This document shows, piece by piece, positions 1 to 64,000 of a stretch of DNA of 64,000 nucleotides. The stretch is from Frateuria terrea. GTDB lineage: Bacteria; Pseudomonadota; Gammaproteobacteria; Xanthomonadales; Rhodanobacteraceae. Both the position numbers and the translations under genes were made by a program. Below the pieces are notes generated by a model. That model searched no databases and was not told the DNA's origin. It saw only the letters and a program-made list of their open reading frames with translations. The first letter of the stretch is position 1, and each line of letters starts with the position of its first letter. The DNA lies in the NCBI RefSeq assembly GCF_900115705.1, contig NZ_FOXL01000006.1:62001-126000 (forward strand), written 5' to 3'.

Positions 1-139
1 GATCGGAAGCCCGCCGCAGGCGAGCCAAGTCGCGCGGAGCCCACGCCAGAGCAATTCCGTAACCATCGACGGAGCCAATCATCCCCAGCGCGGGAAGCTT
101 CCGGTCGCCCACAAGATGCGCTCCTGCGTTTCCTGACGC
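1..139. other. No supported gene left of the groEL terminator
   Basis: No reading frame here has a convincing start or family signature. A short open stretch on the minus strand runs off the left edge, but it is too short to identify and has no clear ribosome binding site. Confidence 0.3.
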
Positions 140-171
140 AAAAAAGAAAACCCCGCGCAAGGCGGGGTTTT
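140..171 (-). terminator. Intrinsic terminator of groES-groEL
   Basis: A perfect 10-bp stem (147-156 paired with 162-171) with a 5-base loop is followed, read on the minus strand, by a T-rich tract (the A-run at 140-150). It lies just downstream of the groEL stop codon and fits a Rho-independent terminator of that operon. Confidence 0.85.
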
Positions 172-197
172 CTTGGTACTGCGGGGGAAGCGGGGAC

Positions 198-1853
<1,656 letters not shown>

Positions 1854-1960
1854 TCAAAAATTTTGAATAGGTACGGAAAATTCCGCGGGATGCTGCAAGA
1901 AGGAGCCGAAGGCGACTGGCGTGCGCGCTTTGCTTCCGCGCTCACCAATCAGAGCCAGAC

Positions 1961-2254
1961 TCAGCCCTCGATCACGGCCACGATGTCGTCTTCCTTCAGG
2001 AAGACCAGCTCTTCGCCGTCGATCTTGATTTCCTGGCCGGCGTACTTGCCGAACAGCACCACGTCGCCTTCCTTCAGGCTCATCGGACGGACGTTGCCGT
2101 CTTCCAGGATGCGGCCGGTGCCGGCGGCGATGACCTTGCCGCGGGTCGGCTTCTCGGTGGCGCTGTCGGGGATGACGATGCCGCCGGCGGAGACGCGCTC
2201 CTCTTCCAGGCGCTTGACGATGACGCGATCGTGCAGCGGACGCAGTTTGCTCAT
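1961..2254 (-). CDS. groES: Co-chaperonin GroES
   Basis: Ten-kilodalton lid of the GroEL chamber. The 97-residue length is typical. The N-terminus ([15 protein letters not shown]) and the mobile-loop region around residues 20-35 that contacts GroEL are recognisable. It is the first gene of the groES-groEL operon. The CIRCE inverted repeat and a sigma-70-type promoter lie 55-110 nt upstream of its ATG, so heat-shock repression by HrcA is likely, although hrcA itself is not in this window. Confidence 0.99.
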
Positions 2255-2309
2255 GGACGGAACTCCATCTAGTTCGGGTTGAAAGAAGGTGAGGATCGCC
2301 GAGACGTTG

Positions 2310-2336
2310 TTAGCACTCGGTGACGGTGAGTGCCAA
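2310..2336 (-). promoter_or_regulatory. CIRCE operator (HrcA binding site)
   Basis: TTAGCACTC (2310-2318), nine bases, then GAGTGCCAA (2328-2336). This matches the consensus TTAGCACTC-N9-GAGTGCTAA at all but one position. CIRCE is the known operator of the HrcA repressor in groE operons. It directly abuts the predicted -10 element, so bound repressor would cover the transcription start. Confidence 0.93.
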
Positions 2337-2363
2337 TTCTAGCGCCGCGATCAGCCCCTGCAA
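2336..2363 (-). promoter_or_regulatory. Sigma-70-like promoter of groES-groEL
   Basis: On the minus strand a TTGCAG -35 box (2358-2363) is followed by 16 bp and a TAGAAT -10 box (2336-2341). The CIRCE element begins immediately downstream. No sigma-32-type promoter was evident, which agrees with HrcA-type control. Confidence 0.65.
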
Positions 2364-2439
2364 GAGGCTGGAACGCGAATGGCTCAGCAGGTGGGGTGGT
2401 GCGGACGTGGTTTCAAGGGCTGCGGGCGCGGATGGCGGC

Positions 2440-2478
2440 CCTTCGACTCCGCCCTGCGGGCTACGCTCAGGAAGAACG
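2440..2478. repeat. Palindromic repeat, family B (copy 1)
   Basis: A 39-base unit starting CCTTCGACTCC and containing TACGCTCAGG. It is closely similar to a copy at 33305-33346 and more loosely to 53416-53458. It lies in the 347-base gap between the groES promoter and cutA, in which no gene is seen. It resembles the intergenic REP-type repeats common in Xanthomonadales and Pseudomonas. Confidence 0.6.
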
Positions 2479-2655
2479 CCTTTTGGGGCGGGCCCGCAGC
2501 GTTTTTCCAGCCGTCCTCCACTCGATATCCGGCCGCGTTGGGGAGCCCCCCGGAGGGCGGGCGGAGTGCCGCCAAGATCGGATCGGACCCTCTCCCTTCA
2601 TCACAAGGTGCCGACAGGCGGATGAGGTTCGGCGGAACGCGCCGTCCGGCCATCC

Positions 2656-2697
2656 CGAACCCTATCCCCAACCCCTCTTCCGGGAGGCAGAGGGGCT
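2656..2697. repeat. Palindromic repeat, family A (upstream of cutA)
   Basis: Contains the family-A phrase CCCCAACCCCTCTTCCGGG and a CCCCTCT/AGAGGGG stem (2672-2678 with 2689-2695). It ends 13 bases before the cutA start codon, so it would lie in the leader of cutA mRNA. Other family-A copies are at 13514-13551, 20496-20594, 33453-33507, 53364-53396 and 62322-62362. Confidence 0.65.
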
Positions 2698-2710
2698 ACC
2701 ATCCCGCCGC

Positions 2711-3055
2711 ATGGCCGACACCGACCCCGTCCTCCTTTGCTACTGCACCTGCCCTGATGAGGGCAGCGCCCGGCACATTGCCGAGACACTGGTGGCCGAC
2801 CGCCTGGCGGCCTGCGTGAACCGCCTGCCAGGCATCGCATCGACCTACCGCTGGCGGGGTGACGTCACCACCGACAGCGAGCACCTGCTCCTCATCAAGA
2901 CCACTGCCACCCGCTTCGAGGCGCTGCGCACGCGCCTGCTGGCGCTGCATCCGTACGACCTGCCCGAGCTCATCGCCGTGCCCGTCGAGCACGCCCACGC
3001 GCCCTACCTGGCCTGGGTCCGCGAGGCCACGGACGACGCGCCGCAAGACTGCTGA
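2711..3055 (+). CDS. cutA: Divalent-cation tolerance protein CutA
   Basis: Small trimeric ferredoxin-fold protein linked to copper and divalent cation tolerance in enterobacteria; its biochemical role is unsettled. The 114 residues cover the whole family: the early cysteine-containing strand (CYCTCPDEGSA), the segment LVADRLAACVNRLPGI and a C-terminal aromatic strand (APYLAWVREAT). The ATG at 2711 was chosen because upstream codons have no similarity and run through a repeat element. It is followed 57 nt later by a transporter gene on the same strand. Confidence 0.95.
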   Translation: MADTDPVLLCYCTCPDEGSARHIAETLVADRLAACVNRLPGIASTYRWRGDVTTDSEHLLLIKTTATRFEALRTRLLALHPYDLPELIAVPVEHAHAPYLAWVREATDDAPQDC

Positions 3056-3112
3056 CAGCCTTTGTCAGTGGCGCTGCCTCAAGCTTGTACCTCCCTCCCC
3101 GCCCCTCCCGAA

Positions 3113-4009
3113 ATGAAAAAGATCGACTACGCCGTCCTGCTCTCGCTGGGCGCCCTGTGGGGCGGCTCATTCCTGTTCATGCGCATGGGCGCGGGCGCCT
3201 TCGGTGCGCTGCCGCTGGCTGGCCTGCGCGCGATCGGCGCGGCGCTGTGCTTCCTGCCCCTGCTGGCTTCGCGCAAGCGGCTGGCCGAATGGCGCGCGCA
3301 CTGGTGGCCGATCGCCGTGGTCGGGCTGACCAATTCGGCGCTGCCGTTCCTGTTGTTCACCTTCGCCACACGCAGCCTGCCGGCGGGGCTGGCCTCGATC
3401 ATCGACGGCATGACGCCCATGTTCGCCGCGCTGATCGGCTGGTTGTGGTTGGGCCAGCGACTGGACATCTGGCGCGGCGCCGGACTCGCCGCCGGTTTTG
3501 CCGGCATCGTCTGGCTGGCCGAGGGCAGCCTGGCGCTGGGATCGGGTGCCGGCCTCGCGCTGCTCGCCTGCGTGGCCGCCACCGTGCTGTACGGTTATGC
3601 GGTGCATTACACGCACCTGCGCCTGGCAGACGTGACGCCGCTGGTGGTGACCGTCGGCAGCCACATGGTCGCCGCGCTGCTGCTGCTGCCGACGACGCTG
3701 CTGGCCTGGCCGGCCAAGGCGCCGCCGCTGCAGGCGTGGCTGGCCGCGGCCGGACTGGCCGTGCTGTGCACCGCGCTCGCCTATGTGCTGTTCTTCTGGG
3801 TGCTCGCACGGGTCGGTGCGGTGCGGATCATGGTGATTCCCTACCTGATCCCGGCCTTCGGCGTGCTGTGGGGCGCGCTACTGCTCCATGAGCCGGTGAC
3901 CGGCCGCATGCTTGGCGGCTGCGCGGTGATCCTGCTGGGCACGGCGCTTACCACCGGGCTGGTCCGCCCACGGCGCGCCGCACCGGCGCTGGCCGTCGGA
4001 AAGACATAA
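3113..4009 (+). CDS. EamA/DMT-family transporter
   Basis: Inner-membrane permease of the drug/metabolite transporter superfamily. About ten hydrophobic segments form two tandem EamA repeats over 298 residues, the family's usual size. The first repeat opens with a typical LGALWGGSFLFMR motif. The substrate cannot be told from sequence; relatives move amino acids, nucleosides or metabolites. The start MKKIDYAV at 3113 is preferred to an upstream TTG at 3062, which would add 17 residues unlike a membrane N-terminus. Confidence 0.85.
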   Translation: MKKIDYAVLLSLGALWGGSFLFMRMGAGAFGALPLAGLRAIGAALCFLPLLASRKRLAEWRAHWWPIAVVGLTNSALPFLLFTFATRSLPAGLASIIDGMTPMFAALIGWLWLGQRLDIWRGAGLAAGFAGIVWLAEGSLALGSGAGLALLACVAATVLYGYAVHYTHLRLADVTPLVVTVGSHMVAALLLLPTTLLAWPAKAPPLQAWLAAAGLAVLCTALAYVLFFWVLARVGAVRIMVIPYLIPAFGVLWGALLLHEPVTGRMLGGCAVILLGTALTTGLVRPRRAAPALAVGKT

Positions 4010-4081
4010 GGCCGCAACGAACCGGGCTCCGGTCCGCGTGGTCCATAATGGCTTTCCCGCCACGGTGCCGCTGGAGTCGCG

Positions 4082-6271
4082 ATGTGCCCGATCACCGGCC
4101 GCCTGGCCGCCCGCCTGCCGTTCCTGATGCTGGTGTTGCTATGCCTGGCCGCACTGGCACAACCGCTGTGCGCACAGGAAGACGACGGCCTGCTGCCGGT
4201 CACCGCGGCCTACAGGCTTTCCGCTGACGCCTCCACTCCCGGCGTGCTCAAGTTGCACTGGGAAATCGCACCGGACTACTACCTCTATCGCGGGCGCATG
4301 AAGTTCAAGCCGGCCGAAGGCGTGACGCTCGGCGAGGCGGCGTTCCCCGACGGCGAGAGACACCACGACGAATACCTCGGCGACGTGGAGATCTACCACC
4401 ACGCGATCGATGCCAGCGTGCCCTACACGGTGGCGCCGGGAACCACGCGGCTGCGCCTGGGCGTGCAGTTCCAAGGCTGCCACGAGGTCGACCCGAAGAT
4501 CTGCTACCCGCCGCATACCGAGCAGCTCGACCTGCCGCTGCCACCGACCGGCACGGTCGGGGCCCGCCCCGGTTCGCTCGGCGCCGCCTTGCAGCAACTC
4601 GGCAGCAGTAGCCGCACCGGGGGCAGCGACGTGCCGCTTCCCGCGGAGCAGGCCTTCCGGCTCGATGCGCTGGCGCAGGATCCGCACCACCTGCTGTTGC
4701 GCTGGACGATGCCGCCTGGCTATTACCTCTATCGCGACCAGACGAAGCTGCACCTGCGCGATGGCCGGGGACTCACGCTCACGCCGCGGTGGCCAGCCGG
4801 TACGCGCAAGGATGATCCGCATTTCGGCAGCGTCACTGTGTACTTCAACGAGTTGGATCTGCCGGTAGCGGTCGGAGGCGACCTTGCCGGGCGCACCCGC
4901 CTGACGCTGGAGACGAGCTTCCAGGGCTGCGAAGACGGCGGCCTGTGCTATCCGGTGATGACGCGCGCACTGGACGTGGACCTGGCCAACGCGACGCCGG
5001 CAACCGGCACTCCCGCCATGGCCGCACCCGAGGCACCACCGGTCTCCGCGCAGGGGCCGCTGCAGACCAGCCTGTGGGCTGCGCTGCTGCTCGCGCTCGG
5101 CGGCGGCCTGGTGCTCAACCTGATGCCGTGCGTGCTGCCGGTGCTGTCGATCAAGGCGGTCGGCCTGCTGGAAAGCGGCGAGAGCCCGGCCCGGGCGCGT
5201 GCCCATGCGCTGGCTTACACCGCGGGCGTGCTGGCGAGTTTCGTGGCGCTGGGGCTGGGCATCCTCGCCCTGCGCTCGGCCGGCCATGCGCTGGGCTGGG
5301 GTACGCAGCTGCAGCAGCCGCTGCTGGTCGGGGGGCTGGCGCTGGTGATGCTGGCCGTGGGCCTGTCGATGTCCGGGCTGGTTCAATTCGGCGCGTCGCT
5401 GGGCAACACCGGCGCAGGACTGGCCGCACGTGGCGGCGCGGCCGGCGACTTCTTCACCGGCGTGCTGGCAGTCGTGGTGGCCAGCCCCTGCACGGCGCCG
5501 TTCATGGGCAGCGCGCTGGCTTACGCCTTCGCCGCGCCCGCGGCATCGGCATTGATGGTGTTCGTGGCGCTCGGACTTGGGCTGGCGTTGCCGTTCCTGA
5601 TGGTGGGTTTCGTGCCGGCGCTGGCGCGGCGCTTGCCCCGGCCCGGCCGCTGGATGGAAACGCTCAAACAGCTGCTGGCCTTCCCGATGTACCTCAGCGC
5701 CGCGTGGCTGGCCTGGGTGCTGGCCAACCAGCGTGGCGCCGACGCCATCGGCCTGCTGCTGGTCTCTGCAGTGTTCCTGGCGCTGACCCTGTGGTGGTTC
5801 GAACGCAGCCGCGGCCGCGCCGGCCTGGTGCGCGCACCGGTGCTGCTGGCCTTGCTGGCGACCGCGGTGCCGCTGTACGGGCTGGCTCAACTGCCGACGC
5901 CGGTGCGCGCGGCGCAGGCGGACACTGGCGTGGTCGCCTACAGCCCGGAGAAGCTCGCCGAGCTGCGCGCCTCGGGCACGCCCGTGTTCGTCGACATGAC
6001 CGCCGACTGGTGCGTCACCTGCAAGGCCAACGAGCACACGGTGCTGGACACGGCCGCCTTCCGCGCCCTGCTGCTGCGCACCGGTGCGGTCTACATGAAA
6101 GGCGACTGGACCGACGTGAACCCCACCATCGCCGCCTTCCTGGAGCAGTACCACTCGCCGGGCGTGCCGCTGTACGTGGTGTTTCCGCGCGGCGGCGGCG
6201 CCGGCCGCAAGCTGCCGACCGTGCTCACCTCGAGCCTGGTCGCGCGGGCGCTGACCGAAGCGGCGCGCTGA
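4082..6271 (+). CDS. dsbD: Thiol:disulfide interchange protein DsbD with duplicated alpha domain
   Basis: Inner-membrane reductant carrier that passes electrons from cytoplasmic thioredoxin to periplasmic DsbC/DsbG and cytochrome c maturation proteins. A signal peptide (about residues 1-32) is followed by two related periplasmic alpha domains, each with YYLYR and a GC...CYP motif: Cys133/Cys141 and Cys283/Cys289. An eight-helix membrane domain follows with the redox pair Cys350 (LMPCVLP) and Cys470 (ASPCTAP), then a C-terminal thioredoxin-like gamma domain with WCVTC (Cys644/Cys647). At 729 residues it is longer than the roughly 565-residue E. coli protein because of the second alpha domain. 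It is followed after one base by a TlpA-like gene. Confidence 0.95.
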   Translation: MCPITGRLAARLPFLMLVLLCLAALAQPLCAQEDDGLLPVTAAYRLSADASTPGVLKLHWEIAPDYYLYRGRMKFKPAEGVTLGEAAFPDGERHHDEYLGDVEIYHHAIDASVPYTVAPGTTRLRLGVQFQGCHEVDPKICYPPHTEQLDLPLPPTGTVGARPGSLGAALQQLGSSSRTGGSDVPLPAEQAFRLDALAQDPHHLLLRWTMPPGYYLYRDQTKLHLRDGRGLTLTPRWPAGTRKDDPHFGSVTVYFNELDLPVAVGGDLAGRTRLTLETSFQGCEDGGLCYPVMTRALDVDLANATPATGTPAMAAPEAPPVSAQGPLQTSLWAALLLALGGGLVLNLMPCVLPVLSIKAVGLLESGESPARARAHALAYTAGVLASFVALGLGILALRSAGHALGWGTQLQQPLLVGGLALVMLAVGLSMSGLVQFGASLGNTGAGLAARGGAAGDFFTGVLAVVVASPCTAPFMGSALAYAFAAPAASALMVFVALGLGLALPFLMVGFVPALARRLPRPGRWMETLKQLLAFPMYLSAAWLAWVLANQRGADAIGLLLVSAVFLALTLWWFERSRGRAGLVRAPVLLALLATAVPLYGLAQLPTPVRAAQADTGVVAYSPEKLAELRASGTPVFVDMTADWCVTCKANEHTVLDTAAFRALLLRTGAVYMKGDWTDVNPTIAAFLEQYHSPGVPLYVVFPRGGGAGRKLPTVLTSSLVARALTEAAR

Positions 6272-6272
6272 C

Positions 6273-6800
6273 ATGATGACCCGTGCGAGCTGGCTGATCC
6301 TCGCCCTGGCGGTGCTCGCCGCCGCCGCGGGCGGCTGGCTGCAGCATGCCTCGCGCGAGCGGCACGGGCAGGACCTGGTCGGGCGGCCGGCGCCGGTGAT
6401 GCAGCTGTCCGACCTCGACGAGCACGCGCATGTGCTGTCCGACTACGCCGGCCGCCGTGTACTGGTCAACCTGTGGGCCAGCTGGTGCGGGCCATGCAGG
6501 AAGGAAATGCCGGCGCTGGTAGCGGCGCAGGCGCGGTTCGGCGGTGACCGCCCGGCGGTCATCGGCATCGCCATGGATACACCGGAGAACGTGCGCGCCT
6601 ACCTGAAGGCGCACCCGGTGAACTACCCGATCCTGCTCGGCCGGCTGGACGACCCCGACAGCGCGCGACAGCTGGGTGACGGCGCCGGCGTGCTGCCGTA
6701 CAGCGTGCTGCTCGATGCCGACGGCAAGGTGCTGGCCAGCCACGTCGGAACGCTGCATGCGGCCACGCTGGAACGCTGGCTCGACAAGGATTCCCCGTAG
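6273..6800 (+). CDS. TlpA/ResA-like membrane-anchored thioredoxin
   Basis: Periplasmic thiol-disulfide oxidoreductase anchored by one N-terminal helix (residues 6-21). The thioredoxin fold carries WCGPC (Cys72, Cys75) and the cis-proline region [13 protein letters not shown]. Its start codon lies one base after the dsbD stop, so it is probably translated with DsbD and takes electrons from it. Relatives reduce apocytochrome c or copper-site cysteines; which applies here is not visible. Length 175 residues, normal for the family. Confidence 0.93.
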
Positions 6801-7014
6801 CGCACATGGCAAGGGGCGGAGGCCCGCGCGCCGTAAATTCCGCGGTCACGCGCAGGCTGGACTTTCCCAGAGCCTGGCCACATACGCCTACGCACGGTTT
6901 GTGTCGCGGTTCTCCGCCAAACATCGCCGAACTGCGCCGAAGTGGACAACATCGACCGGGGCGCGCACACTTCGCTCCCTTGCCGGACCGCTCCGGCTGG
7001 CTGCATGGTGTCGC

Positions 7015-7452
7015 GTGGCGAAACTGCTGGTCCTGCACGGGCCCAACCTCAACCTGCTGGGCTCGCGCGAGCCGGAGGTCTACGGGCGTGACACGCTCGC
7101 GGACATCGACGCGCGGCTGACCTCGCAGGCGCAGGCCGCCGGGCACCAGCTGTCGAGCTTCCAGTCCAACGCCGAGCACGCCCTTGTCGACCGCGTGCAG
7201 CAGGCGCGCGCCGAGGGCATCGACTGGATACTGATCAACCCGGCTGCCTTCACCCATACCAGCATCGCCCTGCGCGACGCTCTGGCGGCGGTGGCGATCC
7301 CGTTCATCGAGGTGCACCTGTCCAACGTGCACGCACGCGAGCCCTTCCGCCGGCATTCCTACCTGTCCGACCTGGCGGTGGGCGTGGTCTGCGGCTTCGG
7401 CGCCGAGAGCTACGCGCTGGCGCTGGATGCGGCGCTGCACCGGCTGACCTGA
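7015..7452 (+). CDS. aroQ: Type II 3-dehydroquinate dehydratase
   Basis: Catalyses 3-dehydroquinate to 3-dehydroshikimate, the third step of the shikimate pathway, in the cytoplasm as a dodecamer. The 145 residues include the N-terminal [20 protein letters not shown] with the catalytic tyrosine loop, NPAAFTHTS, and [14 protein letters not shown] with the substrate-binding histidine and arginine. The GTG at 7015 is chosen because it puts KLLVLHGPN at the mature N-terminus as in homologues. aroQ-accB-accC is a common gene order in gammaproteobacteria. Confidence 0.97.
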
Positions 7453-7502
7453 TTCCCTTGAACCCGTGCCGCCTTGGCGGCCCCTGAAACAAAGGCACTC
7501 CC

Positions 7503-7967
7503 ATGGATCTGCGCAAGATCAAGAAGCTGATCGACCTGCTCGAGGAATCCAACCTCGCGGAACTGGAAATCAAGGAAGGCGAGGAAGTGGTACGCCTGTC
7601 GCGCGTGCCCAAGGGTGGCGTGACGATGGCCGCACCGGTCGCCCTGCAGGCAGCGCCGGTCGCGCCCGCCGCTGCCGCACCGGCCGTGGCGCCGGCTGCC
7701 GACGCCGCACCCGCGGCCAATGCGCTGCCCGCTGGCCACGTGGTCAAGGCGCCGATGGTCGGCACCTTCTACGCCTCGGCCACGCCGGGCGCGGCCGCCT
7801 TCGTCAAGGTCGGCCAGCAGGTCAAGGCCGGCGAGACGCTGGGCATCATCGAGGCGATGAAGATGTTCAACCAGATCGAGGCCGACGTCGCCGGCACCGT
7901 GCAGGCGATCCTGGTCGAGAACGGCCAGCCGGTCGAATTCGACCAGCCGATGTTCGTGATTGCCTGA
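7503..7967 (+). CDS. accB: Biotin carboxyl carrier protein of acetyl-CoA carboxylase
   Basis: Carries biotin between the biotin carboxylase and carboxyltransferase half-reactions that make malonyl-CoA for fatty acid synthesis. A short N-terminal domain (1-40) is followed by an Ala/Pro-rich linker (about 43-77) and a C-terminal biotinyl domain. The biotinylated lysine is Lys120 in EAMKMF. Length 154 residues is typical. accC follows after 18 nt, so the two subunits are almost certainly cotranscribed. Confidence 0.98.
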
Positions 7968-7985
7968 TCCGGCGGGACTTATCCG

Positions 7986-9353
<1,368 letters not shown>

Positions 9354-9439
9354 CCGCCCACCGCGCGCGCCACAGGGGCCGCAGGCGATGCCGTTGCAGC
9401 AGCGCCTGCGGCTCCACGTCGAACGGATGACCGAACGCT

Positions 9440-10339
9440 ATGCCCTGGCTTGAACTCGCCCTCACCCTCCGCGCCGAGCAGCAGCCTCGCGTGGAGGAAG
9501 CCCTCGACGACCTGGGCGCCCTGTCGATCACCCTGCGCGACGCCGACGCCGAGACGCCTGACGAACAGGCGATCTTCGAGCCGGGCGTGGGCGAGCTGCC
9601 GCTGTGGCCGACGATCACGCTCGATGCGCTGTTCGAGGCCGGCACCGACCGCCGCGGCCTGGTCGAAGCGCTGGGCGAACTGCTGCCCTGGCTGGAGCCG
9701 GACCAGCTCGCCTTCCGCGACATCGCCGACGAGGACTGGGAGCGCGCTTGGATGGACCAGTTCAAGCCGATGCCGTTCGGCCGGCGGTTGTGGATCTATC
9801 CGTGGAACATCGAGCCGCCCGGCGGCGAGGACCTCGTGGTCGTTCGGCTGGACCCCGGGCTGGCCTTTGGCAGCGGCACCCATCCGACCACCGCGCTGTG
9901 CCTGGAGTGGCTCGACGGGCTGGACCTCGCCGGCAAGCGTGTGACCGACTACGGCTGCGGTTCGGGCATCCTCGCCATCGCCGCGCTCAAGCTCGGCGCC
10001 GCGAGCGCAACCGGCGTGGATAACGATCCGCAGGCGTTGATCGCCACCGGTGACAACGCCGAACGCAACGGCGTGGCCGATCGGCTCGAGGTGTTCCTGC
10101 CGGGCGCAGAACCGAAGGCTCCCGCCGACGTATTCGTCGCCAACATCCTGGCCGGCCCGCTGGCTGAACTCGCGCCCACCTTCGCCGCTGCCTGCAAGGG
10201 CGGCGCGCCCTTCGCCATCTCCGGCATCCTGGCCGGCCAGCAGGACGAACTGCTCGCGCGCTACGCCGAATGGTTCGACGACCTGCGCGTCGACACGCGC
10301 GAGGACTGGGTGCGCATCAGCGGACACCGCCGCGCCTGA
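9440..10339 (+). CDS. prmA: Ribosomal protein L11 methyltransferase
   Basis: SAM-dependent methyltransferase that trimethylates ribosomal protein L11. The 299-residue protein has the N-terminal substrate-recognition domain and a C-terminal Rossmann domain with motifs WIYPWNI, LDPGLAFGSGTHPTT, DYGCGSGILAIAALKLGA and FVANILAGPL, all diagnostic of PrmA. It sits downstream of accBC, a common neighbourhood in gammaproteobacteria. Confidence 0.97.
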   Translation: MPWLELALTLRAEQQPRVEEALDDLGALSITLRDADAETPDEQAIFEPGVGELPLWPTITLDALFEAGTDRRGLVEALGELLPWLEPDQLAFRDIADEDWERAWMDQFKPMPFGRRLWIYPWNIEPPGGEDLVVVRLDPGLAFGSGTHPTTALCLEWLDGLDLAGKRVTDYGCGSGILAIAALKLGAASATGVDNDPQALIATGDNAERNGVADRLEVFLPGAEPKAPADVFVANILAGPLAELAPTFAAACKGGAPFAISGILAGQQDELLARYAEWFDDLRVDTREDWVRISGHRRA

Positions 10340-10575
10340 TCCTTGCGGGGTGTGTGTGATCCCTCCCCGCCAGGGGGGAAGGAGCCCGAAGCGCGGATTG
10401 GGCAAAACCTTGCGACGGTCCCGCCCAGGCCTTGCGCCCAGGAGCGCCCGCGGGGGAAGGCCTGGGATCGGGGCATTGCGGCGACACATGAGGGAAAGGC
10501 GTTCACAGGACACCGCGTCGGGCAACGTGCGCCGGCGCTCCGACAAACGCCGGCTTTCGCTTTACTCTTGCGCCC

Positions 10576-11352
10576 ATGTACGCCCAATGCCCCGACTGCC
10601 GCACCGTCTTCTCGCTCGACGCGAGCGTGCTGGCGCAGGCGCGCGGGGCAGTGATCTGCGGCAACTGCGAAACCCTGTTCGACGCGCTGGATACCCTGTC
10701 CGAGCAGTTGCCGCCGGAACCGTTCCGGCTGTTGCCCGGCAACGCCCGTTCGGAGGAGGCGCCCAGGCTCGAGCTGGCGGTCTATCGTCCGCGCGAGGAC
10801 GTGCCGGCCATCGCCGAGACGGCGCCCGCCTCGCCCGCTTTCACCCCACGCTTCGCGCACGACCGCCGTGCACCGCGCCAACGGCCGCGGCGCTGGCCCT
10901 GGGTGGCGACCTGTGCGCTGCTGGCGCTGCTGCTGGCGGCGCAGGTCGCCTGGGCCAAGCGCGACCTGCTGGTCGCCGACCCGACCACCGGCGCCTGGCT
11001 GCGCCAGGCCTGCGCTTCGCTGGGTTGCCGCCTGCCACTGGTGCGCGACGTACACCAGCTGCATCTGGTCGCGCGCGACGTGCAGGCGCATCCAAGCGTG
11101 CCCGGCGCGTTGATGATCAGCGCCACCGTGCGCAACGATGCCCCGTTCGCCCAACCCTACCCGGTGGTCTCGCTGATCCTGGCCGACGCCGACGGCCATC
11201 GTGTGGCGATGCGCCGGCTGCATCCGTCCGAATACCTCGACGACAATGCCGCACTGCATGCCGGGCTGGCGCCAGGCGCCAGCGCCGCCGTGCTGATCGA
11301 GGTGGCCGATCCCGGCAATCGCGCGGTGGCCTTCGAATTCGGTTTCGAGTGA
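10576..11352 (+). CDS. Zinc-ribbon membrane protein, DUF3426 family
   Basis: A conserved protein of unknown function. The N-terminal MJ0042-type zinc ribbon has two CxxC knuckles (Cys5, Cys8, Cys28, Cys31). A low-complexity linker, one transmembrane helix near residues 108-127 and a C-terminal DUF3426 domain follow. The layout implies a cytoplasmic metal-binding head and a periplasmic tail. The family usually lies between prmA and fis, as here. 258 residues. The 236-base gap before it holds C/G-rich inverted stretches but no gene. Confidence 0.85.
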   Translation: MYAQCPDCRTVFSLDASVLAQARGAVICGNCETLFDALDTLSEQLPPEPFRLLPGNARSEEAPRLELAVYRPREDVPAIAETAPASPAFTPRFAHDRRAPRQRPRRWPWVATCALLALLLAAQVAWAKRDLLVADPTTGAWLRQACASLGCRLPLVRDVHQLHLVARDVQAHPSVPGALMISATVRNDAPFAQPYPVVSLILADADGHRVAMRRLHPSEYLDDNAALHAGLAPGASAAVLIEVADPGNRAVAFEFGFE

Positions 11353-11368
11353 AACAAAACGCCAGCAC

Positions 11369-11397
11369 TTAATTTTGTCGGCGCGCGCCGGTACACT
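11369..11397 (+). promoter_or_regulatory. Possible fis promoter with G+C-rich discriminator
   Basis: TTAATT (11369-11374), a 17-base spacer and TACACT (11392-11397), followed by a C/G-rich segment where the start site would fall. Such a discriminator is typical of growth-rate or ppGpp-controlled promoters and fis is such a gene in E. coli. The -35 box is weak, so this is tentative. Confidence 0.35.
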
Positions 11398-11510
11398 CGC
11401 CCTCTCGCGCATGCGCCTCATCGCATGCCAAGCGCGCCAAGCCGGCGCACATCTGCCATAACCATTGCAGCGGCCCACGCAGCCGCCGCGTCGCTCGTGA
11501 GGTACTGCCT

Positions 11511-11795
11511 GTGAACGCCGTCCGATTGCCTGTCACCGAGGCCGTCCGGGAGACCCAGTCGTCGCAGAGCGCGCTGGGCGAGTGCGTCGGCCGTACCGTG
11601 CGCCGCTATCTCGCCGACATCGGCGATACCGAGTGCGCCGAGGGCCTGCACGCGCTGGTGATCCGCGAGGTCGAAGGCCCGCTGCTGCGCGAGGTGCTGG
11701 CGTTCCACGACGGCAATCAGAGCCGCGCGGCGGCTGTGCTCGGCATCAACCGCGCCACGCTGCGCAAGAAACTGGCTACGCACGGCCTGCTGTAG
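11511..11795 (+). CDS. fis: DNA-binding protein Fis
   Basis: Nucleoid-associated dimeric protein that bends DNA and regulates rRNA operons, recombination and growth-phase genes. At 94 residues it matches the family. The C-terminal helix-turn-helix (GNQSRAAAVLGINRATLRKK) is clear; the N-terminal beta-hairpin arm is shorter and diverged, as in other Xanthomonadales. It starts with GTG at 11511. purH follows about 100 nt downstream with its own TATAAT box. Confidence 0.93.
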   Translation: MNAVRLPVTEAVRETQSSQSALGECVGRTVRRYLADIGDTECAEGLHALVIREVEGPLLREVLAFHDGNQSRAAAVLGINRATLRKKLATHGLL

Positions 11796-11863
11796 CCGTC
11801 GCTCTCGGCAACTTCCGCACTTGGCCGTCTGGCCGTCCAAACGATCGGGCTCCGGGCTCGGGT

Positions 11864-11869
11864 TATAAT
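11864..11869 (+). promoter_or_regulatory. -10 box upstream of purH
   Basis: A perfect TATAAT, 28 bases before the purH ATG. The -35 region at the expected distance is weak (ACGATC). It suggests that purH can be transcribed separately from fis. Confidence 0.5.
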
Positions 11870-11897
11870 CGTCGGCTTCCCCACCCTGGAAGCTGCC

Positions 11898-13505
11898 ATG
11901 TCCGCCGCCCTCACGCCCATCCGCCGCGCCCTGCTCAGCGTCTCCGACAAGACCGGGCTGATCGACCTGGGCCGGCGTCTTGCTGCCAGGGGCGTGGGGC
12001 TGCTTTCCACCGGCGGCAGCGCCAAAGCGCTGCGCGAGGCTGGCATCGCGGTGACCGACGTCAGCGAACTCACCGGCTTTCCCGAGATCATGGACGGCCG
12101 CGTCAAGACGCTGCACCCGAAAGTGCACGGCGGCCTGCTCGGCCGGCGCGGTACCGACGACCCGATCATGGCCGAGCTCGGCATAGCGCCGATCGACCTG
12201 CTGGTGCTCAACCTGTACCCGTTCGAACAGACCGTCGCCAGGCCCGACTGCACGCTGGAACAGGCAATCGAGAACATCGACATCGGTGGCCCGGCGATGT
12301 TGCGCTCGGCGGCGAAGAACTGGGCGGACGTGGCGGTGCTCACCTCGCCGGACCAGTACGAAGACGCGCTCGCCGAGATCGAACGTGACGGCGGCATCGC
12401 GCGCGCCACCCGCTTCAGGCTCGCGGTGGCAGCGTTCAACCGTGTGTCCGACTACGACGGCGCGATCAGCGACTATCTGTCGGGCCTCAAGCTCAACGAG
12501 GCGCATGACGCCATCGCCGGCCACGAAACCTTCGGCGGCCAGGCCAACGGCCGCTTCGTCAAGCTGATGGACCTGCGCTACGGCGAGAACCCGCACCAGC
12601 AGGCCGCGTTCTACCGCGACCTGCACCCGGCGCCGGGCACGCTGGCGACCTTCCGCCAGTTGCAGGGCAAGGAGCTGTCCTTCAACAACATCGCCGATGC
12701 CGACGCGGCGTGGGAATGCGTGCGCAGCTTCGTCAAGCCGGCCTGCGTGATCGTCAAGCACGCCAATCCCTGCGGCGTGGCGGTGAGTCTCGAAGGCATC
12801 GCCAAGGCGTACGACCTGGCCTTCCAGACTGACCCCACGTCGGCCTTCGGCGGCATCATCGCGTTCAACCGCCCGGTCGACGGCGCCACCGCGCGCGCCA
12901 TCGTCGAGCGCCAGTTCGTCGAGGTCGTGCTCGCGCCGGGCTACGCCGACGATGCGCTGAAGGCCTTCGACAGGAAGGGCAACGTGCGCGTGCTGGAAAT
13001 CCCGCCGCCGCCGGACGGCGACCTGCGCTCACCGCACCCGGGGATGAACGTCAAGCGCGTGGGCTCCGGCCTGCTGATCCAGACCGCCGACACCGGCATG
13101 ATCAGTGCCGCCGACCTCAAGGTGGTCACCAGGCGCGCACCCACGCCCGAGCAGATCGACGACCTGATCTTCGCCTGGAAGGTGGCCAAGTTCGTCAAGT
13201 CCAACGCCATCGTCTACGCGAAGCATCGCCAGACCATCGGCATCGGCGCGGGCCAGATGAGTCGCGTCTACAGCGCGAAGGTCGCGGGCATCAAGGCGGC
13301 CGACGAGAAGCTGGAAGTTCGCGGCTCGGTGATGGCCAGCGACGCCTTTTTCCCGTTCCGCGACGGCATCGATGCCGCGGCCGAGGCGGGCATCGCGGCA
13401 GTGATCCAGCCAGGCGGCTCGATGCGCGATGCCGAGGTGATCGCCGCCGCCGACGAGCACGACATGGCGATGGTGTTCACCGGCATGCGCCACTTCCGCC
13501 ATTGA
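11898..13505 (+). CDS. purH: Bifunctional AICAR transformylase / IMP cyclohydrolase
   Basis: Performs the last two steps of de novo purine synthesis, converting AICAR through FAICAR to IMP. The N-terminal MGS-like cyclohydrolase domain ([19 protein letters not shown]; about residues 1-150) is followed by the transformylase domain with the [10 protein letters not shown] and KHANPCGVA motifs (catalytic Lys-His pair). The C-terminal GGSMRD segment is present. 535 residues, normal length. A palindromic repeat follows the stop directly and may act as a transcription boundary. Confidence 0.98.
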
Positions 13506-13513
13506 ACCGGAGG

Positions 13514-13615
13514 CCGCTCTCCCTCCAGGAGAGCGGTTGGAGTGAGGGTTCGTAGCGTGCAGCCTTCCGGCCGGACCGGCCCCTCATCCGTCGCCGCGCG
13601 CCACCTTCTCCGGAG
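13514..13615. repeat. Paired palindromic repeats after purH (family A with a divergent partner)
   Basis: The first arm has a perfect 9-bp stem CCGCTCTCC/GGAGAGCGG (13514-13522 with 13528-13536), then TTGGAGTGAGGGTTCG. About 25 bases later comes an inverted unit with CCCCTCATCC and CACCTTCTCC. The pair lies between the convergent purH and 95-residue genes and resembles a bacterial interspersed mosaic element. Confidence 0.6.
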
Positions 13616-13631
13616 CGAAAAGGAACGAGCG

Positions 13632-13919
13632 CTATACGAAGCGTTCCAGCAGCTGCCGCCATTCGGCCTCGATGGACTCGTGGCAGAACGGCACGCCGGC
13701 ACGCCGATACCAGTACCGGGCGTTGTCCAGGTCGCCTTCGAGCCGGTGCACGTGCGCATGGATTGCGGCCGCGCCGGCATCGTCCAGCAGCTGGACCAGG
13801 TGGTGCGCCCGTTCGGGCTGGCCGTGGCGCAGCCACCACAACGCCTGCAGGTGGTCGGACAACCCGTCCGGCGGCCGCGTGCCGGCGAGCGACGTTTCGA
13901 ACTGGGCGAATCGGTCCAT
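13632..13919 (-). CDS. Small conserved helical protein of unknown function
   Basis: Ninety-five residues with no signal peptide or membrane segment. The sequence is mainly helical, with Trp, Leu and Ala spacing ([20 protein letters not shown], and [10 protein letters not shown]) that recalls a TPR-like helix pair. It is convergent with purH and divergent from the GST gene, so it is probably monocistronic. No function is proposed. Support comes from its protein-like composition and position. Confidence 0.65.
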
Positions 13920-13997
13920 ACGGCAGCCGATTCTGCGCCCTCACGGCGCCTTGTGGTGTCGATTGCGAGGCTTGGTGGGTCACGCGGAGCGCGAGCC

Positions 13998-14711
13998 ATG
14001 ACCTACGAGCTTTACTACTGGACCGGCATCCAGGGGCGCGGCGAATTCGTGCGCCTGGCGCTGGAGGATGCCGGCGCCGACTACGTGGATGTCGCCCGCA
14101 ATCGCGGCGACGCGGTGCTGGACCCCTTCCTGGCCGGCGACAGCAGCGAGGACGCGCTGCCGTTCGCCCCGCCCATCCTGCGCGCCGGCCACCTGCTGAT
14201 CGCTCAGACCGCCGCCATCCTGGCCTACCTGGGCCAGCACCTGCGGCTGGTGCCCGAGGGCGAGGCGCGGCGCATCTACGCCAACCAGTTGCAGCTGACC
14301 GTCGCCGACCTGGTCGCCGAGGTGCACGACAGCCATCACCCGATCGCGGCCAGCCTGTACTACGAGGACCAGCGGCTGGAGGCGCAACGCCGCGCCGCGG
14401 ACCTGCGCGCGCACCGCCTGCCCAAGTACCTCGGCTACTTCGAGCAGGTGCTCGCGCGCTCCGACGGTCGCCACGCGCTGGGCGAGCACTCCTACGTCGA
14501 TCTGTCGCTGTTCCAGTTGATGGCCGGCCTGGATTACGCGTTCCCCAACGCCATGCGGCGGCTGGGCAAGGACATGCGGCGGCTACGCGCGCTGGCTGGA
14601 GAGGTCGCCCAGCGCCCGCGCATCGCTGCCTACCTCGACTCGCCGCGCCGCCTGCCGTTCAACGAGAACGGCATTTTCCGCCATTACCCGGAGCTGGACG
14701 ACCCCGCCTGA
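13998..14711 (+). CDS. Glutathione S-transferase family protein
   Basis: Cytosolic GST-like protein of 237 residues. The N-terminal thioredoxin-like domain begins [20 protein letters not shown], resembling sigma/alpha/mu-type enzymes with an early catalytic Tyr and a Gly-Arg loop. The [10 protein letters not shown] motif lies near residue 73 and an all-helical C-terminal domain follows. The substrate is unknown. ATG at 13998 was chosen because upstream codons lie over the opposite-strand gene and its promoter. Confidence 0.85.
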
Positions 14712-14750
14712 CGTACCGGCCAAACCGGGGCGGCCTGGCGCCGGCGGGAC

Positions 14751-15182
14751 TCAGAACAGCGCGATGACGATCGCACCGGCGACGATCAGGCCGCCGCCCA
14801 CCAGCAGCGGCACGCTCGGCTTCTCGCCCAGGAACACCAGCCCCAGCACGATGACGATCGCCACGCTGAGCTTGTCGATCGGGGCCACCTTGCTCACCGG
14901 CCCCAACTGCAGCGCGCGGTAGTAGCAAAGCCAGGACAGGCCGGTGGCGATCCCGGAAAGCACCAGGAACAGCCAGCTGTGCCAGGGCAAGCCGGCGGGC
15001 CGCGCCCACTCGCTGCGCAGGCTCAGGATCCCCGCGGTGATGGCGAGGATCACCAGCGTGCGGATGAAGGTGGCCAGGTTGGAATTGATCCCGGCCACGC
15101 CCAGCTTGCCGAACAACGCGGTGAGCGCGGCGAAGAACGCCGAGCCCAGCGCGAACAGCAGCCAGCTCTGGCGCAGGTCCAT
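14751..15182 (-). CDS. Half-size EamA-domain transporter
   Basis: Membrane protein of 143 residues with about four to five hydrophobic segments, equal to one EamA repeat (SWLLFALGSAFFAALTALFGK at the start, a GEKPSVPLLVGGGL region near the end). Full DMT transporters have two such repeats, so this one would need to dimerise, as small multidrug-resistance proteins do. It follows the DUF2782 gene by 7 nt on the same strand. Confidence 0.8.
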   Translation of the reverse strand: MDLRQSWLLFALGSAFFAALTALFGKLGVAGINSNLATFIRTLVILAITAGILSLRSEWARPAGLPWHSWLFLVLSGIATGLSWLCYYRALQLGPVSKVAPIDKLSVAIVIVLGLVFLGEKPSVPLLVGGGLIVAGAIVIALF

Positions 15183-15189
15183 GGCTTGC

Positions 15190-15654
15190 TCAGTCGCCGG
15201 AGGAGGACGCCGGCGCAGGCTTGGACTTGCCCCATTCCAGGATCTTGTACATCACCGGCCGCGTCGGCTTCTGGCCGTGCTCGTCGACCAACCGCCCGCT
15301 CGGGTCGACCATGTAGGTCTGCGCGATGCCGTTGGGGGGCGTGACCACCACCATGTAGAGCTGGCCGTTGCGGCGGTATTCCTGCACCGTGTTTTCGCCC
15401 TGCTTGTGCACGCTGATCTCGGGCATCGGCTGGCCCGAACGGATCGGCTCGGGCGTGCGCGGCAGCAGCGAGGTGCTGCCCTGCGCAGGCGCCGCCGTGG
15501 GTGCCCGTGCGGGCGTCGCCGCCGCGGCGCTTGCCTTGACCCCGGGATCGTCCATGCCCGGCGGCGGTGGCACGTTCACCGGCGGCTTGGACTGTGCGAA
15601 GGCAGGCGCGGCAAGCAGGGCGGGCACGAGGACGAACGCGGCAGAAAGCTTCAT
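15190..15654 (-). CDS. Secreted protein, DUF2782 family
   Basis: Periplasmic protein of 154 residues with a clear signal peptide (MKLSAAFVLVPALLAAPAFA, cleavage near residue 20), a Pro/Ala-rich linker (about 21-70), then a compact C-terminal domain with YRRNGQLYMVVVTPPNG. DUF2782 proteins of unknown role are typically found next to polA in this bacterial group, divergently as here. Confidence 0.85.
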   Translation of the reverse strand: MKLSAAFVLVPALLAAPAFAQSKPPVNVPPPPGMDDPGVKASAAAATPARAPTAAPAQGSTSLLPRTPEPIRSGQPMPEISVHKQGENTVQEYRRNGQLYMVVVTPPNGIAQTYMVDPSGRLVDEHGQKPTRPVMYKILEWGKSKPAPASSSGD

Positions 15655-15748
15655 GGCGGGCTCCGGCGATTTGGGCTACGAGCATAGCAGCGGCCCCCGC
15701 GCCGCCTGGTGAACCGCGGCCTCATGGCACGCATGCGAGAATGCCCCG

Positions 15749-18475
15749 ATGGCACAGCTCATCCTGATCGACGGCTCCTCCTACCTCTACCGCGCCTTCC
15801 ATGCGCTGCCGCCGCTGACCAACGCGCGCGGCGAGCCCACCGGCGCACTGTTCGGCGTGGTCAACATGCTGCGCGCCACGTTGAAGGCGCAGCCGGAGTA
15901 CCTGGCCTTCGTCTGCGACGCGCCCGGGCGCACCTTCCGCGACGACATCTACACCGAATACAAGGCCAACCGCCCGCCGATGCCCGACGACCTGCGCGCG
16001 CAGGTCGAACCGATGATGGCTATCGTCGGCGCGCTGGGCTTCCCGATCCTGTGCATCCCCGGCGTCGAGGCCGACGACGTGATCGGCACGCTGGCCCGTG
16101 CAGCCGCGGCGCAAGGCATCGACGTGACGATCTCCACCGGCGACAAGGACCTGGCCCAGCTGGTCGACCCGCGGGTGACGCTGGTCAACACCATGACCAA
16201 CACCACGCTGGACATCGCCGGGGTGACCGAGAAGTTCGGCGTACCACCGGAGCGCATCGTCGACTTCCTCTCCCTCACCGGCGACAGCATCGACAACGTG
16301 CCGGGCGTGACCAAGTGCGGCCCCAAGACGGCCGCCAAGTGGCTGGCCGAATACGGCTCGCTCGATGGCGTGATCGCCAACGCGGACAAGGTCGGCGGCA
16401 AGATCGGCGAGTACCTGCGCGAGGCGCTGCCCACGCTGCCGCTTTCGCGCGAGCTGGTGACCATCCGCACCGACGTGGAGCTGGAACACGGCCCCACCGA
16501 CCTCAGCCTGCGCGATCGCGACACCGCCACGCTGCGCGAGCTGTTCACCCGCTACGAGTTCAAGGCGGCGCTGAAGGAACTGGACGCCGAGACCCTCGGC
16601 GAACCGGGCCCCGCGCCCGTCGCCGCGGTCGCTCCCGCGCCGGTCACACCCGCGCCGGCCGCCGCACGGGCGGGCGAGTACGAGCTGGTCACCACGCCGG
16701 AGCGCTTCGAGCACTGGCTGGCACAACTGCGCAAGGCGCCGCTGATCGCCTTCGACACCGAGACCAGCGACATCGACGCCATGCGCGCCGAACTGATCGG
16801 CCTGTCCTTCGCTGTCGAATCCGGCAGGGCCTGCTACATCCCGGTCGCGCACGACTACCCCGGCGCGCCCTGGCAGCTGGATCGCGACCAGGTGCTGCAT
16901 GCGCTCAAGCCGCTGTTCGAGGACCCAGGCATCGCCAAGCTCGGCCAGCACGCCAAGTACGACATCAACGTGCTGTCGCACTACGGTATCGGCGTACAGG
17001 GCCTCAAGCACGATTCCATGCTCGCCTCCTACGTCTGGAACGCCACCGCCACTCGCCACGACATGGACTCGCTGGCCAGCCGCTACCTCGGTTACCAGAC
17101 CATCAAGTACGAGGACGTGGCGGGCAAGGGCGCCAGACAGATCCCGTTCTCGCAGGTGGACCTGGACACCGCCTGCCGCTATGCCGCCGAGGATGCCGAC
17201 ATCACCCTGCGCCTGCACGAAGCGCTGCAGCCGATGCTCGAGACCGTCCCTGCGCTCAAGCGCGTGTACGAAGAGATCGAAGTGCCGCTGATACCGATCC
17301 TCGCCGGCATGGAGCGCAAGGGCGTGCTGATCGACGTCGGCGAATTGCGCAGGCAGAGCCAGGAGCTGGGCAAGCGCATGCTCGAACTGCAGCAGCAGGC
17401 CTACGCGCACGCCGGGCGCGACTTCAGCCTCGACTCGCCCAAGCAGCTGCAGACGATCCTGTTCGACGAGCTGGGCCTGGCGGCCAAGCTGAAGACGCCC
17501 AAGGGCCAGCCCTCGACCAACGAAGAAGCGCTGGAGGCGATTGCCGACGACCACGCGCTGCCGCGGCTGATCCTCGACTACCGCGGGCTGGCCAAGCTGC
17601 GCTCCACCTACACGGACAAGCTGGCGCAGATGGTCAATCCGCGCACCGGCCGCGTGCACACCTGCTACCACCAGGCGTCGGTGGCGACCGGGCGCATTTC
17701 CTCGTCGGACCCGAACCTGCAGAACATCCCGGTGCGCACCGACGAGGGCCGGCGCATCCGCGCCGCCTTCGTCGCGCCGCCCGGCTGGGTGGTGATGGCC
17801 GCCGACTACTCGCAGATCGAGCTGCGCATCATGGCGCACCTGTCCGGCGACGAGGCGCTGCTGCGCGCGTTCAAGAGCGGCGGCGACGTGCACCGCGCCA
17901 CCGCCGCCGAAGTGTTCGGCGTGGCGCCGGAGGAGATCACGCTCAACCAGCGCCGCGCGGCCAAGGCGATCAACTTCGGCCTGATGTACGGCATGAGCGC
18001 GTTCGGCCTGGCCCGGCAACTGGGCATCGATCGCGGGGAAGCGAGCGACTACATGGCGCGCTACTTCTCGCGCTTCGCCGGCGTGCGCGCCTTCATGGAC
18101 GCCACCCGCGAGCAGGCGCACCGCGACGGCTACGTCGAAACCATCTTCGGCCGCCGGCTGTACCTGGAGAACCTCAAGGCGCGCAACCAGGCGCTGCGCG
18201 CTGGCGCCGAGCGTGCCGCGGTCAACGCGCCGATGCAGGGCAGCGCGGCGGACATCATCAAGCGCGCGATGATCGCGATGGGCTCCTACCTGTGCCAACG
18301 CACCGACGCGCACATGCTGATGCAGGTGCACGACGAACTGGTGTTCGAGGTGCAGGAGGACGCGGTGGATGCCCTGCGCCAGGCGGTGACCGAGCGGATG
18401 GCCGGCGCCGCGGAGCTCGCCGTGCCGCTGGTGGTGGACGTGGGCGTCGGGGCGAACTGGGAGCAGGCGCACTAG
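15749..18475 (+). CDS. polA: DNA polymerase I
   Basis: Repair and Okazaki-fragment polymerase of 908 residues. The 5'-nuclease domain is at the N-terminus (LILIDGSSYLYRAFHALPP; GVEADDVIGTLA). The 3'-5' exonuclease domain keeps its catalytic motifs (FDTETSD, and YAAEDADITLRL), so proofreading should be active. The polymerase domain has DYSQIELRIMAHLSGD, the O-helix RRAAKAINFGLMYGMS and VHDELVFEV. An Ala/Pro-rich linker joins nuclease and exonuclease. An sRNA candidate follows it, as is known for polA in several gammaproteobacteria. Confidence 0.99.
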   Translation: MAQLILIDGSSYLYRAFHALPPLTNARGEPTGALFGVVNMLRATLKAQPEYLAFVCDAPGRTFRDDIYTEYKANRPPMPDDLRAQVEPMMAIVGALGFPILCIPGVEADDVIGTLARAAAAQGIDVTISTGDKDLAQLVDPRVTLVNTMTNTTLDIAGVTEKFGVPPERIVDFLSLTGDSIDNVPGVTKCGPKTAAKWLAEYGSLDGVIANADKVGGKIGEYLREALPTLPLSRELVTIRTDVELEHGPTDLSLRDRDTATLRELFTRYEFKAALKELDAETLGEPGPAPVAAVAPAPVTPAPAAARAGEYELVTTPERFEHWLAQLRKAPLIAFDTETSDIDAMRAELIGLSFAVESGRACYIPVAHDYPGAPWQLDRDQVLHALKPLFEDPGIAKLGQHAKYDINVLSHYGIGVQGLKHDSMLASYVWNATATRHDMDSLASRYLGYQTIKYEDVAGKGARQIPFSQVDLDTACRYAAEDADITLRLHEALQPMLETVPALKRVYEEIEVPLIPILAGMERKGVLIDVGELRRQSQELGKRMLELQQQAYAHAGRDFSLDSPKQLQTILFDELGLAAKLKTPKGQPSTNEEALEAIADDHALPRLILDYRGLAKLRSTYTDKLAQMVNPRTGRVHTCYHQASVATGRISSSDPNLQNIPVRTDEGRRIRAAFVAPPGWVVMAADYSQIELRIMAHLSGDEALLRAFKSGGDVHRATAAEVFGVAPEEITLNQRRAAKAINFGLMYGMSAFGLARQLGIDRGEASDYMARYFSRFAGVRAFMDATREQAHRDGYVETIFGRRLYLENLKARNQALRAGAERAAVNAPMQGSAADIIKRAMIAMGSYLCQRTDAHMLMQVHDELVFEVQEDAVDALRQAVTERMAGAAELAVPLVVDVGVGANWEQAH

Positions 18476-18619
18476 TTCTCGCCTTCGCGGGCGAAAATTT
18501 TCGTTACGCGCAAGCGGCAAGTTCGTGCGGATGAACGAACCCTGACCTGTTCCGGTGGTCTCGAACGCCTCCCTTGAAACTTTCCTCCCTCATCCGCATC
18601 CAAGGTTCCGGATGCACGC

Positions 18620-18738
18620 AACGGCATCCACGACCCGTCCACCTCCCTGAGCGGGTCACCAAGGATGCGAACCTCTCCCCTGGGCTTCGCATCCACCCCG
18701 GCCCCGAAGGTTCCCCCTAGCCTTCGGGGCTTTTTTTC
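18620..18738 (+). ncRNA. sX13-like small RNA with C-rich hairpin loops
   Basis: Three successive hairpins: GACCCG/CGGGTC (18632-18637 with 18652-18657), a perfect GGATGCGAA/TTCGCATCC (18663-18671 with 18686-18694), and the terminator hairpin at 18702-18729. Each loop carries a C-rich run (CCTCCC, CCTCTCCCC, TCCCCC). Xanthomonas sX13, also next to polA, is known to have three hairpins with C-rich loops that pair with G-rich mRNA sites; Spot 42 and ErsA occupy the same locus elsewhere. The 5' end is a guess; further CCTCCC motifs at 18568-18592 and another GCATCC/GGATGC hairpin at 18596-18615 could belong to a longer transcript. Confidence 0.72.
18702..18738 (+). terminator. Intrinsic terminator of the sX13-like RNA (and polA)
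   Basis: Nine-base perfect stem CCCCGAAGG/CCTTCGGGG (18702-18710 with 18721-18729), a C-rich 10-base loop, then seven T residues (18731-18737). Confidence 0.9.
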
Positions 18739-18795
18739 GCCCTTCACCGCCGCGCTCGCTATGATCGGGGCGCACCCCAACCGAGGAGACGGCTC

Positions 18796-19014
18796 ATGCG
18801 TGCAGGACTCATCGTCGTCGGCATCATCCTGTTGATCGCCGGTATCTGGGTAACCCTGGGCAACGGCAGCTACAAGAAGACCGATACCGTGGCCCAGCTT
18901 GGCCCGGCCAAGATCGAAGCCACCCACGACAAGGCGGTGCCGCAATGGATCGGCATCGCCGGCATCGTGGTCGGCGGCCTGCTGACCATTGGCGGGTTCG
19001 TCAAGAAAAGTTGA
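18796..19014 (+). CDS. Small two-helix membrane protein, DUF3185-like
   Basis: Seventy-two residues with two transmembrane helices (about 4-22 and 48-66) and a polar middle segment. It resembles DUF3185 small membrane proteins, whose function is unknown. A GAGGAG ribosome-binding sequence lies just before the ATG. It lies between the polA-linked sRNA and uvrD. Confidence 0.75.
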   Translation: MRAGLIVVGIILLIAGIWVTLGNGSYKKTDTVAQLGPAKIEATHDKAVPQWIGIAGIVVGGLLTIGGFVKKS

Positions 19015-19071
19015 CCTTCGGCCGCGCCGCGTTCGCGCGGCGCGGTTGACATGCACCGGTACAATCGGTGG

Positions 19072-21357
19072 ATGGATGTTTCGTACCTGATCGACTCGCT
19101 CAACGACGCGCAGCGCGAAGCCGTCTGCGCCCCGCCCGGCCACTACCTCGTGCTGGCCGGCGCCGGTTCCGGCAAGACCCGCGTACTGACCCACCGCATC
19201 GGCTGGCTGACCCAGGTCGAGCGGGTGCCGCCGTGGGCGATCCTGGCGGTTACCTTTACCAACAAGGCCGCCGGCGAGATGCGCGCGCGGCTGGATTCGC
19301 TGATCCCTGGCGGCACCACCGGCCTTACCGTCGGCACCTTCCACGGCATCGCCCATCGCCTGCTGCGCCGGCACTGGCGCGAGGCCGGGTTGCCAGAGGG
19401 CTTCCAGATCCTCGATGCGGACGACCAGCAGCGCCTGGTCAAGCGCGTGGTGGCCGGATTGGGGCTCGACGAGGCACGTTTCCCGCCACGCCAGGCCACC
19501 TGGCAGATCAACGGCTGGAAGGACGAAGGCAAGCGCCCGGACGCCATCGAACACGGCAACCACCCGGTCACCCGTACGCTGGTGCAGATCTACACCGCCT
19601 ACGAGGAGGCCTGCCGCCGCGCCGGCCTGGTCGACTTCGCCGAACTGCTGTTGCGCGCGCACGAGCTATGGCTGAAGAACCCGGCCGTGCTGGAGCATTA
19701 CCAGCAGCGCTGGCGGCACCTGCTGATCGACGAGTTCCAGGACACCAACGCGCTGCAGTACGCCTGGATCCGCGTGCTCGCCGGCAGCGTCGGCAAGGTG
19801 TTCGCCGTGGGCGACGACGACCAGTCGATCTACGGGTGGCGCGGTGCCAAGGTGGAGAACATGCAGCAGTTCCTGCGTGACTTCCCCGGCGCGCGCACGA
19901 TCAAGCTGGAGCAGAACTACCGCTCCACCGCCACCATCCTGAAGGCCGCCAACAGCGTGATCGCGCGCAACGGTGGCCGCCTGGGCAAGCAGTTGTGGAC
20001 CGCCGGCGAGGCGGGCGAGCGCATCGCGCTGTACGCCGCCTACAACGAGCAGGACGAGGCGCGTTTCGTCATCGAGCGCATCCGCGAATACGTCAACGAG
20101 CACGGCAGCGCCAAGGACTGCGCGATCCTCTACCGCTCCAATGCGCAGTCGCGCAACTTCGAGGAACAGCTCAGCCAGCGCAGCATCCCTTATCGCGTCT
20201 ACGGCGGCCTGCGCTTCTTCGAGCGCGCCGAGATCAAGGACGCGCTGGCCTACCTGCGGCTGACCGCCAATCGCCACGACGACGCCGCCTTCGAGCGGGC
20301 GGTGAACACGCCGCCGCGCGGCATCGGCGACCGCACGCTGGACGTCCTGCGCCGGCGGGCGCGGGCCGAGGGCAGCTCGATGTGGGAGGCGGCGCTGGGC
20401 GAGTTGACTGACGGGCGCGAGCTGGCCGGCCGTGCGAAGAATGCGGTGAAGACGTTCCTGGCGCTGATCGACCAGATGGCCCGCGACTTTCAGCCGCTCT
20501 CCCCCCGGGAGAGGGGTTGGGGTGAGGGTTCGGGTGCGCCGGAGGCTCCTGCTCCGACCGAACCCTCACCCCCAGCCCCTCTCCCGGCGGGAGAGGAGAG
20601 CCAAAGCCTCACCCTCGCCGAACAGATGGACCACGCCATCACCCACACCGGCCTGCGCGACCACTACGAAAAGGACAGCCGCGGCAACGGCGAAGCACGC
20701 GTGGAAAACCTCGACGAGCTGGTCAACGTCGCCAGCCGTTTCGCCATGACGCCGGAGGATGTCGAAGCCGGCCTTACCGAACTTTCCGCGTTCCTCTCGC
20801 ATGCCGCGCTCGAGGCCGGCGAAGGCCAGGGCGAGGCCTGGGACGACTGCGTGCAGCTGATGACGCTGCATTCGGCCAAGGGCCTGGAGTTCCCGCTGGT
20901 ATTCCTGGTCGGCATGGAGGAAGGCCTGTTTCCCAGCCAGCGTTCGACCGAGGACGAGAGCCGGCTGGAGGAAGAACGCCGCCTGGCCTACGTCGGCATC
21001 ACCCGCGCGCGCGAGCGGCTGGTGGTCACCCATGCCGAATCGCGCCGCATGCACGGCACCGAGATGCTCGCCCGTCCGTCGCGCTTCCTCGCCGAGATGC
21101 CGGCCGAGCTGATCGACGAGGTGCGCCCGCGCGTGCAGGTCAGCCGTCCGCTCTACGCCGGCCGCCATGCCGACACCGCCTCGCTGCAGGAAGAGCTGCC
21201 GGTCAAGCTGGGCCAGCGCGTCAGCCATCCGAGCTTCGGCGAAGGCGTCGTGGTCAGCGCCGAGGGCAGCGGTGCGCACACGCGGCTGCAGGTGAACTTC
21301 TCCGGCGCGGGCAGCAAGTGGCTGGTGGCCGCCTACGCCAACCTGACGCCGCTGTAG
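19072..21357 (+). CDS. uvrD: DNA helicase II UvrD with an in-frame palindromic-repeat insertion
   Basis: Superfamily 1 3'-5' helicase for nucleotide excision and mismatch repair. Walker A (LAGAGSGKTRVLTHR), LAVTFTNKAAGEM, DEFQDTN, GDDDQSIYGWRGA, LEQNYRS, LHSAKGLEFP and VGITRAR motifs are all intact. The start MDVSYLIDSLNDAQRE at 19072 matches E. coli UvrD. The protein is 761 residues against about 720 in E. coli. The excess fits one insertion after Phe473, rich in Pro, Glu and Gly (PLSPRERGWGEG ... PAPLPAGEES), encoded by a repeat pair at 20496-20594. It interrupts the region before the LAEQMDHAI helix, in the 2B subdomain; catalytic motifs are unaffected. Confidence 0.96.
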   Translation: MDVSYLIDSLNDAQREAVCAPPGHYLVLAGAGSGKTRVLTHRIGWLTQVERVPPWAILAVTFTNKAAGEMRARLDSLIPGGTTGLTVGTFHGIAHRLLRRHWREAGLPEGFQILDADDQQRLVKRVVAGLGLDEARFPPRQATWQINGWKDEGKRPDAIEHGNHPVTRTLVQIYTAYEEACRRAGLVDFAELLLRAHELWLKNPAVLEHYQQRWRHLLIDEFQDTNALQYAWIRVLAGSVGKVFAVGDDDQSIYGWRGAKVENMQQFLRDFPGARTIKLEQNYRSTATILKAANSVIARNGGRLGKQLWTAGEAGERIALYAAYNEQDEARFVIERIREYVNEHGSAKDCAILYRSNAQSRNFEEQLSQRSIPYRVYGGLRFFERAEIKDALAYLRLTANRHDDAAFERAVNTPPRGIGDRTLDVLRRRARAEGSSMWEAALGELTDGRELAGRAKNAVKTFLALIDQMARDFQPLSPRERGWGEGSGAPEAPAPTEPSPPAPLPAGEESQSLTLAEQMDHAITHTGLRDHYEKDSRGNGEARVENLDELVNVASRFAMTPEDVEAGLTELSAFLSHAALEAGEGQGEAWDDCVQLMTLHSAKGLEFPLVFLVGMEEGLFPSQRSTEDESRLEEERRLAYVGITRARERLVVTHAESRRMHGTEMLARPSRFLAEMPAELIDEVRPRVQVSRPLYAGRHADTASLQEELPVKLGQRVSHPSFGEGVVVSAEGSGAHTRLQVNFSGAGSKWLVAAYANLTPL
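20496..20594. repeat. Inverted pair of family-A palindromic repeats inside uvrD
   Basis: Two copies face each other: 20510-20533 (GAGAGGGGTTGGGGTGAGGG then TTCGG) and 20557-20583, its reverse complement with one mismatch and one extra base. Each half also has its own small stem (CTCTCCC with GGGAGAG). The whole element stays in frame with uvrD and contains no stop codon. Confidence 0.85.
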
Positions 21358-21388
21358 CCACCGTTGGCGAGATAAGCGGAGGCTCGCC

Positions 21389-22684
21389 TCAGCGCGTCGC
21401 CAGGGCAACGCGCTGCAGCCGCGCGACGGCCGCGGCCGCGTCGACCTGCAAGCCGCCGGCGGTGCGCTTGCTGCTCGCCAGCAGGAGCCGTCGCACCTCG
21501 TCCGCACTCAGCCGCGGGTCCAGCGACAGCAGCAACGCGACGATGCCGCTCACGTGCGCGGCCGCCATCGACGAGCCCGAGCTGAAATCGTAGCCCCCGC
21601 CCGGCTCGGTGCTGAGGATGTCGTGCCCGGGTGCGCTCAGCACGCCGGGTGGCGCGGCCGTATCGGCGGTCATGCGGACCACCAGGACGCCCGGCTTGCT
21701 GTCGGGAAAGCCGCCCAGGCTGCCACCGGGCGGCAAGGCCGCGACGACGATGCGCCCCTGCTCCAGCAGCTGCCCGAGCAGCTGCCCCAGCAACGGATCG
21801 GCCGGCCCGCCCAGGCTCAGGTTGACGATGCGCGCGTCGGTGTCCAGGACCGCCGCCAGCGCCTTGGCCAGGGTGAAGGAGTTGCAGCGCGCGCCGCGGG
21901 CGTCCGTCGCGGCGTACCAGCAGGCCTTGTACACACCGATCGCCGCATCGGGCGCGATGCCGACGATACCCTGGTGGTTGTTGCCGGTGGCGGCGATGAT
22001 GCCCGCCACCTCGGTGCCGTGGCGGTCGCCGCGGAACGTCCGCGTATCCTCGTCGACCAGGTTCTGCACGGCGCGGATGTGCCCCTGGAGTTCCGGGTGG
22101 GCGACATCGACGCCGGTATCGACCACCGCGATCCGCGCGCCCTGCCCCTGGCTGAGGCTGTGCGCGAGCGCCGCGTCGGTTTCGACGAAGCCGCGCTGCA
22201 ACTGCGCATAGGGATCGTTGTAGTGCTGTGCACGCGGTGGCGGGTCCGCATAGGTGTCGTATTCGTGCAAAGGCTCGGCCAGCGCCACGCGGGCATCCCT
22301 GCCCAACGCCTGGAGCATCGCCTCGCGGCTGGTGCCCGGCGGCGGCCGCAACACGATGCAGTAGAGCTTGAGCGCCTTGATCGGCCAGCCGGCGACCTCG
22401 CGCCAGCCGTAGTGCTGCCGGAGCGCATCGAGCGTGGTGGCGGCAAGACGGCCGGCGCCGTAATGGGCCGGCGCCGCGTAACCGAGCAGGCTGGAACCGG
22501 CATGCATCGCCGGCGGCTCGATCGGGTTGGCGACCGCGAGCACGATGTCGCGCCCGCTGTCCATCGAGGCCACGTCCGTTTTTGCCGTGCCGCTGGCGGC
22601 CGCCTGCGCCACCGTCGGACGCACCGGCGCGCACGCGGCCAGGCCGAGCGCGAACACGACCAGCAGGAGTGCCGCGGCCTTCAT
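21389..22684 (-). CDS. Subtilisin-like (S8) serine protease, predicted lipoprotein
   Basis: Secreted protease of 431 residues. A signal peptide ends in a lipobox (GLAAC, lipidated Cys18). The S8 triad is complete: Asp189 in VVDTGVD, His222 in DRHGTEVAG and Ser372 in GSSMAAAH. A region before the domain (about 60-150) could be a propeptide. The start at 22684 lies 7 nt after the anti-sigma gene, so it is translated as the last gene of the sigma/anti-sigma operon. This suggests that ECF sigma activity controls the protease, or that the protease acts in the signalling. Substrate unknown. Confidence 0.9.
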   Translation of the reverse strand: MKAAALLLVVFALGLAACAPVRPTVAQAAASGTAKTDVASMDSGRDIVLAVANPIEPPAMHAGSSLLGYAAPAHYGAGRLAATTLDALRQHYGWREVAGWPIKALKLYCIVLRPPPGTSREAMLQALGRDARVALAEPLHEYDTYADPPPRAQHYNDPYAQLQRGFVETDAALAHSLSQGQGARIAVVDTGVDVAHPELQGHIRAVQNLVDEDTRTFRGDRHGTEVAGIIAATGNNHQGIVGIAPDAAIGVYKACWYAATDARGARCNSFTLAKALAAVLDTDARIVNLSLGGPADPLLGQLLGQLLEQGRIVVAALPPGGSLGGFPDSKPGVLVVRMTADTAAPPGVLSAPGHDILSTEPGGGYDFSSGSSMAAAHVSGIVALLLSLDPRLSADEVRRLLLASSKRTAGGLQVDAAAAVARLQRVALATR

Positions 22685-22691
22685 CGCGCCC

Positions 22692-23306
22692 TCATGGATG
22701 GTCTTCGGCGGGCTCGGCCAGGCGGATGCCCTGCGCGGCGCGCAGGTGCTCGAGCGTGTCCTGCGCGCCACTCCTCGCGACCAGGGTATAGGCGCCGACG
22801 TCGTTGGGCCCGTCGACCACCTGAAGATCCAGGCGCCGCAGCAGCGCGTTCCAATCGGCCAGTTTCATGGTCGCGTCGGGTACCACGTGGATGGCGCCCC
22901 GCACTGCCGGGGCGGCTTCCTGGCTCAACGTGCGGTAGGCCGGCGCAGGGTTCTCCGACCACAGCCTGGCGCCGAGGATGCCGATGCCGATCGCCTGTAC
23001 CAGCACCGCGACGGCCAGCGCCCGGCTCAGCCACGGGCTGGCCCGTGCCGGCTGCGGCGCCTCCACCGGTTCGGGCTCATCCAGCCTTGCCATCAACCGG
23101 TCCAGGCCGGCGTTCGGGTCGAGCCCGACGTCGGCCGGCAACGACAGCGCCAGCCGCAGCCGGCTCTGCTGCTCGAATTCGGTGCGGCACGCTTCGCACT
23201 GCGCCAGGTGCTGCGTCAGCCATTCGTTGTCTTGCGGCGTTGCGGTGCCCTGCAAAACCCAGGGCATGGCCTCCCAGGCACGGGCGCACCTGTTCGGTAG
23301 TGTCAT
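22692..23306 (-). CDS. Membrane anti-sigma factor with zinc-finger motif
   Basis: Predicted regulator of the ECF sigma factor encoded just before it. The N-terminus has the HxxxCxxC anti-sigma signature (His33, Cys37, Cys40). One transmembrane helix lies near residues 91-110 and a periplasmic C-terminal domain of about 95 residues follows (IHVVPDATMKLADWNALLRR). Its ATG overlaps the sigma gene stop by four bases, which favours coupled translation. 204 residues. Confidence 0.88.
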   Translation of the reverse strand: MTLPNRCARAWEAMPWVLQGTATPQDNEWLTQHLAQCEACRTEFEQQSRLRLALSLPADVGLDPNAGLDRLMARLDEPEPVEAPQPARASPWLSRALAVAVLVQAIGIGILGARLWSENPAPAYRTLSQEAAPAVRGAIHVVPDATMKLADWNALLRRLDLQVVDGPNDVGAYTLVARSGAQDTLEHLRAAQGIRLAEPAEDHP

Positions 23307-23887
23307 GGCACGTTCTCTCGATGCGAGATGGATTCGCCGGCCAGCGCCGGCAACACATTGCGCAGCTTGACCCGCGCATAGAACAGACGCGCCTTCACCG
23401 TCCCTACCGGGCATTGCATGATGACCGCCACGTCGTCGAGGCTGTGGCCCACGCCGTAGACCAGCTCGACCACCACGCGCTGGTCGACCGACAGCCGCTC
23501 CAGGCCCTTGGCGAGCCAGTCGCGCAGTTCGCGGTCTTCGCCCGGGTCGTGCGCCGAGCTGCGCTCGTCGCGTACCGGATCGTCCTCGATCGGCTCGGCG
23601 CCGTGCTGGCGCAGCGCCTTGAGCCCGCAGCGATAGGCGATGCCCATGATCCAGGTCGACACGCGCGAGTCGCCGCGGAAACTGCCGGCCTTCTGCCAGG
23701 CGATCCAGAAGCAGTCGTTGATGACTTCCTCGATCACGTCCGGCCGCCGCGTCAGCCGCGACAGAAAGCGGCACAGCCGCCCGTGGTAGCTGCGATAGAG
23801 CACCGCCAGCGCACCGCGATCGCCCGCGGCCATGCGCTGGAGCAACATGCGGTCGGTGTCGTCGTCGTGGGTGTCGGCGTCGTTCAT
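23303..23887 (-). CDS. ECF-type RNA polymerase sigma factor
   Basis: Group 4 sigma factor of 194 residues. Region 2 (LYRSYHGRLCRFLSRLTR ... FWIAWQKAGSFRGDS) and region 4 (LSVDQRVVVELVYGVGHSLDD then GTVKARLFYARVKL) are both present. It is followed by its anti-sigma gene in a four-base overlap. Promoters it recognises cannot be deduced here; autoregulation of this operon is common for such factors. Confidence 0.93.
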   Translation of the reverse strand: MNDADTHDDDTDRMLLQRMAAGDRGALAVLYRSYHGRLCRFLSRLTRRPDVIEEVINDCFWIAWQKAGSFRGDSRVSTWIMGIAYRCGLKALRQHGAEPIEDDPVRDERSSAHDPGEDRELRDWLAKGLERLSVDQRVVVELVYGVGHSLDDVAVIMQCPVGTVKARLFYARVKLRNVLPALAGESISHRENVP

Positions 23888-23956
23888 GGGACTGTCGTCA
23901 AGGCGACCATTTGCGCGGTATGTGCCCGTCGGCGCGGAAAAGGTTTTGCTCCAGGA

Positions 23957-24781
23957 TCAGAAGGACCAGGAAACCGAGACCAGCCAGGGCGACAGGCCAT
24001 CGCTCCCGCGCCGGGCCGGCGGTGCGCCGCGGGTGGCGATGCGGTCGAGCTCGACGTGCCAGCGGCCCGCGCTCCACGCCAGCGCGGCCTGGCCGTAACG
24101 GTAGTACTCCGAATACCGCTCGCCGTAGTAGCCGTAGGAGCCGCGCTGGAACCGCGCCACACCCACGCCCGCCAGCAGCGAGAGATGGCCGGTCAGCGGC
24201 CAGCGCAGGTTGGCCTCGGCCGCGGGGTTGGTGTGGCCGTCGCGGCTGCCGAGGGGACGCAGTGCGGCCAGGTTGAGCGTGAAGACGTCGCGGTAGATCC
24301 ACGCCAGGTCCGCTTCGGCGCGCCGGTAGGGTCGTGCGCGGCCACGCCGGGGTACGGCGTAGTAGAGCAGGCTTGCCTGCATCTGCCAGGTGTCCGACAA
24401 CGGCCAGGAATACGCCGCGTGCAGCATGCCCTCGGCCAGCCGCGGCGAGTGCAGCTCGCTGGCACCGGCCGAGCCCAGCGACCAGCCGGCAGGCGAATCC
24501 CAGCGCAGTTCGGCCTGCAGGACCGGCGTCGTGGAGGTGATGGGCAAGCCGCGGTCGACCAGCTGCGACGTCAGCGCCACGGAGCCGCCGAACGGGGCGG
24601 CCTGGGCATGCAGCGGGCCCTGCAGGCAGGCCAGGGCGAACAGGACCAGGACGATGCGCGGGCTGTGTACGCGCGAGCGGGCGTACCGTGGGAACGGTCC
24701 ACCCGAATGCCCGGCTCCGTCACTGCAACGTGCCCGGCAAACCGACGAGATCGTCTCGCTCTCGAGCATCATCCAGCCCAT
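23957..24781 (-). CDS. Outer-membrane beta-barrel-like protein, TIGR02001/Gcw_chp type
   Basis: Predicted exported protein of 274 residues or slightly fewer. A hydrophobic segment and Ala-x-Ala site (IVLVLFALACLQGPLHAQA) are followed by alternating aromatic and polar strands ending in a C-terminal Trp-Ser-Phe, typical of outer-membrane barrels. The first strands (GGSVALTSQLVDRGLPIT) resemble TIGR02001 proteins. The start is uncertain: only Met1, Met4 or Met5 are available, giving an unusually long region before the hydrophobic core. It lies 69 nt before the ECF sigma gene and may be cotranscribed. Confidence 0.7.
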   Translation of the reverse strand: MGWMMLESETISSVCRARCSDGAGHSGGPFPRYARSRVHSPRIVLVLFALACLQGPLHAQAAPFGGSVALTSQLVDRGLPITSTTPVLQAELRWDSPAGWSLGSAGASELHSPRLAEGMLHAAYSWPLSDTWQMQASLLYYAVPRRGRARPYRRAEADLAWIYRDVFTLNLAALRPLGSRDGHTNPAAEANLRWPLTGHLSLLAGVGVARFQRGSYGYYGERYSEYYRYGQAALAWSAGRWHVELDRIATRGAPPARRGSDGLSPWLVSVSWSF

Positions 24782-25060
24782 CGTATGTCATCCGCGCGCC
24801 GGGACCGGCCTGTCCGGCCGGCTGCGACAAGTACCACCGCAGCTTCCCCGGCGTCCATAGCCGGCCGGTCCGCTGGGGGTGCCCGCGCAGTATTCGGGCG
24901 GCACCCCGAGATCGACGGGCGGACGCAAGCGCCCCGATCCCCCCTCCGCCCTGGCAGGGCGCGACGCGAGCGGCCGCCGTCGGAACCCACCCAACCTTCG
25001 GCCCATCGCCCGGCACTCAGCCAGGTGAGTCGTCCACGACGCATCCCTCGGCCGAAGGAC

Positions 25061-25498
25061 ATGGACATCAAGCGCATCCAGTTGCAGTCGCACGGGGACC
25101 AGCGGGGCATGCTCATCGCCCTGGAGCCGGAGCGGAACGTGCCGTTCCCGATCCGCCGCGTGTACTACCTGTTCGCCACCCGGCAGAAGGTGCACCGCGG
25201 ACGCCACGCGCACCGCCATCTCAACCAGCTGGCGATCAGCGTGCGCGGTTCGGTGACGTTCCTGCTCGACGACGGCAACGGCCCGACCGAAGTGGTTCTC
25301 GACGATCCCTCGCAGGGCTTGCTGCTAGGCCGCATGGTCTGGCGCGAGCTGTATGACTTCAGTGACGACTGCGTGCTGATGGTGCTGGCCGACCAGCCCT
25401 ATGACCCGGGCGACTACATCACCGACTACGACCTCTTCCTCAAAGAGGTCCACGCCGAGCTCTACCCGGCGGGGCTGGTCGCATGCCTCGACCGCTAG
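25061..25498 (+). CDS. FdtA/QdtA-like dTDP-4-keto-6-deoxyglucose 3,4-ketoisomerase
   Basis: Cupin-fold (WxcM C-terminal-like) enzyme of 145 residues. Family members isomerise dTDP-4-keto-6-deoxyglucose to the 3-keto sugar, the substrate of a 3-aminotransferase. Conserved features are the early DQRG motif, RRVYYLF, the histidine-rich HRGRHAHRHLNQ and the WRELYDFSDD strand. It begins a long same-strand operon that includes a DegT aminotransferase, which supports 3-amino-3,6-dideoxyhexose synthesis. It overlaps the next gene by 16 nt. Whether the product is the Fuc3N or Qui3N series is not decidable. Confidence 0.88.
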   Translation: MDIKRIQLQSHGDQRGMLIALEPERNVPFPIRRVYYLFATRQKVHRGRHAHRHLNQLAISVRGSVTFLLDDGNGPTEVVLDDPSQGLLLGRMVWRELYDFSDDCVLMVLADQPYDPGDYITDYDLFLKEVHAELYPAGLVACLDR

Positions 25499-26148
25499 TC
25501 ATCGTCGGCGCCGGCGAGTTCGCCCAGATCGCCTGCGAATATTTCCAGCACGACAGCGACTACGACGTGCTCGCCTTCAGCGTGGAGCGCGCGTACCTGA
25601 CGCAGCCGCAGCTGGCCGACCGCCCGGTGCTGCCGTGGGAAACGCTGGAGCAACACTACGCGCCCGGCGAGGTGGAACTGTTCGTGGCGATTCCCGCCAG
25701 CCAGCTCAACCGGCTGCGGCGGCGCTTCTACCTGGACGCCAGGCGCCGCGGCTACCGGCTGGCCAGCTACGTCAGTTCGCGCGCGTTCGTGTGGCGCAAC
25801 GCCGCGATCGGCGAGCACTGCTTCATCTTCGAGAACAACGTGATCCAGCCGTTCGTGCAGGTCGGCGACAACTGCGTGCTGTGGAGCGGCAACCACGTCG
25901 GCCACCGCACGGTCATCGAGGACCACGTGTTCGTTTCCTCCCATGCGGTGATCTCCGGCTATTGCCGCATCGGCGAAGGCAGCTTCATCGGCGTCAACGC
26001 CACCTTCAACGACGGCGTGAAGGTGGCGCCTTACAACGTCATCGGCGCCGGTGCGCTGGTCACCCGCGACACCGAGCCGGGGCGCGTCTACGTCGGCTCG
26101 CCGGCCAAGCCCCTGCCCAACCGCGCCAGCTTCGGCGTGAGGTTGTGA
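25483..26148 (+). CDS. NeuD-like sugar O/N-acyltransferase (left-handed beta-helix)
   Basis: Hexapeptide-repeat acyltransferase of 221 residues. The N-terminal Rossmann-like domain (LVIVGAGEFAQIACEYF) is followed by left-handed beta-helix repeats (AAIGEHCFIFENNVIQPFVQ; GEGSFIGVNATFNDGVKVA; GSPAKPL). The histidine at VSSHAV is in a position common for catalysis. It likely acetylates or formylates the amino sugar made by its neighbours, the role QdtC or FdtC plays in related loci. Confidence 0.85.
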   Translation: MPRPLVIVGAGEFAQIACEYFQHDSDYDVLAFSVERAYLTQPQLADRPVLPWETLEQHYAPGEVELFVAIPASQLNRLRRRFYLDARRRGYRLASYVSSRAFVWRNAAIGEHCFIFENNVIQPFVQVGDNCVLWSGNHVGHRTVIEDHVFVSSHAVISGYCRIGEGSFIGVNATFNDGVKVAPYNVIGAGALVTRDTEPGRVYVGSPAKPLPNRASFGVRL

Positions 26149-26154
26149 ACCGCC

Positions 26155-27108
26155 ATGTTCGCCTGGCACAAGAGGGGCCTGGTGTTCGACACCGCACGGC
26201 ACAGCGCGGGCGCCTGGATGCGCCACTCCGCGCTGACCCCCACGCCCGTCGCGCTGGATGACCAGCGCATCCGCGTCTATGCCGGCTTTCGCGACGCCGA
26301 AGGCGTCAGCCGCATCGGTTACGTCGACGTGCGCGCGGACGACCCGACCGCGGTCACCGGGGTCAGCCGCGAACCGGTGCTCGACCTCGGCCGTGGCGGC
26401 TGCTTTGACGACAACGGCATGATCCTGGGCGACGTCACCGCGGGCCCGGACGGCCTGTACCTGTTCTACGTCGGCTTCCAGAAGGTCGCCCGCGCCAAGT
26501 TCCTGGCCTTCACCGGCCTGGCCGTGTCCAACGACGGCGGCGAGCACTTCCGCCGCGTGCAGGAGACCCCGATCCTCGACCGCGCGCCCGGCCGCAGCAC
26601 CATCGCCGCGGTGCACTCGGCGCACTACGAACAGGGCCGCTGGCGGCTGTGGTACGCCGCCGGCGACGATTGGGAGAACATCGGCGGCAAGCCGTTCCCG
26701 CGCTACCACATCCGCCACGCAGAAACGGCCAGCCTGGATGCGATCCCGCGCGCCGACCACGCCTGCCTGCTGCCGCGCGGCAACGAGTACCGCATCGGCC
26801 GGCCGCGGGTATACCGGCTGGACGGCCGCTACGTCATGTACTTCACCCGCGGCAACCGCAACGGCGAATACTTCCCCGGCCTGGCGGTGAGCGACGACGG
26901 CCTCGCCTGGGAGCGGCGCGACGAGAGCCTCGGCCTGGCGCTCTCCGAGCGCGGCTGGGACTCGCGCACGATCTGCTACCCCGCGCTGCTGGCCCAACGC
27001 GACCGGCTGTTGATGTTCTACAACGGCAACGACATGGGCGTGGACGGTTTCGGCGTCGCCGAGGCGCGCCTGCATGCACCGCAAGGGGCCGTCCATGCTC
27101 ACGCTTAG
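26155..27108 (+). CDS. Five-bladed beta-propeller protein, GH43/GH130-like
   Basis: 317 residues, no signal peptide. Repeated blade motifs (RVYAGFRDAEGVSRIGYVDV, AVHSAHYEQGRWRLWYAAG, RYVMYFTRGNR, LMFYNGNDMG) match the glycoside-hydrolase propeller superfamily. GH43-like proteins of this kind occur in surface-polysaccharide gene clusters. A cytoplasmic location makes phosphorolysis or a transferase-like role possible, but the reaction is not visible. It starts 7 nt after the previous gene and overlaps the next by 14 nt. Confidence 0.7.
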   Translation: MFAWHKRGLVFDTARHSAGAWMRHSALTPTPVALDDQRIRVYAGFRDAEGVSRIGYVDVRADDPTAVTGVSREPVLDLGRGGCFDDNGMILGDVTAGPDGLYLFYVGFQKVARAKFLAFTGLAVSNDGGEHFRRVQETPILDRAPGRSTIAAVHSAHYEQGRWRLWYAAGDDWENIGGKPFPRYHIRHAETASLDAIPRADHACLLPRGNEYRIGRPRVYRLDGRYVMYFTRGNRNGEYFPGLAVSDDGLAWERRDESLGLALSERGWDSRTICYPALLAQRDRLLMFYNGNDMGVDGFGVAEARLHAPQGAVHAHA

Positions 27109-28027
27109 GCCTTACGTGCCGGCCGATGCGGCCGCGTGGGATGCGCTGGTGGCCCGCTCGCGCACCGGCAACCTGCTGCACCGGCGCGGCTACATGGACT
27201 ACCACGCCGACCGCTTCACCGATTGCTCGCTGATGGTCGAGCGCGAGGGCGAGCCGGTGGCGGTCTTTCCCGCCAGCCGCAACGGTCGCGTGGTGACCAG
27301 CCACGGCGGCCTCACCTACGCGGGCCTGCTGTCGACCTCGGCCCTGCGTGCCGAGACCACGCTGGAAGTTTTCACGCAGATGGCCGCCCACTATCGCGCC
27401 GCCGGCATACGCCGGGTGCTGTACAAGGCCGTGCCGCGGGTCTTCCACGCCTACCCGGCCGAGGAAGACCTGTACGCGCTGCACCGGCTCGGCGCGCGGC
27501 TGGTGCGACGCGACCTGTCCTCGGTGGTCGCGCTGCGCGAGGGCTACCGCCTCGCTGCCGAGCGCCGGCGCGATATCCGCCACGCGCGCCAGGCCGGCGT
27601 GCACGTCGAAACCGGCGGCGACCTGGCCGCCTTCCACGCGCTGCTCACCGAGGTGCTCAGGCGGCACGAGGCGACACCCACGCACAGCCTCGAGGAGCTG
27701 CGCCTGCTGCAGGCGCGCTTTCCACAGCAGATCGTGCTGCACACCGCGCACGTGGCGGGCACGCTGCAGGCCGGCGCGCTGGTCTACGACTTCGGCCACG
27801 CGGTGCACACGCAATACCTGGCCGCGTCGGACGAGGGCCGGCGTTGCGACGCGCTGAGCCTGCTGCTGGGCGAACTGATCGGCAGCGTCTACGCCGACCG
27901 GCACTACTTCAGCTTCGGCATCTCCACCGAACAGGAAGGCCGTGTGCTCAATGGCGGCCTGGTGACGCAGAAGGAACGGTTCGGCGCGCGCGCCGTGGTG
28001 CACGACTTCTACGAGTGGGCGCTGTGA
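27095..28027 (+). CDS. FemAB/GNAT-like acyltransferase of the polysaccharide operon
   Basis: A 310-residue cytoplasmic protein with the GNAT-fold arrangement of FemAB-like enzymes, which move acyl or aminoacyl groups. Recognisable segments include [16 protein letters not shown], a middle helical region with [14 protein letters not shown], and the C-terminal [13 protein letters not shown]...YFSFGIST block. ATG at 27095 is chosen over 27074 because the family begins close to [13 protein letters not shown]. Probably modifies the amino sugar or another residue of the repeat unit. Confidence 0.75.
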
Positions 28028-29154
28028 TGGAGATGCCACGGGTGGATGTGCCCTTCCTCAGCCTGAAGGCGGTCAACGCCCGGCATGCCGACGAGCTCAA
28101 GGCAGCGGCGGCGCGGGTGATCGATTCGGGCTGGTACGTGCTGGGCGAGGAACTGGCCGCGTTCGAAGCCGAGTTCGCCGCCTGGTGCGGCGTGCGCCAT
28201 GCCATCGGCGTGGGCAACGGGCTGGACGCGCTGGCGCTGCTGCTGCGCGGCTACATGGAGCTGGGCCGGATCGCCGAGGGCGATGAGGTGATCGTGCCCG
28301 GCAACACCTTCATCGCCAGCTTCCTGGCGATCACCACCAACCGGCTGGTGCCGGTGCCGGTGGAACCGGACCCGGCCAGCTTCAACCTCGATCCGGCCCG
28401 CGTCGAAGCGGCGATCGGCCGGCGCACGCGCGCCATCATGGCAGTGCACCTGTACGGCCAGCTGGCGGACATGCCGGGCTTGCACACGGTGGCCCGCGAG
28501 CACGGCCTGCTGCTGGTCGAGGACGCTGCGCAGGCGCACGGCGCCGCCTGGGACGGCCGGCGCGCCGGCAGTCTCGGCGACGCCGCAGGCTTCAGCTTCT
28601 TCCCGGCCAAGAACCTGGGCGCGCTCGGCGACGCGGGCGCGGTGACCACCGGCGACGAGGCGCTGGCGCAGTGCGTGCGCGCGCTGCGCAACTACGGATC
28701 GGAGGTGAAGTACCAGCACCGCCTGCGCGGCACCAACTCGCGCCTGGACGAACTGCAGGCCGCACTGCTGCGGGTCAAGCTGAAATACGTCGAGGAAGAC
28801 ACCCGCCTGCGCCGCCGCGTGGCGATGCGCTACCTCGATGGCATCCGCCATCCACACATCGGGTTGCCCTTCGCCATGCGCGAGGAGGCGCACGTCTGGC
28901 ACCTGTTCGTGCTGCGCTGCCGCCATCGCGAGGCGCTGCAGCGCCACCTGGCGGCCTGCGGCATCCAGACCCAGGTGCACTACCCGCTGCCGCCGCACCG
29001 GCAACCGGCCTACGCGGGACGACTGACCGCCCGGCTGCCGCTGACCGAACGCCTGCACGGGGAAGTGCTCAGCCTGCCGATCGGCCCGGCCCTGGCCGAT
29101 GCCGACGTCGAGCGCGTGATTGCCGCGGTCAACGCGTTCCGGAGTCCGGCATGA
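28027..29154 (+). CDS. DegT/DnrJ/EryC1 sugar aminotransferase (FdtB/QdtB-like)
   Basis: PLP-dependent aminotransferase of 375 residues that aminates a nucleotide-linked keto sugar. The cofactor lysine is Lys195 in [14 protein letters not shown], with Asp166 ([10 protein letters not shown]) contacting the PLP ring; the G-N-G-L-D-A-L motif at 63-69 binds phosphate. With the ketoisomerase at the operon start it should form dTDP-3-amino-3,6-dideoxyhexose. Its ATG shares one base with the preceding stop (TGATG) and its stop overlaps wzx (ATGA). Confidence 0.93.
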
Positions 29155-30401
29155 ACTTCGCACGCGCCAGCGTCTATTCCACCGCCGCCACCGCGGCGCG
29201 GCTGCTCGCGGCGCTGGTGGTGGTCAAGCTGGTGGCCTCGTTCGCCGGGCCCGCAGGCATCGGCAAGCTCGGCCAGTTCATGAGCCTGATGTCGCTGCTG
29301 GCGGTGCTGGCCGGTGGCGGCATCAGCGCCGGGCTGGTGAAGTACGTGGCCGAGTACCGCGAGGACCCGGCCAAGCTCTCGCGCCTGCTCGCCTCGGCGT
29401 TGTGGTACGCGCTGTGCGCCTCGTGCCTGATCGGCTGCCTGGCCTTGCTGTGCAGCCGGCCGCTCGCGCTGTGGCTGCTGGACGATGCGCGCTACCAGGG
29501 CCTGATCCGCACGCTGGCGGTGGCGCAGCTGGGCATCGCGCTGGTCAATTACCTGCTCGCCGTGATCAACGGCTTCATGGACGTACGCCGGCTGGCGCTG
29601 GTGCAGGTGCTCGGCTCGGCGACCAGCATCACCGTGGCCCTGGTGTTGTCCGCGTGGCTGCACCTGTACGGCGCGCTGCTGGCGCTGATCCTGGGCCAGG
29701 TGCTGTGGCTGGCGATCGGGCTGCCGGTGTTCCGGCGCAGCCCCTACTTCCGCCCCGGCATGTGGAAGGCGCGCTTCGACGGCGAGATGACCGCACGCCT
29801 GGCGACCTTCTCGATCATGACGCTCAGCTCGGCGGTGCTCTCGCCGCTGGTCAACATCGCCGTGCGCCAGCACCTGGCCGGGCACTTCGGCTGGACCGAG
29901 GTCGGCTACTGGCAGGCGGTGACGCGGGTTTCGGATGCCTACCTGCTGTTTCTCACCGCGGCGCTCAACATCTATTTCCTGCCCAAGCTGGCCGCCACGC
30001 ATGGGCGGGCGGCGCTGGCGCACGAGCTGGGCCAGGGCTGGCGTTTCCTGATGCCCGCGGTGATGGCGCTGGCTGGCGCGATCTGGCTGGCGCGCGGCTG
30101 GATCACGCGCTTGCTGTTCACCAGCGACTTCGCGCTGGCCAACGCGCTGTACGGGCCGCAGCTGATCGGCGACGTGATCAAGATCGCTTCGTTCGTGCCC
30201 TCCTACGTGATGCTGGCCAAGGCGATGACGCGGCTGTTCGTCGCCTCCGAGTGCGTGTTCGCATTCACTTACCTGCTGCTGGTGCACCTGCTCACCGCGC
30301 GCTTCGGACTGGTCGGCGCGGTGTATGCCTTCAGCGCCAACTACACGCTGTACCTGGGCTTCACCCTGGTGGTGGCGCGGCGCTACCTGGAGCGCCTATG
30401 A
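29151..30401 (+). CDS. wzx: Wzx-type O-antigen/polysaccharide flippase
   Basis: Inner-membrane protein of 416 residues with about twelve hydrophobic helices and the MATE/Wzx-like N-terminus ([20 protein letters not shown]). It is expected to flip undecaprenyl-linked repeat units to the periplasm. It sits between a sugar aminotransferase and a GT2 gene, with ATGA overlaps on both sides, and the operon also has Wzy- and Wzz-like genes, so it fits a Wzx/Wzy-dependent pathway. Confidence 0.88.
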
Positions 30402-31318
30402 ACGCACCGCTGGTCTCGATCCTGATTCCCGCGTTCAACCACGAGCGTTTCGTGCGGCGTTGCCTGGACAGCGTGCTCGACGACCCGTGGCCGGCCAAGG
30501 AACTGGTGATCATCGACGACGGCTCGACCGACGCCACCGGCGAGCGCATCGCGGCCTGGATGGCCGAGCACGAAGGCGAGATTCCCGTGCGCATCCGGCG
30601 CCGGCCCAACCGGGGCGTGGCGGCCACGCTCAATGAGCTCGCCGCGCTGGCGCAGGGGGAGTTCCTGCGGCTGGGTGCCAGCGACGACTACTTCCTGCCC
30701 GGCGGCCTGCAGGCGCAGGTGCGCTACCTGCAGGCGCACCCGCACAAGCAGGCGGTAGTCGGCGACTCGATCGTGGTCGATCCGCAGGACCGGCTCCTGC
30801 ACAACAGCGGCATGTGTGGCCTGCACCGCGCCGACAAGCGCCTCTACCGCAGCGACGCCGGCATCCGCCGCGCGGTGATCGGGCAATGGGCGGTCGGCGG
30901 TCCGGTGGCGCTGTTGCGCCGCGGCGCGCTGGAGCGGGTCGGCGGCTGGAGCGAAGGCCTGCGCATCGACGACTGGGACTTCTTCCTGCGCCTGGCCGCG
31001 CGCGACGCGCTGGGCTTCATCGACGTGCGCGTGTGCGCCTACCGCGTGCACGAGGGCAACCTCAGCAAGACCCGGCACGTGGCCACGCGGGTGATGCACC
31101 TGAACGAATCGCGCCGCGTCGCGATGCGTCGTGCGGCGCTTTTCGAGGGCACCGACCGCACCCTGCTGCGGGCGCAGGTGCACTACATCCGCGCCAAGAT
31201 CGCCTTCCTGCGCCGGCGCCCCCTGGCGCTGGCAAGGCACATGGCCGCCTACCTCACCCTGGCCGCGCTGGCGCGCACCGGCCTGCCATCGCCGCCGATC
31301 TTCGCGAGGCACGCATGA
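30398..31318 (+). CDS. Family 2 glycosyltransferase
   Basis: GT-A fold transferase of 306 residues. SILIPAFNHERFVRRCLDS begins the nucleotide-binding domain. IIDDGSTDATGE and the later LGASDDYF carry the metal and sugar-nucleotide aspartates, and RIDDWDFFLRLAARDALGF resembles the catalytic-base region. No membrane segment except possible interface helices near the C-terminus. It adds one sugar to the lipid-linked repeat unit; donor and acceptor are unknown. Confidence 0.9.
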   Translation: MNAPLVSILIPAFNHERFVRRCLDSVLDDPWPAKELVIIDDGSTDATGERIAAWMAEHEGEIPVRIRRRPNRGVAATLNELAALAQGEFLRLGASDDYFLPGGLQAQVRYLQAHPHKQAVVGDSIVVDPQDRLLHNSGMCGLHRADKRLYRSDAGIRRAVIGQWAVGGPVALLRRGALERVGGWSEGLRIDDWDFFLRLAARDALGFIDVRVCAYRVHEGNLSKTRHVATRVMHLNESRRVAMRRAALFEGTDRTLLRAQVHYIRAKIAFLRRRPLALARHMAAYLTLAALARTGLPSPPIFARHA

Positions 31319-32448
31319 CCCTGCTGCGCCTTCCTTCGACCTGGCTGGTGTTGCCGCTGCTGTTCGCCTGCACGGTGACGTTGCTTACCTACGACCTGCC
31401 GGACGGCTACGGCGAGGGCCTCGTGCTGCTGGCCAGCTGCGCCGGCGCCGTGCTGCTGCTGGACGTGCTGGCCGGCAAGCGGCTGCCGCCACTGGCGCGC
31501 TTCCGCGCCCGCCAGTACGCCGGCACGCGCGAGGGGTTCGTCGCGCTGGCCTTCGCCCTGGCGGTGCTGGCGTTCTGCCTGCTGGATCTCGCGCTGTTCC
31601 CGGTCGCACTGGTGGACGATCCGCACGCCTACGCCACGATGGAAGGCGGGCGCGAGCACATCCGGCATATCTCCGACATGTGCTGGGTGATGCCACCGAT
31701 CGGCCTGCTGTGCGCGCGCCACCGCGGACTGCGCTGGTCGCTGGTGGCCGCGGGCCTGGTGTTCCCGGTGCTGGTGATCGACCGCAACCGGCTGCTCAAC
31801 GGGCTGTTCGCGCTGGCGCTGGTGATCGTGCTGCGCCGCGATGCGCGCGCGCCGCTGCCGTGGAAGCGAATCGCGCTGATCGCGCTGGTTGGCGCCAGCG
31901 TGTTCTCCGTGCTTGGCGTGCTGCGCTCCGGACCGCTGGCTGGCTTGACGCTGCCGTTCAGCGCGCTCTATCGCGCCGCGCCGCAGGGCATCAAATGGCT
32001 GCTGCTTTACGTCAGCGCCGGGCCTTACAACTTCGGTGCGATCGAGTCCAGGCATTACCACGACGCCAGCTTCCTGATTCACCAGGTGGTGCCGCTCAGC
32101 GGCTCGGTCGCCACCGCGGGCACCGGCATTCCGCTCGATTCGCCGACGGTCAACGTGGGCACCGAGTTCTTTCCCTTCCTGATGGCGTGGGGCCCGGTGG
32201 GCGCCGCGGCCGCGGTGTTCGCACTGTACCTGTGGCTGCACTGGAGCGTGCGCCGGCTATGGCCGAACGTGCCGCTGTTCGGCCTGCTGATCTTCCTGCG
32301 CATGGCCTACGTCTGCCTGATGGCGCCGTTCGCGCCGCAGGCGTTCATCTGGACCAACGTCGACTTCATCGCGCTGTGCCTGTTGCTGCAGCTGTTCGCC
32401 GCGTGGCTGCCTGCACGCGCGCCCACGCTTTCCATCCACCCGACCTGA
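31315..32448 (+). CDS. wzy: Wzy-like polysaccharide polymerase
   Basis: Integral membrane protein of 377 residues with about ten hydrophobic helices and a large loop (about 225-285) with YNFGAIESRHYHDASF and GTEFFPFLMAWGP. Sequence conservation in Wzy is low, so the call rests on topology and on position between a GT2 gene and a Wzz-like gene in a flippase operon. Its ATG overlaps the GT2 stop (ATGA). Confidence 0.72.
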   Translation: MTLLRLPSTWLVLPLLFACTVTLLTYDLPDGYGEGLVLLASCAGAVLLLDVLAGKRLPPLARFRARQYAGTREGFVALAFALAVLAFCLLDLALFPVALVDDPHAYATMEGGREHIRHISDMCWVMPPIGLLCARHRGLRWSLVAAGLVFPVLVIDRNRLLNGLFALALVIVLRRDARAPLPWKRIALIALVGASVFSVLGVLRSGPLAGLTLPFSALYRAAPQGIKWLLLYVSAGPYNFGAIESRHYHDASFLIHQVVPLSGSVATAGTGIPLDSPTVNVGTEFFPFLMAWGPVGAAAAVFALYLWLHWSVRRLWPNVPLFGLLIFLRMAYVCLMAPFAPQAFIWTNVDFIALCLLLQLFAAWLPARAPTLSIHPT

Positions 32449-32452
32449 GTGC

Positions 32453-33379
32453 ATGCCCATGGAACACGACGAGATCTACCTGATCGACCTGTGGCGGGTC
32501 CTGCGCCGGGAGTGGCGCTGGTTCGTCGCCGTGCTGGTGGTGGTGCTGGGCCTGGCGATCTTCTTCGCGCAGGCGGCGCACTCGCGCTGGGAGGCGGTGG
32601 CGTGGATCCGGCCCGGCCAGCTGGGACCGGCGCCCGCGGGCGAAGACCCGCGCGTGGAGCCGTTCCAGCGCGTGATCGAACGCATGCAGACGGTGGAGTT
32701 CCAGGAGGGCGTGCTGCACGACCTTGGCATTTCGCCGCGCTCGCGCGAAGGGCATCTGTACCGCGGCAGTTTCGATCTCTCTCCGTCGCCCTACGCCGGG
32801 CTGCTCAAGCTCACCTTGCGTGGATATTCGCCGCAGCAGGCGCGGCGCTTCGTGCAGGCCACGTTCGACCATCTCCAGCGGCTGCACGAAGGCCTGATGG
32901 CCGAACCGCTGGGCCTGGCGCAGGCGCGCCTGCGCCAGGCCCAGGCGCAGCTGCGCGATGCCACCGCCGAGCGCGATCGCCTGCGCGATGCGGTCGCGCC
33001 CGCGCACAGCACGGCTGCGCCGAACCGGCAGGACTTGCTGCTAGCCAGCATGGTGCTGAGCAGCAGCAACCAGGAGGTGCGCGGGCTGCAGCAGGTGGTC
33101 GGCGAGCTGGAGGCAAGGCTTACGGCGAGCTACTCCTACGAGACCCAGATGGCCTGGCCGGTGTACGTACCCGACCACGCGGTCTATCCCAACCGCTTGC
33201 TGATCTGGGGCGCTGGCCTGGTGCTCGGCCTGGGGCTGGGGCTCGTGGCGGCGGTCGCGCGCAATGCGTATCGGCGGCGGGCGGCGGGCGTGTGGGGTGC
33301 GGCCCCTTCGACTCCGGCGCTGCGGGCCTACGCTCAGGGTGAACGGAGTTCCTGCGAGCGCTCGCCGGCACCACGGTGA
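32453..33379 (+). CDS. wzz: Wzz-like chain-length determinant with a repeat-derived tail
   Basis: Inner-membrane co-polymerase of 308 residues. DEIYLIDLWRVLRREWRW opens it, then TM1 (23-41), a periplasmic coiled-coil region (about 140-180 and 205-225) and TM2 (about 249-270). It lacks the C-terminal tyrosine kinase domain of Wzc. From residue 285 (APSTPALRAYAQGER) it is encoded by a family-B palindromic repeat, so the last 24 residues look acquired or read through. A second ATG at 32459 is equally plausible as the start. Last gene of the operon. Confidence 0.85.
   Translation: MPMEHDEIYLIDLWRVLRREWRWFVAVLVVVLGLAIFFAQAAHSRWEAVAWIRPGQLGPAPAGEDPRVEPFQRVIERMQTVEFQEGVLHDLGISPRSREGHLYRGSFDLSPSPYAGLLKLTLRGYSPQQARRFVQATFDHLQRLHEGLMAEPLGLAQARLRQAQAQLRDATAERDRLRDAVAPAHSTAAPNRQDLLLASMVLSSSNQEVRGLQQVVGELEARLTASYSYETQMAWPVYVPDHAVYPNRLLIWGAGLVLGLGLGLVAAVARNAYRRRAAGVWGAAPSTPALRAYAQGERSSCERSPAPR
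33305..33346. repeat. Palindromic repeat, family B (copy 2, within wzz 3' end)
   Basis: Begins CCTTCGACTCCGGCGCTGCG, continues with a GGCCTACGCTCAGGG-type block and ends GAACGG. It closely matches the copy at 2440-2478. It is read in frame as the C-terminus of the Wzz-like protein. Confidence 0.7.
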
Positions 33380-33452
33380 TCGCGACCCCATCGCCATCCC
33401 TGCACCCGTTCGCGCTGCGCGTAGCCCGCAAGCGCCTGCCTCAGACCTCGTC

Positions 33453-33507
33453 CCCGAACCGCTCTTCCTGCGGGAGAGGGGCCCGAAAGGGCGGGTGAGG
33501 GTTCGGG
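33453..33507. repeat. Palindromic repeat, family A (between the two polysaccharide operons)
   Basis: CCCGAACC (33453-33460) pairs with GGTTCGGG (33500-33507). Inside are two smaller hairpins, CTCTTCC/GGGAGAG and GCCC/GGGC, giving a three-way shape. It sits in the 262-base gap between wzz and the methyltransferase gene, which holds no other feature I can see. Confidence 0.75.
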
Positions 33508-33641
33508 CGAAGCGCGCCGCACGGCCCTTCCGAGTCCCCGGTGGAAGAGGCCCTGTTCAACCGCATTGCCATCACCCGGCACTCACCGATCGAACCCCTG
33601 GAACGCCGGCGCGGCGCCGCCGCTTGCCACGCGAGGACTGC

Positions 33642-34508
33642 ATGAACCGGCCACACCCGCTCGACCTGCACGATGGCCCCGCGTCCCGTGTACCGCGCCC
33701 CGCGCTGAGCGATGCGCAACTGCTCGACACCCAGCGCGCCTTCGACAGCGTGGCAGGCGACTACGACGGCCCGCGCGGCAACAACGAGCTGATCCAGCGC
33801 ATGCGCGCGAATCTGTGGGACGCCGTACAGCGGGAGGTCCCCGTCGGCTCGCGTCTGCTGGACCTCGGCTGCGGCACCGGCCTCGACGCGGTGGAATTCG
33901 CCCGCCGCGGCTACGGCGTGCTGGCCACCGACTGGTCGCCGCAAATGGTCGAACGCACGCGCAACCGCGCCACCCTCAGCGGCCTGGCAGGCCGCATCGC
34001 CACCACCCACCTGGGCGTGCAGCAACTGGACCGCCTGAGCGGCGAATTCGACGGCATCTACTCCAACTTCGGTCCCCTCAACTGCGCGCCAGACCTGCAC
34101 TCGGTCGCCACCGAATGCGCCCGCCTGCTGCGCCCCGGCGGCAAGCTGCTGTTCTCCGTGATCGGCCGCGTCTGTCCCTGGGAGCTGGCCCACTACATCC
34201 TGCGAGGCCGCTTCCGCCGTGCCGCGGTGCGCTGGGCGCGCGAACCGATGGCGGTAGGCATGAACCGCCACACGATCTGGACACGCTACTACCTGCCGCG
34301 CGAGTTCCATCGCGCCTTCGCCGCGCAATTCACCCTGTCCTCGCACCGCGCGCTGGGGCTGTTCCTGCCGCCGCCCTACCTGGTCGCGTTCTACCGCCGC
34401 CACCCGCGCTGGTGCGAACGGCTCGGCCGTCTCGACGACCGCCTCGGCCACTGGCCGCTGCTGCGCGACATGGGCGATCACTTCCTGATCGTGATGCAAC
34501 GGCGCTGA
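33642..34508 (+). CDS. Class I SAM-dependent methyltransferase
   Basis: 288 residues with a Rossmann fold. Motif I is LLDLGCGTGLDAVEFARRGYG (about 73-93), followed by ATDWSPQMVERTRNR and a post-motif LLRPGGKLLFSVIGR. The C-terminal third (RYYLPREFHRAFAAQF ... FLPPPYLVAFYRR) is typical of small-molecule methyltransferases in biosynthetic clusters. It is the first gene of a six-gene unit with 0-8 nt gaps or short overlaps. Substrate unknown. Confidence 0.85.
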   Translation: MNRPHPLDLHDGPASRVPRPALSDAQLLDTQRAFDSVAGDYDGPRGNNELIQRMRANLWDAVQREVPVGSRLLDLGCGTGLDAVEFARRGYGVLATDWSPQMVERTRNRATLSGLAGRIATTHLGVQQLDRLSGEFDGIYSNFGPLNCAPDLHSVATECARLLRPGGKLLFSVIGRVCPWELAHYILRGRFRRAAVRWAREPMAVGMNRHTIWTRYYLPREFHRAFAAQFTLSSHRALGLFLPPPYLVAFYRRHPRWCERLGRLDDRLGHWPLLRDMGDHFLIVMQRR

Positions 34509-34511
34509 GCG

Positions 34512-35723
34512 ATGGACGCGCGCCGCGACACGCTGCTGCTCGGCGCCGGCTGGTGGACCGGCAGCGGCATCGCGCGTGGCACGCTGGCGGTCCATGACGA
34601 CCGCATGGCGCCGGCTGCCTGGTCGCCCGCGCTGCGCATCGACCTGCACGACCACCTGGTGTTCCCGGGCCTGATCAACGCCCACGACCACCTGCACGTC
34701 AACGCCGTACCGCCGCTGCGCGCAGGCGCAGCGTTTCCCAGCAGCTACGCCTGGATCGAGGCCTTCCGCGCGCATTTCGCCGCGCCGGAAGTCATCGCCG
34801 CGCTGGCCCTGCCCAAGGCCCTGCGCCTGCGTCACGGCGCGCTGAAGAACCTGCTCGCCGGCAGCACCTGCGTGGCGCACCACGACCCTTGGCACGCCGC
34901 GCTCGACGCGCCGGACTTTCCGGTCGCCCTGCTGCGCGACTTCGGCTGGAGCTACGCGCTGGCCGGTCCCGGCTACGGTCCCCCGGTGCGCGCGAGCTTC
35001 CTCGGCACGGCGCCCCACCGGCCGTGGATCATCCACCTGGCCGAAGGCACCGATGCCACCGCCCGCGCAGAGCTGGCCGAACTGGACCGGCTCGGCTGCC
35101 TGGCCGCCAACAGCGTGCTGGTGCATGGCGTGGGCCTGACGCCACGCGACATCGAGCGCGTCATCGGCGCCGGTGCGGCGGTCGTGTGGTGCCCCGGCAG
35201 CAACCGCGCCTTGCTCGGCCGCACGCTCGATCCACGCCGACTGTGCGAAGCGGGCCGGCTGCTGCTGGGCAGCGACTCGCGCCTGAGCGGCGAGCGCGAC
35301 CTGATGGAGGAACTGCGCCTGGCCCTCGACCGCAATGGGCTCACGCCGACGCAACTGCTCGGCCTGGTCACGCGTGACGCCGCGCGCATCCTCGGCCTGC
35401 CCGGGCGCGGCCGCCTGTCGCCCGGCGCGCACGCGGACCTGCTCATCGTCGAGGACCGTGGCGACGACCCGGTGCGCAGCCTGCTGGGGATCAGCCGCAG
35501 CGACATCCGCGCCGTGGTGCGCGACGGCCGGCCGCAGATCGCCGATCCGGACTTCGCCCACTGGTTCGCCGCCTCGGGTCTCGACACCGTGCCGGTCACG
35601 CTGGATGGCCGTCCCAAATTGCTCGACCGGCGCCTGGCCGACGCAGCGCTGCTTTCGCTCGAACCCGGTCTCGCCTCGGACGCCACCGCCGATGCGCTCC
35701 TCGCTGCCGCCGGAGCCGCCTGA
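34512..35723 (+). CDS. Amidohydrolase, ATZ/TRZ (cytosine deaminase-like) type
   Basis: Metal-dependent hydrolase of 403 residues. Metal and catalytic ligands are visible: HxH as His58-Asp-His60 (NAHDHLH), His175 and Glu178 in IIHLAEG, His205 in LVHGVGL and Asp255 in LGSDSRLS. This set fits deaminases and chlorohydrolases of the ATZ/TRZ group. The surrounding methyltransferases, radical SAM enzyme and glycosyltransferases imply a biosynthetic rather than catabolic role, but the substrate is not known. Its stop shares a base with the next start (TGATG). Confidence 0.82.
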   Translation: MDARRDTLLLGAGWWTGSGIARGTLAVHDDRMAPAAWSPALRIDLHDHLVFPGLINAHDHLHVNAVPPLRAGAAFPSSYAWIEAFRAHFAAPEVIAALALPKALRLRHGALKNLLAGSTCVAHHDPWHAALDAPDFPVALLRDFGWSYALAGPGYGPPVRASFLGTAPHRPWIIHLAEGTDATARAELAELDRLGCLAANSVLVHGVGLTPRDIERVIGAGAAVVWCPGSNRALLGRTLDPRRLCEAGRLLLGSDSRLSGERDLMEELRLALDRNGLTPTQLLGLVTRDAARILGLPGRGRLSPGAHADLLIVEDRGDDPVRSLLGISRSDIRAVVRDGRPQIADPDFAHWFAASGLDTVPVTLDGRPKLLDRRLADAALLSLEPGLASDATADALLAAAGAA

Positions 35724-36424
35724 TGTCACTGCCGCCCGTGCTCGATCCACTGGCCGCCTACGCCCTGTGGGCACCGGCATATCCCGCCCAGGCGCACAAC
35801 CCGGTGATGCAGGCCGAGGAGCGCGCGATGCTCGATCTGATGCCCGCCAGCCTGGCCGGCACGATGGTGCTCGACGCCGGCTGCGGCAGCGGCCGCTACA
35901 TGCATCACGCGCTGCGCCGCGGCGCAGCGCGCGTGGCCGGCATCGACCTCTCCCCGGCGATGCTGCACCGCGCCGCCGCCGCGTCCCGTGCCGGCGCACC
36001 GCTGCAGCTGGCGCAGGCGCAGCTCACCGCGCTGCCCTTCCCCGACGCGTTCGCCGACCTCACCGTCTGCGGCCTGGTCATCGGCCACCTGGAGGCGCTC
36101 GGGCCCGCACTGAAGGAACTGCGCCGCGTGACCCGCCCCGGCGGCGCACTGCTGATCAGCGACATCCACCCGATCGGCCCGGCGCTCGGCTGGCTGCGCG
36201 ACTTCAAGGCCGACGGCCAGCGCTACGCCGTGCGCCACACGCAGCACCTGTACAGCCACTGGCACGCCGCCTGTGCGGCGCTCGACCTGGCCATCGAGGC
36301 AGTGCGCGAGCCGATGCTCGATCCCACCGGCATTCCCGACGGCGCGCACTTCGATCCTGTCGCGCTCGAGGTGCCGGTGGCGCTGGTGTTCCGGTTGCGC
36401 CGGCGCCCTGACCTCCCACGGTGA
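35723..36424 (+). CDS. Class I SAM-dependent methyltransferase (UbiE/type 11-like)
   Basis: 233 residues. YALWAPAYPAQAHNPVMQAEE is an N-terminal cap of type-11 methyltransferases. Motif I VLDAGCGSGRYMHHALRRGA, motif II GIDLSPAMLHRA and DLTVCGLVIGHLEALGPALK follow, then LRRVTRPGGALLISDIHP. Second methyltransferase of this unit; its start overlaps the amidohydrolase stop. Likely acts on the product of the neighbours. Substrate unknown. Confidence 0.86.
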   Translation: MSLPPVLDPLAAYALWAPAYPAQAHNPVMQAEERAMLDLMPASLAGTMVLDAGCGSGRYMHHALRRGAARVAGIDLSPAMLHRAAAASRAGAPLQLAQAQLTALPFPDAFADLTVCGLVIGHLEALGPALKELRRVTRPGGALLISDIHPIGPALGWLRDFKADGQRYAVRHTQHLYSHWHAACAALDLAIEAVREPMLDPTGIPDGAHFDPVALEVPVALVFRLRRRPDLPR

Positions 36425-36431
36425 CCGTGCC

Positions 36432-37943
36432 ATGACCCGCCCGCCGCGTACGTTGCTGATCAACCCGACCATCGCCTCGCGCCACAGCGCGCGCTTCCCG
36501 CTGCCGTTGCTGAACCTGGCCGCCGCGCTGGACCAGCATGGCCAGAGCCGCATTCTTGACGGCAACATCGAGCGCGACACCGTGCCCGAAGTGCTGCGTG
36601 CGCTGGACCACGAGAGCTTCGACGCGGTCGGCATGACCGTGATGGGCGGCCCGCACGTGCCTGAGGCGATCAAGCTCTCCAGGGCCATCCGCGAGCACTC
36701 GCCCGGGCTGCCGATCATCTGGGGCAGCTACTTCCCCACGCTGTTCACCGACGCCGCCCTGAACGCGCCCTACGTCGACTACGCCGTACGCGGGCAGGGC
36801 GAGGAAACCCTGGTCGAACTGGTCTGCGCACTGACCGGACAAGGGCCGCCGCTGGCTGCCATCGCCGGGCTCTCATGGAAGGACGGCGATCGCATCGTGC
36901 ACAACCCGGCGCGGCGCTTCTCGCGCGGCAACCCGCCGCCGCTGCTGCCGTACGAAAAGCTGGGCGATCCGCGCAAGTACCTCGCGCGCACCTTCCTCGG
37001 CCAGCGCACCGTCGCCCACCAGGCCGCGCTCGGTTGCCGCTACCACTGCACCTTCTGCGGCGTGGCGGCGATGTTCGGCGGCGCCACCGCGCTGCCGGCC
37101 GCGGCGCGGCTGGAGCGCGAGCTCGGCTACCTCAAGCACGAGCTCGGCGCCGACTCGGTGCAGTTCTTCGACCACAACTTCTTCGACCGCGAGGCGGAGA
37201 TGGTGCCGCTGCTGGAAGTGCTGGCGCGACTGGAGCTGCCCTGGTGGTGCTTTGCGCGCGCCGACGCACTGGTCAACCTGTCCGAGGCGAACTGGAAGCT
37301 GGTACGTAAGAGTCGCCTGCGCATGGCCTACATCGGCGCCGAATCGCCGGACGGGCAGATGCTCAGGGAGATCCGCAAGGGCACGCGCCCCGACCAGACG
37401 CTGCAGGTGGCGGAGGTATGCCGACGCCACGGCGTGATCCCGGAGTTTTCCTTCATGGTCGCGCCGCCGACGCACACCGAGGAGGAAACCGAGCAGACCT
37501 TCGAGTTCATCCGCCAACTCAAGCGCGTCAACCCGGCCTGCGAGATCGTCATCTACATCTACACGCCACTGCCGGAAAACGCGATGCACGAGAAGGACCG
37601 TGGCCGCCACCGCGCGACGCCGCTCATCGATCTGCACGGCGCGCCGGTGGTGTTCCCTTCCTCGCCCGACGAATGGGCGCAGCCGCAATGGGTGAACTAC
37701 GCCTGCCACGCCGACGCGCCCTGGCTGGACGAGCGCCTGCGCCGGCGCATCGACGACTTCGTCACCGTGCTGCGCTGCCGCTATCCCACCGTGCAGGACA
37801 TGCGCGCGCCGCACTGGGCCAAGCGGACGCTGAGCGCGATGGCCGCCTGGCGCTACCGCATCGGCCACTACGACCGGCCGTGGGAACTGCGCCTGGCCAA
37901 CCGCTTCGTGCAACTGCGCCTGCCACAGGTGCAGGGGCTGTAG
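36432..37943 (+). CDS. B12-binding-domain radical SAM enzyme
   Basis: 503 residues. An N-terminal Rossmann-like cobalamin-binding-type domain (TLLINPTIASRHSARFPLPL; GMTVMGGPHVPEAI; RGQGEETLVEL) precedes a radical SAM barrel with the cluster motif Cys202-x3-Cys206-x2-Cys209 (GCRYHCTFCG). Family members methylate unreactive carbons or rearrange carbon skeletons. It sits 7 nt after a methyltransferase and 3 nt before a glycosyltransferase. A second enzyme of this type lies at 43599-45071, across the integron cassettes. Confidence 0.9.
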   Translation: MTRPPRTLLINPTIASRHSARFPLPLLNLAAALDQHGQSRILDGNIERDTVPEVLRALDHESFDAVGMTVMGGPHVPEAIKLSRAIREHSPGLPIIWGSYFPTLFTDAALNAPYVDYAVRGQGEETLVELVCALTGQGPPLAAIAGLSWKDGDRIVHNPARRFSRGNPPPLLPYEKLGDPRKYLARTFLGQRTVAHQAALGCRYHCTFCGVAAMFGGATALPAAARLERELGYLKHELGADSVQFFDHNFFDREAEMVPLLEVLARLELPWWCFARADALVNLSEANWKLVRKSRLRMAYIGAESPDGQMLREIRKGTRPDQTLQVAEVCRRHGVIPEFSFMVAPPTHTEEETEQTFEFIRQLKRVNPACEIVIYIYTPLPENAMHEKDRGRHRATPLIDLHGAPVVFPSSPDEWAQPQWVNYACHADAPWLDERLRRRIDDFVTVLRCRYPTVQDMRAPHWAKRTLSAMAAWRYRIGHYDRPWELRLANRFVQLRLPQVQGL

Positions 37944-37946
37944 CCG

Positions 37947-39113
37947 ATGTCCCCGCACGTGGCGCAGGTCAGCTTCCTGCCGGCGCCGGCCGGACTCAGC
38001 GGTGCCCAGGTGCTGGAGCGCTGGCCCTCGCTGGCCGACATCGCCGAGGCGGCGGCCAGCGCCGGCACGCGCATCACGGTGGTGCAGGCCGCTGCACACG
38101 CCGAGGGACTGACCCGCAACGGGGTCGACTACCTCTTCGTCGACGTGCGCGGCATGCGCCGCCGCGAACGCGGCCGGCACGTCGGCGACCTGCTCGGCAC
38201 GCTCGGGGTGGACCTGGCGCACGTGCACGGCCTGGGCTTTCCCGAGGAGTCGTTCGCCCTGTCGCAACGCCTGCCGCGGCTGCCGGTGCTGTTCCAGGAC
38301 CACGCCGACCGCGCGCCACGGCGCTGGTGGCGGCGTTGGCAATGGCGTCATCGCTACCGCGAACTCAAGGGCGTCGCGTTCACCGCGCCGGAGCTGGCCT
38401 GGCCGTTCGCCGCCGCCGGCGTGCTGCAGCCATCGACGCGGCTGTTCGCGATCCCCGAATCCAGCAGCCGCTTCCAGCGGGGCGACCGCGCGCGGGCGCG
38501 CATCGAGACCGGCCTGCATGGGCACCCCGCGGTGCTGTGGGTGGGCCATCTGCAGGACGGCAAGGACCCACTCACTGCGCTCGACGGCATCGCGCTGGCC
38601 GCGCAGCGCCTGCCCGGCCTGCAGCTGTGGTGCGCCTACGGCCGCGCACCGATGATGGCCAGGCTGCGCGCGCGCATCGAGCGCGACCCGTGGCTTGCCG
38701 GTCGCGTGCACCTGCTGGGCCAGGTCCCGCACGCGCGTATCGAGACGCTGATGCAGGCGGCCGACCTGTTCGTCTCGGCCAGCCGCCGCGAAGGTAGCGG
38801 CTATTCCGCCATAGAAGCGATCGCCTGCGGCACCGTGCCGGTGCTCACCGACATCCCGGCCTTCCGCGCCCTCGCCGGCGATGCGCGGATCGGCCGCCTA
38901 TGGCCCTGCGGCGACGCCCGCGCGCTGGCCGATGCGCTGGTCGCCGCCACGCTCGAGCAGATGCCGGCCGAACAGGTGCGCGCGCACTTCGACGCCACGC
39001 TGTCGTTCACCGCGGTCGGCGGCCGCTGGCGCGAGGCCTACCTGCAACTGCTGCAGGGCCGCGGCGATGCCTACGCGCAGGCGCTCGCCAGCCGGCCCGG
39101 GAGCCTGGCGTGA
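37947..39113 (+). CDS. Family 4 glycosyltransferase
   Basis: GT-B fold transferase of 388 residues. The C-terminal nucleotide-sugar domain has LWVGHLQDGKDPLTALDGI, then the E(x7)E-type region SASRREGSGYSAIEAIACG (about 275-293). The N-terminal acceptor domain is diverged and lacks the common glycine-rich start, having instead VSFLPAPAGLSGAQV. Its stop overlaps the next start (GTGA). Donor and acceptor unknown. Confidence 0.85.
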   Translation: MSPHVAQVSFLPAPAGLSGAQVLERWPSLADIAEAAASAGTRITVVQAAAHAEGLTRNGVDYLFVDVRGMRRRERGRHVGDLLGTLGVDLAHVHGLGFPEESFALSQRLPRLPVLFQDHADRAPRRWWRRWQWRHRYRELKGVAFTAPELAWPFAAAGVLQPSTRLFAIPESSSRFQRGDRARARIETGLHGHPAVLWVGHLQDGKDPLTALDGIALAAQRLPGLQLWCAYGRAPMMARLRARIERDPWLAGRVHLLGQVPHARIETLMQAADLFVSASRREGSGYSAIEAIACGTVPVLTDIPAFRALAGDARIGRLWPCGDARALADALVAATLEQMPAEQVRAHFDATLSFTAVGGRWREAYLQLLQGRGDAYAQALASRPGSLA

Positions 39114-40237
39114 AACTCGCCCTCGTCGTACCCGGCGGCGTCGACCGCGGCGGCGAACGCCGCGTCATTCCTGCCTTGCTGCACCTCATCGCACGGCTGG
39201 CGCAGTCGCACGAGGTACATGTCTTCGCGCTGCGCCAGGAAGCCCGACCCGCCTGCTGGCCCCTCGCCGGCGCCACCATCCACAACGTCGGCGACGGCGG
39301 GACGCGCCTGCGCGCGATCCGCGCCATCGCACTGGAAAACCGCCGCGCTCCGTTCGACCGCATCCACGCCATCTTCTCCGGGCCCTGCGGCCAGGTGGCC
39401 GTCGCCGCGGGCCTGTGGCTGCACTGCCCGACCCTGGTGCACATCGCCGGGGGCGAACTCGTCGCGCTGCGGGACATCCACTACGGCGGCCGCCAGAACT
39501 GGCGCGGCCGCCTGTGCGAAGCGCTGGTACTTCGCTGCGCCGACCAGGTGACCGCCGCCAGCGCGCCGATCATCGACACCCTGCACCACCTTGGCATCGA
39601 CGCCCAGCGCGTACCGCTCGGCGTCGACCTGGCGTCCTGGCCGCCACAACCACCGCGTCGGCGCGGACCGGGCCCGGCACGCCTGATCCATGTCGCCAGC
39701 CTCAACCGGGTCAAGGACCAGCCCACCCTGCTGCGCGCCCTCGCCGCGTTGCAGGAACGAGGCATCGACTACCGCATGGAGATCGTCGGGGTCGATACCC
39801 TCGGCGGCGAGATCCAGCGCCTCGCCACCACGCTCGGCCTCGACGGACGCGTCCATTTCCTCGGCTTCCGCACCCAGCACGAACTGCGCCCGCTCATGTA
39901 CGCCGCGCAGCTGCTGGTGATGTCCTCCCGCCACGAAGCCGGCCCGCTGGTGCTGCTGGAAGCCGCCGTCGCGGGCGTCCCCACCGTCGGCACTGCCGTC
40001 GGCCACCTCGCCGAATGGGCGCCCAACGCGGCACTCACCGTCCCGCCAGGGGACTGGACCGCACTGGCCGACGCCATCGAACACGTCCTCACCGACGAAG
40101 ACCTGCGCCTGCAACTGGCCTGGTCCGCCCAGCGCCGCGCCATGCGCGAAGATGCCGACCACACCGCCCGGGCGTTCGAAGCCCTGTACCTCTCGGTACG
40201 CGACGCACCGGCGTTGCCCGTCAGGCTTCGGCGCTAG
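39110..40237 (+). CDS. Family 4 glycosyltransferase
   Basis: GT-B fold transferase of 375 residues with the full family-4 pattern: N-terminal LALVVPGGVDRGGERRVIP, a central HVASLNRVKDQPTLLRAL hinge and the SSRHEAGPLVLLEAAVAGVP catalytic/nucleotide motif. It starts with GTG overlapping the previous stop. It is the last gene of its unit; integron-related sequence begins about 215 nt later. Confidence 0.9.
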   Translation: MKLALVVPGGVDRGGERRVIPALLHLIARLAQSHEVHVFALRQEARPACWPLAGATIHNVGDGGTRLRAIRAIALENRRAPFDRIHAIFSGPCGQVAVAAGLWLHCPTLVHIAGGELVALRDIHYGGRQNWRGRLCEALVLRCADQVTAASAPIIDTLHHLGIDAQRVPLGVDLASWPPQPPRRRGPGPARLIHVASLNRVKDQPTLLRALAALQERGIDYRMEIVGVDTLGGEIQRLATTLGLDGRVHFLGFRTQHELRPLMYAAQLLVMSSRHEAGPLVLLEAAVAGVPTVGTAVGHLAEWAPNAALTVPPGDWTALADAIEHVLTDEDLRLQLAWSAQRRAMREDADHTARAFEALYLSVRDAPALPVRLRR

Positions 40238-40452
40238 ACTGCAGGCAATGGACCCGGCCATACCGGCACCGCGTACACACCTCGCGTCACCGGGCAAATA
40301 ATCCGGCCGCGAAAAGACCGCCCGATTAGGCTGCAGGATTAGACTGCGCGCGCGGAGGTAAGCTGTTGTTTAAGGCAGCGCAAAGACCCAGGCAAGCGCG
40401 GAGCCACCTGGATAGGCTGCCGGATTAGACCCCATAATCGAACCTACTTTGA
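40238..40452. other. Left flank of the cassette array with long direct repeats
   Basis: No gene is seen. An 18-base direct repeat occurs twice with one mismatch: TAGGCTGCAGGATTAGAC at 40327-40344 and TAGGCTGCCGGATTAGAC at 40413-40430. A looser third match (TAGACTGCAGG) overlaps the end of the glycosyltransferase gene. The second repeat ends 22 bases before the GTTAGGC core. The arrangement could be a degenerate attI region. Confidence 0.4.
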
Positions 40453-40459
40453 GTTAGGC
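40453..40459 (+). other. Integron recombination core (left boundary of cassette 1)
   Basis: GTTAGGC matches the GTTRRRY core at which integron integrase joins cassettes. It lies 8 nt before the first cassette gene, the same arrangement as the R' cores at 40851-40857 and 41752-41758. No matching left half-site with attC folding is present upstream, so it may be an attI remnant. Confidence 0.6.
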
Positions 40460-40467
40460 AGCAAAGC

Positions 40468-40803
40468 ATGAATCGCTCAATCTCAGTGCAGGAGGCACAG
40501 ATTCTGGAGCGCGCGCTCGCGGTGGGCGCGACAGAGCGCATAGTTCCAGCGACTATTGCATCCATCAAAGACCTCCGCGTCACAGCCACTTGTAGATGTG
40601 GCTGCGCTACAGTTTGGTTTGGTCCCAACGGTGACTCTGCCAACGGCCGTAGGCTGGCCGATGCGCGCGCCACGTCACATGGTCAAGACGTAGACGTTCT
40701 AGTCTGGGCAATCGATGACACAATCGTGGGCTTAGAGTTTGTAGGTGCTCATCCAACTGCGCTGCCAGATCCTGAGTCTGTGCGCGGCTACGGAGATGCC
40801 TAA
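40468..40803 (+). CDS. Integron cassette 1: unknown protein with Cys cluster
   Basis: 111 residues, no signal peptide or membrane segment. A CxCxC group (Cys42, Cys44, Cys46, in TATCRCGCATVWF) suggests metal binding. The rest is a mixed alpha/beta composition ending VLVWAIDDTIVGLEFVGAHP. Codon use is less G+C-biased than in flanking genes. The stop codon is inside the attC left core, the compact layout typical of cassettes. No family recognised. Confidence 0.75.
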   Translation: MNRSISVQEAQILERALAVGATERIVPATIASIKDLRVTATCRCGCATVWFGPNGDSANGRRLADARATSHGQDVDVLVWAIDDTIVGLEFVGAHPTALPDPESVRGYGDA

Positions 40804-40857
40804 CATCTCGTTCAAGGCGGACGCGCTGGCGCGCGCCGCTTAACTCCAGCGTTAGGC
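40798..40857 (+). other. attC site 1
   Basis: R'' GCCTAAC (40798-40804) and R' GTTAGGC (40851-40857) are exact complements 60 bp end to end. The inner AAGGCGG (40814-40820) and CCGCTT (40837-40842) pair with one extrahelical G on the L'' side, as expected for a folded attC bottom strand. Confidence 0.9.
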
Positions 40858-40864
40858 CGCTAAC

Positions 40865-41704
40865 GTGATTTCGAGGCTCGTGATGGATTGGTTCCCGGCA
40901 ATCTCAACTAGCACGCTCTTACTTGTTGTCGCTTGGCTGAGCCGCAATCTGATTGCCACTCGGCTAACGCGAAGCGTTCAACATGAATTCGACGAGAAAA
41001 TCGGCAAGCTCCGCTCAGACCTGCGAAAGAGCGAAGACGAGTTTCGTTCGGCGCTCACCGCGCGCCAATCGGAAATCGACGCCCTACGTACCGGCGCTCT
41101 CTCAAACGTCCCGCAGAGGCAGGCCTTGCTTCTACAACGGCGCCTTGAAGCCATTGAGCAGCTCTGGACCTCGGCTGCTTCACTAAGCAAGACGAAGATT
41201 TTGGCGGGGTACCTCGCCGCCTTCAATGTAGAAGCGATGACTGAGGCCGTCAGAAAGCAAGAGCGCGCGGCTCAGGTGCTAGAAATGATTTCGTCGGGAT
41301 TTGATCCCAAGGAACTTGACCACATCAGTGCAACCAAGGCTCGTCCGTTCGTCTCTGCAATGGCTTGGGCAATATATGCAGCCATGCGAGCCGTGGCCGC
41401 TCATACAATGATCCGTTGGCAAGCCATGAAAAGCGGCATGGAAGCAAAAGGACTCATGGATGAGGAGAAGATAAAGCAGCTGATAAAGGCGGCACTTCCC
41501 CACTACTCAGATTACTTGGACACGCACGGCGGGGTGGTTTTCCATTACACGCTCGAGGCGCTAGAAACGCGCCTGTTGGAAGAGCTTGACCGCATGCTGG
41601 ACGGCTCCGAAGCCGATGCGGCGAGTGTTGCGCAAGCGGCAAAGATTGTGCGGCAAGCAAACGAAGTCATGAAGGCCAGCGCAGATTCGGCGGTCGCGGC
41701 CTAA
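40865..41704 (+). CDS. Integron cassette 2: membrane-anchored coiled-coil protein
   Basis: 279 residues (GTG start at 40865; ATG at 40883 would give 273). One N-terminal transmembrane helix (about 11-31) is followed by a charged coiled coil (about 33-75, QHEFDEKIGKLRSDLRKSED) and a long helical domain with a second hydrophobic patch (about 160-178). A cytoplasmic helical domain tied to the inner membrane is the likely form. No family is recognised. Such anchored proteins are frequent in cassette arrays and some cassettes are now known to act in phage defence, but nothing here proves that. Confidence 0.75.
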   Translation: MISRLVMDWFPAISTSTLLLVVAWLSRNLIATRLTRSVQHEFDEKIGKLRSDLRKSEDEFRSALTARQSEIDALRTGALSNVPQRQALLLQRRLEAIEQLWTSAASLSKTKILAGYLAAFNVEAMTEAVRKQERAAQVLEMISSGFDPKELDHISATKARPFVSAMAWAIYAAMRAVAAHTMIRWQAMKSGMEAKGLMDEEKIKQLIKAALPHYSDYLDTHGGVVFHYTLEALETRLLEELDRMLDGSEADAASVAQAAKIVRQANEVMKASADSAVAA

Positions 41705-41758
41705 CGATTCGTCCAAGCCGACGCCGCTTCGCGGCGCGGCTTAACTCAGGTGTTAGGC
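41699..41758 (+). other. attC site 2
   Basis: R'' GCCTAAC (41699-41705) and R' GTTAGGC (41752-41758) are perfect complements. AAGCCGACGCCGC (41715-41727) pairs with GCGGCGCGGCTT (41731-41742), leaving one extrahelical A, with a short TTC loop. Length 60 bp, equal to attC 1. The sequence is close to published Xanthomonas-type attC sites as I recall them. Confidence 0.95.
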
Positions 41759-41781
41759 CGCACAGGAAGCGAGACGCGTCG

Positions 41782-42162
41782 GTGAATGAAGAAAAGCCTC
41801 TTTCGTTGAGCGGTTCTTGCCACTGCGGAGCCATCCGCCTCAGTCTGCCGGCGGCGCCCGAAACCGCCACGAGTTGCAACTGCTCCTTGTGCCGGCGCAC
41901 GGGAGGCATCTGGGCTTACTACGAACTCGGTAGCGTCTCTATCCAAGGCCATCCGGAGAACACGGAGAGCTACGTGTGGGGTGATCGCAGCCTGAGCAAT
42001 TTCCGCTGCAAGACCTGCGGCATTGCCACGCATTGGGAGCCCATAAGACCCGAGCCCGGCGCTCGCCACGGCGTGAACCTCCGCAACTTTGAGCCGGCGC
42101 TGGTAGCCGCAGTCCCTGCCCGGCGGTTTGATGGCGCAGATACGTGGGAGTTCCTGGATTGA
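41782..42162 (+). CDS. Integron cassette 3: GFA-family (Mss4-like) protein
   Basis: 126 residues of the glutathione-dependent formaldehyde-activating enzyme fold. Zinc-binding cysteines are visible: CxC at Cys13/Cys15 (GSCHCGAIRLSL), Cys32/Cys34/Cys37 (TSCNCSLC) and CKTC (in FRCKTCGIATHW). GFA-like proteins are frequent integron cassette cargo and the formaldehyde role is doubtful for most of them. It starts with GTG at 41782, 24 nt after the attC 2 core. The stop lies 25 nt before the remnant of attC 3. Confidence 0.9.
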   Translation: MNEEKPLSLSGSCHCGAIRLSLPAAPETATSCNCSLCRRTGGIWAYYELGSVSIQGHPENTESYVWGDRSLSNFRCKTCGIATHWEPIRPEPGARHGVNLRNFEPALVAAVPARRFDGADTWEFLD

Positions 42163-42187
42163 ACCCGTCCGGCTTCTCGCAGGTGGC

Positions 42188-42224
42188 GCCTAACAATTCC
42201 GTAGAAGGCTCCGGGGTAGTTCCC
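42188..42224 (+). other. Truncated attC site 3
   Basis: The left core GCCTAAC (42188-42194) and an AATTC spacer like those of attC 1 and 2 are present, followed by AAGGCTCCGG. No GTTRRRY right core occurs in the expected 50-70 bases. The 3' half seems lost. Confidence 0.6.
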
Positions 42225-42228
42225 ACGG

Positions 42229-42300
42229 TTTGGTGGACACCTGATGTAACTTTTCAGGATCGCCCCATGCCCAAGCCAGGCCCAAGAACGACCGCTCGCT
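42229..42300 (+). mobile_element. Possible IS3-family 5' end remnant
   Basis: TTGGTGGACACCTGATG (42229 on) looks like an IS3-type terminal repeat. About 20 bases later an ATG at 42267 opens MPKPGPRTT, a start I associate with some IS3-family transposase OrfA proteins, but similarity stops after about nine residues. If true, insertion of this element explains the loss of the attC 3 right half. Weak evidence from memory of the motif only. Confidence 0.3.
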
Positions 42301-42339
42301 CGGCTCGCATCCACTTGCCGGTCTCCCGCGAGCCCCGGC

Positions 42340-42381
42340 CACTCACCCAAACCCTCGCCCCGGAGGGAGCGGGCTCTTTAC
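42340..42381. repeat. Degenerate family-A palindromic repeat
   Basis: CACTCACCCAAACCCTCGCC with a CCCTC/GAGGG stem (42352-42356 with 42363-42367), the reverse orientation of other copies. It abuts the 3' end of the nucleotidyltransferase gene and closes the cassette region. Confidence 0.5.
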
Positions 42382-42382
42382 C

Positions 42383-43606
42383 CTAAGGCGTCGAGGCTTG
42401 CGCCAGAGCCGCGCGCACCACGTACAAGGTGTCCATCCTCGGCACCGGCCGCGTGAGCCAGGCCAGGACGCGCCGGCGTTGCGGCGAGGTCACCCAGCTC
42501 TGCCCCTGCAGCCACAGTTGAGTGCGCACCATGTCGGCACGTTCGCGGCGCGCCTCGTCGGTGGGGCGCAGGCGGTTGTGCAGGTAGTGCATGGCCTCCC
42601 CGGGCGAGCGGCACCATTCGATGCCGGCCAGCCCGTGCAGCCAGAGATCCGAACAGGAGACCGCGCTCAGCGTCCAGCGACGCGAAAGCGTCCGCAGCAG
42701 CGGCGGACATTCCTGCTCCAGCCGGGCGAGCACGGCATCGGGTACCGCGTGGCGGTAGTAGCGAGCCACCAGGCACAGCGGCGGCAGCGCCCACCACGAC
42801 GATCCACCGGCGAGGACATCGCACAGCACGTTCCAGTCGCGCCGGGTCAGCCGCGTGGCCAGCAGCGAGATGTCGTTGAGGTGCAGCAGGCGCAGGCTGC
42901 GACCGCACACATTGCCGGCCGCGTGCAGCAGCAGGTGGCCCATCAGCGCCGCGTGCGAGGGATAGGCGTTGAGGCCCGGTTGCGCGTCGTGCGGATACAC
43001 CATCGCGCTGAGCTCGACGGTGGCCAGCGGCAGGCGCTCGTGGATGTGCGTGTGCAGCTCGATGTTGACCGGCGTGTCGCGGTGCTCGCCCAGTGCATGC
43101 ACCGGCGCTGCGCAGGCCGGCTTGAACACCTGGTGTTTCCACTGCGCGAAGGAGGCCTCGTAGCCAAGCTCGTGCAGCAGGCTTGCCGCACGACGGGCAT
43201 CGCCCGGATGCACCAGCAAGTCGATGTCGGCCATCGGGCGCTCGCCGGGCGCGTAAAGGCCGAGCGCATGCAGCGCCGCGCCCTTGAGCGGCACCAGCGC
43301 CACGCCGGCGTCGCGTGCGGTGGCGTCCAGGCGACACAGCAGATCCACGATGCGCTGGTGCCGCTGCTCGACGTGCTCGCGCTGGCTGGCCAGGAAGTGC
43401 CGCCAGTCCGCGTGCTGCCAGCCGGGGCTGCGGTCGAGCAGCGGCGAGACGCCGTGCGCGGCGGCGGCGGCCATGGCCAGACGCCATTCCAGCGGGCTCC
43501 AGTCGGGCGTCACGCCGCCGGGGCGCGCCAGCTCGGCGGCGAGCGCTTCGGTGGCCCGGCGCAGGCCGGCGCGCACGGTGCGCAACGGTGGCAGGGGGTC
43601 AGGCAT
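42383..43606 (-). CDS. Nucleotidyltransferase-fold protein (PF14907-like)
   Basis: 407 residues of the uncharacterised nucleotidyltransferase family. The strand GVALVPLKGAALHALGLY and the metal-binding ERPMADIDLLVHPGDARRAA (DxD) lie near residues 100-137; a long helical C-terminal domain follows. Members are accessory enzymes in peptide or polysaccharide maturation clusters, sometimes beside HPr-kinase-like proteins, and are presumed to transfer a nucleotide or sugar. Its start overlaps the radical SAM stop by 8 nt, so the two are one operon. Confidence 0.82.
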   Translation of the reverse strand: MPDPLPPLRTVRAGLRRATEALAAELARPGGVTPDWSPLEWRLAMAAAAAHGVSPLLDRSPGWQHADWRHFLASQREHVEQRHQRIVDLLCRLDATARDAGVALVPLKGAALHALGLYAPGERPMADIDLLVHPGDARRAASLLHELGYEASFAQWKHQVFKPACAAPVHALGEHRDTPVNIELHTHIHERLPLATVELSAMVYPHDAQPGLNAYPSHAALMGHLLLHAAGNVCGRSLRLLHLNDISLLATRLTRRDWNVLCDVLAGGSSWWALPPLCLVARYYRHAVPDAVLARLEQECPPLLRTLSRRWTLSAVSCSDLWLHGLAGIEWCRSPGEAMHYLHNRLRPTDEARRERADMVRTQLWLQGQSWVTSPQRRRVLAWLTRPVPRMDTLYVVRAALAQASTP

Positions 43607-45071
43607 GGCTGAGCGTCGCCGTGATCGGCAGGCGCGTAGGTTCGGTGCGATGCGCCTGTTCGCTGGCGATCAGCGCGTTCCAGCGCGCATCCAGCGCCGC
43701 ACGTGCCAGCTGATGGTGTTCGGCCGATAGCTGCGCCGACTGCTGCAGTTCGACTTGGGCGTGCAGCAGGTCGCGCACGTGGCGGTAGAAGTCCGAATCG
43801 TAGGCGCCGCGGAACATCATCGCCAAGTCGTCGCTGTCTTCCCAGTGGGTCTTGCGGCCGAGCTGGGCCTTCACCTTCTCGTAGAACCGGGTGCCTGGCA
43901 GCGGGTAGGACACGCTGACGCCGATGTCGTCCGGCGCCGCCCGCGCGATCAGTTCGCGCGTGGCCAGCAGATCCTCCAGCTCCTCGCCGAGGTAGCCCAG
44001 CTGCACGAAGAAGCCGACGCGGATGCCGTGGCGGCCGAGCCGCTCGCGCGCACCGGTGAGGTCGGCCACGCGGGTGCCCTTGGTCATCGCGTCGAGCACG
44101 CGCTGGCTGCCGCTCTCGGCGCCGATCCACACCTCGACGCACCCGGCCTCGGCCAGCGCCTGCGCCATCGCCTCGCTGCACAGGTCGGCGCGGGCCTGGA
44201 TGGTGAAGGGCACCGGGCCGGCGCCCTCGCGCAGATGGCCGGCGAAGGTTTTCACCCATGCCACGTAGAAGCCGAAGATGTCGTCGGCCATCCAGATGTG
44301 GTCCGGCGCGAAAGCGTGCTTGAGATGGCTCATCTCCGCGGCCACGTCGGCCGCCTCGCGCTGGCGGTAGTGGTTGCCCCAGATCGGCTTGGCGCACCAG
44401 TTGCAGCGGAACGGGCAGCCGCGCGAGGCGGCCATGTTGAGGCTGAAGTAGCCGTGCCGTTGCTTCCAGAACGCGCGGTAGCGTTCGATGTCGACCAGAT
44501 CCCAGGCTGGGTGGCCGACCAGCCGCGCGTCCGGCGGCTGGATGCCGATGCGCTGCAGCTGCGTTTGGCCATCCACACGTACGGCCACCCCGGCAAGACC
44601 CGCCGTCCAGTCGAGGTTGTCGGCGGCATGGCCGCGATCGAGCCGCTCCACCAGCGCCGCCAGCGCCGCCACGCCTTCGCCGAGCAGCACCACGTCGGCG
44701 CCCGCGGCAAGGAAGGCGTCCGGCTGGTCGGAGGCGTCGGAGCCGGCGACGATCACCCGCGCGCCGCTGGCGTGCGCCTCGCCGATCATCTGGCAGGCCG
44801 CTTCGCGCATGCGGCTCAGGCACATCTTGGTGAGGAAGTTGAAGTTGTCCTCGTACAGCACCACCAGGGTCGGTGCGGTGGCGTGCAGGGCTTCGGCATA
44901 GGCCTCCACGCCCTCGGCGAGCATTGCGTCGAATAGCGTGACCCGGTGCCCGTGCTGGCGCAGGAAGGCGGCCACCTGGATCGTCGCCAGCGGTGGATAG
45001 GGCTTGCCACGCTCCCACTGCTTGCGGTCGTACTGCAGGAAGTAGGAGTGGCTGACCTGGATCTTGAGCAT
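43599..45071 (-). CDS. B12-binding-domain radical SAM enzyme
   Basis: 490 residues. The N-terminal cobalamin-type Rossmann domain (PYPPLATIQVAAFLRQHGHRV; VIVAGSDASDQPDAFL; VVLLGEGVAAL) precedes the radical SAM domain with Cys219-x3-Cys223-x2-Cys226 (SRGCPFRCNWC) and the conserved EVWIGAESGSQRVLDAMTKG. An in-frame upstream ATG exists but MLKIQVSHSYF fits the family start. Cotranscribed with the nucleotidyltransferase and divergent from the kinase/ABC operon. Likely a C-methylase or related radical enzyme; substrate unknown. Confidence 0.88.
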   Translation of the reverse strand: MLKIQVSHSYFLQYDRKQWERGKPYPPLATIQVAAFLRQHGHRVTLFDAMLAEGVEAYAEALHATAPTLVVLYEDNFNFLTKMCLSRMREAACQMIGEAHASGARVIVAGSDASDQPDAFLAAGADVVLLGEGVAALAALVERLDRGHAADNLDWTAGLAGVAVRVDGQTQLQRIGIQPPDARLVGHPAWDLVDIERYRAFWKQRHGYFSLNMAASRGCPFRCNWCAKPIWGNHYRQREAADVAAEMSHLKHAFAPDHIWMADDIFGFYVAWVKTFAGHLREGAGPVPFTIQARADLCSEAMAQALAEAGCVEVWIGAESGSQRVLDAMTKGTRVADLTGARERLGRHGIRVGFFVQLGYLGEELEDLLATRELIARAAPDDIGVSVSYPLPGTRFYEKVKAQLGRKTHWEDSDDLAMMFRGAYDSDFYRHVRDLLHAQVELQQSAQLSAEHHQLARAALDARWNALIASEQAHRTEPTRLPITATLSHA

Positions 45072-45374
45072 GGGTGTCGGGCCCGGCCATGGCGGATGAG
45101 GGCCGCGCAGGGCGGCCATGCAGTGCCCTTGGGCGTGCATGCGGGTATGTGCCGGGTCGCAGGGTTGAGGTTGCGCGTCTTGATTGGTCTTTCGAAGGAA
45201 GAGGGAACAAGGCGACGGCGTAGACGAGGCTGCGTCATCTGAAGCCCTCCCATCCGGGAAGAGGGTCGGTTGAGGGTCACGGCAGGCACAACCTCTGCGT
45301 TGCGCGGGAGCACTCACGCTGCAACCGGGAAGTGCGTCGGTGCGCCACCCCACCTGCGAGGCTTCCGTTCCGCG
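45072..45374. other. Divergent intergenic region between radical SAM and kinase operons
   Basis: About 300 bases that must hold promoters for both directions; none could be assigned with confidence. It contains a degenerate family-A palindrome (CCCTC/GAGGG, 45245-45265). On the minus strand a strong GGGAGGG stands six bases before an ATG at 45238, opening a frame (MTQPRLRRRLVPSSFERPIK...) that runs on out of frame into the radical SAM gene to 44816; it is reported as a finding, not a gene. Confidence 0.5.
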
Positions 45375-46475
45375 ATGGCCCTGCCCTCCCTCCTGCCCGC
45401 ATCGGCCACGGTCGCCGACCCCTTCGGCGAACGCATCGCCTGCAACCTCGTGCTGCAACGGACGGTGCTGGGTGGCCGCTTCCACTTCGCCAGCAACAGC
45501 GGAGCGCTGCTGCAGCTGGCCGAGGCCGCCTATGGCCGGTTGCCGCCATGCGAGTGGCCTGAAGCACGCGACTTCCACATCGAGTTGCGCCTGCTGAGCG
45601 CTCGCATGGAACGCCGCGGCGAGCCACCGCCTGTACGCCAGCACGCGGGCGCCGGGTTGCTCTGCGGGGTGATGGACGAGTGCAACTACGCCGTGCTCGA
45701 CCCGGCCGGTCGGCGCGCATTGGTGACCGCCTCGCAGGACATGCTCGGGCATCCCTACCACCTGCGATACGAGCTGATCGAGTTCGCGGTGTTCACCCTG
45801 GCCGCCCGCGGCATGGGCCTGGTGCCATTGCACGGGGCATGCCTGGGACATCGCGGTCGTGGCGTGCTGTTGCTTGGCGAAAGCGGCGCGGGCAAGTCGA
45901 CGTTGGCGCTGCACGGTCTGCTGCGCGGGCTGGATTTCCTGGCCGAGGACGCCGTGTTCGTGCACCCGGACAGCCTGCTGGCGATGGGCGTGCCGAACTT
46001 CCTGCACGTGCGCCCGGATGCGCCGGGGTTGCTCGCGGACGGCCACCTGCGCGAGTGGCTGGAACGATCGCCGCGCATCATCAGGCGCAGCGGCGTGGAA
46101 AAGATCGAGGCCGACCTGCGTCTGGGCATCGGCCGGCTGGCCGGCGAGCCGCTGGCACTGGTCGGCGCCGTGCAGGTATCGCCAGAGCCGGCCGGCCACC
46201 GCGAGAGCCTGCTGCTCCCTGTGGCGGCCGAGCAAGCCGCAGCATGGCTGGCATCCAACCAGCCGTATGCGTCGGGCCAGCCGGGCTGGCAGCCGTTCGT
46301 GCGGGCGCTGGTGCAGCGCGGCGTCCACCGGCTGCGGCGCGGCCGCGATCCGCAAGCGGCCATCGATGCGCTGTGCAGGCTGCTCGACGGACACGCGCCG
46401 TGGCCACGCTCCCTGGTGGGGACACACACCAGCGGGACAACCTTTCCCACGGTGCCCTGCACTCAGGAGAGATGA
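45375..46475 (+). CDS. HprK-related serine kinase-like protein
   Basis: 366 residues. A C-terminal P-loop domain carries Walker A at 168-175 (GESGAGKS), a preceding conserved histidine (His153 in PLHGACL) and an aspartate (Asp192 in AEDAVF), the pattern of HPr kinase/phosphorylase relatives. The N-terminal 140 residues are diverged. Such proteins accompany nucleotidyltransferases and ABC exporters in lasso-peptide and other clusters, where they may phosphorylate the product. ATG at 45375 was chosen over a TTG at 45270. Its stop overlaps the ABC gene start. Confidence 0.82.
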   Translation: MALPSLLPASATVADPFGERIACNLVLQRTVLGGRFHFASNSGALLQLAEAAYGRLPPCEWPEARDFHIELRLLSARMERRGEPPPVRQHAGAGLLCGVMDECNYAVLDPAGRRALVTASQDMLGHPYHLRYELIEFAVFTLAARGMGLVPLHGACLGHRGRGVLLLGESGAGKSTLALHGLLRGLDFLAEDAVFVHPDSLLAMGVPNFLHVRPDAPGLLADGHLREWLERSPRIIRRSGVEKIEADLRLGIGRLAGEPLALVGAVQVSPEPAGHRESLLLPVAAEQAAAWLASNQPYASGQPGWQPFVRALVQRGVHRLRRGRDPQAAIDALCRLLDGHAPWPRSLVGTHTSGTTFPTVPCTQER

Positions 46476-48277
46476 GCACGATCCCCGGCAAAGACGCCAC
46501 GCTGGAGCGCCCCGACGGATTGCCGCGGAGCGCGGGTCCATGGCATCGGCGCGCGCTGGCCATGCTCGTCCGCGCCCTGCCCGTGGCGAACTTTTCGCAG
46601 GCGTTCGCATCCACCCTCGCGCGCCGCGACCTGCTGCAGATCGTCGCCTACGTGGTGCTGTCGCTGGGCGCGGCGCTGGCCGGCAGCATCGCAGCGATCT
46701 GCCTGGTGCCGCTGGTGCAACCCGGGCCGTCGCAAGCCTTCAGCCGCTACGACAGCGTCGAGATGCAGGCGCTGGCGTTCGGCGTGGCCACCGGCAGCTT
46801 CGCGCTGTTGCGCTGGCAGGCGGCGCGGCTGGGCGCGGCCCTGGCCAGCCGCTGCGGCATGAACCTGCGGCGGATGGTGCATGCCCGACTGATCGACGCG
46901 CCGCTGGGCGAACTGGCCGACACCAGTTCGGCCGAGATCGCCAACCTGCTGACCTACAACATCGAGATCCTGGTGCAGGGCTTCGGCGCGCTGCTGCAGC
47001 TGGCGATCATCGGCGTCACTACGGCGGTGAGCCTGGCGTTCGTGTTCTGGGTGTCGCCGACGCTGATGCTGGTGTCGCCGGCGCTGCTGGGCATGGGGCT
47101 GCTCGCCGCGCGTGCCTGGGGCCGCGAGCAATCGACGGTGAGCCGGCAGTACGTGGCCGACATGACGCGGCTGTTCTGGCTGAGCGAGGACTTTCCACGG
47201 CGCCTGCGCTACGTGCGCTCGTTCGAGCGGGAGGGCGCGGAGAAGGCCGGCTACGGCGCGATCGCCGCACAACTGGGATTGGGCTATCGGCGCCAACTGG
47301 AACTGGTCGCCGCCGGCCGTCTGGTGCTGGAGCTGGCCGCCGCGGCGGGCATTGCCGGCGCGTTCGTGCTGGCCCACCGCTGGCACGGCATCGACAGCGC
47401 CTCGCTGATCGCGGTCAGCCTGCTGCTCGGTCGCCTGCTGCCGTACCTGGTGTCGACCCGGCAGAGCTGCCAGCAATTGCGCTCGGCGGCGCCTGCGCTG
47501 GAACTGTGGAAACGCCACATGCGGCATCGGCGCGATGCGCTTTCAGCCGTGTCGGCACGCGCGCTGGCGATGGGCGACGTGCTGGCCATCGGTCGCCTGC
47601 GCCTGCGCGCGCCGCTCGGCGGCCTGTGCGTGCGCGACCTGGTGCTGGCGCCCGGCGAGCTGACCCTGGTCTCGGGGGATTCGGGGATCGGCAAGAGCAG
47701 CCTGGTCGACGTGCTGGCCGGAATGACGCTGCCCGCCGACTTCACCGCCGGCGTCGGTGGGCAGTCCATCGGCTTCGACGACTATCGCGCCCTGGTGCGC
47801 AACGGTGCCTACGTCAGCCAGAGCGTACGGCCGTGGCAGCACACGGTGCGCGAGTGCCTGGCCTGGGCCGCCCCGGCTGCGGGTGAGGAAACCATGCTCG
47901 GCGTGCTGGAAGACGTCGGCCTCGGCCGTTGGCTCGGGGCCACGCGCGAAGGACTGGACGCGGCGCTCTACGGCAGCGCCAGCCGCCTGTCCGGCGGCGA
48001 ACTGCAGCGGCTGATGCTGGCCCAGGTGATCCTGCGCCAGCCGTTGCTGGCGGTGCTCGACGAGGCCACCGGTGCGCTCGATGCGTCCTCCGAACTGGCG
48101 GTGCTCGCCGCGCTCAAGCGGCGGTTGCCGCGCTCCATCCTGATCGTGGTCTCGCATCGCGCAAGCGTCGCGACAATGGCCGAACAGCACCTGGAGATCG
48201 GCCGCGACCTGGCCAGCACCGTGGTGCGTTATGCGACCACCGGCCGGTCCGCGCCCGGCGACGCCACGTTCGGCTGA
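46472..48277 (+). CDS. ABC exporter, fused membrane and ATPase domains
   Basis: Half-transporter of 601 residues. A six-helix type I exporter domain (about 50-340) is followed by an ATPase domain with Walker A SGDSGIGKSSLVDVLAG, the signature SRLSGGELQRLMLAQ and Walker B LLAVLDEATGALDAS. There is no N-terminal peptidase domain, so it would not cleave a leader peptide. It overlaps the kinase-like gene by four bases. It is expected to export the product of this locus. Confidence 0.9.
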   Translation: MSTIPGKDATLERPDGLPRSAGPWHRRALAMLVRALPVANFSQAFASTLARRDLLQIVAYVVLSLGAALAGSIAAICLVPLVQPGPSQAFSRYDSVEMQALAFGVATGSFALLRWQAARLGAALASRCGMNLRRMVHARLIDAPLGELADTSSAEIANLLTYNIEILVQGFGALLQLAIIGVTTAVSLAFVFWVSPTLMLVSPALLGMGLLAARAWGREQSTVSRQYVADMTRLFWLSEDFPRRLRYVRSFEREGAEKAGYGAIAAQLGLGYRRQLELVAAGRLVLELAAAAGIAGAFVLAHRWHGIDSASLIAVSLLLGRLLPYLVSTRQSCQQLRSAAPALELWKRHMRHRRDALSAVSARALAMGDVLAIGRLRLRAPLGGLCVRDLVLAPGELTLVSGDSGIGKSSLVDVLAGMTLPADFTAGVGGQSIGFDDYRALVRNGAYVSQSVRPWQHTVRECLAWAAPAAGEETMLGVLEDVGLGRWLGATREGLDAALYGSASRLSGGELQRLMLAQVILRQPLLAVLDEATGALDASSELAVLAALKRRLPRSILIVVSHRASVATMAEQHLEIGRDLASTVVRYATTGRSAPGDATFG

Positions 48278-48384
48278 ACCGCGAGCATCCGCGAAGCGGA
48301 ACGGACGGCCGTGTCCCGCGCGTCCGGGCACCCGCCGGGGGCGCCGGGGTCTAGAGTCCGCCTACCCGAGACGGAACCGGCCCC

Positions 48385-48720
48385 ATGAACAACGCACCGC
48401 TCCGCAGGACGCTCGACCAGGACATCTGCGTACACATCTTCACCGCGTCCGCCGCGATGGTGGGCGTGTGCATCACGGTCATCGGCCTCCTGCGCGTCGT
48501 CATCACGCTCCGCCGCGCCGACCTCATCGGCGACGACCTGCTCGCGATCAACGCCATGCTCTACCTGGTCACCTGCCTGCTTTCCTACTGGGCATTGCGG
48601 ACCCGGAACCAGCAGCGCAACCACACGCTGGAACGCATCTCCGACACGCTGTTCCTGCTGGCGCTGACGCTCACCACGCTCAACGCCGGATTCATCACGT
48701 GGGCGATGTCCGTGACCTGA
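48385..48720 (+). CDS. Conserved small membrane protein
   Basis: 111 residues with three hydrophobic helices (about 19-41, 53-69 and 85-108) and an acidic polar N-terminus. It resembles small membrane proteins of unknown function found in many Proteobacteria. It lies after the ABC gene but with a 107-nt gap, so it is probably separate. Convergent with the next gene. Confidence 0.7.
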   Translation: MNNAPLRRTLDQDICVHIFTASAAMVGVCITVIGLLRVVITLRRADLIGDDLLAINAMLYLVTCLLSYWALRTRNQQRNHTLERISDTLFLLALTLTTLNAGFITWAMSVT

Positions 48721-48736
48721 GCGGACCCGGCGCCGG

Positions 48737-49021
48737 CTACCGCAACGCCGCCCGCAGAAGCGGCATCGCGAACCATGCCATGAGGCTCGCAGCGGTTGCG
48801 AACACAAGGTGCAGGGGGCGCACCGCGCGCAGGTCCCGTCGCCTCGCCCGTGCCGGCATGGAGACTGGCGACAGCCCGAGCACGCACCCCAGCAGACTCA
48901 AGTACCTGATGGCGTAGCGCGTATCCGCACGGTCCGTCCCCAAGCCGGCTTTCGCAAGGCAGTGCAGGATGCAGACGCTCGCCAGGGCTGATGCAAAGCA
49001 GACCGCGCCGAGGGCGTCCAT
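48737..49021 (-). CDS. Small hypothetical membrane protein
   Basis: 94 residues with hydrophobic segments near 2-22, 39-55 and 70-90 separated by a basic stretch (PARARRRDLRAVRP). No family recognised. It lies 26 nt downstream of hemY on the same strand only in reversed order (it precedes no other gene), so its expression is unclear. Confidence 0.5.
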   Translation of the reverse strand: MDALGAVCFASALASVCILHCLAKAGLGTDRADTRYAIRYLSLLGCVLGLSPVSMPARARRRDLRAVRPLHLVFATAASLMAWFAMPLLRAALR

Positions 49022-49047
49022 GATGTGCCTGGCGCCGGACCCGGACC

Positions 49048-50304
49048 TCAGTTCCGCAGCCGCGGCATGCCGTGCTCGTCGCGTTCCTCCACCGCCAGCG
49101 AGCGCGTGTCCGGGTGCGACAGGCGACTGTCGCGCGGCAACTCGACGGTGGCATCGCCGCGGGTGAGCGCCAGCGCGTTGCGGTAGCAGCGCTGGGCAAG
49201 CGGGATGTCGCCCTGGCCGACGCAGACGTCCCCCAACGCTTCCCAGGCACCCGGGCTGGGCCCGACCGCGAGCGAGCGCTCAAGGTAGGTGCGTGCCTTG
49301 CCCCACAGCTGCTGGCGCACGCACATGCGGCCCAGCGCCAGCAGCAGGCCGGGATCGTTGGGATGGGCGTCCAGCCAGCCTTCGGCGCGGCGCAGGCGGG
49401 CGTCCAGGTCGTCACCGTCGAGCCTGCCCCAGGTTTCGGCCAGTTGCGGCGACCACTCGCGGCGCAGGGCCGATTCGAGCTCGTCCATCGCCGGCAGCAC
49501 GAGACCGAATGCGGCGGCACGGCGGGCGTAGGCATCGACGACCGCGGGTGCGCGGCGCTGACCCTTGGGCAGTTGCGACCACAGCGCGTTGAGCGCCTGG
49601 CCGTCCGCAGCGGCGTTCACCGCCGCGACCAGCACCTGCGACTCCAGTGCGGCGTAGCGCTGGGTACCGAGCGAGCCGCTTTTCTGCAGCGGCTCGAGTG
49701 CGGCCAGTGCGCGACGCGGTTCGCCTGCGGCGAGCGCGGCCAGCGCGAGTTCATGCCAGCCGCCGGGCGTAAGGCTGCCGCTTTCGGCTTCCGGACCAAG
49801 CAGCGCGAGCGCTTCGGCCGGCTTGCCGTCGCGACGCAGCACGCGCGCGCGCAGCACGCGGGCGGCCTGCGGCGAGGCCTGGCCGGCGCGGTTGAGCGCT
49901 TCCAGCGCACGCGCCGATTCACCGCGCCGCGAGGCCGCCTCGGCGGAAGCGAGCAAGGCCGGTCCACGCAGTTCGTCCAGCCGCGCGGCACGCTCCAGGT
50001 CGCGCTCGGCTTCGCCGTGGCGGCCTTCCATAAGCGCGACCATGCCGCTGCCCAGGCGCTGCCGGCTGACCCGGCGATGCCGCCGCGTCATCGCGCCGAA
50101 CGGCCAGCGCACCAGGCGCCACAGGCCGGTGAGGACGGCCCACGCCAGCAGCACGATGACCAGGGCCGCGACCACGGTGGTTTCCACCCGCCAGCCGCGC
50201 AGGCGCACCAGGACGTAGCCGGGATCTTCGGCGACTCCGTGCCAGCCGAAGGCGGCCAGCGCCGCGACCGCGATCAGCAGCAGCAGCCAGCGCCACGGCT
50301 TCAC
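49048..50304 (-). CDS. hemY: HemY-like protein of the haem operon
   Basis: Inner-membrane protein of 418 residues with two N-terminal hydrophobic helices (about 5-20 and 40-62) and a long TPR-type helical domain (SAEAASRRGESARALEALNR). The enterobacterial-type HemY is distinct from protoporphyrinogen oxidase and has no settled biochemical role, although it is conserved beside hemX and hemD. Its start overlaps the hemX stop by four bases. Confidence 0.93.
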   Translation of the reverse strand: MKPWRWLLLLIAVAALAAFGWHGVAEDPGYVLVRLRGWRVETTVVAALVIVLLAWAVLTGLWRLVRWPFGAMTRRHRRVSRQRLGSGMVALMEGRHGEAERDLERAARLDELRGPALLASAEAASRRGESARALEALNRAGQASPQAARVLRARVLRRDGKPAEALALLGPEAESGSLTPGGWHELALAALAAGEPRRALAALEPLQKSGSLGTQRYAALESQVLVAAVNAAADGQALNALWSQLPKGQRRAPAVVDAYARRAAAFGLVLPAMDELESALRREWSPQLAETWGRLDGDDLDARLRRAEGWLDAHPNDPGLLLALGRMCVRQQLWGKARTYLERSLAVGPSPGAWEALGDVCVGQGDIPLAQRCYRNALALTRGDATVELPRDSRLSHPDTRSLAVEERDEHGMPRLRN

Positions 50305-51395
50305 GGACGGCGCTCGGTGCTGGCCGCGCGGGCCGGGGTGGCGTCGACCGCCTTGAGCGCGTGTACCGCGCGCAGGTTGCGCAGTTCGGCCAATGCGGCG
50401 CCCAGCTGTACCGGCGTGGTCGGCTTGAGCGTGCCGGCGAGGCTCGCCAGTTGCGCCTGTGCATGGGCGACGGCCGGGTCGGCGGTGTCGAACTGCGCGG
50501 CCAGGCTCGCCTGCGCGCGGACGATGGCAGCGCGCGCGGCGTCGACGTCGGCGGCCAGCAGCGCGGCCTGCGCCTGGGCGAGGTCGAGCGCGGCCAGTTC
50601 GCGGGCGAAGCGCGCATCGGCCACCGCCAGCGGCGCGCCGTTGTCGCGCTGCACGCTGACCACGCTGCCGAGTGCATGGCGGATGCGTGCCCAGGCGCCG
50701 GCGTTGGCCTGGCCGGCCGGCGTGTCCTGCGGCTTGAGCGGGAAGGTTTCCAGCGCGCCGCGCAGCTGCTGCAAGGCGTCGATCGCATGGGCGTGCGGCT
50801 CGCTCTGCTGCAGCGCCTCGCGCTCGGCGGCGATGCTCTGGCGCACACCGGAGAAGGCGCCGTCGTTCACCGCGGCCAGCGCCTGGTCGGCCAGGCCGTA
50901 GGCGGCCGCCGCACCCTGCGCATCGTGGAACAGCACATAGCGCTGCTGGCCCATGCGCAGCAGCGTCTCGGTCTCGTCGAGCAGCATCGCGTCATGGCCG
51001 GAGAGGCTCTTCTCCGACAGCTTGGCGACCGCGTCCTCCAGGTTGCGCAGCCGCTCGCCCTGGCCCAGCAGTTCCTCGCGCAGGCCGCGGTTGACCTGTT
51101 CGGCATCGCCCAGGCGCTGGCGCAGCAGGGTGCGCTCGTCGCCGAGGGTGCCGAGCGTGTCTTCCACGTGGGCGACGCGCTGGTCCAGGTTGTCGCTGGC
51201 GCTGCCCTGCATCTGCTGCCACTGGCGCCAGCCCACGTAACCGGCCAGGCCGAGCGCGAGCAGGGACAGCAGCAGTGCGAGTGCCATTGCGCCGCCGCGG
51301 CGGGGAGTCGGCGCCGGCGCACGGCGCGATACAGGAGCCGGGGCGGGAATCGGCGCCGCGGCGGGACGATCGGAGGCGAGGTCGTCTTGGCTCAT
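50301..51395 (-). CDS. hemX: HemX-like membrane protein
   Basis: 364 residues. A Pro/Ala-rich N-terminal segment is followed by one transmembrane helix (about 36-55) and a coiled-coil region (LDQRVAHVEDTLGTLGDERT...). The C-terminal domain has the HemX pattern LLRMGQQRYVLFHDAQGA. The enterobacterial HemX is often annotated as a uroporphyrin methyltransferase but lacks those motifs here. ATG at 51395 (MSQDDL) was preferred to the in-frame ATG at 51404. hemD lies upstream with a 213-nt gap. Confidence 0.9.
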   Translation of the reverse strand: MSQDDLASDRPAAAPIPAPAPVSRRAPAPTPRRGGAMALALLLSLLALGLAGYVGWRQWQQMQGSASDNLDQRVAHVEDTLGTLGDERTLLRQRLGDAEQVNRGLREELLGQGERLRNLEDAVAKLSEKSLSGHDAMLLDETETLLRMGQQRYVLFHDAQGAAAAYGLADQALAAVNDGAFSGVRQSIAAEREALQQSEPHAHAIDALQQLRGALETFPLKPQDTPAGQANAGAWARIRHALGSVVSVQRDNGAPLAVADARFARELAALDLAQAQAALLAADVDAARAAIVRAQASLAAQFDTADPAVAHAQAQLASLAGTLKPTTPVQLGAALAELRNLRAVHALKAVDATPARAASTERRP

Positions 51396-51608
51396 GCGCG
51401 CCATGCTAGCAGCCCGCATGGCGGGGTTCGCATGGCGGGCGTGAAGCGTTCTCCGCAGGGTGCGCCCCGCACACGGGCACCCCGCACCACGGCCGCGCGC
51501 CGGCATGGGCTACTGTAAGAGAGCTCATGCGAAACCGGGTTGGCTCCATGCGCAAACGCAAGACCGGAGCATGGCCGCCACGCCCGGAGAAGCGTCCGGA
51601 GGGTGAGT

Positions 51609-52376
51609 TCAGCAGGCGGCGAGCAGGTCGGCGGGCAGCGCCGAAACGGCGCGTCGGACGTGGCGGAAGCCCGCCTCGCGGGCGGCGGCCTCCAGCCGTT
51701 CGCTGCTGGCCACCGCGACCGCGGCGCTCAGGCGCGACCAGGCCTCGGGCGGCAGCGTGCCATGCAGGTTCGCCAGGGCTTGCGCGCTGGACAGCAGCAC
51801 GCGCGCGCTGCGACGCAGCTGGCGTACCGCTTCGGCATGCCGCCGGTCCAGCCGCGGTGCCGCGCGCCGGTAAACCCACACCTCGCGCAGGCGTGCCCCG
51901 CCATCGAGCAGGCGTTGCTGCAGCAGGCCGCGCCCACCGGGTGCGCCGATCAGCGCGACGCCGCGGCCGCGCACGTCGCGCAACGCTGGCAGGTCGAGCA
52001 GGCCTTCGCTGTCCTGCTGCCGCGTGGGCACCTGCACCGCGAGGCCGTGGCGGCGCAGCGCGGCGGCGGTGCCCTGCCCGACCGCCAGCACCGTGGCACG
52101 CGTGCGCAGGGGCGCAAGCGCGGCGGCGAAACGCACCGCGGCGGGGCTGGTGAACAGCAGCAACGGATCCGCGCGCAGCGCCTCGCGAAGCTGCGCACGC
52201 GCCTGGCCAGCGTCTTCGCTCGGGCGCAGCGCCAGGCCCGGCAGCAGCAACGGCACGCCACCGCGGGCGCGTACCTGGCGCGCGAATGCCGCGGCCGTGC
52301 CGGCCGGCCGGGTGATGACGATCACGCGGCCTTCGAGCGCGCCTGAAGTGGAAGCCAGTCTCACTGCACAGCCCAC
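51609..52376 (-). CDS. hemD: Uroporphyrinogen-III synthase
   Basis: Cyclises and inverts ring D of hydroxymethylbilane to form uroporphyrinogen III, the branch point for haem, sirohaem and cobalamin. 255 residues. Family features are the N-terminal VIVITRPAGTAAAFARQV, LLLFTSPAAVRFAAA, VLAVGQGTAAAL and the C-terminal SSAQALANL region. Neighbouring hemX and hemY give the usual order. hemC is not next to it in this window. Confidence 0.92.
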   Translation of the reverse strand: MGCAVRLASTSGALEGRVIVITRPAGTAAAFARQVRARGGVPLLLPGLALRPSEDAGQARAQLREALRADPLLLFTSPAAVRFAAALAPLRTRATVLAVGQGTAAALRRHGLAVQVPTRQQDSEGLLDLPALRDVRGRGVALIGAPGGRGLLQQRLLDGGARLREVWVYRRAAPRLDRRHAEAVRQLRRSARVLLSSAQALANLHGTLPPEAWSRLSAAVAVASSERLEAAAREAGFRHVRRAVSALPADLLAAC

Positions 52377-52441
52377 AGGAATGAGGGCCGCCAGTGTAAG
52401 CCGCTCGCTACACTTGCCGCTTTGCCGACGATGTCCTGCCC

Positions 52442-52918
52442 GTGACTGCCGACCCCCAGCTGCTTGCCGACGACCTGCTCCGCTTCATCCGCGACAAGAT
52501 CCCGCTCGCCCGCGCCATGGACCTGCGGCTGCATCACTACGGGCACGACACCCTGGCGCTGGCCGCGCCACTGGCGCCGAACGTCAACGACAAGGGCTGC
52601 GCCTTCGGCGGCAGCCTGGCCAGCCTGATGACGCTGGCCGGCTGGGCGCTGGTGGAACTGGAACTGCAACGGCGCGGCGAAGATTGCGACGTGTTCGTGG
52701 GCGACTCGCACGTGCGCTACCTCGAACCGGTGTGGAACGATTTTCGCGCCGAGGCACGGCTGTCCGAAGGCGCCGGTTTTACGACCTTCTTCGCCACCCT
52801 CGCCGAGCGCGGCAAGGCGCGCATCGACGTGCGCTGCGTCGTGCCCGGCAGCGGCGAGCGACCGGCCGCCACGCTCGAAGCGCGCTTCGTCGCCAAGCGC
52901 CGTGCTGGGGCACAATGA
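52442..52918 (+). CDS. Hotdog-fold thioesterase, YiiD C-terminal type
   Basis: 158 residues. ARAMDLRLHHYGHDTLALAA and NDKGCAFGGSLASLMTLAGWALVE (with the asparagine and the GCAFGGS helix start) match putative thioesterases of the YiiD C-terminal family, which act on acyl-CoA-like substrates not yet defined. GTG start at 52442, divergent from hemD with a 65-nt gap. Confidence 0.85.
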   Translation: MTADPQLLADDLLRFIRDKIPLARAMDLRLHHYGHDTLALAAPLAPNVNDKGCAFGGSLASLMTLAGWALVELELQRRGEDCDVFVGDSHVRYLEPVWNDFRAEARLSEGAGFTTFFATLAERGKARIDVRCVVPGSGERPAATLEARFVAKRRAGAQ

Positions 52919-52944
52919 CGCTTCGTCGCCGAGGGGACCCGTCC

Positions 52945-53358
52945 ATGCGCCGCCAACTGCTCCTGCTGCTCGCGTTCGTCGCCATGCTGTGCGCCGGCTG
53001 CGCCACCGACCAGCGCAACCAGGCGCTGATCCACACGCTCGGCGCCTACGGCAGCACGCTGCGCTGGGGCGATTTCCAGAGTGCGCTGCAGTTCGTCGAC
53101 CCCAAGGTGCGCGAGGCCAACCGGCCGACCGCGCTGGACCTGGCGCGCTACCAGCAGGTACGCGTGACCGGCTATGACGACGGCGCCGGCCCGGTGCCGG
53201 ATGGCGAGAACGTGGTGCACCAGGTGGTGCAGATCAGCCTGGTCAACATCAATACGCAATCGGAGCGGACCGTGATCGACCGCCAGACCTGGCGCTACGA
53301 CACCGACAAGAAGCGCTGGTGGCTGATGAGCGGGTTGCCCGACATCACGCGCGAGTGA
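52945..53358 (+). CDS. Predicted lipoprotein of unknown function
   Basis: 137 residues with a type II signal peptide ending in a lipobox (AMLCAGC, lipidated Cys about residue 20). The mature part is mixed alpha/beta with VHQVVQISLVNINTQSER and ends ...YDTDKKRWWLMSGLPDI. It is seen widely in this group near thioesterase genes but no role is known to me. The start is taken at 52945 (MRRQLLLLLAF) after a GAGGGGACC ribosome binding site. Confidence 0.82.
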   Translation: MRRQLLLLLAFVAMLCAGCATDQRNQALIHTLGAYGSTLRWGDFQSALQFVDPKVREANRPTALDLARYQQVRVTGYDDGAGPVPDGENVVHQVVQISLVNINTQSERTVIDRQTWRYDTDKKRWWLMSGLPDITRE

Positions 53359-53363
53359 GACTC

Positions 53364-53396
53364 GAGCCCCTCTCCGGAAAGGGAGAGGGTTTCCGG
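53364..53396. repeat. Palindromic repeat, family A (downstream of lipoprotein gene)
   Basis: CCCTCTCC (53368-53375) pairs perfectly with GGAGAGGG (53382-53389). It begins 6 bases after the lipoprotein stop codon and may shape the mRNA 3' end. Confidence 0.65.
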
Positions 53397-53415
53397 TTGG
53401 ATGGCGTGAGGCAGG

Positions 53416-53458
53416 CACTTCGACTTCGGCGCGGCGTGCCTACGCTCAGCGCGAGTGG
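53416..53458. repeat. Palindromic repeat, family B (copy 3, degenerate)
   Basis: CACTTCGACTTCGGCGCGGC followed by a TGCCTACGCTCAG block; a diverged form of the copies at 2440-2478 and 33305-33346. Confidence 0.5.
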
Positions 53459-53539
53459 CTTTTGGGCAGGCGCCTTTGCGCCCGCCGGGGCAGTCCCGGA
53501 TAATCACCGGTTTGCGCATCCGGCCAGGCCCATCGAGCG

Positions 53540-53983
53540 ATGAACGACTTCCTGCACAAGCTCCCCACTTTCGTGGGCAACCACCTGGCGCTCTGCGCGC
53601 TGTTCGTGATCATCCTGCTCGCGCTGCTGGTGATGGAGTTCAGCCGCCTGCTGCGCAAGTACAAGGAGCTCACCCCGGGTGGGCTCACGCTGCTGATCAA
53701 CCGCGAGAATCCGCTGCTGGTGGATCTCTCCGCCCGCGCCGACTTCGAGAAGATGCACGTGCCCGGCGCCCGCCACGTGCTGCCCAGCCAGTTCGACCCC
53801 GAGCACAAGGACCTGGCCAGGGCCAGGGACCTGCCGGTGGTGGTGATGGACAAGGACGGCCGCGGTTCGGACAAGGCCGCGCAGCGCCTGGTCAAGGCCG
53901 GCTTCACCAAGGTCTATACCCTGGGCGGCGGCGTGCTGGCCTGGCAGCAGGCGCAGCTGCCGCTGGCCAAGGGAAGCAAGTAG
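53540..53983 (+). CDS. Membrane-anchored rhodanese-fold protein lacking the catalytic Cys
   Basis: 147 residues with one N-terminal transmembrane helix (about 14-33) and a rhodanese domain (LLVDLSARADFEKMHVPGAR). The active loop reads DKDGRGS at 104-110; the first position, normally cysteine (CxxGxxS), is Asp104, so sulfurtransfer is not expected. The only cysteine (Cys19) is in the membrane helix. Probably a binding or scaffold role. E. coli YibN-like proteins share the topology. Confidence 0.86.
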   Translation: MNDFLHKLPTFVGNHLALCALFVIILLALLVMEFSRLLRKYKELTPGGLTLLINRENPLLVDLSARADFEKMHVPGARHVLPSQFDPEHKDLARARDLPVVVMDKDGRGSDKAAQRLVKAGFTKVYTLGGGVLAWQQAQLPLAKGSK

Positions 53984-54002
53984 CCGAACGGTAGATGGCC
54001 GT

Positions 54003-55058
54003 CTATTCGCCGATGCCCGCGCGGCCGGCGAGGATCTGCGCCAGCACGTCGGGCGCGTAGTCGAACGAATCGAAGTACAGCCGCTCGTCGGGCAGGCCGG
54101 CCTCGGCAAACAGGCGGCGACCGGCGTCGATCATCGCCGGCGGCCCGCTCATGTAGACCTCGTGGCCGGACAGGTCCGGCAGGTCCTCCAGCACCGCCTC
54201 GTGCACGAGGCCCGCGCGCAGGCCCGCCGCGGCAGCCTGTTCGGGATCGGACAGCACCGGGTGGAAGGACAGGTTCGGTGCCTCGCGCGCCCAGCGCTCG
54301 GCGAGCCCGCGCAGGTAAAGGTCGCCCGCGCTGCGCGCGCCCCAGTAGAGCGCCATCGGCCGGCGCGTCGGCAGCGCCAGGAAGTGCTCGACGATCGCCT
54401 TGACCGGGGCGAAGCCGGTCCCGCCGGCCATGAACACCATCGGGCGCTCGGAGTCCTCGCGCGGCACGAAGGTGCCCAGCGGCCCCTCGATGTGCAGCCG
54501 TGCGCCCGGCACCAGGCCTTCGTGCACCCAGGAGGTGAAGCCGCCGCCGGCGACGTGGCGCACGTGCAGTTCGATGCTGCCGTCCTGCTTCGGACCGCTG
54601 GCGATCGAGAACGGCCGGCGCTTGCCTTCCGCCAGCAGCACGTCCAGGTACTGGCCCGGCAGCCACTTGAGCGGCGCCGCGCCGGGCACGGGTTTCAGCA
54701 CCAGGCCGGTGACGTCCGGCGCGAGCGGCCACTTCTGCGCCACCTCGACGGTCAGCCGGCGGCGGGCGATGTCCTCCACCGAGGCGACCTCGCGCGCGGC
54801 GATGGTCAGATCGCTGGCCGGCACCGCCTGGCACATCAGGATCGCGTGCTCGGATGCCGCGCTGCCGCTGAGCGCTACCGGCGGATTGCGCGGGTAGTCG
54901 CAGTGGCCGGACAGCAGCGTCGCCTTGCAGCTGCCGCAGACGCCGGCGCGGCATGAATACGGCAGCGCGATGCCGGCGCGCTGCGCCGCCTCGAGCACGG
55001 TTTCACCCGGCGCGGCGGGAAAGGTTCGGCCTGAACTGGCGATGGTGACGGTGAACAC
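54003..55058 (-). CDS. Ferredoxin-flavin reductase, AscD-like
   Basis: 351-residue electron-transfer enzyme. The N-terminal plant-type 2Fe-2S domain has Cys36, Cys41, Cys44 and Cys76 (YSCRAGVCGSCKA ... MCQA). FAD and NAD(P) domains of the ferredoxin-NADP reductase fold follow (PFSIASGP, MAGGTGFAPVKAI, YMSGPPAMI). It is often annotated CDP-6-deoxy-delta-3,4-glucoseen reductase by similarity; no CDP-sugar genes are near, so the partner is unknown. The GTG at 55058 is the only start that gives a normal N-terminus. Confidence 0.87.
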   Translation of the reverse strand: MFTVTIASSGRTFPAAPGETVLEAAQRAGIALPYSCRAGVCGSCKATLLSGHCDYPRNPPVALSGSAASEHAILMCQAVPASDLTIAAREVASVEDIARRRLTVEVAQKWPLAPDVTGLVLKPVPGAAPLKWLPGQYLDVLLAEGKRRPFSIASGPKQDGSIELHVRHVAGGGFTSWVHEGLVPGARLHIEGPLGTFVPREDSERPMVFMAGGTGFAPVKAIVEHFLALPTRRPMALYWGARSAGDLYLRGLAERWAREAPNLSFHPVLSDPEQAAAAGLRAGLVHEAVLEDLPDLSGHEVYMSGPPAMIDAGRRLFAEAGLPDERLYFDSFDYAPDVLAQILAGRAGIGE

Positions 55059-55125
55059 CTGCGCATTGTCGCCGCGACGGTGGCGGACGGACAATGCACG
55101 CTTTCCCCCAAGGCGATCCACCACC

Positions 55126-55563
55126 ATGGCGATCTGGAAGCAGACACCGGACCTCGAGCGCATCAACGCCTGGAGCGAGAACACGCTGATGCAGGTGCTC
55201 GGCATCCGCTTCACCGCGATCGGCGAGGACTGGCTCGCCGGCACCATGCCGGTGGATGCGCGCACACACCAGCCGTTCGGGCTGCTGCACGGCGGCGCCT
55301 CGGTGGCGCTGGCCGAGACGCTGGGCAGTTCCGCCGCGTTGCTGACGCTCGATCCGGAGCAGGAGGTGGCGGTGGGACTGGACATCAACGCCAACCACGT
55401 ACGCGGCGTGCGCAGCGGGGTCGTCACCGGCACCGCGAAGGCGCTGCACCTGGGGCGCTCGACGCAGGTGTGGGAGATCCGCATCGAGGACGAGCAAGGC
55501 GCGCTGGTGTGCATCTCGCGGCTGACCATGGCGGTAGTGCCGCGGCGGGCGGTGGTGCGGTGA
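55126..55563 (+). CDS. PaaI/MenI-like hotdog thioesterase
   Basis: 145 residues. LERINAWSENTLMQVLGIRFTA and HQPFGLLHGGASVALAETLGS (conserved catalytic-site Gln/His and HGG helix) match 1,4-dihydroxy-2-naphthoyl-CoA and other acyl-CoA thioesterases. The physiological substrate is not shown. Divergent from the ferredoxin-flavin reductase gene. Confidence 0.9.
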   Translation: MAIWKQTPDLERINAWSENTLMQVLGIRFTAIGEDWLAGTMPVDARTHQPFGLLHGGASVALAETLGSSAALLTLDPEQEVAVGLDINANHVRGVRSGVVTGTAKALHLGRSTQVWEIRIEDEQGALVCISRLTMAVVPRRAVVR

Positions 55564-55615
55564 ACGCGCTTCTGGCTCCCTCCTCCCCATCCTTGGTCGA
55601 AGACGGGAGAGGCAG

Positions 55616-56563
55616 GTGAGTATCGCCACCCCCTACGCCAACCTCACCCCCGACCTCGTCCTCGACGCCGTGGGCGCCTGCGGCCTGTGGCCGGACGGCC
55701 GCCTGCTCGCGCTCAACAGCTACGAGAACCGCGTCTGGCAGGTCGGCATCGAGGACGGCGCGCCGGTGATCGCCAAGTTCTACCGGCCGGGCCGCTGGAG
55801 CGACGCGGCGATCGCCGAGGAGCACGCCTTCGCCCTCGAACTGGCTGCGGACGAACTCCCGGTGGTGGCGCCGCAGGCGTTCGGCGGACGCACCCTGCTC
55901 GCCCACGGCGGCTACCGCTACGCGCTCTACCCGCGCCGCGGTGGCCGCGCGCCCTCGCTGGAGTCGGCCGAGCAACTGCAATGGCTGGGACGCCTGATCG
56001 CACGCCTGCACGTGGTCGGTTCGCGCGCGCCGTTCGAGCACCGCGAGCGCATCGACCGCGCCACGCTGATCGAGCGGCCAGCGCGGGCGGTGCAGGCCTC
56101 GCCGCTGTTGCCGCCGCACCTGGCCGACGCCTACCGCGCCGCCGTGCGCCGGCTCGATGAGGCGGTCACTGCGCGGATGGAGGCGATCGGCCCCCTACGC
56201 CAGCTGCGCCTCCACGGCGACTGCCATCCCGGCAACCTGCTGTGGACCGACGACGGCCCGCACTTCGTCGACCTCGACGACGCGCGCACGGGTCCGGCGG
56301 TGCAGGACCTGTGGATGCTCGCGCATGACGACGCTGCCATGGACGCTCTGCTGGAGGGCTATACCAGCATGCGCGACTTCGACCCAGGCGAGCTTGCGTT
56401 CATCCCCGCATTGCGCGCCATGCGCCAGGTCCACCACGCCGGCTGGATCGCCGCCCGCTGGGCCGATCCGGCCTTCCCCGCGGCCTTCCCGTTCGCCGCC
56501 GAACCGCGCTGGTGGGAGCAGCACCTGGCCGACCTGCACGAGCTGGCCGACCCGCTGGGCTGA
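55616..56563 (+). CDS. srkA: Stress response kinase SrkA (YihE-type)
   Basis: Ser/Thr kinase of the APH-like fold, 315 residues. ALNSYENRVWQVG and VIAKFYRPGRW are the N-lobe with the ATP-binding lysine. LHGDCHPGNLLW is the catalytic loop (Asp in HGD) and VDLDDA the metal-binding motif. In E. coli SrkA protects against stress-induced death. GTG start at 55616. Confidence 0.93.
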   Translation: MSIATPYANLTPDLVLDAVGACGLWPDGRLLALNSYENRVWQVGIEDGAPVIAKFYRPGRWSDAAIAEEHAFALELAADELPVVAPQAFGGRTLLAHGGYRYALYPRRGGRAPSLESAEQLQWLGRLIARLHVVGSRAPFEHRERIDRATLIERPARAVQASPLLPPHLADAYRAAVRRLDEAVTARMEAIGPLRQLRLHGDCHPGNLLWTDDGPHFVDLDDARTGPAVQDLWMLAHDDAAMDALLEGYTSMRDFDPGELAFIPALRAMRQVHHAGWIAARWADPAFPAAFPFAAEPRWWEQHLADLHELADPLG

Positions 56564-56632
56564 GGCGCAGACGGCGCGCCGCAAAATCGGCACACTGCGC
56601 GCTCCGCCAACCGTGTCCCGGAAACATCCCGC

Positions 56633-57067
56633 ATGCGCAGCTTCCTCTTCCGCCTGATCGGCATCCTCGAAATCGCCGGTGGCCTGTACGGCGCTGCGGG
56701 CGCGCTGCGCCGGCTGCTTCTGATGGGCTCGACCTACGACGCTCTGCACGCGCTGCTGGCGTTGATCGCCTTCGGCTTCGTGCTGGTGGCAGGCGTGCTG
56801 CTGGTCGAGGGCAGCGAGCGCGGCGTGGCGTTCTCGCGCGTAGCGCAGCTGCTGCAGCTGCCGCTGCTGGCCACGCCGGTGTTCAGCTACGCGCTGCACG
56901 CGGGCGGCTTCCTGAACCTCTACACGACCTTGCACCTGGCGCGGCCGTGGCTGGACTGGAGCTTCGGCACGCAGGGGTTCGTGCTGGCGATCGCCGGACC
57001 GTCGGTGTCGCGCGTGGGCGTGAACCTGCTGGCGCTGGTGTCCTGGCTGGTGCTGAAGCTGCGATAG
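56633..57067 (+). CDS. Hypothetical membrane protein with four helices
   Basis: 144 residues; hydrophobic segments near 5-30, 38-62, 75-95 and 118-143. The start has basic residues (MRSFLFRLIG). It follows srkA by 69 nt and precedes rlmI by 36 nt, so all three may be cotranscribed. No family recognised. Confidence 0.65.
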   Translation: MRSFLFRLIGILEIAGGLYGAAGALRRLLLMGSTYDALHALLALIAFGFVLVAGVLLVEGSERGVAFSRVAQLLQLPLLATPVFSYALHAGGFLNLYTTLHLARPWLDWSFGTQGFVLAIAGPSVSRVGVNLLALVSWLVLKLR

Positions 57068-57103
57068 GTTCGGGCGCACGGCAGCGCCGGGTATCATGGC
57101 GCG

Positions 57104-58291
57104 ATGAACACCCCCGCCCCGCAGGACTCCGCCGCGCTGCCGCGCATCCGCCTCAAATCCGATCGCTCCCCGGGCCATCCCTGGGTGTGGTCGGCGCAGG
57201 TGTACAAGCCTGAACAGCGGCTGCCGCCGGGCAGCGTGGTCGAGGTGGTGGACAGCAAGGACCGCTTCGTCGGCCGCGGGTTCTGGAATGGCCACGCGCG
57301 CATCGCGTTGCGCCTGCTCACGAACCGTCCCGCCGAAGCGATCGACGCGGCCTGGATCGCCGACCGCATCGCCCGTGCCGTGCAGCTGCGCCGCGAGCTG
57401 CTGCAGCTGGACCGCGCCAGCGACGCCTGGCGCGTGGTGCACAGCGAGGGTGACGGCCTGTCCGGTCTGGTGGTGGACCGCTACGCCGACATCCTGGTGA
57501 TCGAGTACTTCGCCGCCGGCATGTGGAAGTTCCGCGAGGCGATCCACGCCGCGCTGCTGGAACACTTCCCCGGCGCGCGGCTGTACTGGTTCGCCGAGAG
57601 CCACGTGCAGAAGCAGGAATCCTTCGATTGCCGCAGCCCCGAGCCGCCGGCGCCGGTCGAGGTGCATGAGCATGGCCTGGCTTTCCACGCTGCGCCGGGC
57701 TATGGCCACAAGACCGGCTTCTTCGCCGACCAGCGCGAGAACCGCCGCCGCTTCGCCGAACTGGCCCGCGGCCGACGCGTGCTCGACCTGTGCTGCAATT
57801 CCGGTGGCTTTGCGGTGCACGCGATGGCTGCGGGCGCGCGCGAAGCGACCGGCGTGGACATGGATGCCGGCATCCTGGAGATCGCGCGCGCCAATGCCGC
57901 GGCCAACGATCTGGCGGTGCAGTTCGAGCAGGCCGACATCTTCGACTGGTTGCGCCAGGCCGTGGCCAACGGCGAGCAGTACGACGCGGTGATCCTCGAT
58001 CCGGCCAAACTGACCCGCGACCGCAGCAAGGTGTTCGACGCGCTCAAGAAGTATTTCGCGATGAACCGGCTGGCGCTGGACGTGATTCCGCCCGGCGGCC
58101 TGCTGCTGACCTGCTCGTGCACCGGGCTGGTCGCCGAGGCGGATTTCCTGGAGATGCTGCGCCGCGTGGCGCTCAACGCCGGCCGCGAGATCCAGGTGCT
58201 GCAGATGGCCGGCGCCGGCGCCGACCATCCGGTGCGCGCCGACGTTCCGGAAGGCCGCTACCTCAAGGCAGTGTTCTGCCGGGTGGACTGA
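57104..58291 (+). CDS. rlmI: 23S rRNA m5C1962 methyltransferase RlmI-like
   Basis: 395 residues with an N-terminal PUA domain (SDRSPGHPWVWSAQVYKPEQ) and a SAM-binding domain: VLDLCCNSGGFAVHAMAAGA, TGVDMDAGILEIARANAA, DAVILDPAKLTRDRSKVF and the catalytic-cysteine motif LLTCSCTGLV. E. coli RlmI methylates C1962 of 23S rRNA. Length is normal for the family. Confidence 0.92.
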   Translation: MNTPAPQDSAALPRIRLKSDRSPGHPWVWSAQVYKPEQRLPPGSVVEVVDSKDRFVGRGFWNGHARIALRLLTNRPAEAIDAAWIADRIARAVQLRRELLQLDRASDAWRVVHSEGDGLSGLVVDRYADILVIEYFAAGMWKFREAIHAALLEHFPGARLYWFAESHVQKQESFDCRSPEPPAPVEVHEHGLAFHAAPGYGHKTGFFADQRENRRRFAELARGRRVLDLCCNSGGFAVHAMAAGAREATGVDMDAGILEIARANAAANDLAVQFEQADIFDWLRQAVANGEQYDAVILDPAKLTRDRSKVFDALKKYFAMNRLALDVIPPGGLLLTCSCTGLVAEADFLEMLRRVALNAGREIQVLQMAGAGADHPVRADVPEGRYLKAVFCRVD

Positions 58292-58444
58292 GGTTCGCGG
58301 GCCCTCATCGAAACGCCAGTTTGGCCTGCTCGTCGCGGTCATCGGGCGTAAGCCGGGCGTTGCCCAGGATTCCCCCGACATGTAGCGGTGCGCGTTCGCG
58401 CGACCGATGCGCCTCTATCGGGAGTGCGTGGAACGCCCGCACAC

Positions 58445-59638
58445 TCAGCCGTCGTGCGAAATGCACCCGCGCAGCGAAGCGGGGTCGAATGGCCCCGGCT
58501 GGGCGATCAACGCCCGCGCGGCATCGATCTGGCCCCATACGTTCCACAGCAGTACGCCGCGCACGCGGCCGTCGTCGAGGTAGTAGACGACGCCCTTGCG
58601 GTGCGGCTCGCTCCAGTCCTCGACAAGCTCCAGGCGCGCGTCGAGCAAGCCCACCGCCTCATAGCCGAGATCGAACAGGTCCGAGTAGAAATACGGCAGC
58701 GTCGTGTACTCCCCGCCGGCGCCGGCCATCGCGCGGCCGGCGTGCGCACCCATCTCGACCGCCGCGTTCTCGTGTTCGACCCGCAGGCGCCGGCCCAGTG
58801 ACGGACTGAAGAAACTGGCCAGGTCGCCTGCGGCCCAGATGTCCGGATCGCTGGTGCGCAACTGGCCATCGACCACTACGCCATCGGCCACGTCCAATCC
58901 AGCCCACTCCGCCAGGGCAGTATCGGGGATGACCCCCAGGCCGGCGACCACCGCGTCCGCGCGCAGGCGGCGGCCATCGGAGAGCACCAGCTCGACGCCC
59001 TCCTTGCCGGCACGGCCGTCGACCACCTTGACGCCGGGCAGCAGCTCGATGCCGCGCTCGCGGTAGTAGTCGTCCAGGAAGGTCGCCAGCGCGGGTGGAT
59101 AGCGGCCGCTGCCGATCGATCCAGCCGGGAACAGCATGCTCACCTCGCAACCCACGCCGGCAAGCGAGGCGGCCAGTTCGCTGCCGATGAAGCCGCCACC
59201 GACCACCGCGATGCGTGCGCCGGCTACGGCCAGGCGGCGCAACTGACGGTAGTCGTCGACGGTGCGGAAATCGATCACGCGGTCGCTGCCGGCGAAGGGC
59301 AAGCGCCGCGGCGTGGCGCCGGTGGCCAGCAGCAGGCGGCGATAGCGCCAGCTGTCGCCATGGTCGTCGTGCGCGCAGTGCCGGTCGCGGTCGAGCGTCT
59401 GCATGCGGCGGCCCAGATGCAGCTCGGCACCGCTGGCAGCGGTGCCCAGGTCGATCGACGCCAGCGTCCTGTCACCTTTCCACAGCGCCTTGGACAAGGG
59501 CGGCCGTTCGTAAGGCGGCGCGGCCTCCGCACCCACGATGCCGATACTCGCCGCGGCATCATGGGCACCGATCGCCTTGGCTGCCGCATCGGCGGCCATG
59601 CCGCCGCCGACGATCAGGTAGTCGTATGCGTATTCCAT
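58445..59638 (-). CDS. FAD-dependent NAD(P)H oxidoreductase (AIF/ferredoxin-reductase type)
   Basis: 397 residues from the ATG at 59638; an upstream ATG at 59662 would add eight. FAD motif YDYLIVGGGMAADAAAKAIG, NAD motif IAVVGGGFIGSELAASLAG and DIWAAGDLASFFSP give the two-dinucleotide-fold architecture. The C-terminal domain (FDLGYEAVGLLD, VLLWNVWGQIDAARALI) resembles apoptosis-inducing-factor-like enzymes. The electron acceptor is not known. No ferredoxin gene adjoins it. Confidence 0.87.
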   Translation of the reverse strand: MEYAYDYLIVGGGMAADAAAKAIGAHDAAASIGIVGAEAAPPYERPPLSKALWKGDRTLASIDLGTAASGAELHLGRRMQTLDRDRHCAHDDHGDSWRYRRLLLATGATPRRLPFAGSDRVIDFRTVDDYRQLRRLAVAGARIAVVGGGFIGSELAASLAGVGCEVSMLFPAGSIGSGRYPPALATFLDDYYRERGIELLPGVKVVDGRAGKEGVELVLSDGRRLRADAVVAGLGVIPDTALAEWAGLDVADGVVVDGQLRTSDPDIWAAGDLASFFSPSLGRRLRVEHENAAVEMGAHAGRAMAGAGGEYTTLPYFYSDLFDLGYEAVGLLDARLELVEDWSEPHRKGVVYYLDDGRVRGVLLWNVWGQIDAARALIAQPGPFDPASLRGCISHDG

Positions 59639-59758
59639 GTGGCCGCTCCCATGGCTGCTCACCGGCCATCATGCGCCGGTTTGCGCGACGCGGGCGCCAC
59701 GCTGGTGCAAAGCCGCGTGCACGCCGCCTTGATCGAGGCCGCCGCCACACTCGCATCG

Positions 59759-60829
59759 ATGAACAGCAGCCCCATCGATGTCGACCCGGCCCTGCGCGCG
59801 CAGGCGCGTGCGGCCGGCCTGGTCTACGTCAGCGATGTGCAGCCGGGCATTCGCCGACTGCGCCGAGGCAGGCATTTCAGCTACCGCGACGCGGATGGCC
59901 AACCGGTCACCGACAAGGCCGAACTGGCACGCATCCGCGCACTGGCCATTCCGCCCGCCTACGAGGATGTGTGGATCTGCGCCAACCCCGATGGCCACCT
60001 GCAGGCCACCGGCCGCGATGCGCGCGGGCGCAAGCAGTATCGCTACCACCCGGACTGGCGCGCGCTGCGCGACGACGGCAAGTTCGATCGCATCCTGGCC
60101 TTCGGCGCCGCGCTGCCGAAGCTGCGTCGGCGCACCCGCCGCGACCTCGGGCTGCCCGGCCTGTCGCGCGAAAAGGTCCTGGCGCTGCTGGTGCGCCTGC
60201 TGGACGAGACGCTGATCCGCGTCGGCAACGAAGCCTACGCGCGCGACAACAAGAGCTATGGCCTGACCACGCTGCGCTCGCGCCACCTTCGCGTGGCGCG
60301 CGGCCGGTTGCGCTTCTGCTTTCGCGGCAAGAGCGGCCAGGAGCAGGAAGTCGAGCTGGACGACCGGCGGCTGGCGCGCATCGTGCGCCGCGTGCAGCAG
60401 TTGCCGGGGCAACGGCTGTTCCAGTACCTGGACGACCAGGGCGAGCGCCAGCCGATCGATTCGGGCATGGTCAACGACTACCTGCACGAGGCCTGCGGCG
60501 AGGTCTTCAGCGCCAAGGACTTCCGCACCTGGGGCGGCACCGCCCACGCCGCCGGCGTGCTGGCCTGCACGCCGTTGCCCGAAAAGGGCGGCGAACGCGC
60601 GCGCCGCCACGCGCTGGTGGAAGCGGTCAAACAGGTGGCCGCGGTGCTGGGCAATACGCCGGCCGTGTGCCGCAAGTCCTACATCCACCCCGAAGTGTTC
60701 GAAGGCTGGCGCGACGGCAGCCTGCACCGGGCGATCACCCCGGTCTGCGCCGGACAACCGCGCCAGCTGGAACGGGCCACGCTGCGCTTCCTGCGGCAGC
60801 GGCTGAAGCCGAAGCGTCGCGGCGGCTGA
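59759..60829 (+). CDS. DNA topoisomerase IB
   Basis: Poxvirus-like type IB topoisomerase of 356 residues that relaxes supercoils via a 3'-phosphotyrosine. The catalytic tyrosine is Tyr308 (CRKSYIHPEV); the family's other catalytic residues are probably Arg154 (TLIRVGNEAY), Lys191 (FRGKSGQE) and Arg256 (FRTWGGT). The N-terminal domain has FSYRDADGQPV and RYHPDWRALRDDGKF. ATG at 59759 chosen since upstream codons have no similarity. Found in many soil Proteobacteria. Confidence 0.93.
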   Translation: MNSSPIDVDPALRAQARAAGLVYVSDVQPGIRRLRRGRHFSYRDADGQPVTDKAELARIRALAIPPAYEDVWICANPDGHLQATGRDARGRKQYRYHPDWRALRDDGKFDRILAFGAALPKLRRRTRRDLGLPGLSREKVLALLVRLLDETLIRVGNEAYARDNKSYGLTTLRSRHLRVARGRLRFCFRGKSGQEQEVELDDRRLARIVRRVQQLPGQRLFQYLDDQGERQPIDSGMVNDYLHEACGEVFSAKDFRTWGGTAHAAGVLACTPLPEKGGERARRHALVEAVKQVAAVLGNTPAVCRKSYIHPEVFEGWRDGSLHRAITPVCAGQPRQLERATLRFLRQRLKPKRRGG

Positions 60830-60873
60830 GACGGCTGCGCGTAAACTGGGCGGGTAGCTGCCGGAACCCTGCC

Positions 60874-62313
60874 ATGCCCCTCGCCGACGTCCTCCTCGCC
60901 CTTCTGCTCCTGGCCACCTTCGGCGTCCTCGCGCTGCAAACGGTGCTGCTGCGCCGTGGCCGGCCCGACGAAGGCCTCGCCAGCCGCCTGGATGCGCTCA
61001 AGCACGATGGCGAGCGCCTCGAGCGCGCGCTGCGGGAGGAACAGCGCGCCGGCCGCGAAGAGCTGCAACAGGGCTTCGACCGCTTCCGCAACCACGTCGC
61101 CGAACAGCTTGGCGGCATGTCTGCCCAGCAGGCCGAGCGTATCGATGGTTTCGCGCAACGCCTGGACGCTCTCACCACGCGTACCGACGCCGGCCTGCAG
61201 GGCCTCGCCCAGCGCCTCGCCGAGGATGCCCGCAAGAGCCGCGAGGAGGTGAGCCTTACCCTCGCCCGCGCCGGTGAACAGCAACGTCAGCAGCTGGCCG
61301 CGCTCACCGCCGACAACGAAAAGCGCATGGGCGAAGTACGCACCACGCTGGAGGCGAGGCTCAAGGCTTTGCAGGACGACAACACGGCCAAGCTCGAACA
61401 GATGCGCGCCACCGTCGACGAGAAGCTGCAGAGCACGCTGGAAACGCGCCTGGGCCAGTCTTTCCAGCTGGTGTCCGAGCGGCTCGAAGCAGTGCAACGC
61501 GGCCTGGGCGAAATGCAGAGCCTGGCCAGCGGCGTGGGCGACCTCAAGCGCGTACTGAGCAATGTAAAGACGCGCGGCATCCTCGGCGAAGTGCAACTCG
61601 GCGCGCTGCTCGAGCAATTGATGACGCCCGAACAGTACGAATCGAACGTGGCGACCGTGCCTGACAGCAAGGAACGGGTCGAGTTCGCCATTCGCATGCC
61701 TGGCCAGCAGGACGGCGGGGTGCTTTACCTTCCGATCGACGCCAAGTTTCCTGTCGAGGACTACCAACGACTGCTCGATGCACAGGAGGCCGCAGACGTT
61801 GAAGCGGCTGCGTTGGCTGGTCGCGCACTGGAAGTACGCGTGCGGGAGGAGGCCAAGCGCATCAGATCCAAGTATGTCGCCGCCCCGCACACCACCGATT
61901 TCGCCGTACTGTTCCTGCCCACCGAGGGCCTGTATGCCGAAGTGATCCGACGCCCCGGCCTGTTCGAAATGCTGCAACGGGAGCACCGCGTGGTGGTCGC
62001 CGGACCGACTACGCTCAGCGCGCTGCTCAACAGCTTGCAGATGGGGTTCCGCACGCTGGCGATCGCCCAGCGCAGCTCCGAGGTCTGGAGCATCCTGGGG
62101 GCGGTCAAGACGGAATTCGGCAAGTTCGGCGGCATCCTCGAATCAGCGGTCAAGCAGGTGGACACTGTCCGCAACACGCTGCAGAAGGCCTCCGGCAAGA
62201 CCACGACCATCACGCGCAAGCTACGCGGCGTGGAGACGCTCTCGGGCGAGGTCACCCAGCAGCTACTTGGCCTGGCGCCCGAAGTCGACGACGTCGAGGA
62301 AGACGCGGTCTGA
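60874..62313 (+). CDS. rmuC: DNA recombination protein RmuC
   Basis: 479 residues. One N-terminal membrane helix (about 4-25) is followed by a long coiled coil (about 35-220) and the RmuC nuclease-like domain (RGILGEVQLGALLEQLMTPE; LYLPIDAKFPVEDYQRLLDA; TTDFAVLFLPTEGLYAEV). RmuC limits inversions between short inverted repeats in E. coli. It follows the topoisomerase gene by 44 nt and precedes a repeat region. Confidence 0.95.
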   Translation: MPLADVLLALLLLATFGVLALQTVLLRRGRPDEGLASRLDALKHDGERLERALREEQRAGREELQQGFDRFRNHVAEQLGGMSAQQAERIDGFAQRLDALTTRTDAGLQGLAQRLAEDARKSREEVSLTLARAGEQQRQQLAALTADNEKRMGEVRTTLEARLKALQDDNTAKLEQMRATVDEKLQSTLETRLGQSFQLVSERLEAVQRGLGEMQSLASGVGDLKRVLSNVKTRGILGEVQLGALLEQLMTPEQYESNVATVPDSKERVEFAIRMPGQQDGGVLYLPIDAKFPVEDYQRLLDAQEAADVEAAALAGRALEVRVREEAKRIRSKYVAAPHTTDFAVLFLPTEGLYAEVIRRPGLFEMLQREHRVVVAGPTTLSALLNSLQMGFRTLAIAQRSSEVWSILGAVKTEFGKFGGILESAVKQVDTVRNTLQKASGKTTTITRKLRGVETLSGEVTQQLLGLAPEVDDVEEDAV

Positions 62314-62321
62314 TGCAAATT

Positions 62322-62459
62322 GCGCCCTTTCCTCCGCAGAGGAGGTTGGGGTGAGGGGGCGCTCTTGCGAAGAGCCGATCCGCGCGCTCTCGTTCGTTCG
62401 CAAAAGCGCAGCAGCCACCTTCCCCGCGAACCCAACCCTTACCCAAACCCTTCCCGGTT
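62322..62459. repeat. Palindromic repeat cluster before folE (family A with partner)
   Basis: First unit: GCGCCC (62322-62327) pairs with GGGCGC (62357-62362) around CCTCC/GGAGG. Then a TTGCGAA/TTCGCAA hairpin (62365-62371 with 62397-62403) with an AGAGC/GCTCT extension. Finally a reversed unit rich in CCCAACCC and CCCTTCCCGG (62430-62459). It fills most of the 251-nt gap between rmuC and folE. Confidence 0.6.
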
Positions 62460-62564
62460 TTCGATATAGGACGGGCTTCCGAATCGGCGAGCTTTACACA
62501 TGGTCAAGCGGCATCACGTGGCAGCGGACGCTAAACTGTCACGTCCGCAAGCCGAGGCATCCGC

Positions 62565-63164
62565 ATGAGCGACCCCAGCACCCCCAACGACGTCACCCAG
62601 GCCCAGGCCGAGGAAGCCGTACGCACGCTGCTGCGCTGGGCCGGCGACGACCCCTCCCGCGAAGGGCTGCTGGACACGCCGCGGCGCGTGGCCAAGGCGT
62701 ATCGCGACTGGTTCTCCGGGTATGCCGACGATCCGTCCGAATTCCTCAAGCGCACCTTCAAGGAGGTCGAGGGCTACGACGAAATGGTGGTGCTGCGCGA
62801 CATCGAGTTCGAGAGCCATTGCGAACACCACATGGCGCCGATCATCGGCCGCGCCCACGTCGGCTACCTGCCGACCAACCGCGTGGTCGGCATCAGCAAG
62901 CTCGCCCGCGTGGTCGAGGGCTACGCGCGCCGCTTCCAGGTGCAGGAGAAGCTCACCGCGCAGATCGCCCACTGCATCCAGGAACATCTCAGGCCCGCCG
63001 GCGTGGCGGTGGTGATCGATGCCAGCCACGAGTGCATGACCACCCGCGGCGTGCACAAGCGAGGCGTGTCGATGGTCACCAGCCAGATGCTCGGCGCCTT
63101 CCGCGACGACGCGCGTACCCGGGCGGAGTTCCTGCAGTTCATCGGGATCCACGGCGCCCGTTGA
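62565..63164 (+). CDS. folE: GTP cyclohydrolase I
   Basis: Converts GTP to dihydroneopterin triphosphate for folate (and possibly queuosine or biopterin). 199 residues. [20 protein letters not shown] holds the zinc cysteine and histidines, [20 protein letters not shown], and [14 protein letters not shown] supplies the other zinc ligands. Zinc-dependent (type IA) form, normal length. Confidence 0.98.
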
Positions 63165-63219
63165 AGTTTCGCCGGCTTCGGCCGCTACAGGGGGCGCGAT
63201 TCCAACGGCCCCTCCCCAC

Positions 63220-64000
63220 GTGCGTTTCGACCTTGCCACCCTCAGCCTGCTCGGCGCCCTGCAGGCGCTGCTGCTTGCGCCGCTGCTGCTGGTGGCCACG
63301 CGTGCCTACACCGGCCGTGCGCGCACCAGCCTGCGCATCTGGGGCACGGTGCTGCTTTTGCAGTCGCTGGGCTGGCTGCTGGCCGCGCTGCGCGGGCAGG
63401 TCAGCGACTGGTGGTCGATCGTGCTGGCCAACGGCGTACTGATCGTGTCCTACGCCGAAACCGCGCGCGCGTTGCGGCTGCTGCTGGGCGTGCCGCAGCG
63501 GCGGGCCTGGCTGGCCGCGATCGGCCTGGCCGCGTGGCTGGGCATCGCCTGGTTCGGCATCGTGCAGCCGGATTACCGCACGCGCGTGTGCATTGCCGCC
63601 GCACTGGTGGGGTGCTACCTGGCCATGCTGCTGTGGCCGCTGCGCCACGCCCTGCGCTCCGGCGGCTCGACGGCGCAGCGTGTGATGCTGCTGGTGCTGG
63701 CCGGCGCCGCCGTGGCCTGGTGCCTGCGGCTGCGCGAGCTGGCCACGGTGCCGCAGGTCGGGCTGCTGCTGGCTACGCCCGCCAACGTCGTCAACATGGT
63801 CTACGGCACGCTGGAGCCGGTGTTCGCCAGCCTCGGGTTCCTGCTGATGTACAACGAGGCCGCGCAGGCCGAACTTCGTCGCCTGGCCCGCACCGATCCG
63901 CTCACCGGCATGCTCAACCGGCTGGCGCTGGACGAGGAGGGACAGCGGCTGTTCGGTGGCGGCGACGCACTGGCCGCCCTGATGCTCGATGCCGACCATT
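63220..64000 (+). CDS. Membrane-bound GGDEF diguanylate cyclase, truncated by the window
   Basis: Only the first 260 codons are present. The GTG at 63220 begins about six transmembrane helices (about 10-195), like other membrane-sensor GGDEF proteins. The cyclase domain starts at RLARTDPLTGMLNRLALDEEG and continues LMLDADH at the window edge; the GGDEF active-site loop itself lies beyond 64000. Whether it makes c-di-GMP depends on that missing part. Confidence 0.85.
   Translation, partial: MRFDLATLSLLGALQALLLAPLLLVATRAYTGRARTSLRIWGTVLLLQSLGWLLAALRGQVSDWWSIVLANGVLIVSYAETARALRLLLGVPQRRAWLAAIGLAAWLGIAWFGIVQPDYRTRVCIAAALVGCYLAMLLWPLRHALRSGGSTAQRVMLLVLAGAAVAWCLRLRELATVPQVGLLLATPANVVNMVYGTLEPVFASLGFLLMYNEAAQAELRRLARTDPLTGMLNRLALDEEGQRLFGGGDALAALMLDADH

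Follow-up and report, generated by a model that had tools for sequence, protein, structure and literature searches.

Which RNA, if any, is encoded downstream of polA in Frateuria (Rhodanobacteraceae), where does it begin, and what would it do? An original prediction, made from the letters of a 64,000-nt stretch of Frateuria terrea DNA (the window), had placed an sX13-like small RNA with C-rich loops at 18568-18738, after polA. In the reading preferred here, which is held with high confidence, the locus is a gene for a trans-acting small regulatory RNA of approximately 128 nt, a homologue of sX13 that would block G-rich ribosome sites. The observations behind this reading comprise structure, covariation, loop conservation, locus, promoter-like elements and homology to sX13. 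The features concerned, in window coordinates, are as follows.

15749-18475, + strand: polA (DNA polymerase I, 908 aa), the conserved upstream neighbour of the RNA gene.
18532-18546, + strand: direct repeat TGAAC-N6-TGAC, a candidate activator site, which begins 78 nt ahead of the predicted 5' end of the RNA.
18578-18582, + strand: -35-like AACTT of a putative sigma-E-type promoter (GAAACTTT), from the upstream profile of 48 relatives.
18599-18603, + strand: -10-like TCCAA, separated by 16 nt from AACTT and by 6 nt from hairpin 0; the family consensus is TCTAA.
18610-18629, + strand: hairpin 0, GGATGC-ACGCAACG-GCATCC, the predicted 5' end of the primary transcript; the apex GCAACG is nearly invariant and the arms covary.
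18632-18657, + strand: hairpin 1, loop CACCTCCCTGA (anti-Shine-Dalgarno like), with CCTCCC at 18642-18647; from folding and covariation.
18663-18694, + strand: hairpin 2, loop CCTCTCCCC at 18672-18680, loop core TCCCC; from folding.
18700-18737, + strand: hairpin 3, loop TTCCCCCT, with CCCCC at 18713-18717 and a U7 tail; intrinsic terminator.
18796-19014, + strand: small membrane protein gene (72 aa), from its translation; downstream of and outside the RNA gene.

Hairpin 0 starts 134 nt past the polA stop. Beyond the 72-aa gene lies a helicase gene, presumably of uvrD/rep type. PolA of the window shares 93% identity with that of Frateuria sp. STR12, and its next-best matches are from Rhodanobacteraceae.

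The three predicted hairpins with C-rich loops, the last of them a terminator, are present at 18632-18737. The minimum free energy of the interval is -70 kcal/mol; shuffled sequences averaged -46.4 kcal/mol (z -6.3), and none of 200 folded as well. Covariation was counted in alignment A1, which comprised 46 of the 48 own-family rows; L019 and L022, which have five hairpins, were omitted, and one overlapping anchor was removed from L121 before the counts. Overall, 94.2% of cells were paired and 21 of 27 pairs carried double changes, so the stem covariation whose absence in relatives had been named as grounds for refutation was found. None of 500 shuffles reached as high a value, and slid controls were at most 50.2% paired. 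Hairpin 0 was paired in 98.1% of cells, with six of eight pairs changed on both sides; the corresponding values were 81.3% and all seven pairs for hairpin 1, and 98.9% and eight of 12 pairs for hairpin 3. The arms of hairpin 2 are not aligned by MAFFT; it was left out of the counted consensus structure, and for this reason its covariation is taken from individual folds only. Among 66 non-redundant folds of relatives, hairpin 0 was present in 65, and 64 combined it with three or more C-loop hairpins. Identity is 96-97% in the loops and averages 58-60% in the stems of hairpins 1 and 2 (hairpin 1, loop 0.96 versus stem 0.60; hairpin 2, loop core TCCCC 0.97 versus flanking stem region 0.58).

Two groups of relatives (L019/L065 and L022/L078/L103) have five hairpins rather than four. 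The addition is a C-loop hairpin, which in L022 resembles a repeat of hairpin 2. Across the window, CCTCCC is rarer than expected (25 copies versus 44 in shuffles), with three copies within 80 nt at the RNA locus. Three overlapping or near copies also occur at 3090-3109, immediately before an ATG at 3113.

GCATCC/GGATGC does recur as predicted, five times in 18596-18694. The alternative pairings proposed from this recurrence were not kept: in one relative (L004) hairpin 2 has become GGATAC/GTATCC and hairpin 0 is still GGATGC/GCATCC, and cross-pairing of hairpins 0 and 2 was rejected. A longer version had also been proposed, formed from an upstream pair of CCTCCC motifs and a GCATCC/GGATGC hairpin. 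These stretches fall in the promoter, and the pairing shows no covariation. Pairing of 18596-18601 with 18610-18615 was observed in six of 48 relatives against a permuted mean of 8.3, counting Watson-Crick pairs only, at least five of six pairs and a permitted shift of one; when G-U pairs and shifts were allowed, 33 of 48 paired against a permuted mean of 36.5. The arms of hairpin 0 (18610-18615 with 18624-18629) paired in all 48 relatives, against a permuted mean of 24.9; none of 300 permutations reached this value. The RNA proper is approximately 18610-18737 and not 18568-18738, because the upstream stretches are a -35/-10 region without covariation and the pairing of hairpin 0 covaries. A transcript of approximately 128 nt, starting at hairpin 0, is predicted.

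The pattern AAC[TC]T-N13-19-TCNNA was found upstream in 33 of 48 relatives; most of the 15 in which the strict pattern was missing had TCTAT or ACTAA. In own-family upstream regions, AACTT-N16-TCTAA-like boxes end approximately 6 nt before hairpin 0. The rpoE promoter of the same genome is GTGAACTTGCGCCCCGGCGGCTTGTCTGA (AACTT-N16-TCTGA), which the AACTT-N16-TCCAA of the RNA gene resembles at the level of consensus. As rpoE itself carries this element, a sigma-E-type promoter would be the natural reading for the RNA gene. Of 30 rpoE loci, 27 could be parsed, and the promoter pattern was present in 17 of these. A different promoter (TTCACGAACCATC..ATATAG) prevails among the 18 sequences that come from other families of the order.

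Further upstream, the direct repeat TGAAY-N6-TRAM is present in 42 of 47 own-family regions (L009, with 40 nt of upstream sequence only, was omitted), placed 65-68 or 76-78 nt ahead of hairpin 0, and in 11 of the 18 other-family sequences, at 77-79 nt. Its frequency in mononucleotide shuffles was 0.1-0.3%. The two repeat positions differ by one helical turn. The spacing of the repeat suggests a candidate activator of the OmpR/PhoB type. PhoP was considered as a name for this activator; no paper among those searched was found to give TGAAT-N6-TGAAT for Xanthomonas.

The Rfam covariance search that had been proposed as a check aligned the sX13 model (RF02232) over its full length (positions 1-115 of 115, three stem-loops plus terminator; E 2.8e-6), with a score of 40.1 bits, under the curated cut-off of 50. 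No Rfam family reached its gathering score in the window. The position downstream of polA is that of sX13. Loops 2 and 3 are CCCC and CCCCC and loop 1 is CCUCCC, which departs from the 4C/4C/5C set of sX13. The available text of PMC3771888 describes sX13 as restricted to Xanthomonadaceae; the present genome belongs to Rhodanobacteraceae. The description "sX13-like" is thus borne out by the full-length alignment and the polA locus, and is qualified by the score, the first loop and the family. On these three grounds the RNA is best described, from its sequence, as an sX13 homologue beyond the curated family. RF02232 matched 107 of 250 order genomes at E <= 0.01, in several families, and passed its cut-off in 56; one of 14 control genomes had a match, below the cut-off, and the match in the Frateuria genome is also sub-threshold.

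A model (R1) was built from 46 Rhodanobacteraceae sequences; it contains no promoter. R1 matched 146 of 147 own-family genomes, training rows among them. When loci were recovered by RNA sequence alone with the anchor pattern, polA lay upstream in 54 of 55, the exception being at a contig edge. Conversely, the anchor pattern was present in 71 of 80 loci fetched through PolA, and R1 matched eight more (one clipped by a contig end), giving 79 of 80, with L075 as the exception. Several individual arrangements differ. In a Dokdonella locus (L097) the RNA gene follows polA in the reverse orientation, and in a Luteibacter locus (L079) it lies approximately 2.9 kb after polA. In one genome (G502, L386) polA is followed by two inverted copies, each of which has a separate sigma-E-type promoter. 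In family f5 of the order (L218, L219), a four-hairpin C-loop RNA occurs in a non-polA neighbourhood, next to what is presumably a hemF-like gene. Given these inverted and detached copies, synteny with polA is not absolute.

The proposed mode of action is transferred from sX13, for which it was shown experimentally. In that work, the 4C/4C/5C loops recognise G-rich motifs close to start codons and do not need Hfq; GFP fusions of targets were repressed through the loops, and loop changes impaired control (PMC3771888). In Frateuria, RNA polymerase with a sigma-E-type factor would begin at approximately 18610 under envelope or general stress, probably with the help of an activator bound to the direct repeat upstream. 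Hairpin 0 would cap and protect the RNA. Hairpins 1-3 would each present a C-rich loop resembling the anti-Shine-Dalgarno tail of 16S rRNA; these three loops would pair with Shine-Dalgarno or G-run sites near the start codons of mRNAs and so block ribosome binding, and hairpin 3 would double as transcription terminator. Loop 1 (CCACCTCCCTGA) and the 16S 3' end of the same genome (GGATCACCTCCTT) have CACCTCC in common, which makes blocking of Shine-Dalgarno or G-rich sites the most likely mechanism. The suggestion that the C-rich loops are of anti-Shine-Dalgarno type also agrees with loops that stay fixed while stems vary, and the RNA is a probable anti-Shine-Dalgarno small RNA.

Putative targets were taken from ribosome sites with G runs. 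Frateuria hfq has GAGGGGG and pilT has AAGGGGAA at this site, and both genes are plausible candidates. The matches are weak evidence, because many ribosome sites in GC-rich genomes are G-rich. For hfq, 30 loci were fetched and 29 parsed; GGGG lay in the last 25 nt ahead of the start in 19 of the parsed ones (18 of 22 own-family, one of seven others). The sole rate for comparison comes from Xanthomonas, in which 5.37% of genes are reported to have 4G at -8 to -15 (PMC3771888, in part).

Three other explanations were weighed. The interval might be a terminator region or 3'-UTR element of polA, which halts polA transcription and protects the mRNA end without acting in trans. The interval shares the strand of polA, lies 134 nt past its stop and closes with a strong terminator, as such an element would. 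The element would not be expected to carry promoter-like elements of its own at a fixed distance, to keep its loops while its stems vary, or to occur in inverted or detached copies (L097, L079, L386 and, beside the hemF-like gene, L218/L219), and sX13 is an experimentally studied trans regulator; we consider this explanation very unlikely. That the RNA is instead a sponge for an RsmA/CsrA-type protein or for Hfq, rather than a base-pairing RNA, appears most improbable. Several similar hairpins with fixed loops would suit a sponge, but the loops hold C runs and no GGA, which is the CsrA motif. A reduction of hfq expression by sX13 in Xanthomonas is reported (PMC3771888, in part) and would also fit; against it, the sX13 loops work through complementary G motifs, without Hfq.

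The remaining explanation concerns the 5' end. Position 1 of the Rfam sX13 model aligns to 18620, in the loop of hairpin 0, and the model has 115 positions, the length published for sX13 (115 nt; PMC3771888, available text). A start at 18620 would make hairpin 0 a DNA operator and not part of the RNA. This is unlikely, though less so than the other two explanations: the GCAACG spacer is fixed and the arms covary, the reverse of what palindromic operators typically show; 18610 lies 6 nt past the end of the -10-like box, as is usual for a start site; and four-hairpin loci elsewhere in the class retain the arms of hairpin 0 with other loop letters. Since the Rfam model begins at the position aligned to 18620, the published 115-nt sX13 may be a processed form or have another start site. 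The reading retained is that of a trans-acting sX13 homologue beginning at hairpin 0.

The distribution of such RNAs was followed beyond the order. R1 was searched against 321 genomes of the class. At E <= 0.001 it matched 38, and 34 of these belong to other orders. Twenty-six such loci were inspected: in 17, polA lies on the same strand no more than 1.5 kb upstream, and most of the loci folded into four hairpins. Rfam gathering scores on 20 of these loci gave one match, to anti-hemB in L278, directly after polA and above the RF02837 cut-off. PolA was found in 302 of the 321 genomes at E <= 1e-100. Regions downstream of PolA, chosen through PolA against bias, were taken for the best 80 of approximately 155 listed rows. 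A fixed rule (a terminator with a C-rich loop plus another C-loop hairpin) selected 24 of these best 80 on the polA strand and three of the 80 on the other; when a sigma-E-type promoter was also required, 16 and two remained. R1 at E <= 0.01 matched 31 of the same best 80 regions, 28 on the polA strand and three opposite, and gave one match in 84 non-polA control loci (298 kb). The sigma-E-type promoter was at its expected place in 20 of 32 R1 matches versus 15 of 1479 control windows; as R1 contains no promoter, this is independent support.

At E <= 0.01, the Rfam families matching 20 selected loci (19 regions plus a true ErsA) were only anti-hemB, sX13, Pseudomon-1 and one CcsR1. The anti-hemB and sX13 models overlap on one interval in L335 and L340, and the anti-hemB and ErsA models do so in L385 and L349. 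Matches of all three models at such loci suggest one polA-linked family, of which the Frateuria RNA is possibly one branch. The ErsA link is the weakest part of this reading. Against a single family, many matches are weak, and the similarity could in part be convergence on C-rich loops and a terminator. In the R1 search of the phylum, 13 of 398 genomes matched; the two matches outside the class had neither the architecture nor polA, and nothing there was convincing. We regard as evenly balanced the wider proposition that a single ancestral gene of gammaproteobacteria, fixed next to polA, gave rise in different lineages to sX13, anti-hemB, probably ErsA and many unlisted RNAs; its RNA would be driven by sigma-E and fold into four hairpins, with a conserved 5' hairpin and C-rich loops modelled on the 16S anti-Shine-Dalgarno tail. 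The polA locus would then have housed an envelope-stress translation brake since ancient times; Xanthomonadaceae would have lost the sigma-E box, enterobacteria would carry Spot 42 in its place, and the sX13 mapped in Xanthomonas would be shortened at the 5' end relative to a longer primary RNA.

Other C-loop RNAs were seen in the course of these searches. Two genomes of one genus (G432 and G539; for example L271, L281 and L299) have three R1 matches each within approximately 1 kb; in G432, an RF01719 match on a further interval between them suggests four tandem copies near polA. A second, different C-loop small RNA gene was found away from polA in other Rhodanobacteraceae (L205, L206, L208-L211, L217, L253-L258). 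It has a promoter-like stretch (TTGAACTC..CACTAAGC) and two CCTCCCCTGG loops, had DNA matches in 11 of 37 relatives and in none of six Frateuria genomes, and matched no Rfam family at gathering score in 12 loci. In two Xanthomonadaceae loci (L400, L401), a C-loop hairpin and a C-loop terminator form a possible 3'-UTR anti-Shine-Dalgarno RNA; the gene ending just before them is presumably phasin-like.

A resemblance among polA small RNAs is already in print, as Schmidtke et al. noted that polA loci of other bacteria carry small RNAs and asked whether their action is alike (PMC3771888, in part). Our literature search, beyond which most subscription journals lay, found no paper treating both ErsA and sX13, none on sX13 in own-family genera, and none on the shared promoter, hairpin 0 or the bridging loci. 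The 5' hairpin and the putative sigma-E-type promoter of the sX13 homologue appear to be new here. If the wider proposition is true, three RNAs catalogued apart, one per bacterial group, become one system with a common locus, promoter logic and loop code. Three questions could then be put to the test: the reason for placing a stress RNA next to polA, the way in which a mimic of the anti-Shine-Dalgarno sequence is directed to particular mRNAs and not to others, and the origin of action with Hfq (ErsA, ncS04) and without it (sX13). R1 also annotates nearly all Rhodanobacteraceae genomes, where the current sX13 model mostly stays under its own cut-off.

Among known systems, the original prediction had rightly named Spot 42 and ErsA as occupants of the same locus. 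Spot 42 is not known to have a set of C-loops, and no Rfam match to it was found in the window. In E. coli it lies in the polA neighbourhood, depends on Hfq and regulates carbon metabolism; alpha-r7 of Alphaproteobacteria (RF02342), also near polA, has three stem-loops with C-rich apices (both PMC3771888, available text). The alpha-r7 model matched the window weakly (20.5 bits, cut-off 60). Streptomyces Scr3202 and other weak Rfam rows were discarded, as they look like shared C-rich or terminator composition.

ErsA may be more than an analogy. In the portions of PMC7565897 and PMC8575079 available, ErsA of Pseudomonas is a 132-nt RNA from the polA-engB intergenic region, strictly dependent on sigma-22; it requires Hfq, and its predicted pairing with anr is through a U-rich single-stranded region. 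The Frateuria RNA has the same polA locus and, at consensus level only, a sigma-E-type promoter; its score with the ErsA model (Pseudomon-1, RF01719) was 13.9 bits against a cut-off of 50. A true ErsA member (L298) has polA upstream and a promoter of similar form (GAACTT..GTCATA); its genome was not listed in the R1 search of the class. Anti-hemB, or ncS04, of Burkholderia resembles the Frateuria RNA in the loop of hairpin 1 (CUCCUCCCUGAGCGGG). Its model (RF02837), which lacks hairpin 0 and most of hairpin 2, scored 24.1 bits on the window, below the cut-off of 49.5. ncS04 is described as binding Hfq (PMC5688073, in part), whereas sX13 functions without it.

The closest likeness is to sX13 itself, which also lies at polA and has three C-loop hairpins, the last of them a terminator; an upstream repeat of the same type is found at a corresponding position. 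The first positions of sX13 align inside hairpin 0, and the published RNA lacks the 5' half of that hairpin. The promoter differs, TTCACGAACCATC..ATATAG for sX13 against the sigma-E-like form here, and loop 1 of the Frateuria RNA would be a closer anti-Shine-Dalgarno mimic than the sX13 loop.

Follow-up and report, generated by a model that had tools for sequence, protein, structure and literature searches.

The window analysed here is a 64,000-nucleotide stretch of the Frateuria terrea genome (G000), located on contig C12. It contains an insert of about 2 kb and lower G+C content, flanked by a glycosyltransferase gene that ends at 40237 and by an NTP_transf_5 family gene (42383-43606). The glycosyltransferase gene (family 4, Pfam Glycos_transf_1; 38900-40237, plus strand) is the final gene of a polysaccharide operon before the array and is 79% identical to its ortholog in G002, a sister species. 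The gene on the right (minus strand, Pfam PF14907) is also kept in G002. The cassettes have a G+C content of 56-63%, against 70% for the window, and are carried on the plus strand. Cassette 1 (40454-40851) spans the interval between the crossovers of attI and attC1. Its ORF (40468-40803) encodes a 111-residue protein of no known family, with a relative (37%) adjoining attC sites in G035. Cassette 2 (40852-41752) contains an ORF (40865-41704) for a 279-residue protein in which, as judged by eye, an N-terminal membrane anchor and a coiled coil are apparent. The third ORF (41782-42162) encodes a 126-residue GFA-type zinc protein (PF04828, E 2e-10). PADLOC and NCBIfam searches with the three proteins returned nothing useful. 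As the original prediction stated, the genes stop in or just before recombination sites: ORF 1 inside attC1, ORF 2 inside attC2 and ORF 3 25 nt 5' of the third site. Further to the right, region 42215-42290 shows GGTTTGGTGGACACCTGATGTAACTTTTCAGG followed by ATGCCCAAGCCAGG and looks like the terminus of a further insertion sequence, one whose ORF is truncated. Region 42324-42376 is a dispersed intergenic repeat (CCCTCACCC...CCGGAGGGAG type) present in tens of copies per genome in the genus, one of which lies directly beside the resident intI (C8:136545-136596). This repeat dominated the matches of a DNA search with the right flank.

Two intact attC sites of 60 nt are found on the plus strand, attC1 (GCCTAAC...GTTAGGC, 40798-40857) and attC2 (41699-41758). 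They were scored with R1, an attC covariance model for which 17 sites from related integrons and no site of the window were used. The scores are 67.8 bits for attC1 and 59.5 bits for attC2 (E 8e-18 and 3e-15; E-values from R1 and from the R2 and R3 models introduced below are rough). The two sites are also the only exact CCTAAC-N36..66-GTTAGG pairs in the 3.84-Mb genome, where the reversed-pattern control gave zero matches. Both strands of both sites fold into the attC hairpin (z -2.2 to -4.3; -3.9 for attC2). The two predicted sites are thus real. An Rfam scan of the array region gave no match to an attC family and one chance hit.

It had also been proposed that each gene is followed by an integron-type recombination site, two of these sites being complete. 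The third site is a truncated attC (42188-42214, plus strand). It starts with GCCTAAC at 42188, is broken off after about 12 nt (GCCTAACAATTCC) and runs into an IS1111-like terminus (GTAGAAGGCTCC). Its end resembles IS110-family ends in an attC of contig C8 as well as the array ends at two loci of other genomes, L133 and L156. After comparison of both ends of the C8 element (terminal GTAA..AGACTTCC), we rejected the idea of an array terminus common to C8, L133 and L156; interruption of the site by an IS1111-like insertion is more likely. The IS110-family element of C8 is located within an attC of the resident array (L006:11475-12985, transposase L006:11823-12902). A remnant of the end of such an element is also found in an attC of an array on contig C5 (L110:4800-5000). 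The element and the end pieces found in attC sites resemble the attC-targeting IS1111 group.

At the head of the array are an attI leader and an attI site, together 136 bp long and without intI (40324-40459, plus strand). Two attI types occur in the genus. The site scores 59.5 bits (E 2.4e-17) with R2, a sequence model of type A based on the attI sites that adjoin intI in four genomes, the window site being excluded; R3 models type B, native in G001. R2 gave no further credible match over the window. The attI core, GAACCTACTTTGAGTTAGGC (40440-40459), just before cassette 1, resembles the attI of C8, and the likeness continues back through the leader (local alignment score of 121.5 with the C8 leader; random window stretches reach 74 or less). 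The expected IntI crossover falls after G40453, as judged from an alignment with native and orphan attI sites. The GTTAGGC at 40453-40459 is the end of this attI site and not of an attC. No remnant of intI is detectable beside or upstream of it. As candidates for a cassette promoter Pc, two weak sigma-70-like matches lie in and before the leader; versus a mean of 0.7 in shuffles, they are hardly above chance. Type-A leaders (40324-40440 in the window) contain about four imperfect copies of GGATTAGGCTGC, retained in orphan sites too, which could possibly be accessory binding repeats for IntI or regulator boxes.

The genome (3.84 Mb, 16 contigs, 100% complete) encodes a single full-length intI. 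It is located on C8, beside mfd, and is intact (TIGR02249, 476 bits, model positions 1-314). The remaining matches to the integrase model are far under the cut-off and resemble ordinary tyrosine recombinases. Hence the term "integrase-less" is correct for the window, where no intI lies near the array, but not for the genome. The intI with attI sought elsewhere is on a different contig from the array and belongs to a resident integron with its own attI, cassettes and the IS110-family element mentioned above. Three type-A attI sites are present in the genome, on C8 (with intI), C12 (the window) and C5, and attC sites are found behind each. Within the genus, intI adjoins mfd in all five genomes having intI, which designates mfd as the native site. 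In the sixth genome, G004 (86% complete), no intI was found. The integron type at mfd varies: G001 has a type-B intI-attI (L055), and its counterparts in G000, G002, G003 and G005 are of type A (L006, L054, L056, L057), as though one platform had taken the place of another there. In the resident integron, the cassette at the first position (L006:10799-11185) encodes a Rap1a-type immunity protein (PF18602), possibly a defence against toxins of rival bacteria.

Both flanks of the array have syntenic counterparts in G002. At the same position, behind the same glycosyltransferase gene, G002 has a type-B attI (R3, E 1.5e-9) and two weak attC sites (16 bits each with R1). The corresponding region (L053:7400-9488) contains three different cassette-like genes, with degenerate attC sites and no Pfam matches, so that the same three genes are not fixed across the genus. 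In G004, the glycosyltransferase gene leads straight into an acyltransferase-like gene and the array is absent. Searches of the five other genomes of the genus did not find cassette 1 or cassette 2. A contig search with the glycosyltransferase returned distant MAGs only and did not show the locus elsewhere.

Dispersed attI sites are common in the family. Among 198 family genomes, R2 matches were obtained in at least 63 and R3 matches in at least 73, often several per genome, with intI usually single; the counts per genome are lower bounds, the best candidates of each genome having been scored. The R3 model is specific, matching one of 185 genomes of the class, the native attI of which is in the model. 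At 50 of the 58 attI sites inspected, no intI was detectable upstream, with at least 1.4 kb of upstream sequence available in nearly all 50 cases. An attC lies within 2 kb of 40 of these 50 sites, at a typical distance of about 400 nt. For instance, at least five intI-less type-B sites accompany a single intI in G107, and the same pattern is observed in the complete single-contig genomes G001, G066 and G028. Truncated intI genes are found in G066, G170 and G179, and the orphan sites L164-L166 retain a 5' part of intI. G197 has at least five intI-less type-A sites and one intI (C2:1133219), of type B. Therefore, some orphan sites may be relics of a former integrase that are no longer active, and not every one of them need act now. 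The original prediction had also stressed the location of the array between units containing B12-type radical SAM enzymes. This looks incidental, because other orphan attI arrays adjoin unrelated genes.

Several orphan loci are orthologous between species (L116/L141/L168, L118/L142/L145, L119/L123, L126/L169, L133/L156, L132/L155, L151/L153, L150/L152 and L112/L113). Their left flanks are 75-95% identical and, attC sites excepted, the cassettes behind attI differ; in some pairs the common right flank returns further along. In six pairs, homology runs through attI and ends 3-4 nt beyond the G of G|TTA, the expected IntI crossover. As the left junction is common to the orthologs, intI was already absent in their common ancestor and the cassettes changed later. 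The simplest agent of this turnover is presumably IntI made elsewhere, and homologous recombination between arrays could account for part of the cassette differences. By analogy, cassettes may also have turned over at the window locus; since G002 has a type-B attI at that position, turnover is known from other loci only.

Recent copies of attI segments give an indication of how orphan sites arise. In G034, the native segment made of the 5' part of intI and attI is about 97% identical to four other loci. The right edge of the copies is always the end of attI, and their left ends are 395, about 454, about 469 and 570 nt away. A 255-bp segment ending at attI is likewise common to two loci of G170 (96% identity). 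The variable left ends of the G034 copies led us to reject a precise mobile unit with a fixed left boundary. The site-specific right end, together with these varying left ends, suggests as a weaker hypothesis that IntI joins the right side and illegitimate repair the left one. The attI copies probably originate from an integron that already existed.

By the IntegronFinder definition (PMC9024848), a CALIN has at least two attC sites and no neighbouring intI, attI being no part of the definition. With attC1, attC2 and no intI nearby, the array is a CALIN. The original description as CALIN-like is right in that usual sense, but it overlooked the attI and leader. Of a complete integron, the array has the attI and lacks the intI beside it. 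It does not match an In0 (intI without cassettes), as it has cassettes and no intI. Our verdict is that the array, although a CALIN by definition, is a satellite integron headed by attI and not a decayed remnant. The cluster consists of attI, leader and cassettes without intI in cis and, from these comparisons, is likely to be served in trans by the IntI of C8. The sole IntI of the strain, produced from the resident integron beside mfd, would most likely act on the window attI in trans. As happens in ordinary integrons, attI x attC recombination would insert circular cassettes there and attC x attC recombination would excise them. We infer that this IntI can recombine the window attI today, and the window leader would drive cassette expression.

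The standard reading of a CALIN is that of a decayed full integron, in which intI was deleted on the spot, leaving a passive remnant. Homology of the window leader with the intI-attI leader does make an intI-attI unit the ultimate source, and both the truncated third attC and the piece of intI kept at L164-L166 are consistent with decay. However, nothing of intI is detectable beside the window attI, and the attI and two attC sites are intact. Moreover, the orthologous orphan loci already lacked intI ancestrally and changed cassettes afterwards, and the several attI sites of one-intI genomes would require many full integrons all losing intI. Decay is therefore an unlikely explanation. An ordinary CALIN could also result if cassettes were inserted off target, at a chromosomal site resembling attG. 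Such IntI insertions are known (cited in a Xanthomonas study, PMC12444791), and arrays without intI can arise in this way. Nevertheless, such an event would leave no attI leader on the left, and with the 136-bp leader present here we regard this origin as very improbable.

It is hardly credible that the array was torn from the resident integron by genome rearrangement or assembly error. The assembly is indeed a draft of 16 contigs, but the array is situated some 100 kb into a contig of 395 kb, the resident integron retains its own attI and cassettes, the flanks are syntenic in G002, and complete single-contig genomes show the same pattern. The satellite integron may tentatively be extended to a distributed integron, which we hold to be possible but somewhat more doubtful than an even bet. 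In this family, one IntI would serve several attI-headed arrays around the chromosome and would itself seed new heads, by linking cassettes at other places to the crossover end of an existing intI-5'-attI segment, with ordinary break repair joining the left side. In that case, the CALINs of such bacteria would be active satellites and not debris.

Integrons are usually pictured with one intI, one attI and one array, and CALINs as debris or as off-target insertions. Should the arrays of this family have an attI of their own, a single integrase can operate several insertion points independently of one another. Each of these points would be near its own leader, so that each would have a first-position cassette. 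Survey counts of complete and degraded integrons would need redoing with lineage-specific attI models. The specificity between attI and IntI would become directly testable, with several natural attI variants and one IntI per genome. The presence of attI might also simply explain the conserved CALIN positions reported for Xanthomonas (PMC12444791).

The array resembles CALINs in having two attC sites and no neighbouring intI, and CALINs are thought to be mobilisable in trans (PMC9024848). It differs from them by the intact attI with leader at its head. In Xanthomonas (PMC12444791), CALINs occur in roughly half of the genomes, at a small number of conserved loci whose positions the authors contrast with scattered attG insertion; intI is beside ilvD there, as compared with mfd here. 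The bacteria are likely related, and the accessible text reports no attI at these CALINs. Our search of the open-access literature found no description of orphan, multiple, additional or secondary attI sites, or of attI-headed satellite arrays. With sedentary chromosomal integrons (intI, Pc, attI and cassettes), the array shares attI, cassettes and the attC type of the genus residents, but it has no intI in cis. In the delta-attI-type gene cassettes of mobile integrons (PMC12901181), a displaced attI is still recombined by IntI1. In such a cassette, which is part of an array, a partial attI stands in place of the attC, whereas the window array is a separate one, lies elsewhere in the chromosome and has a full attI at its head.
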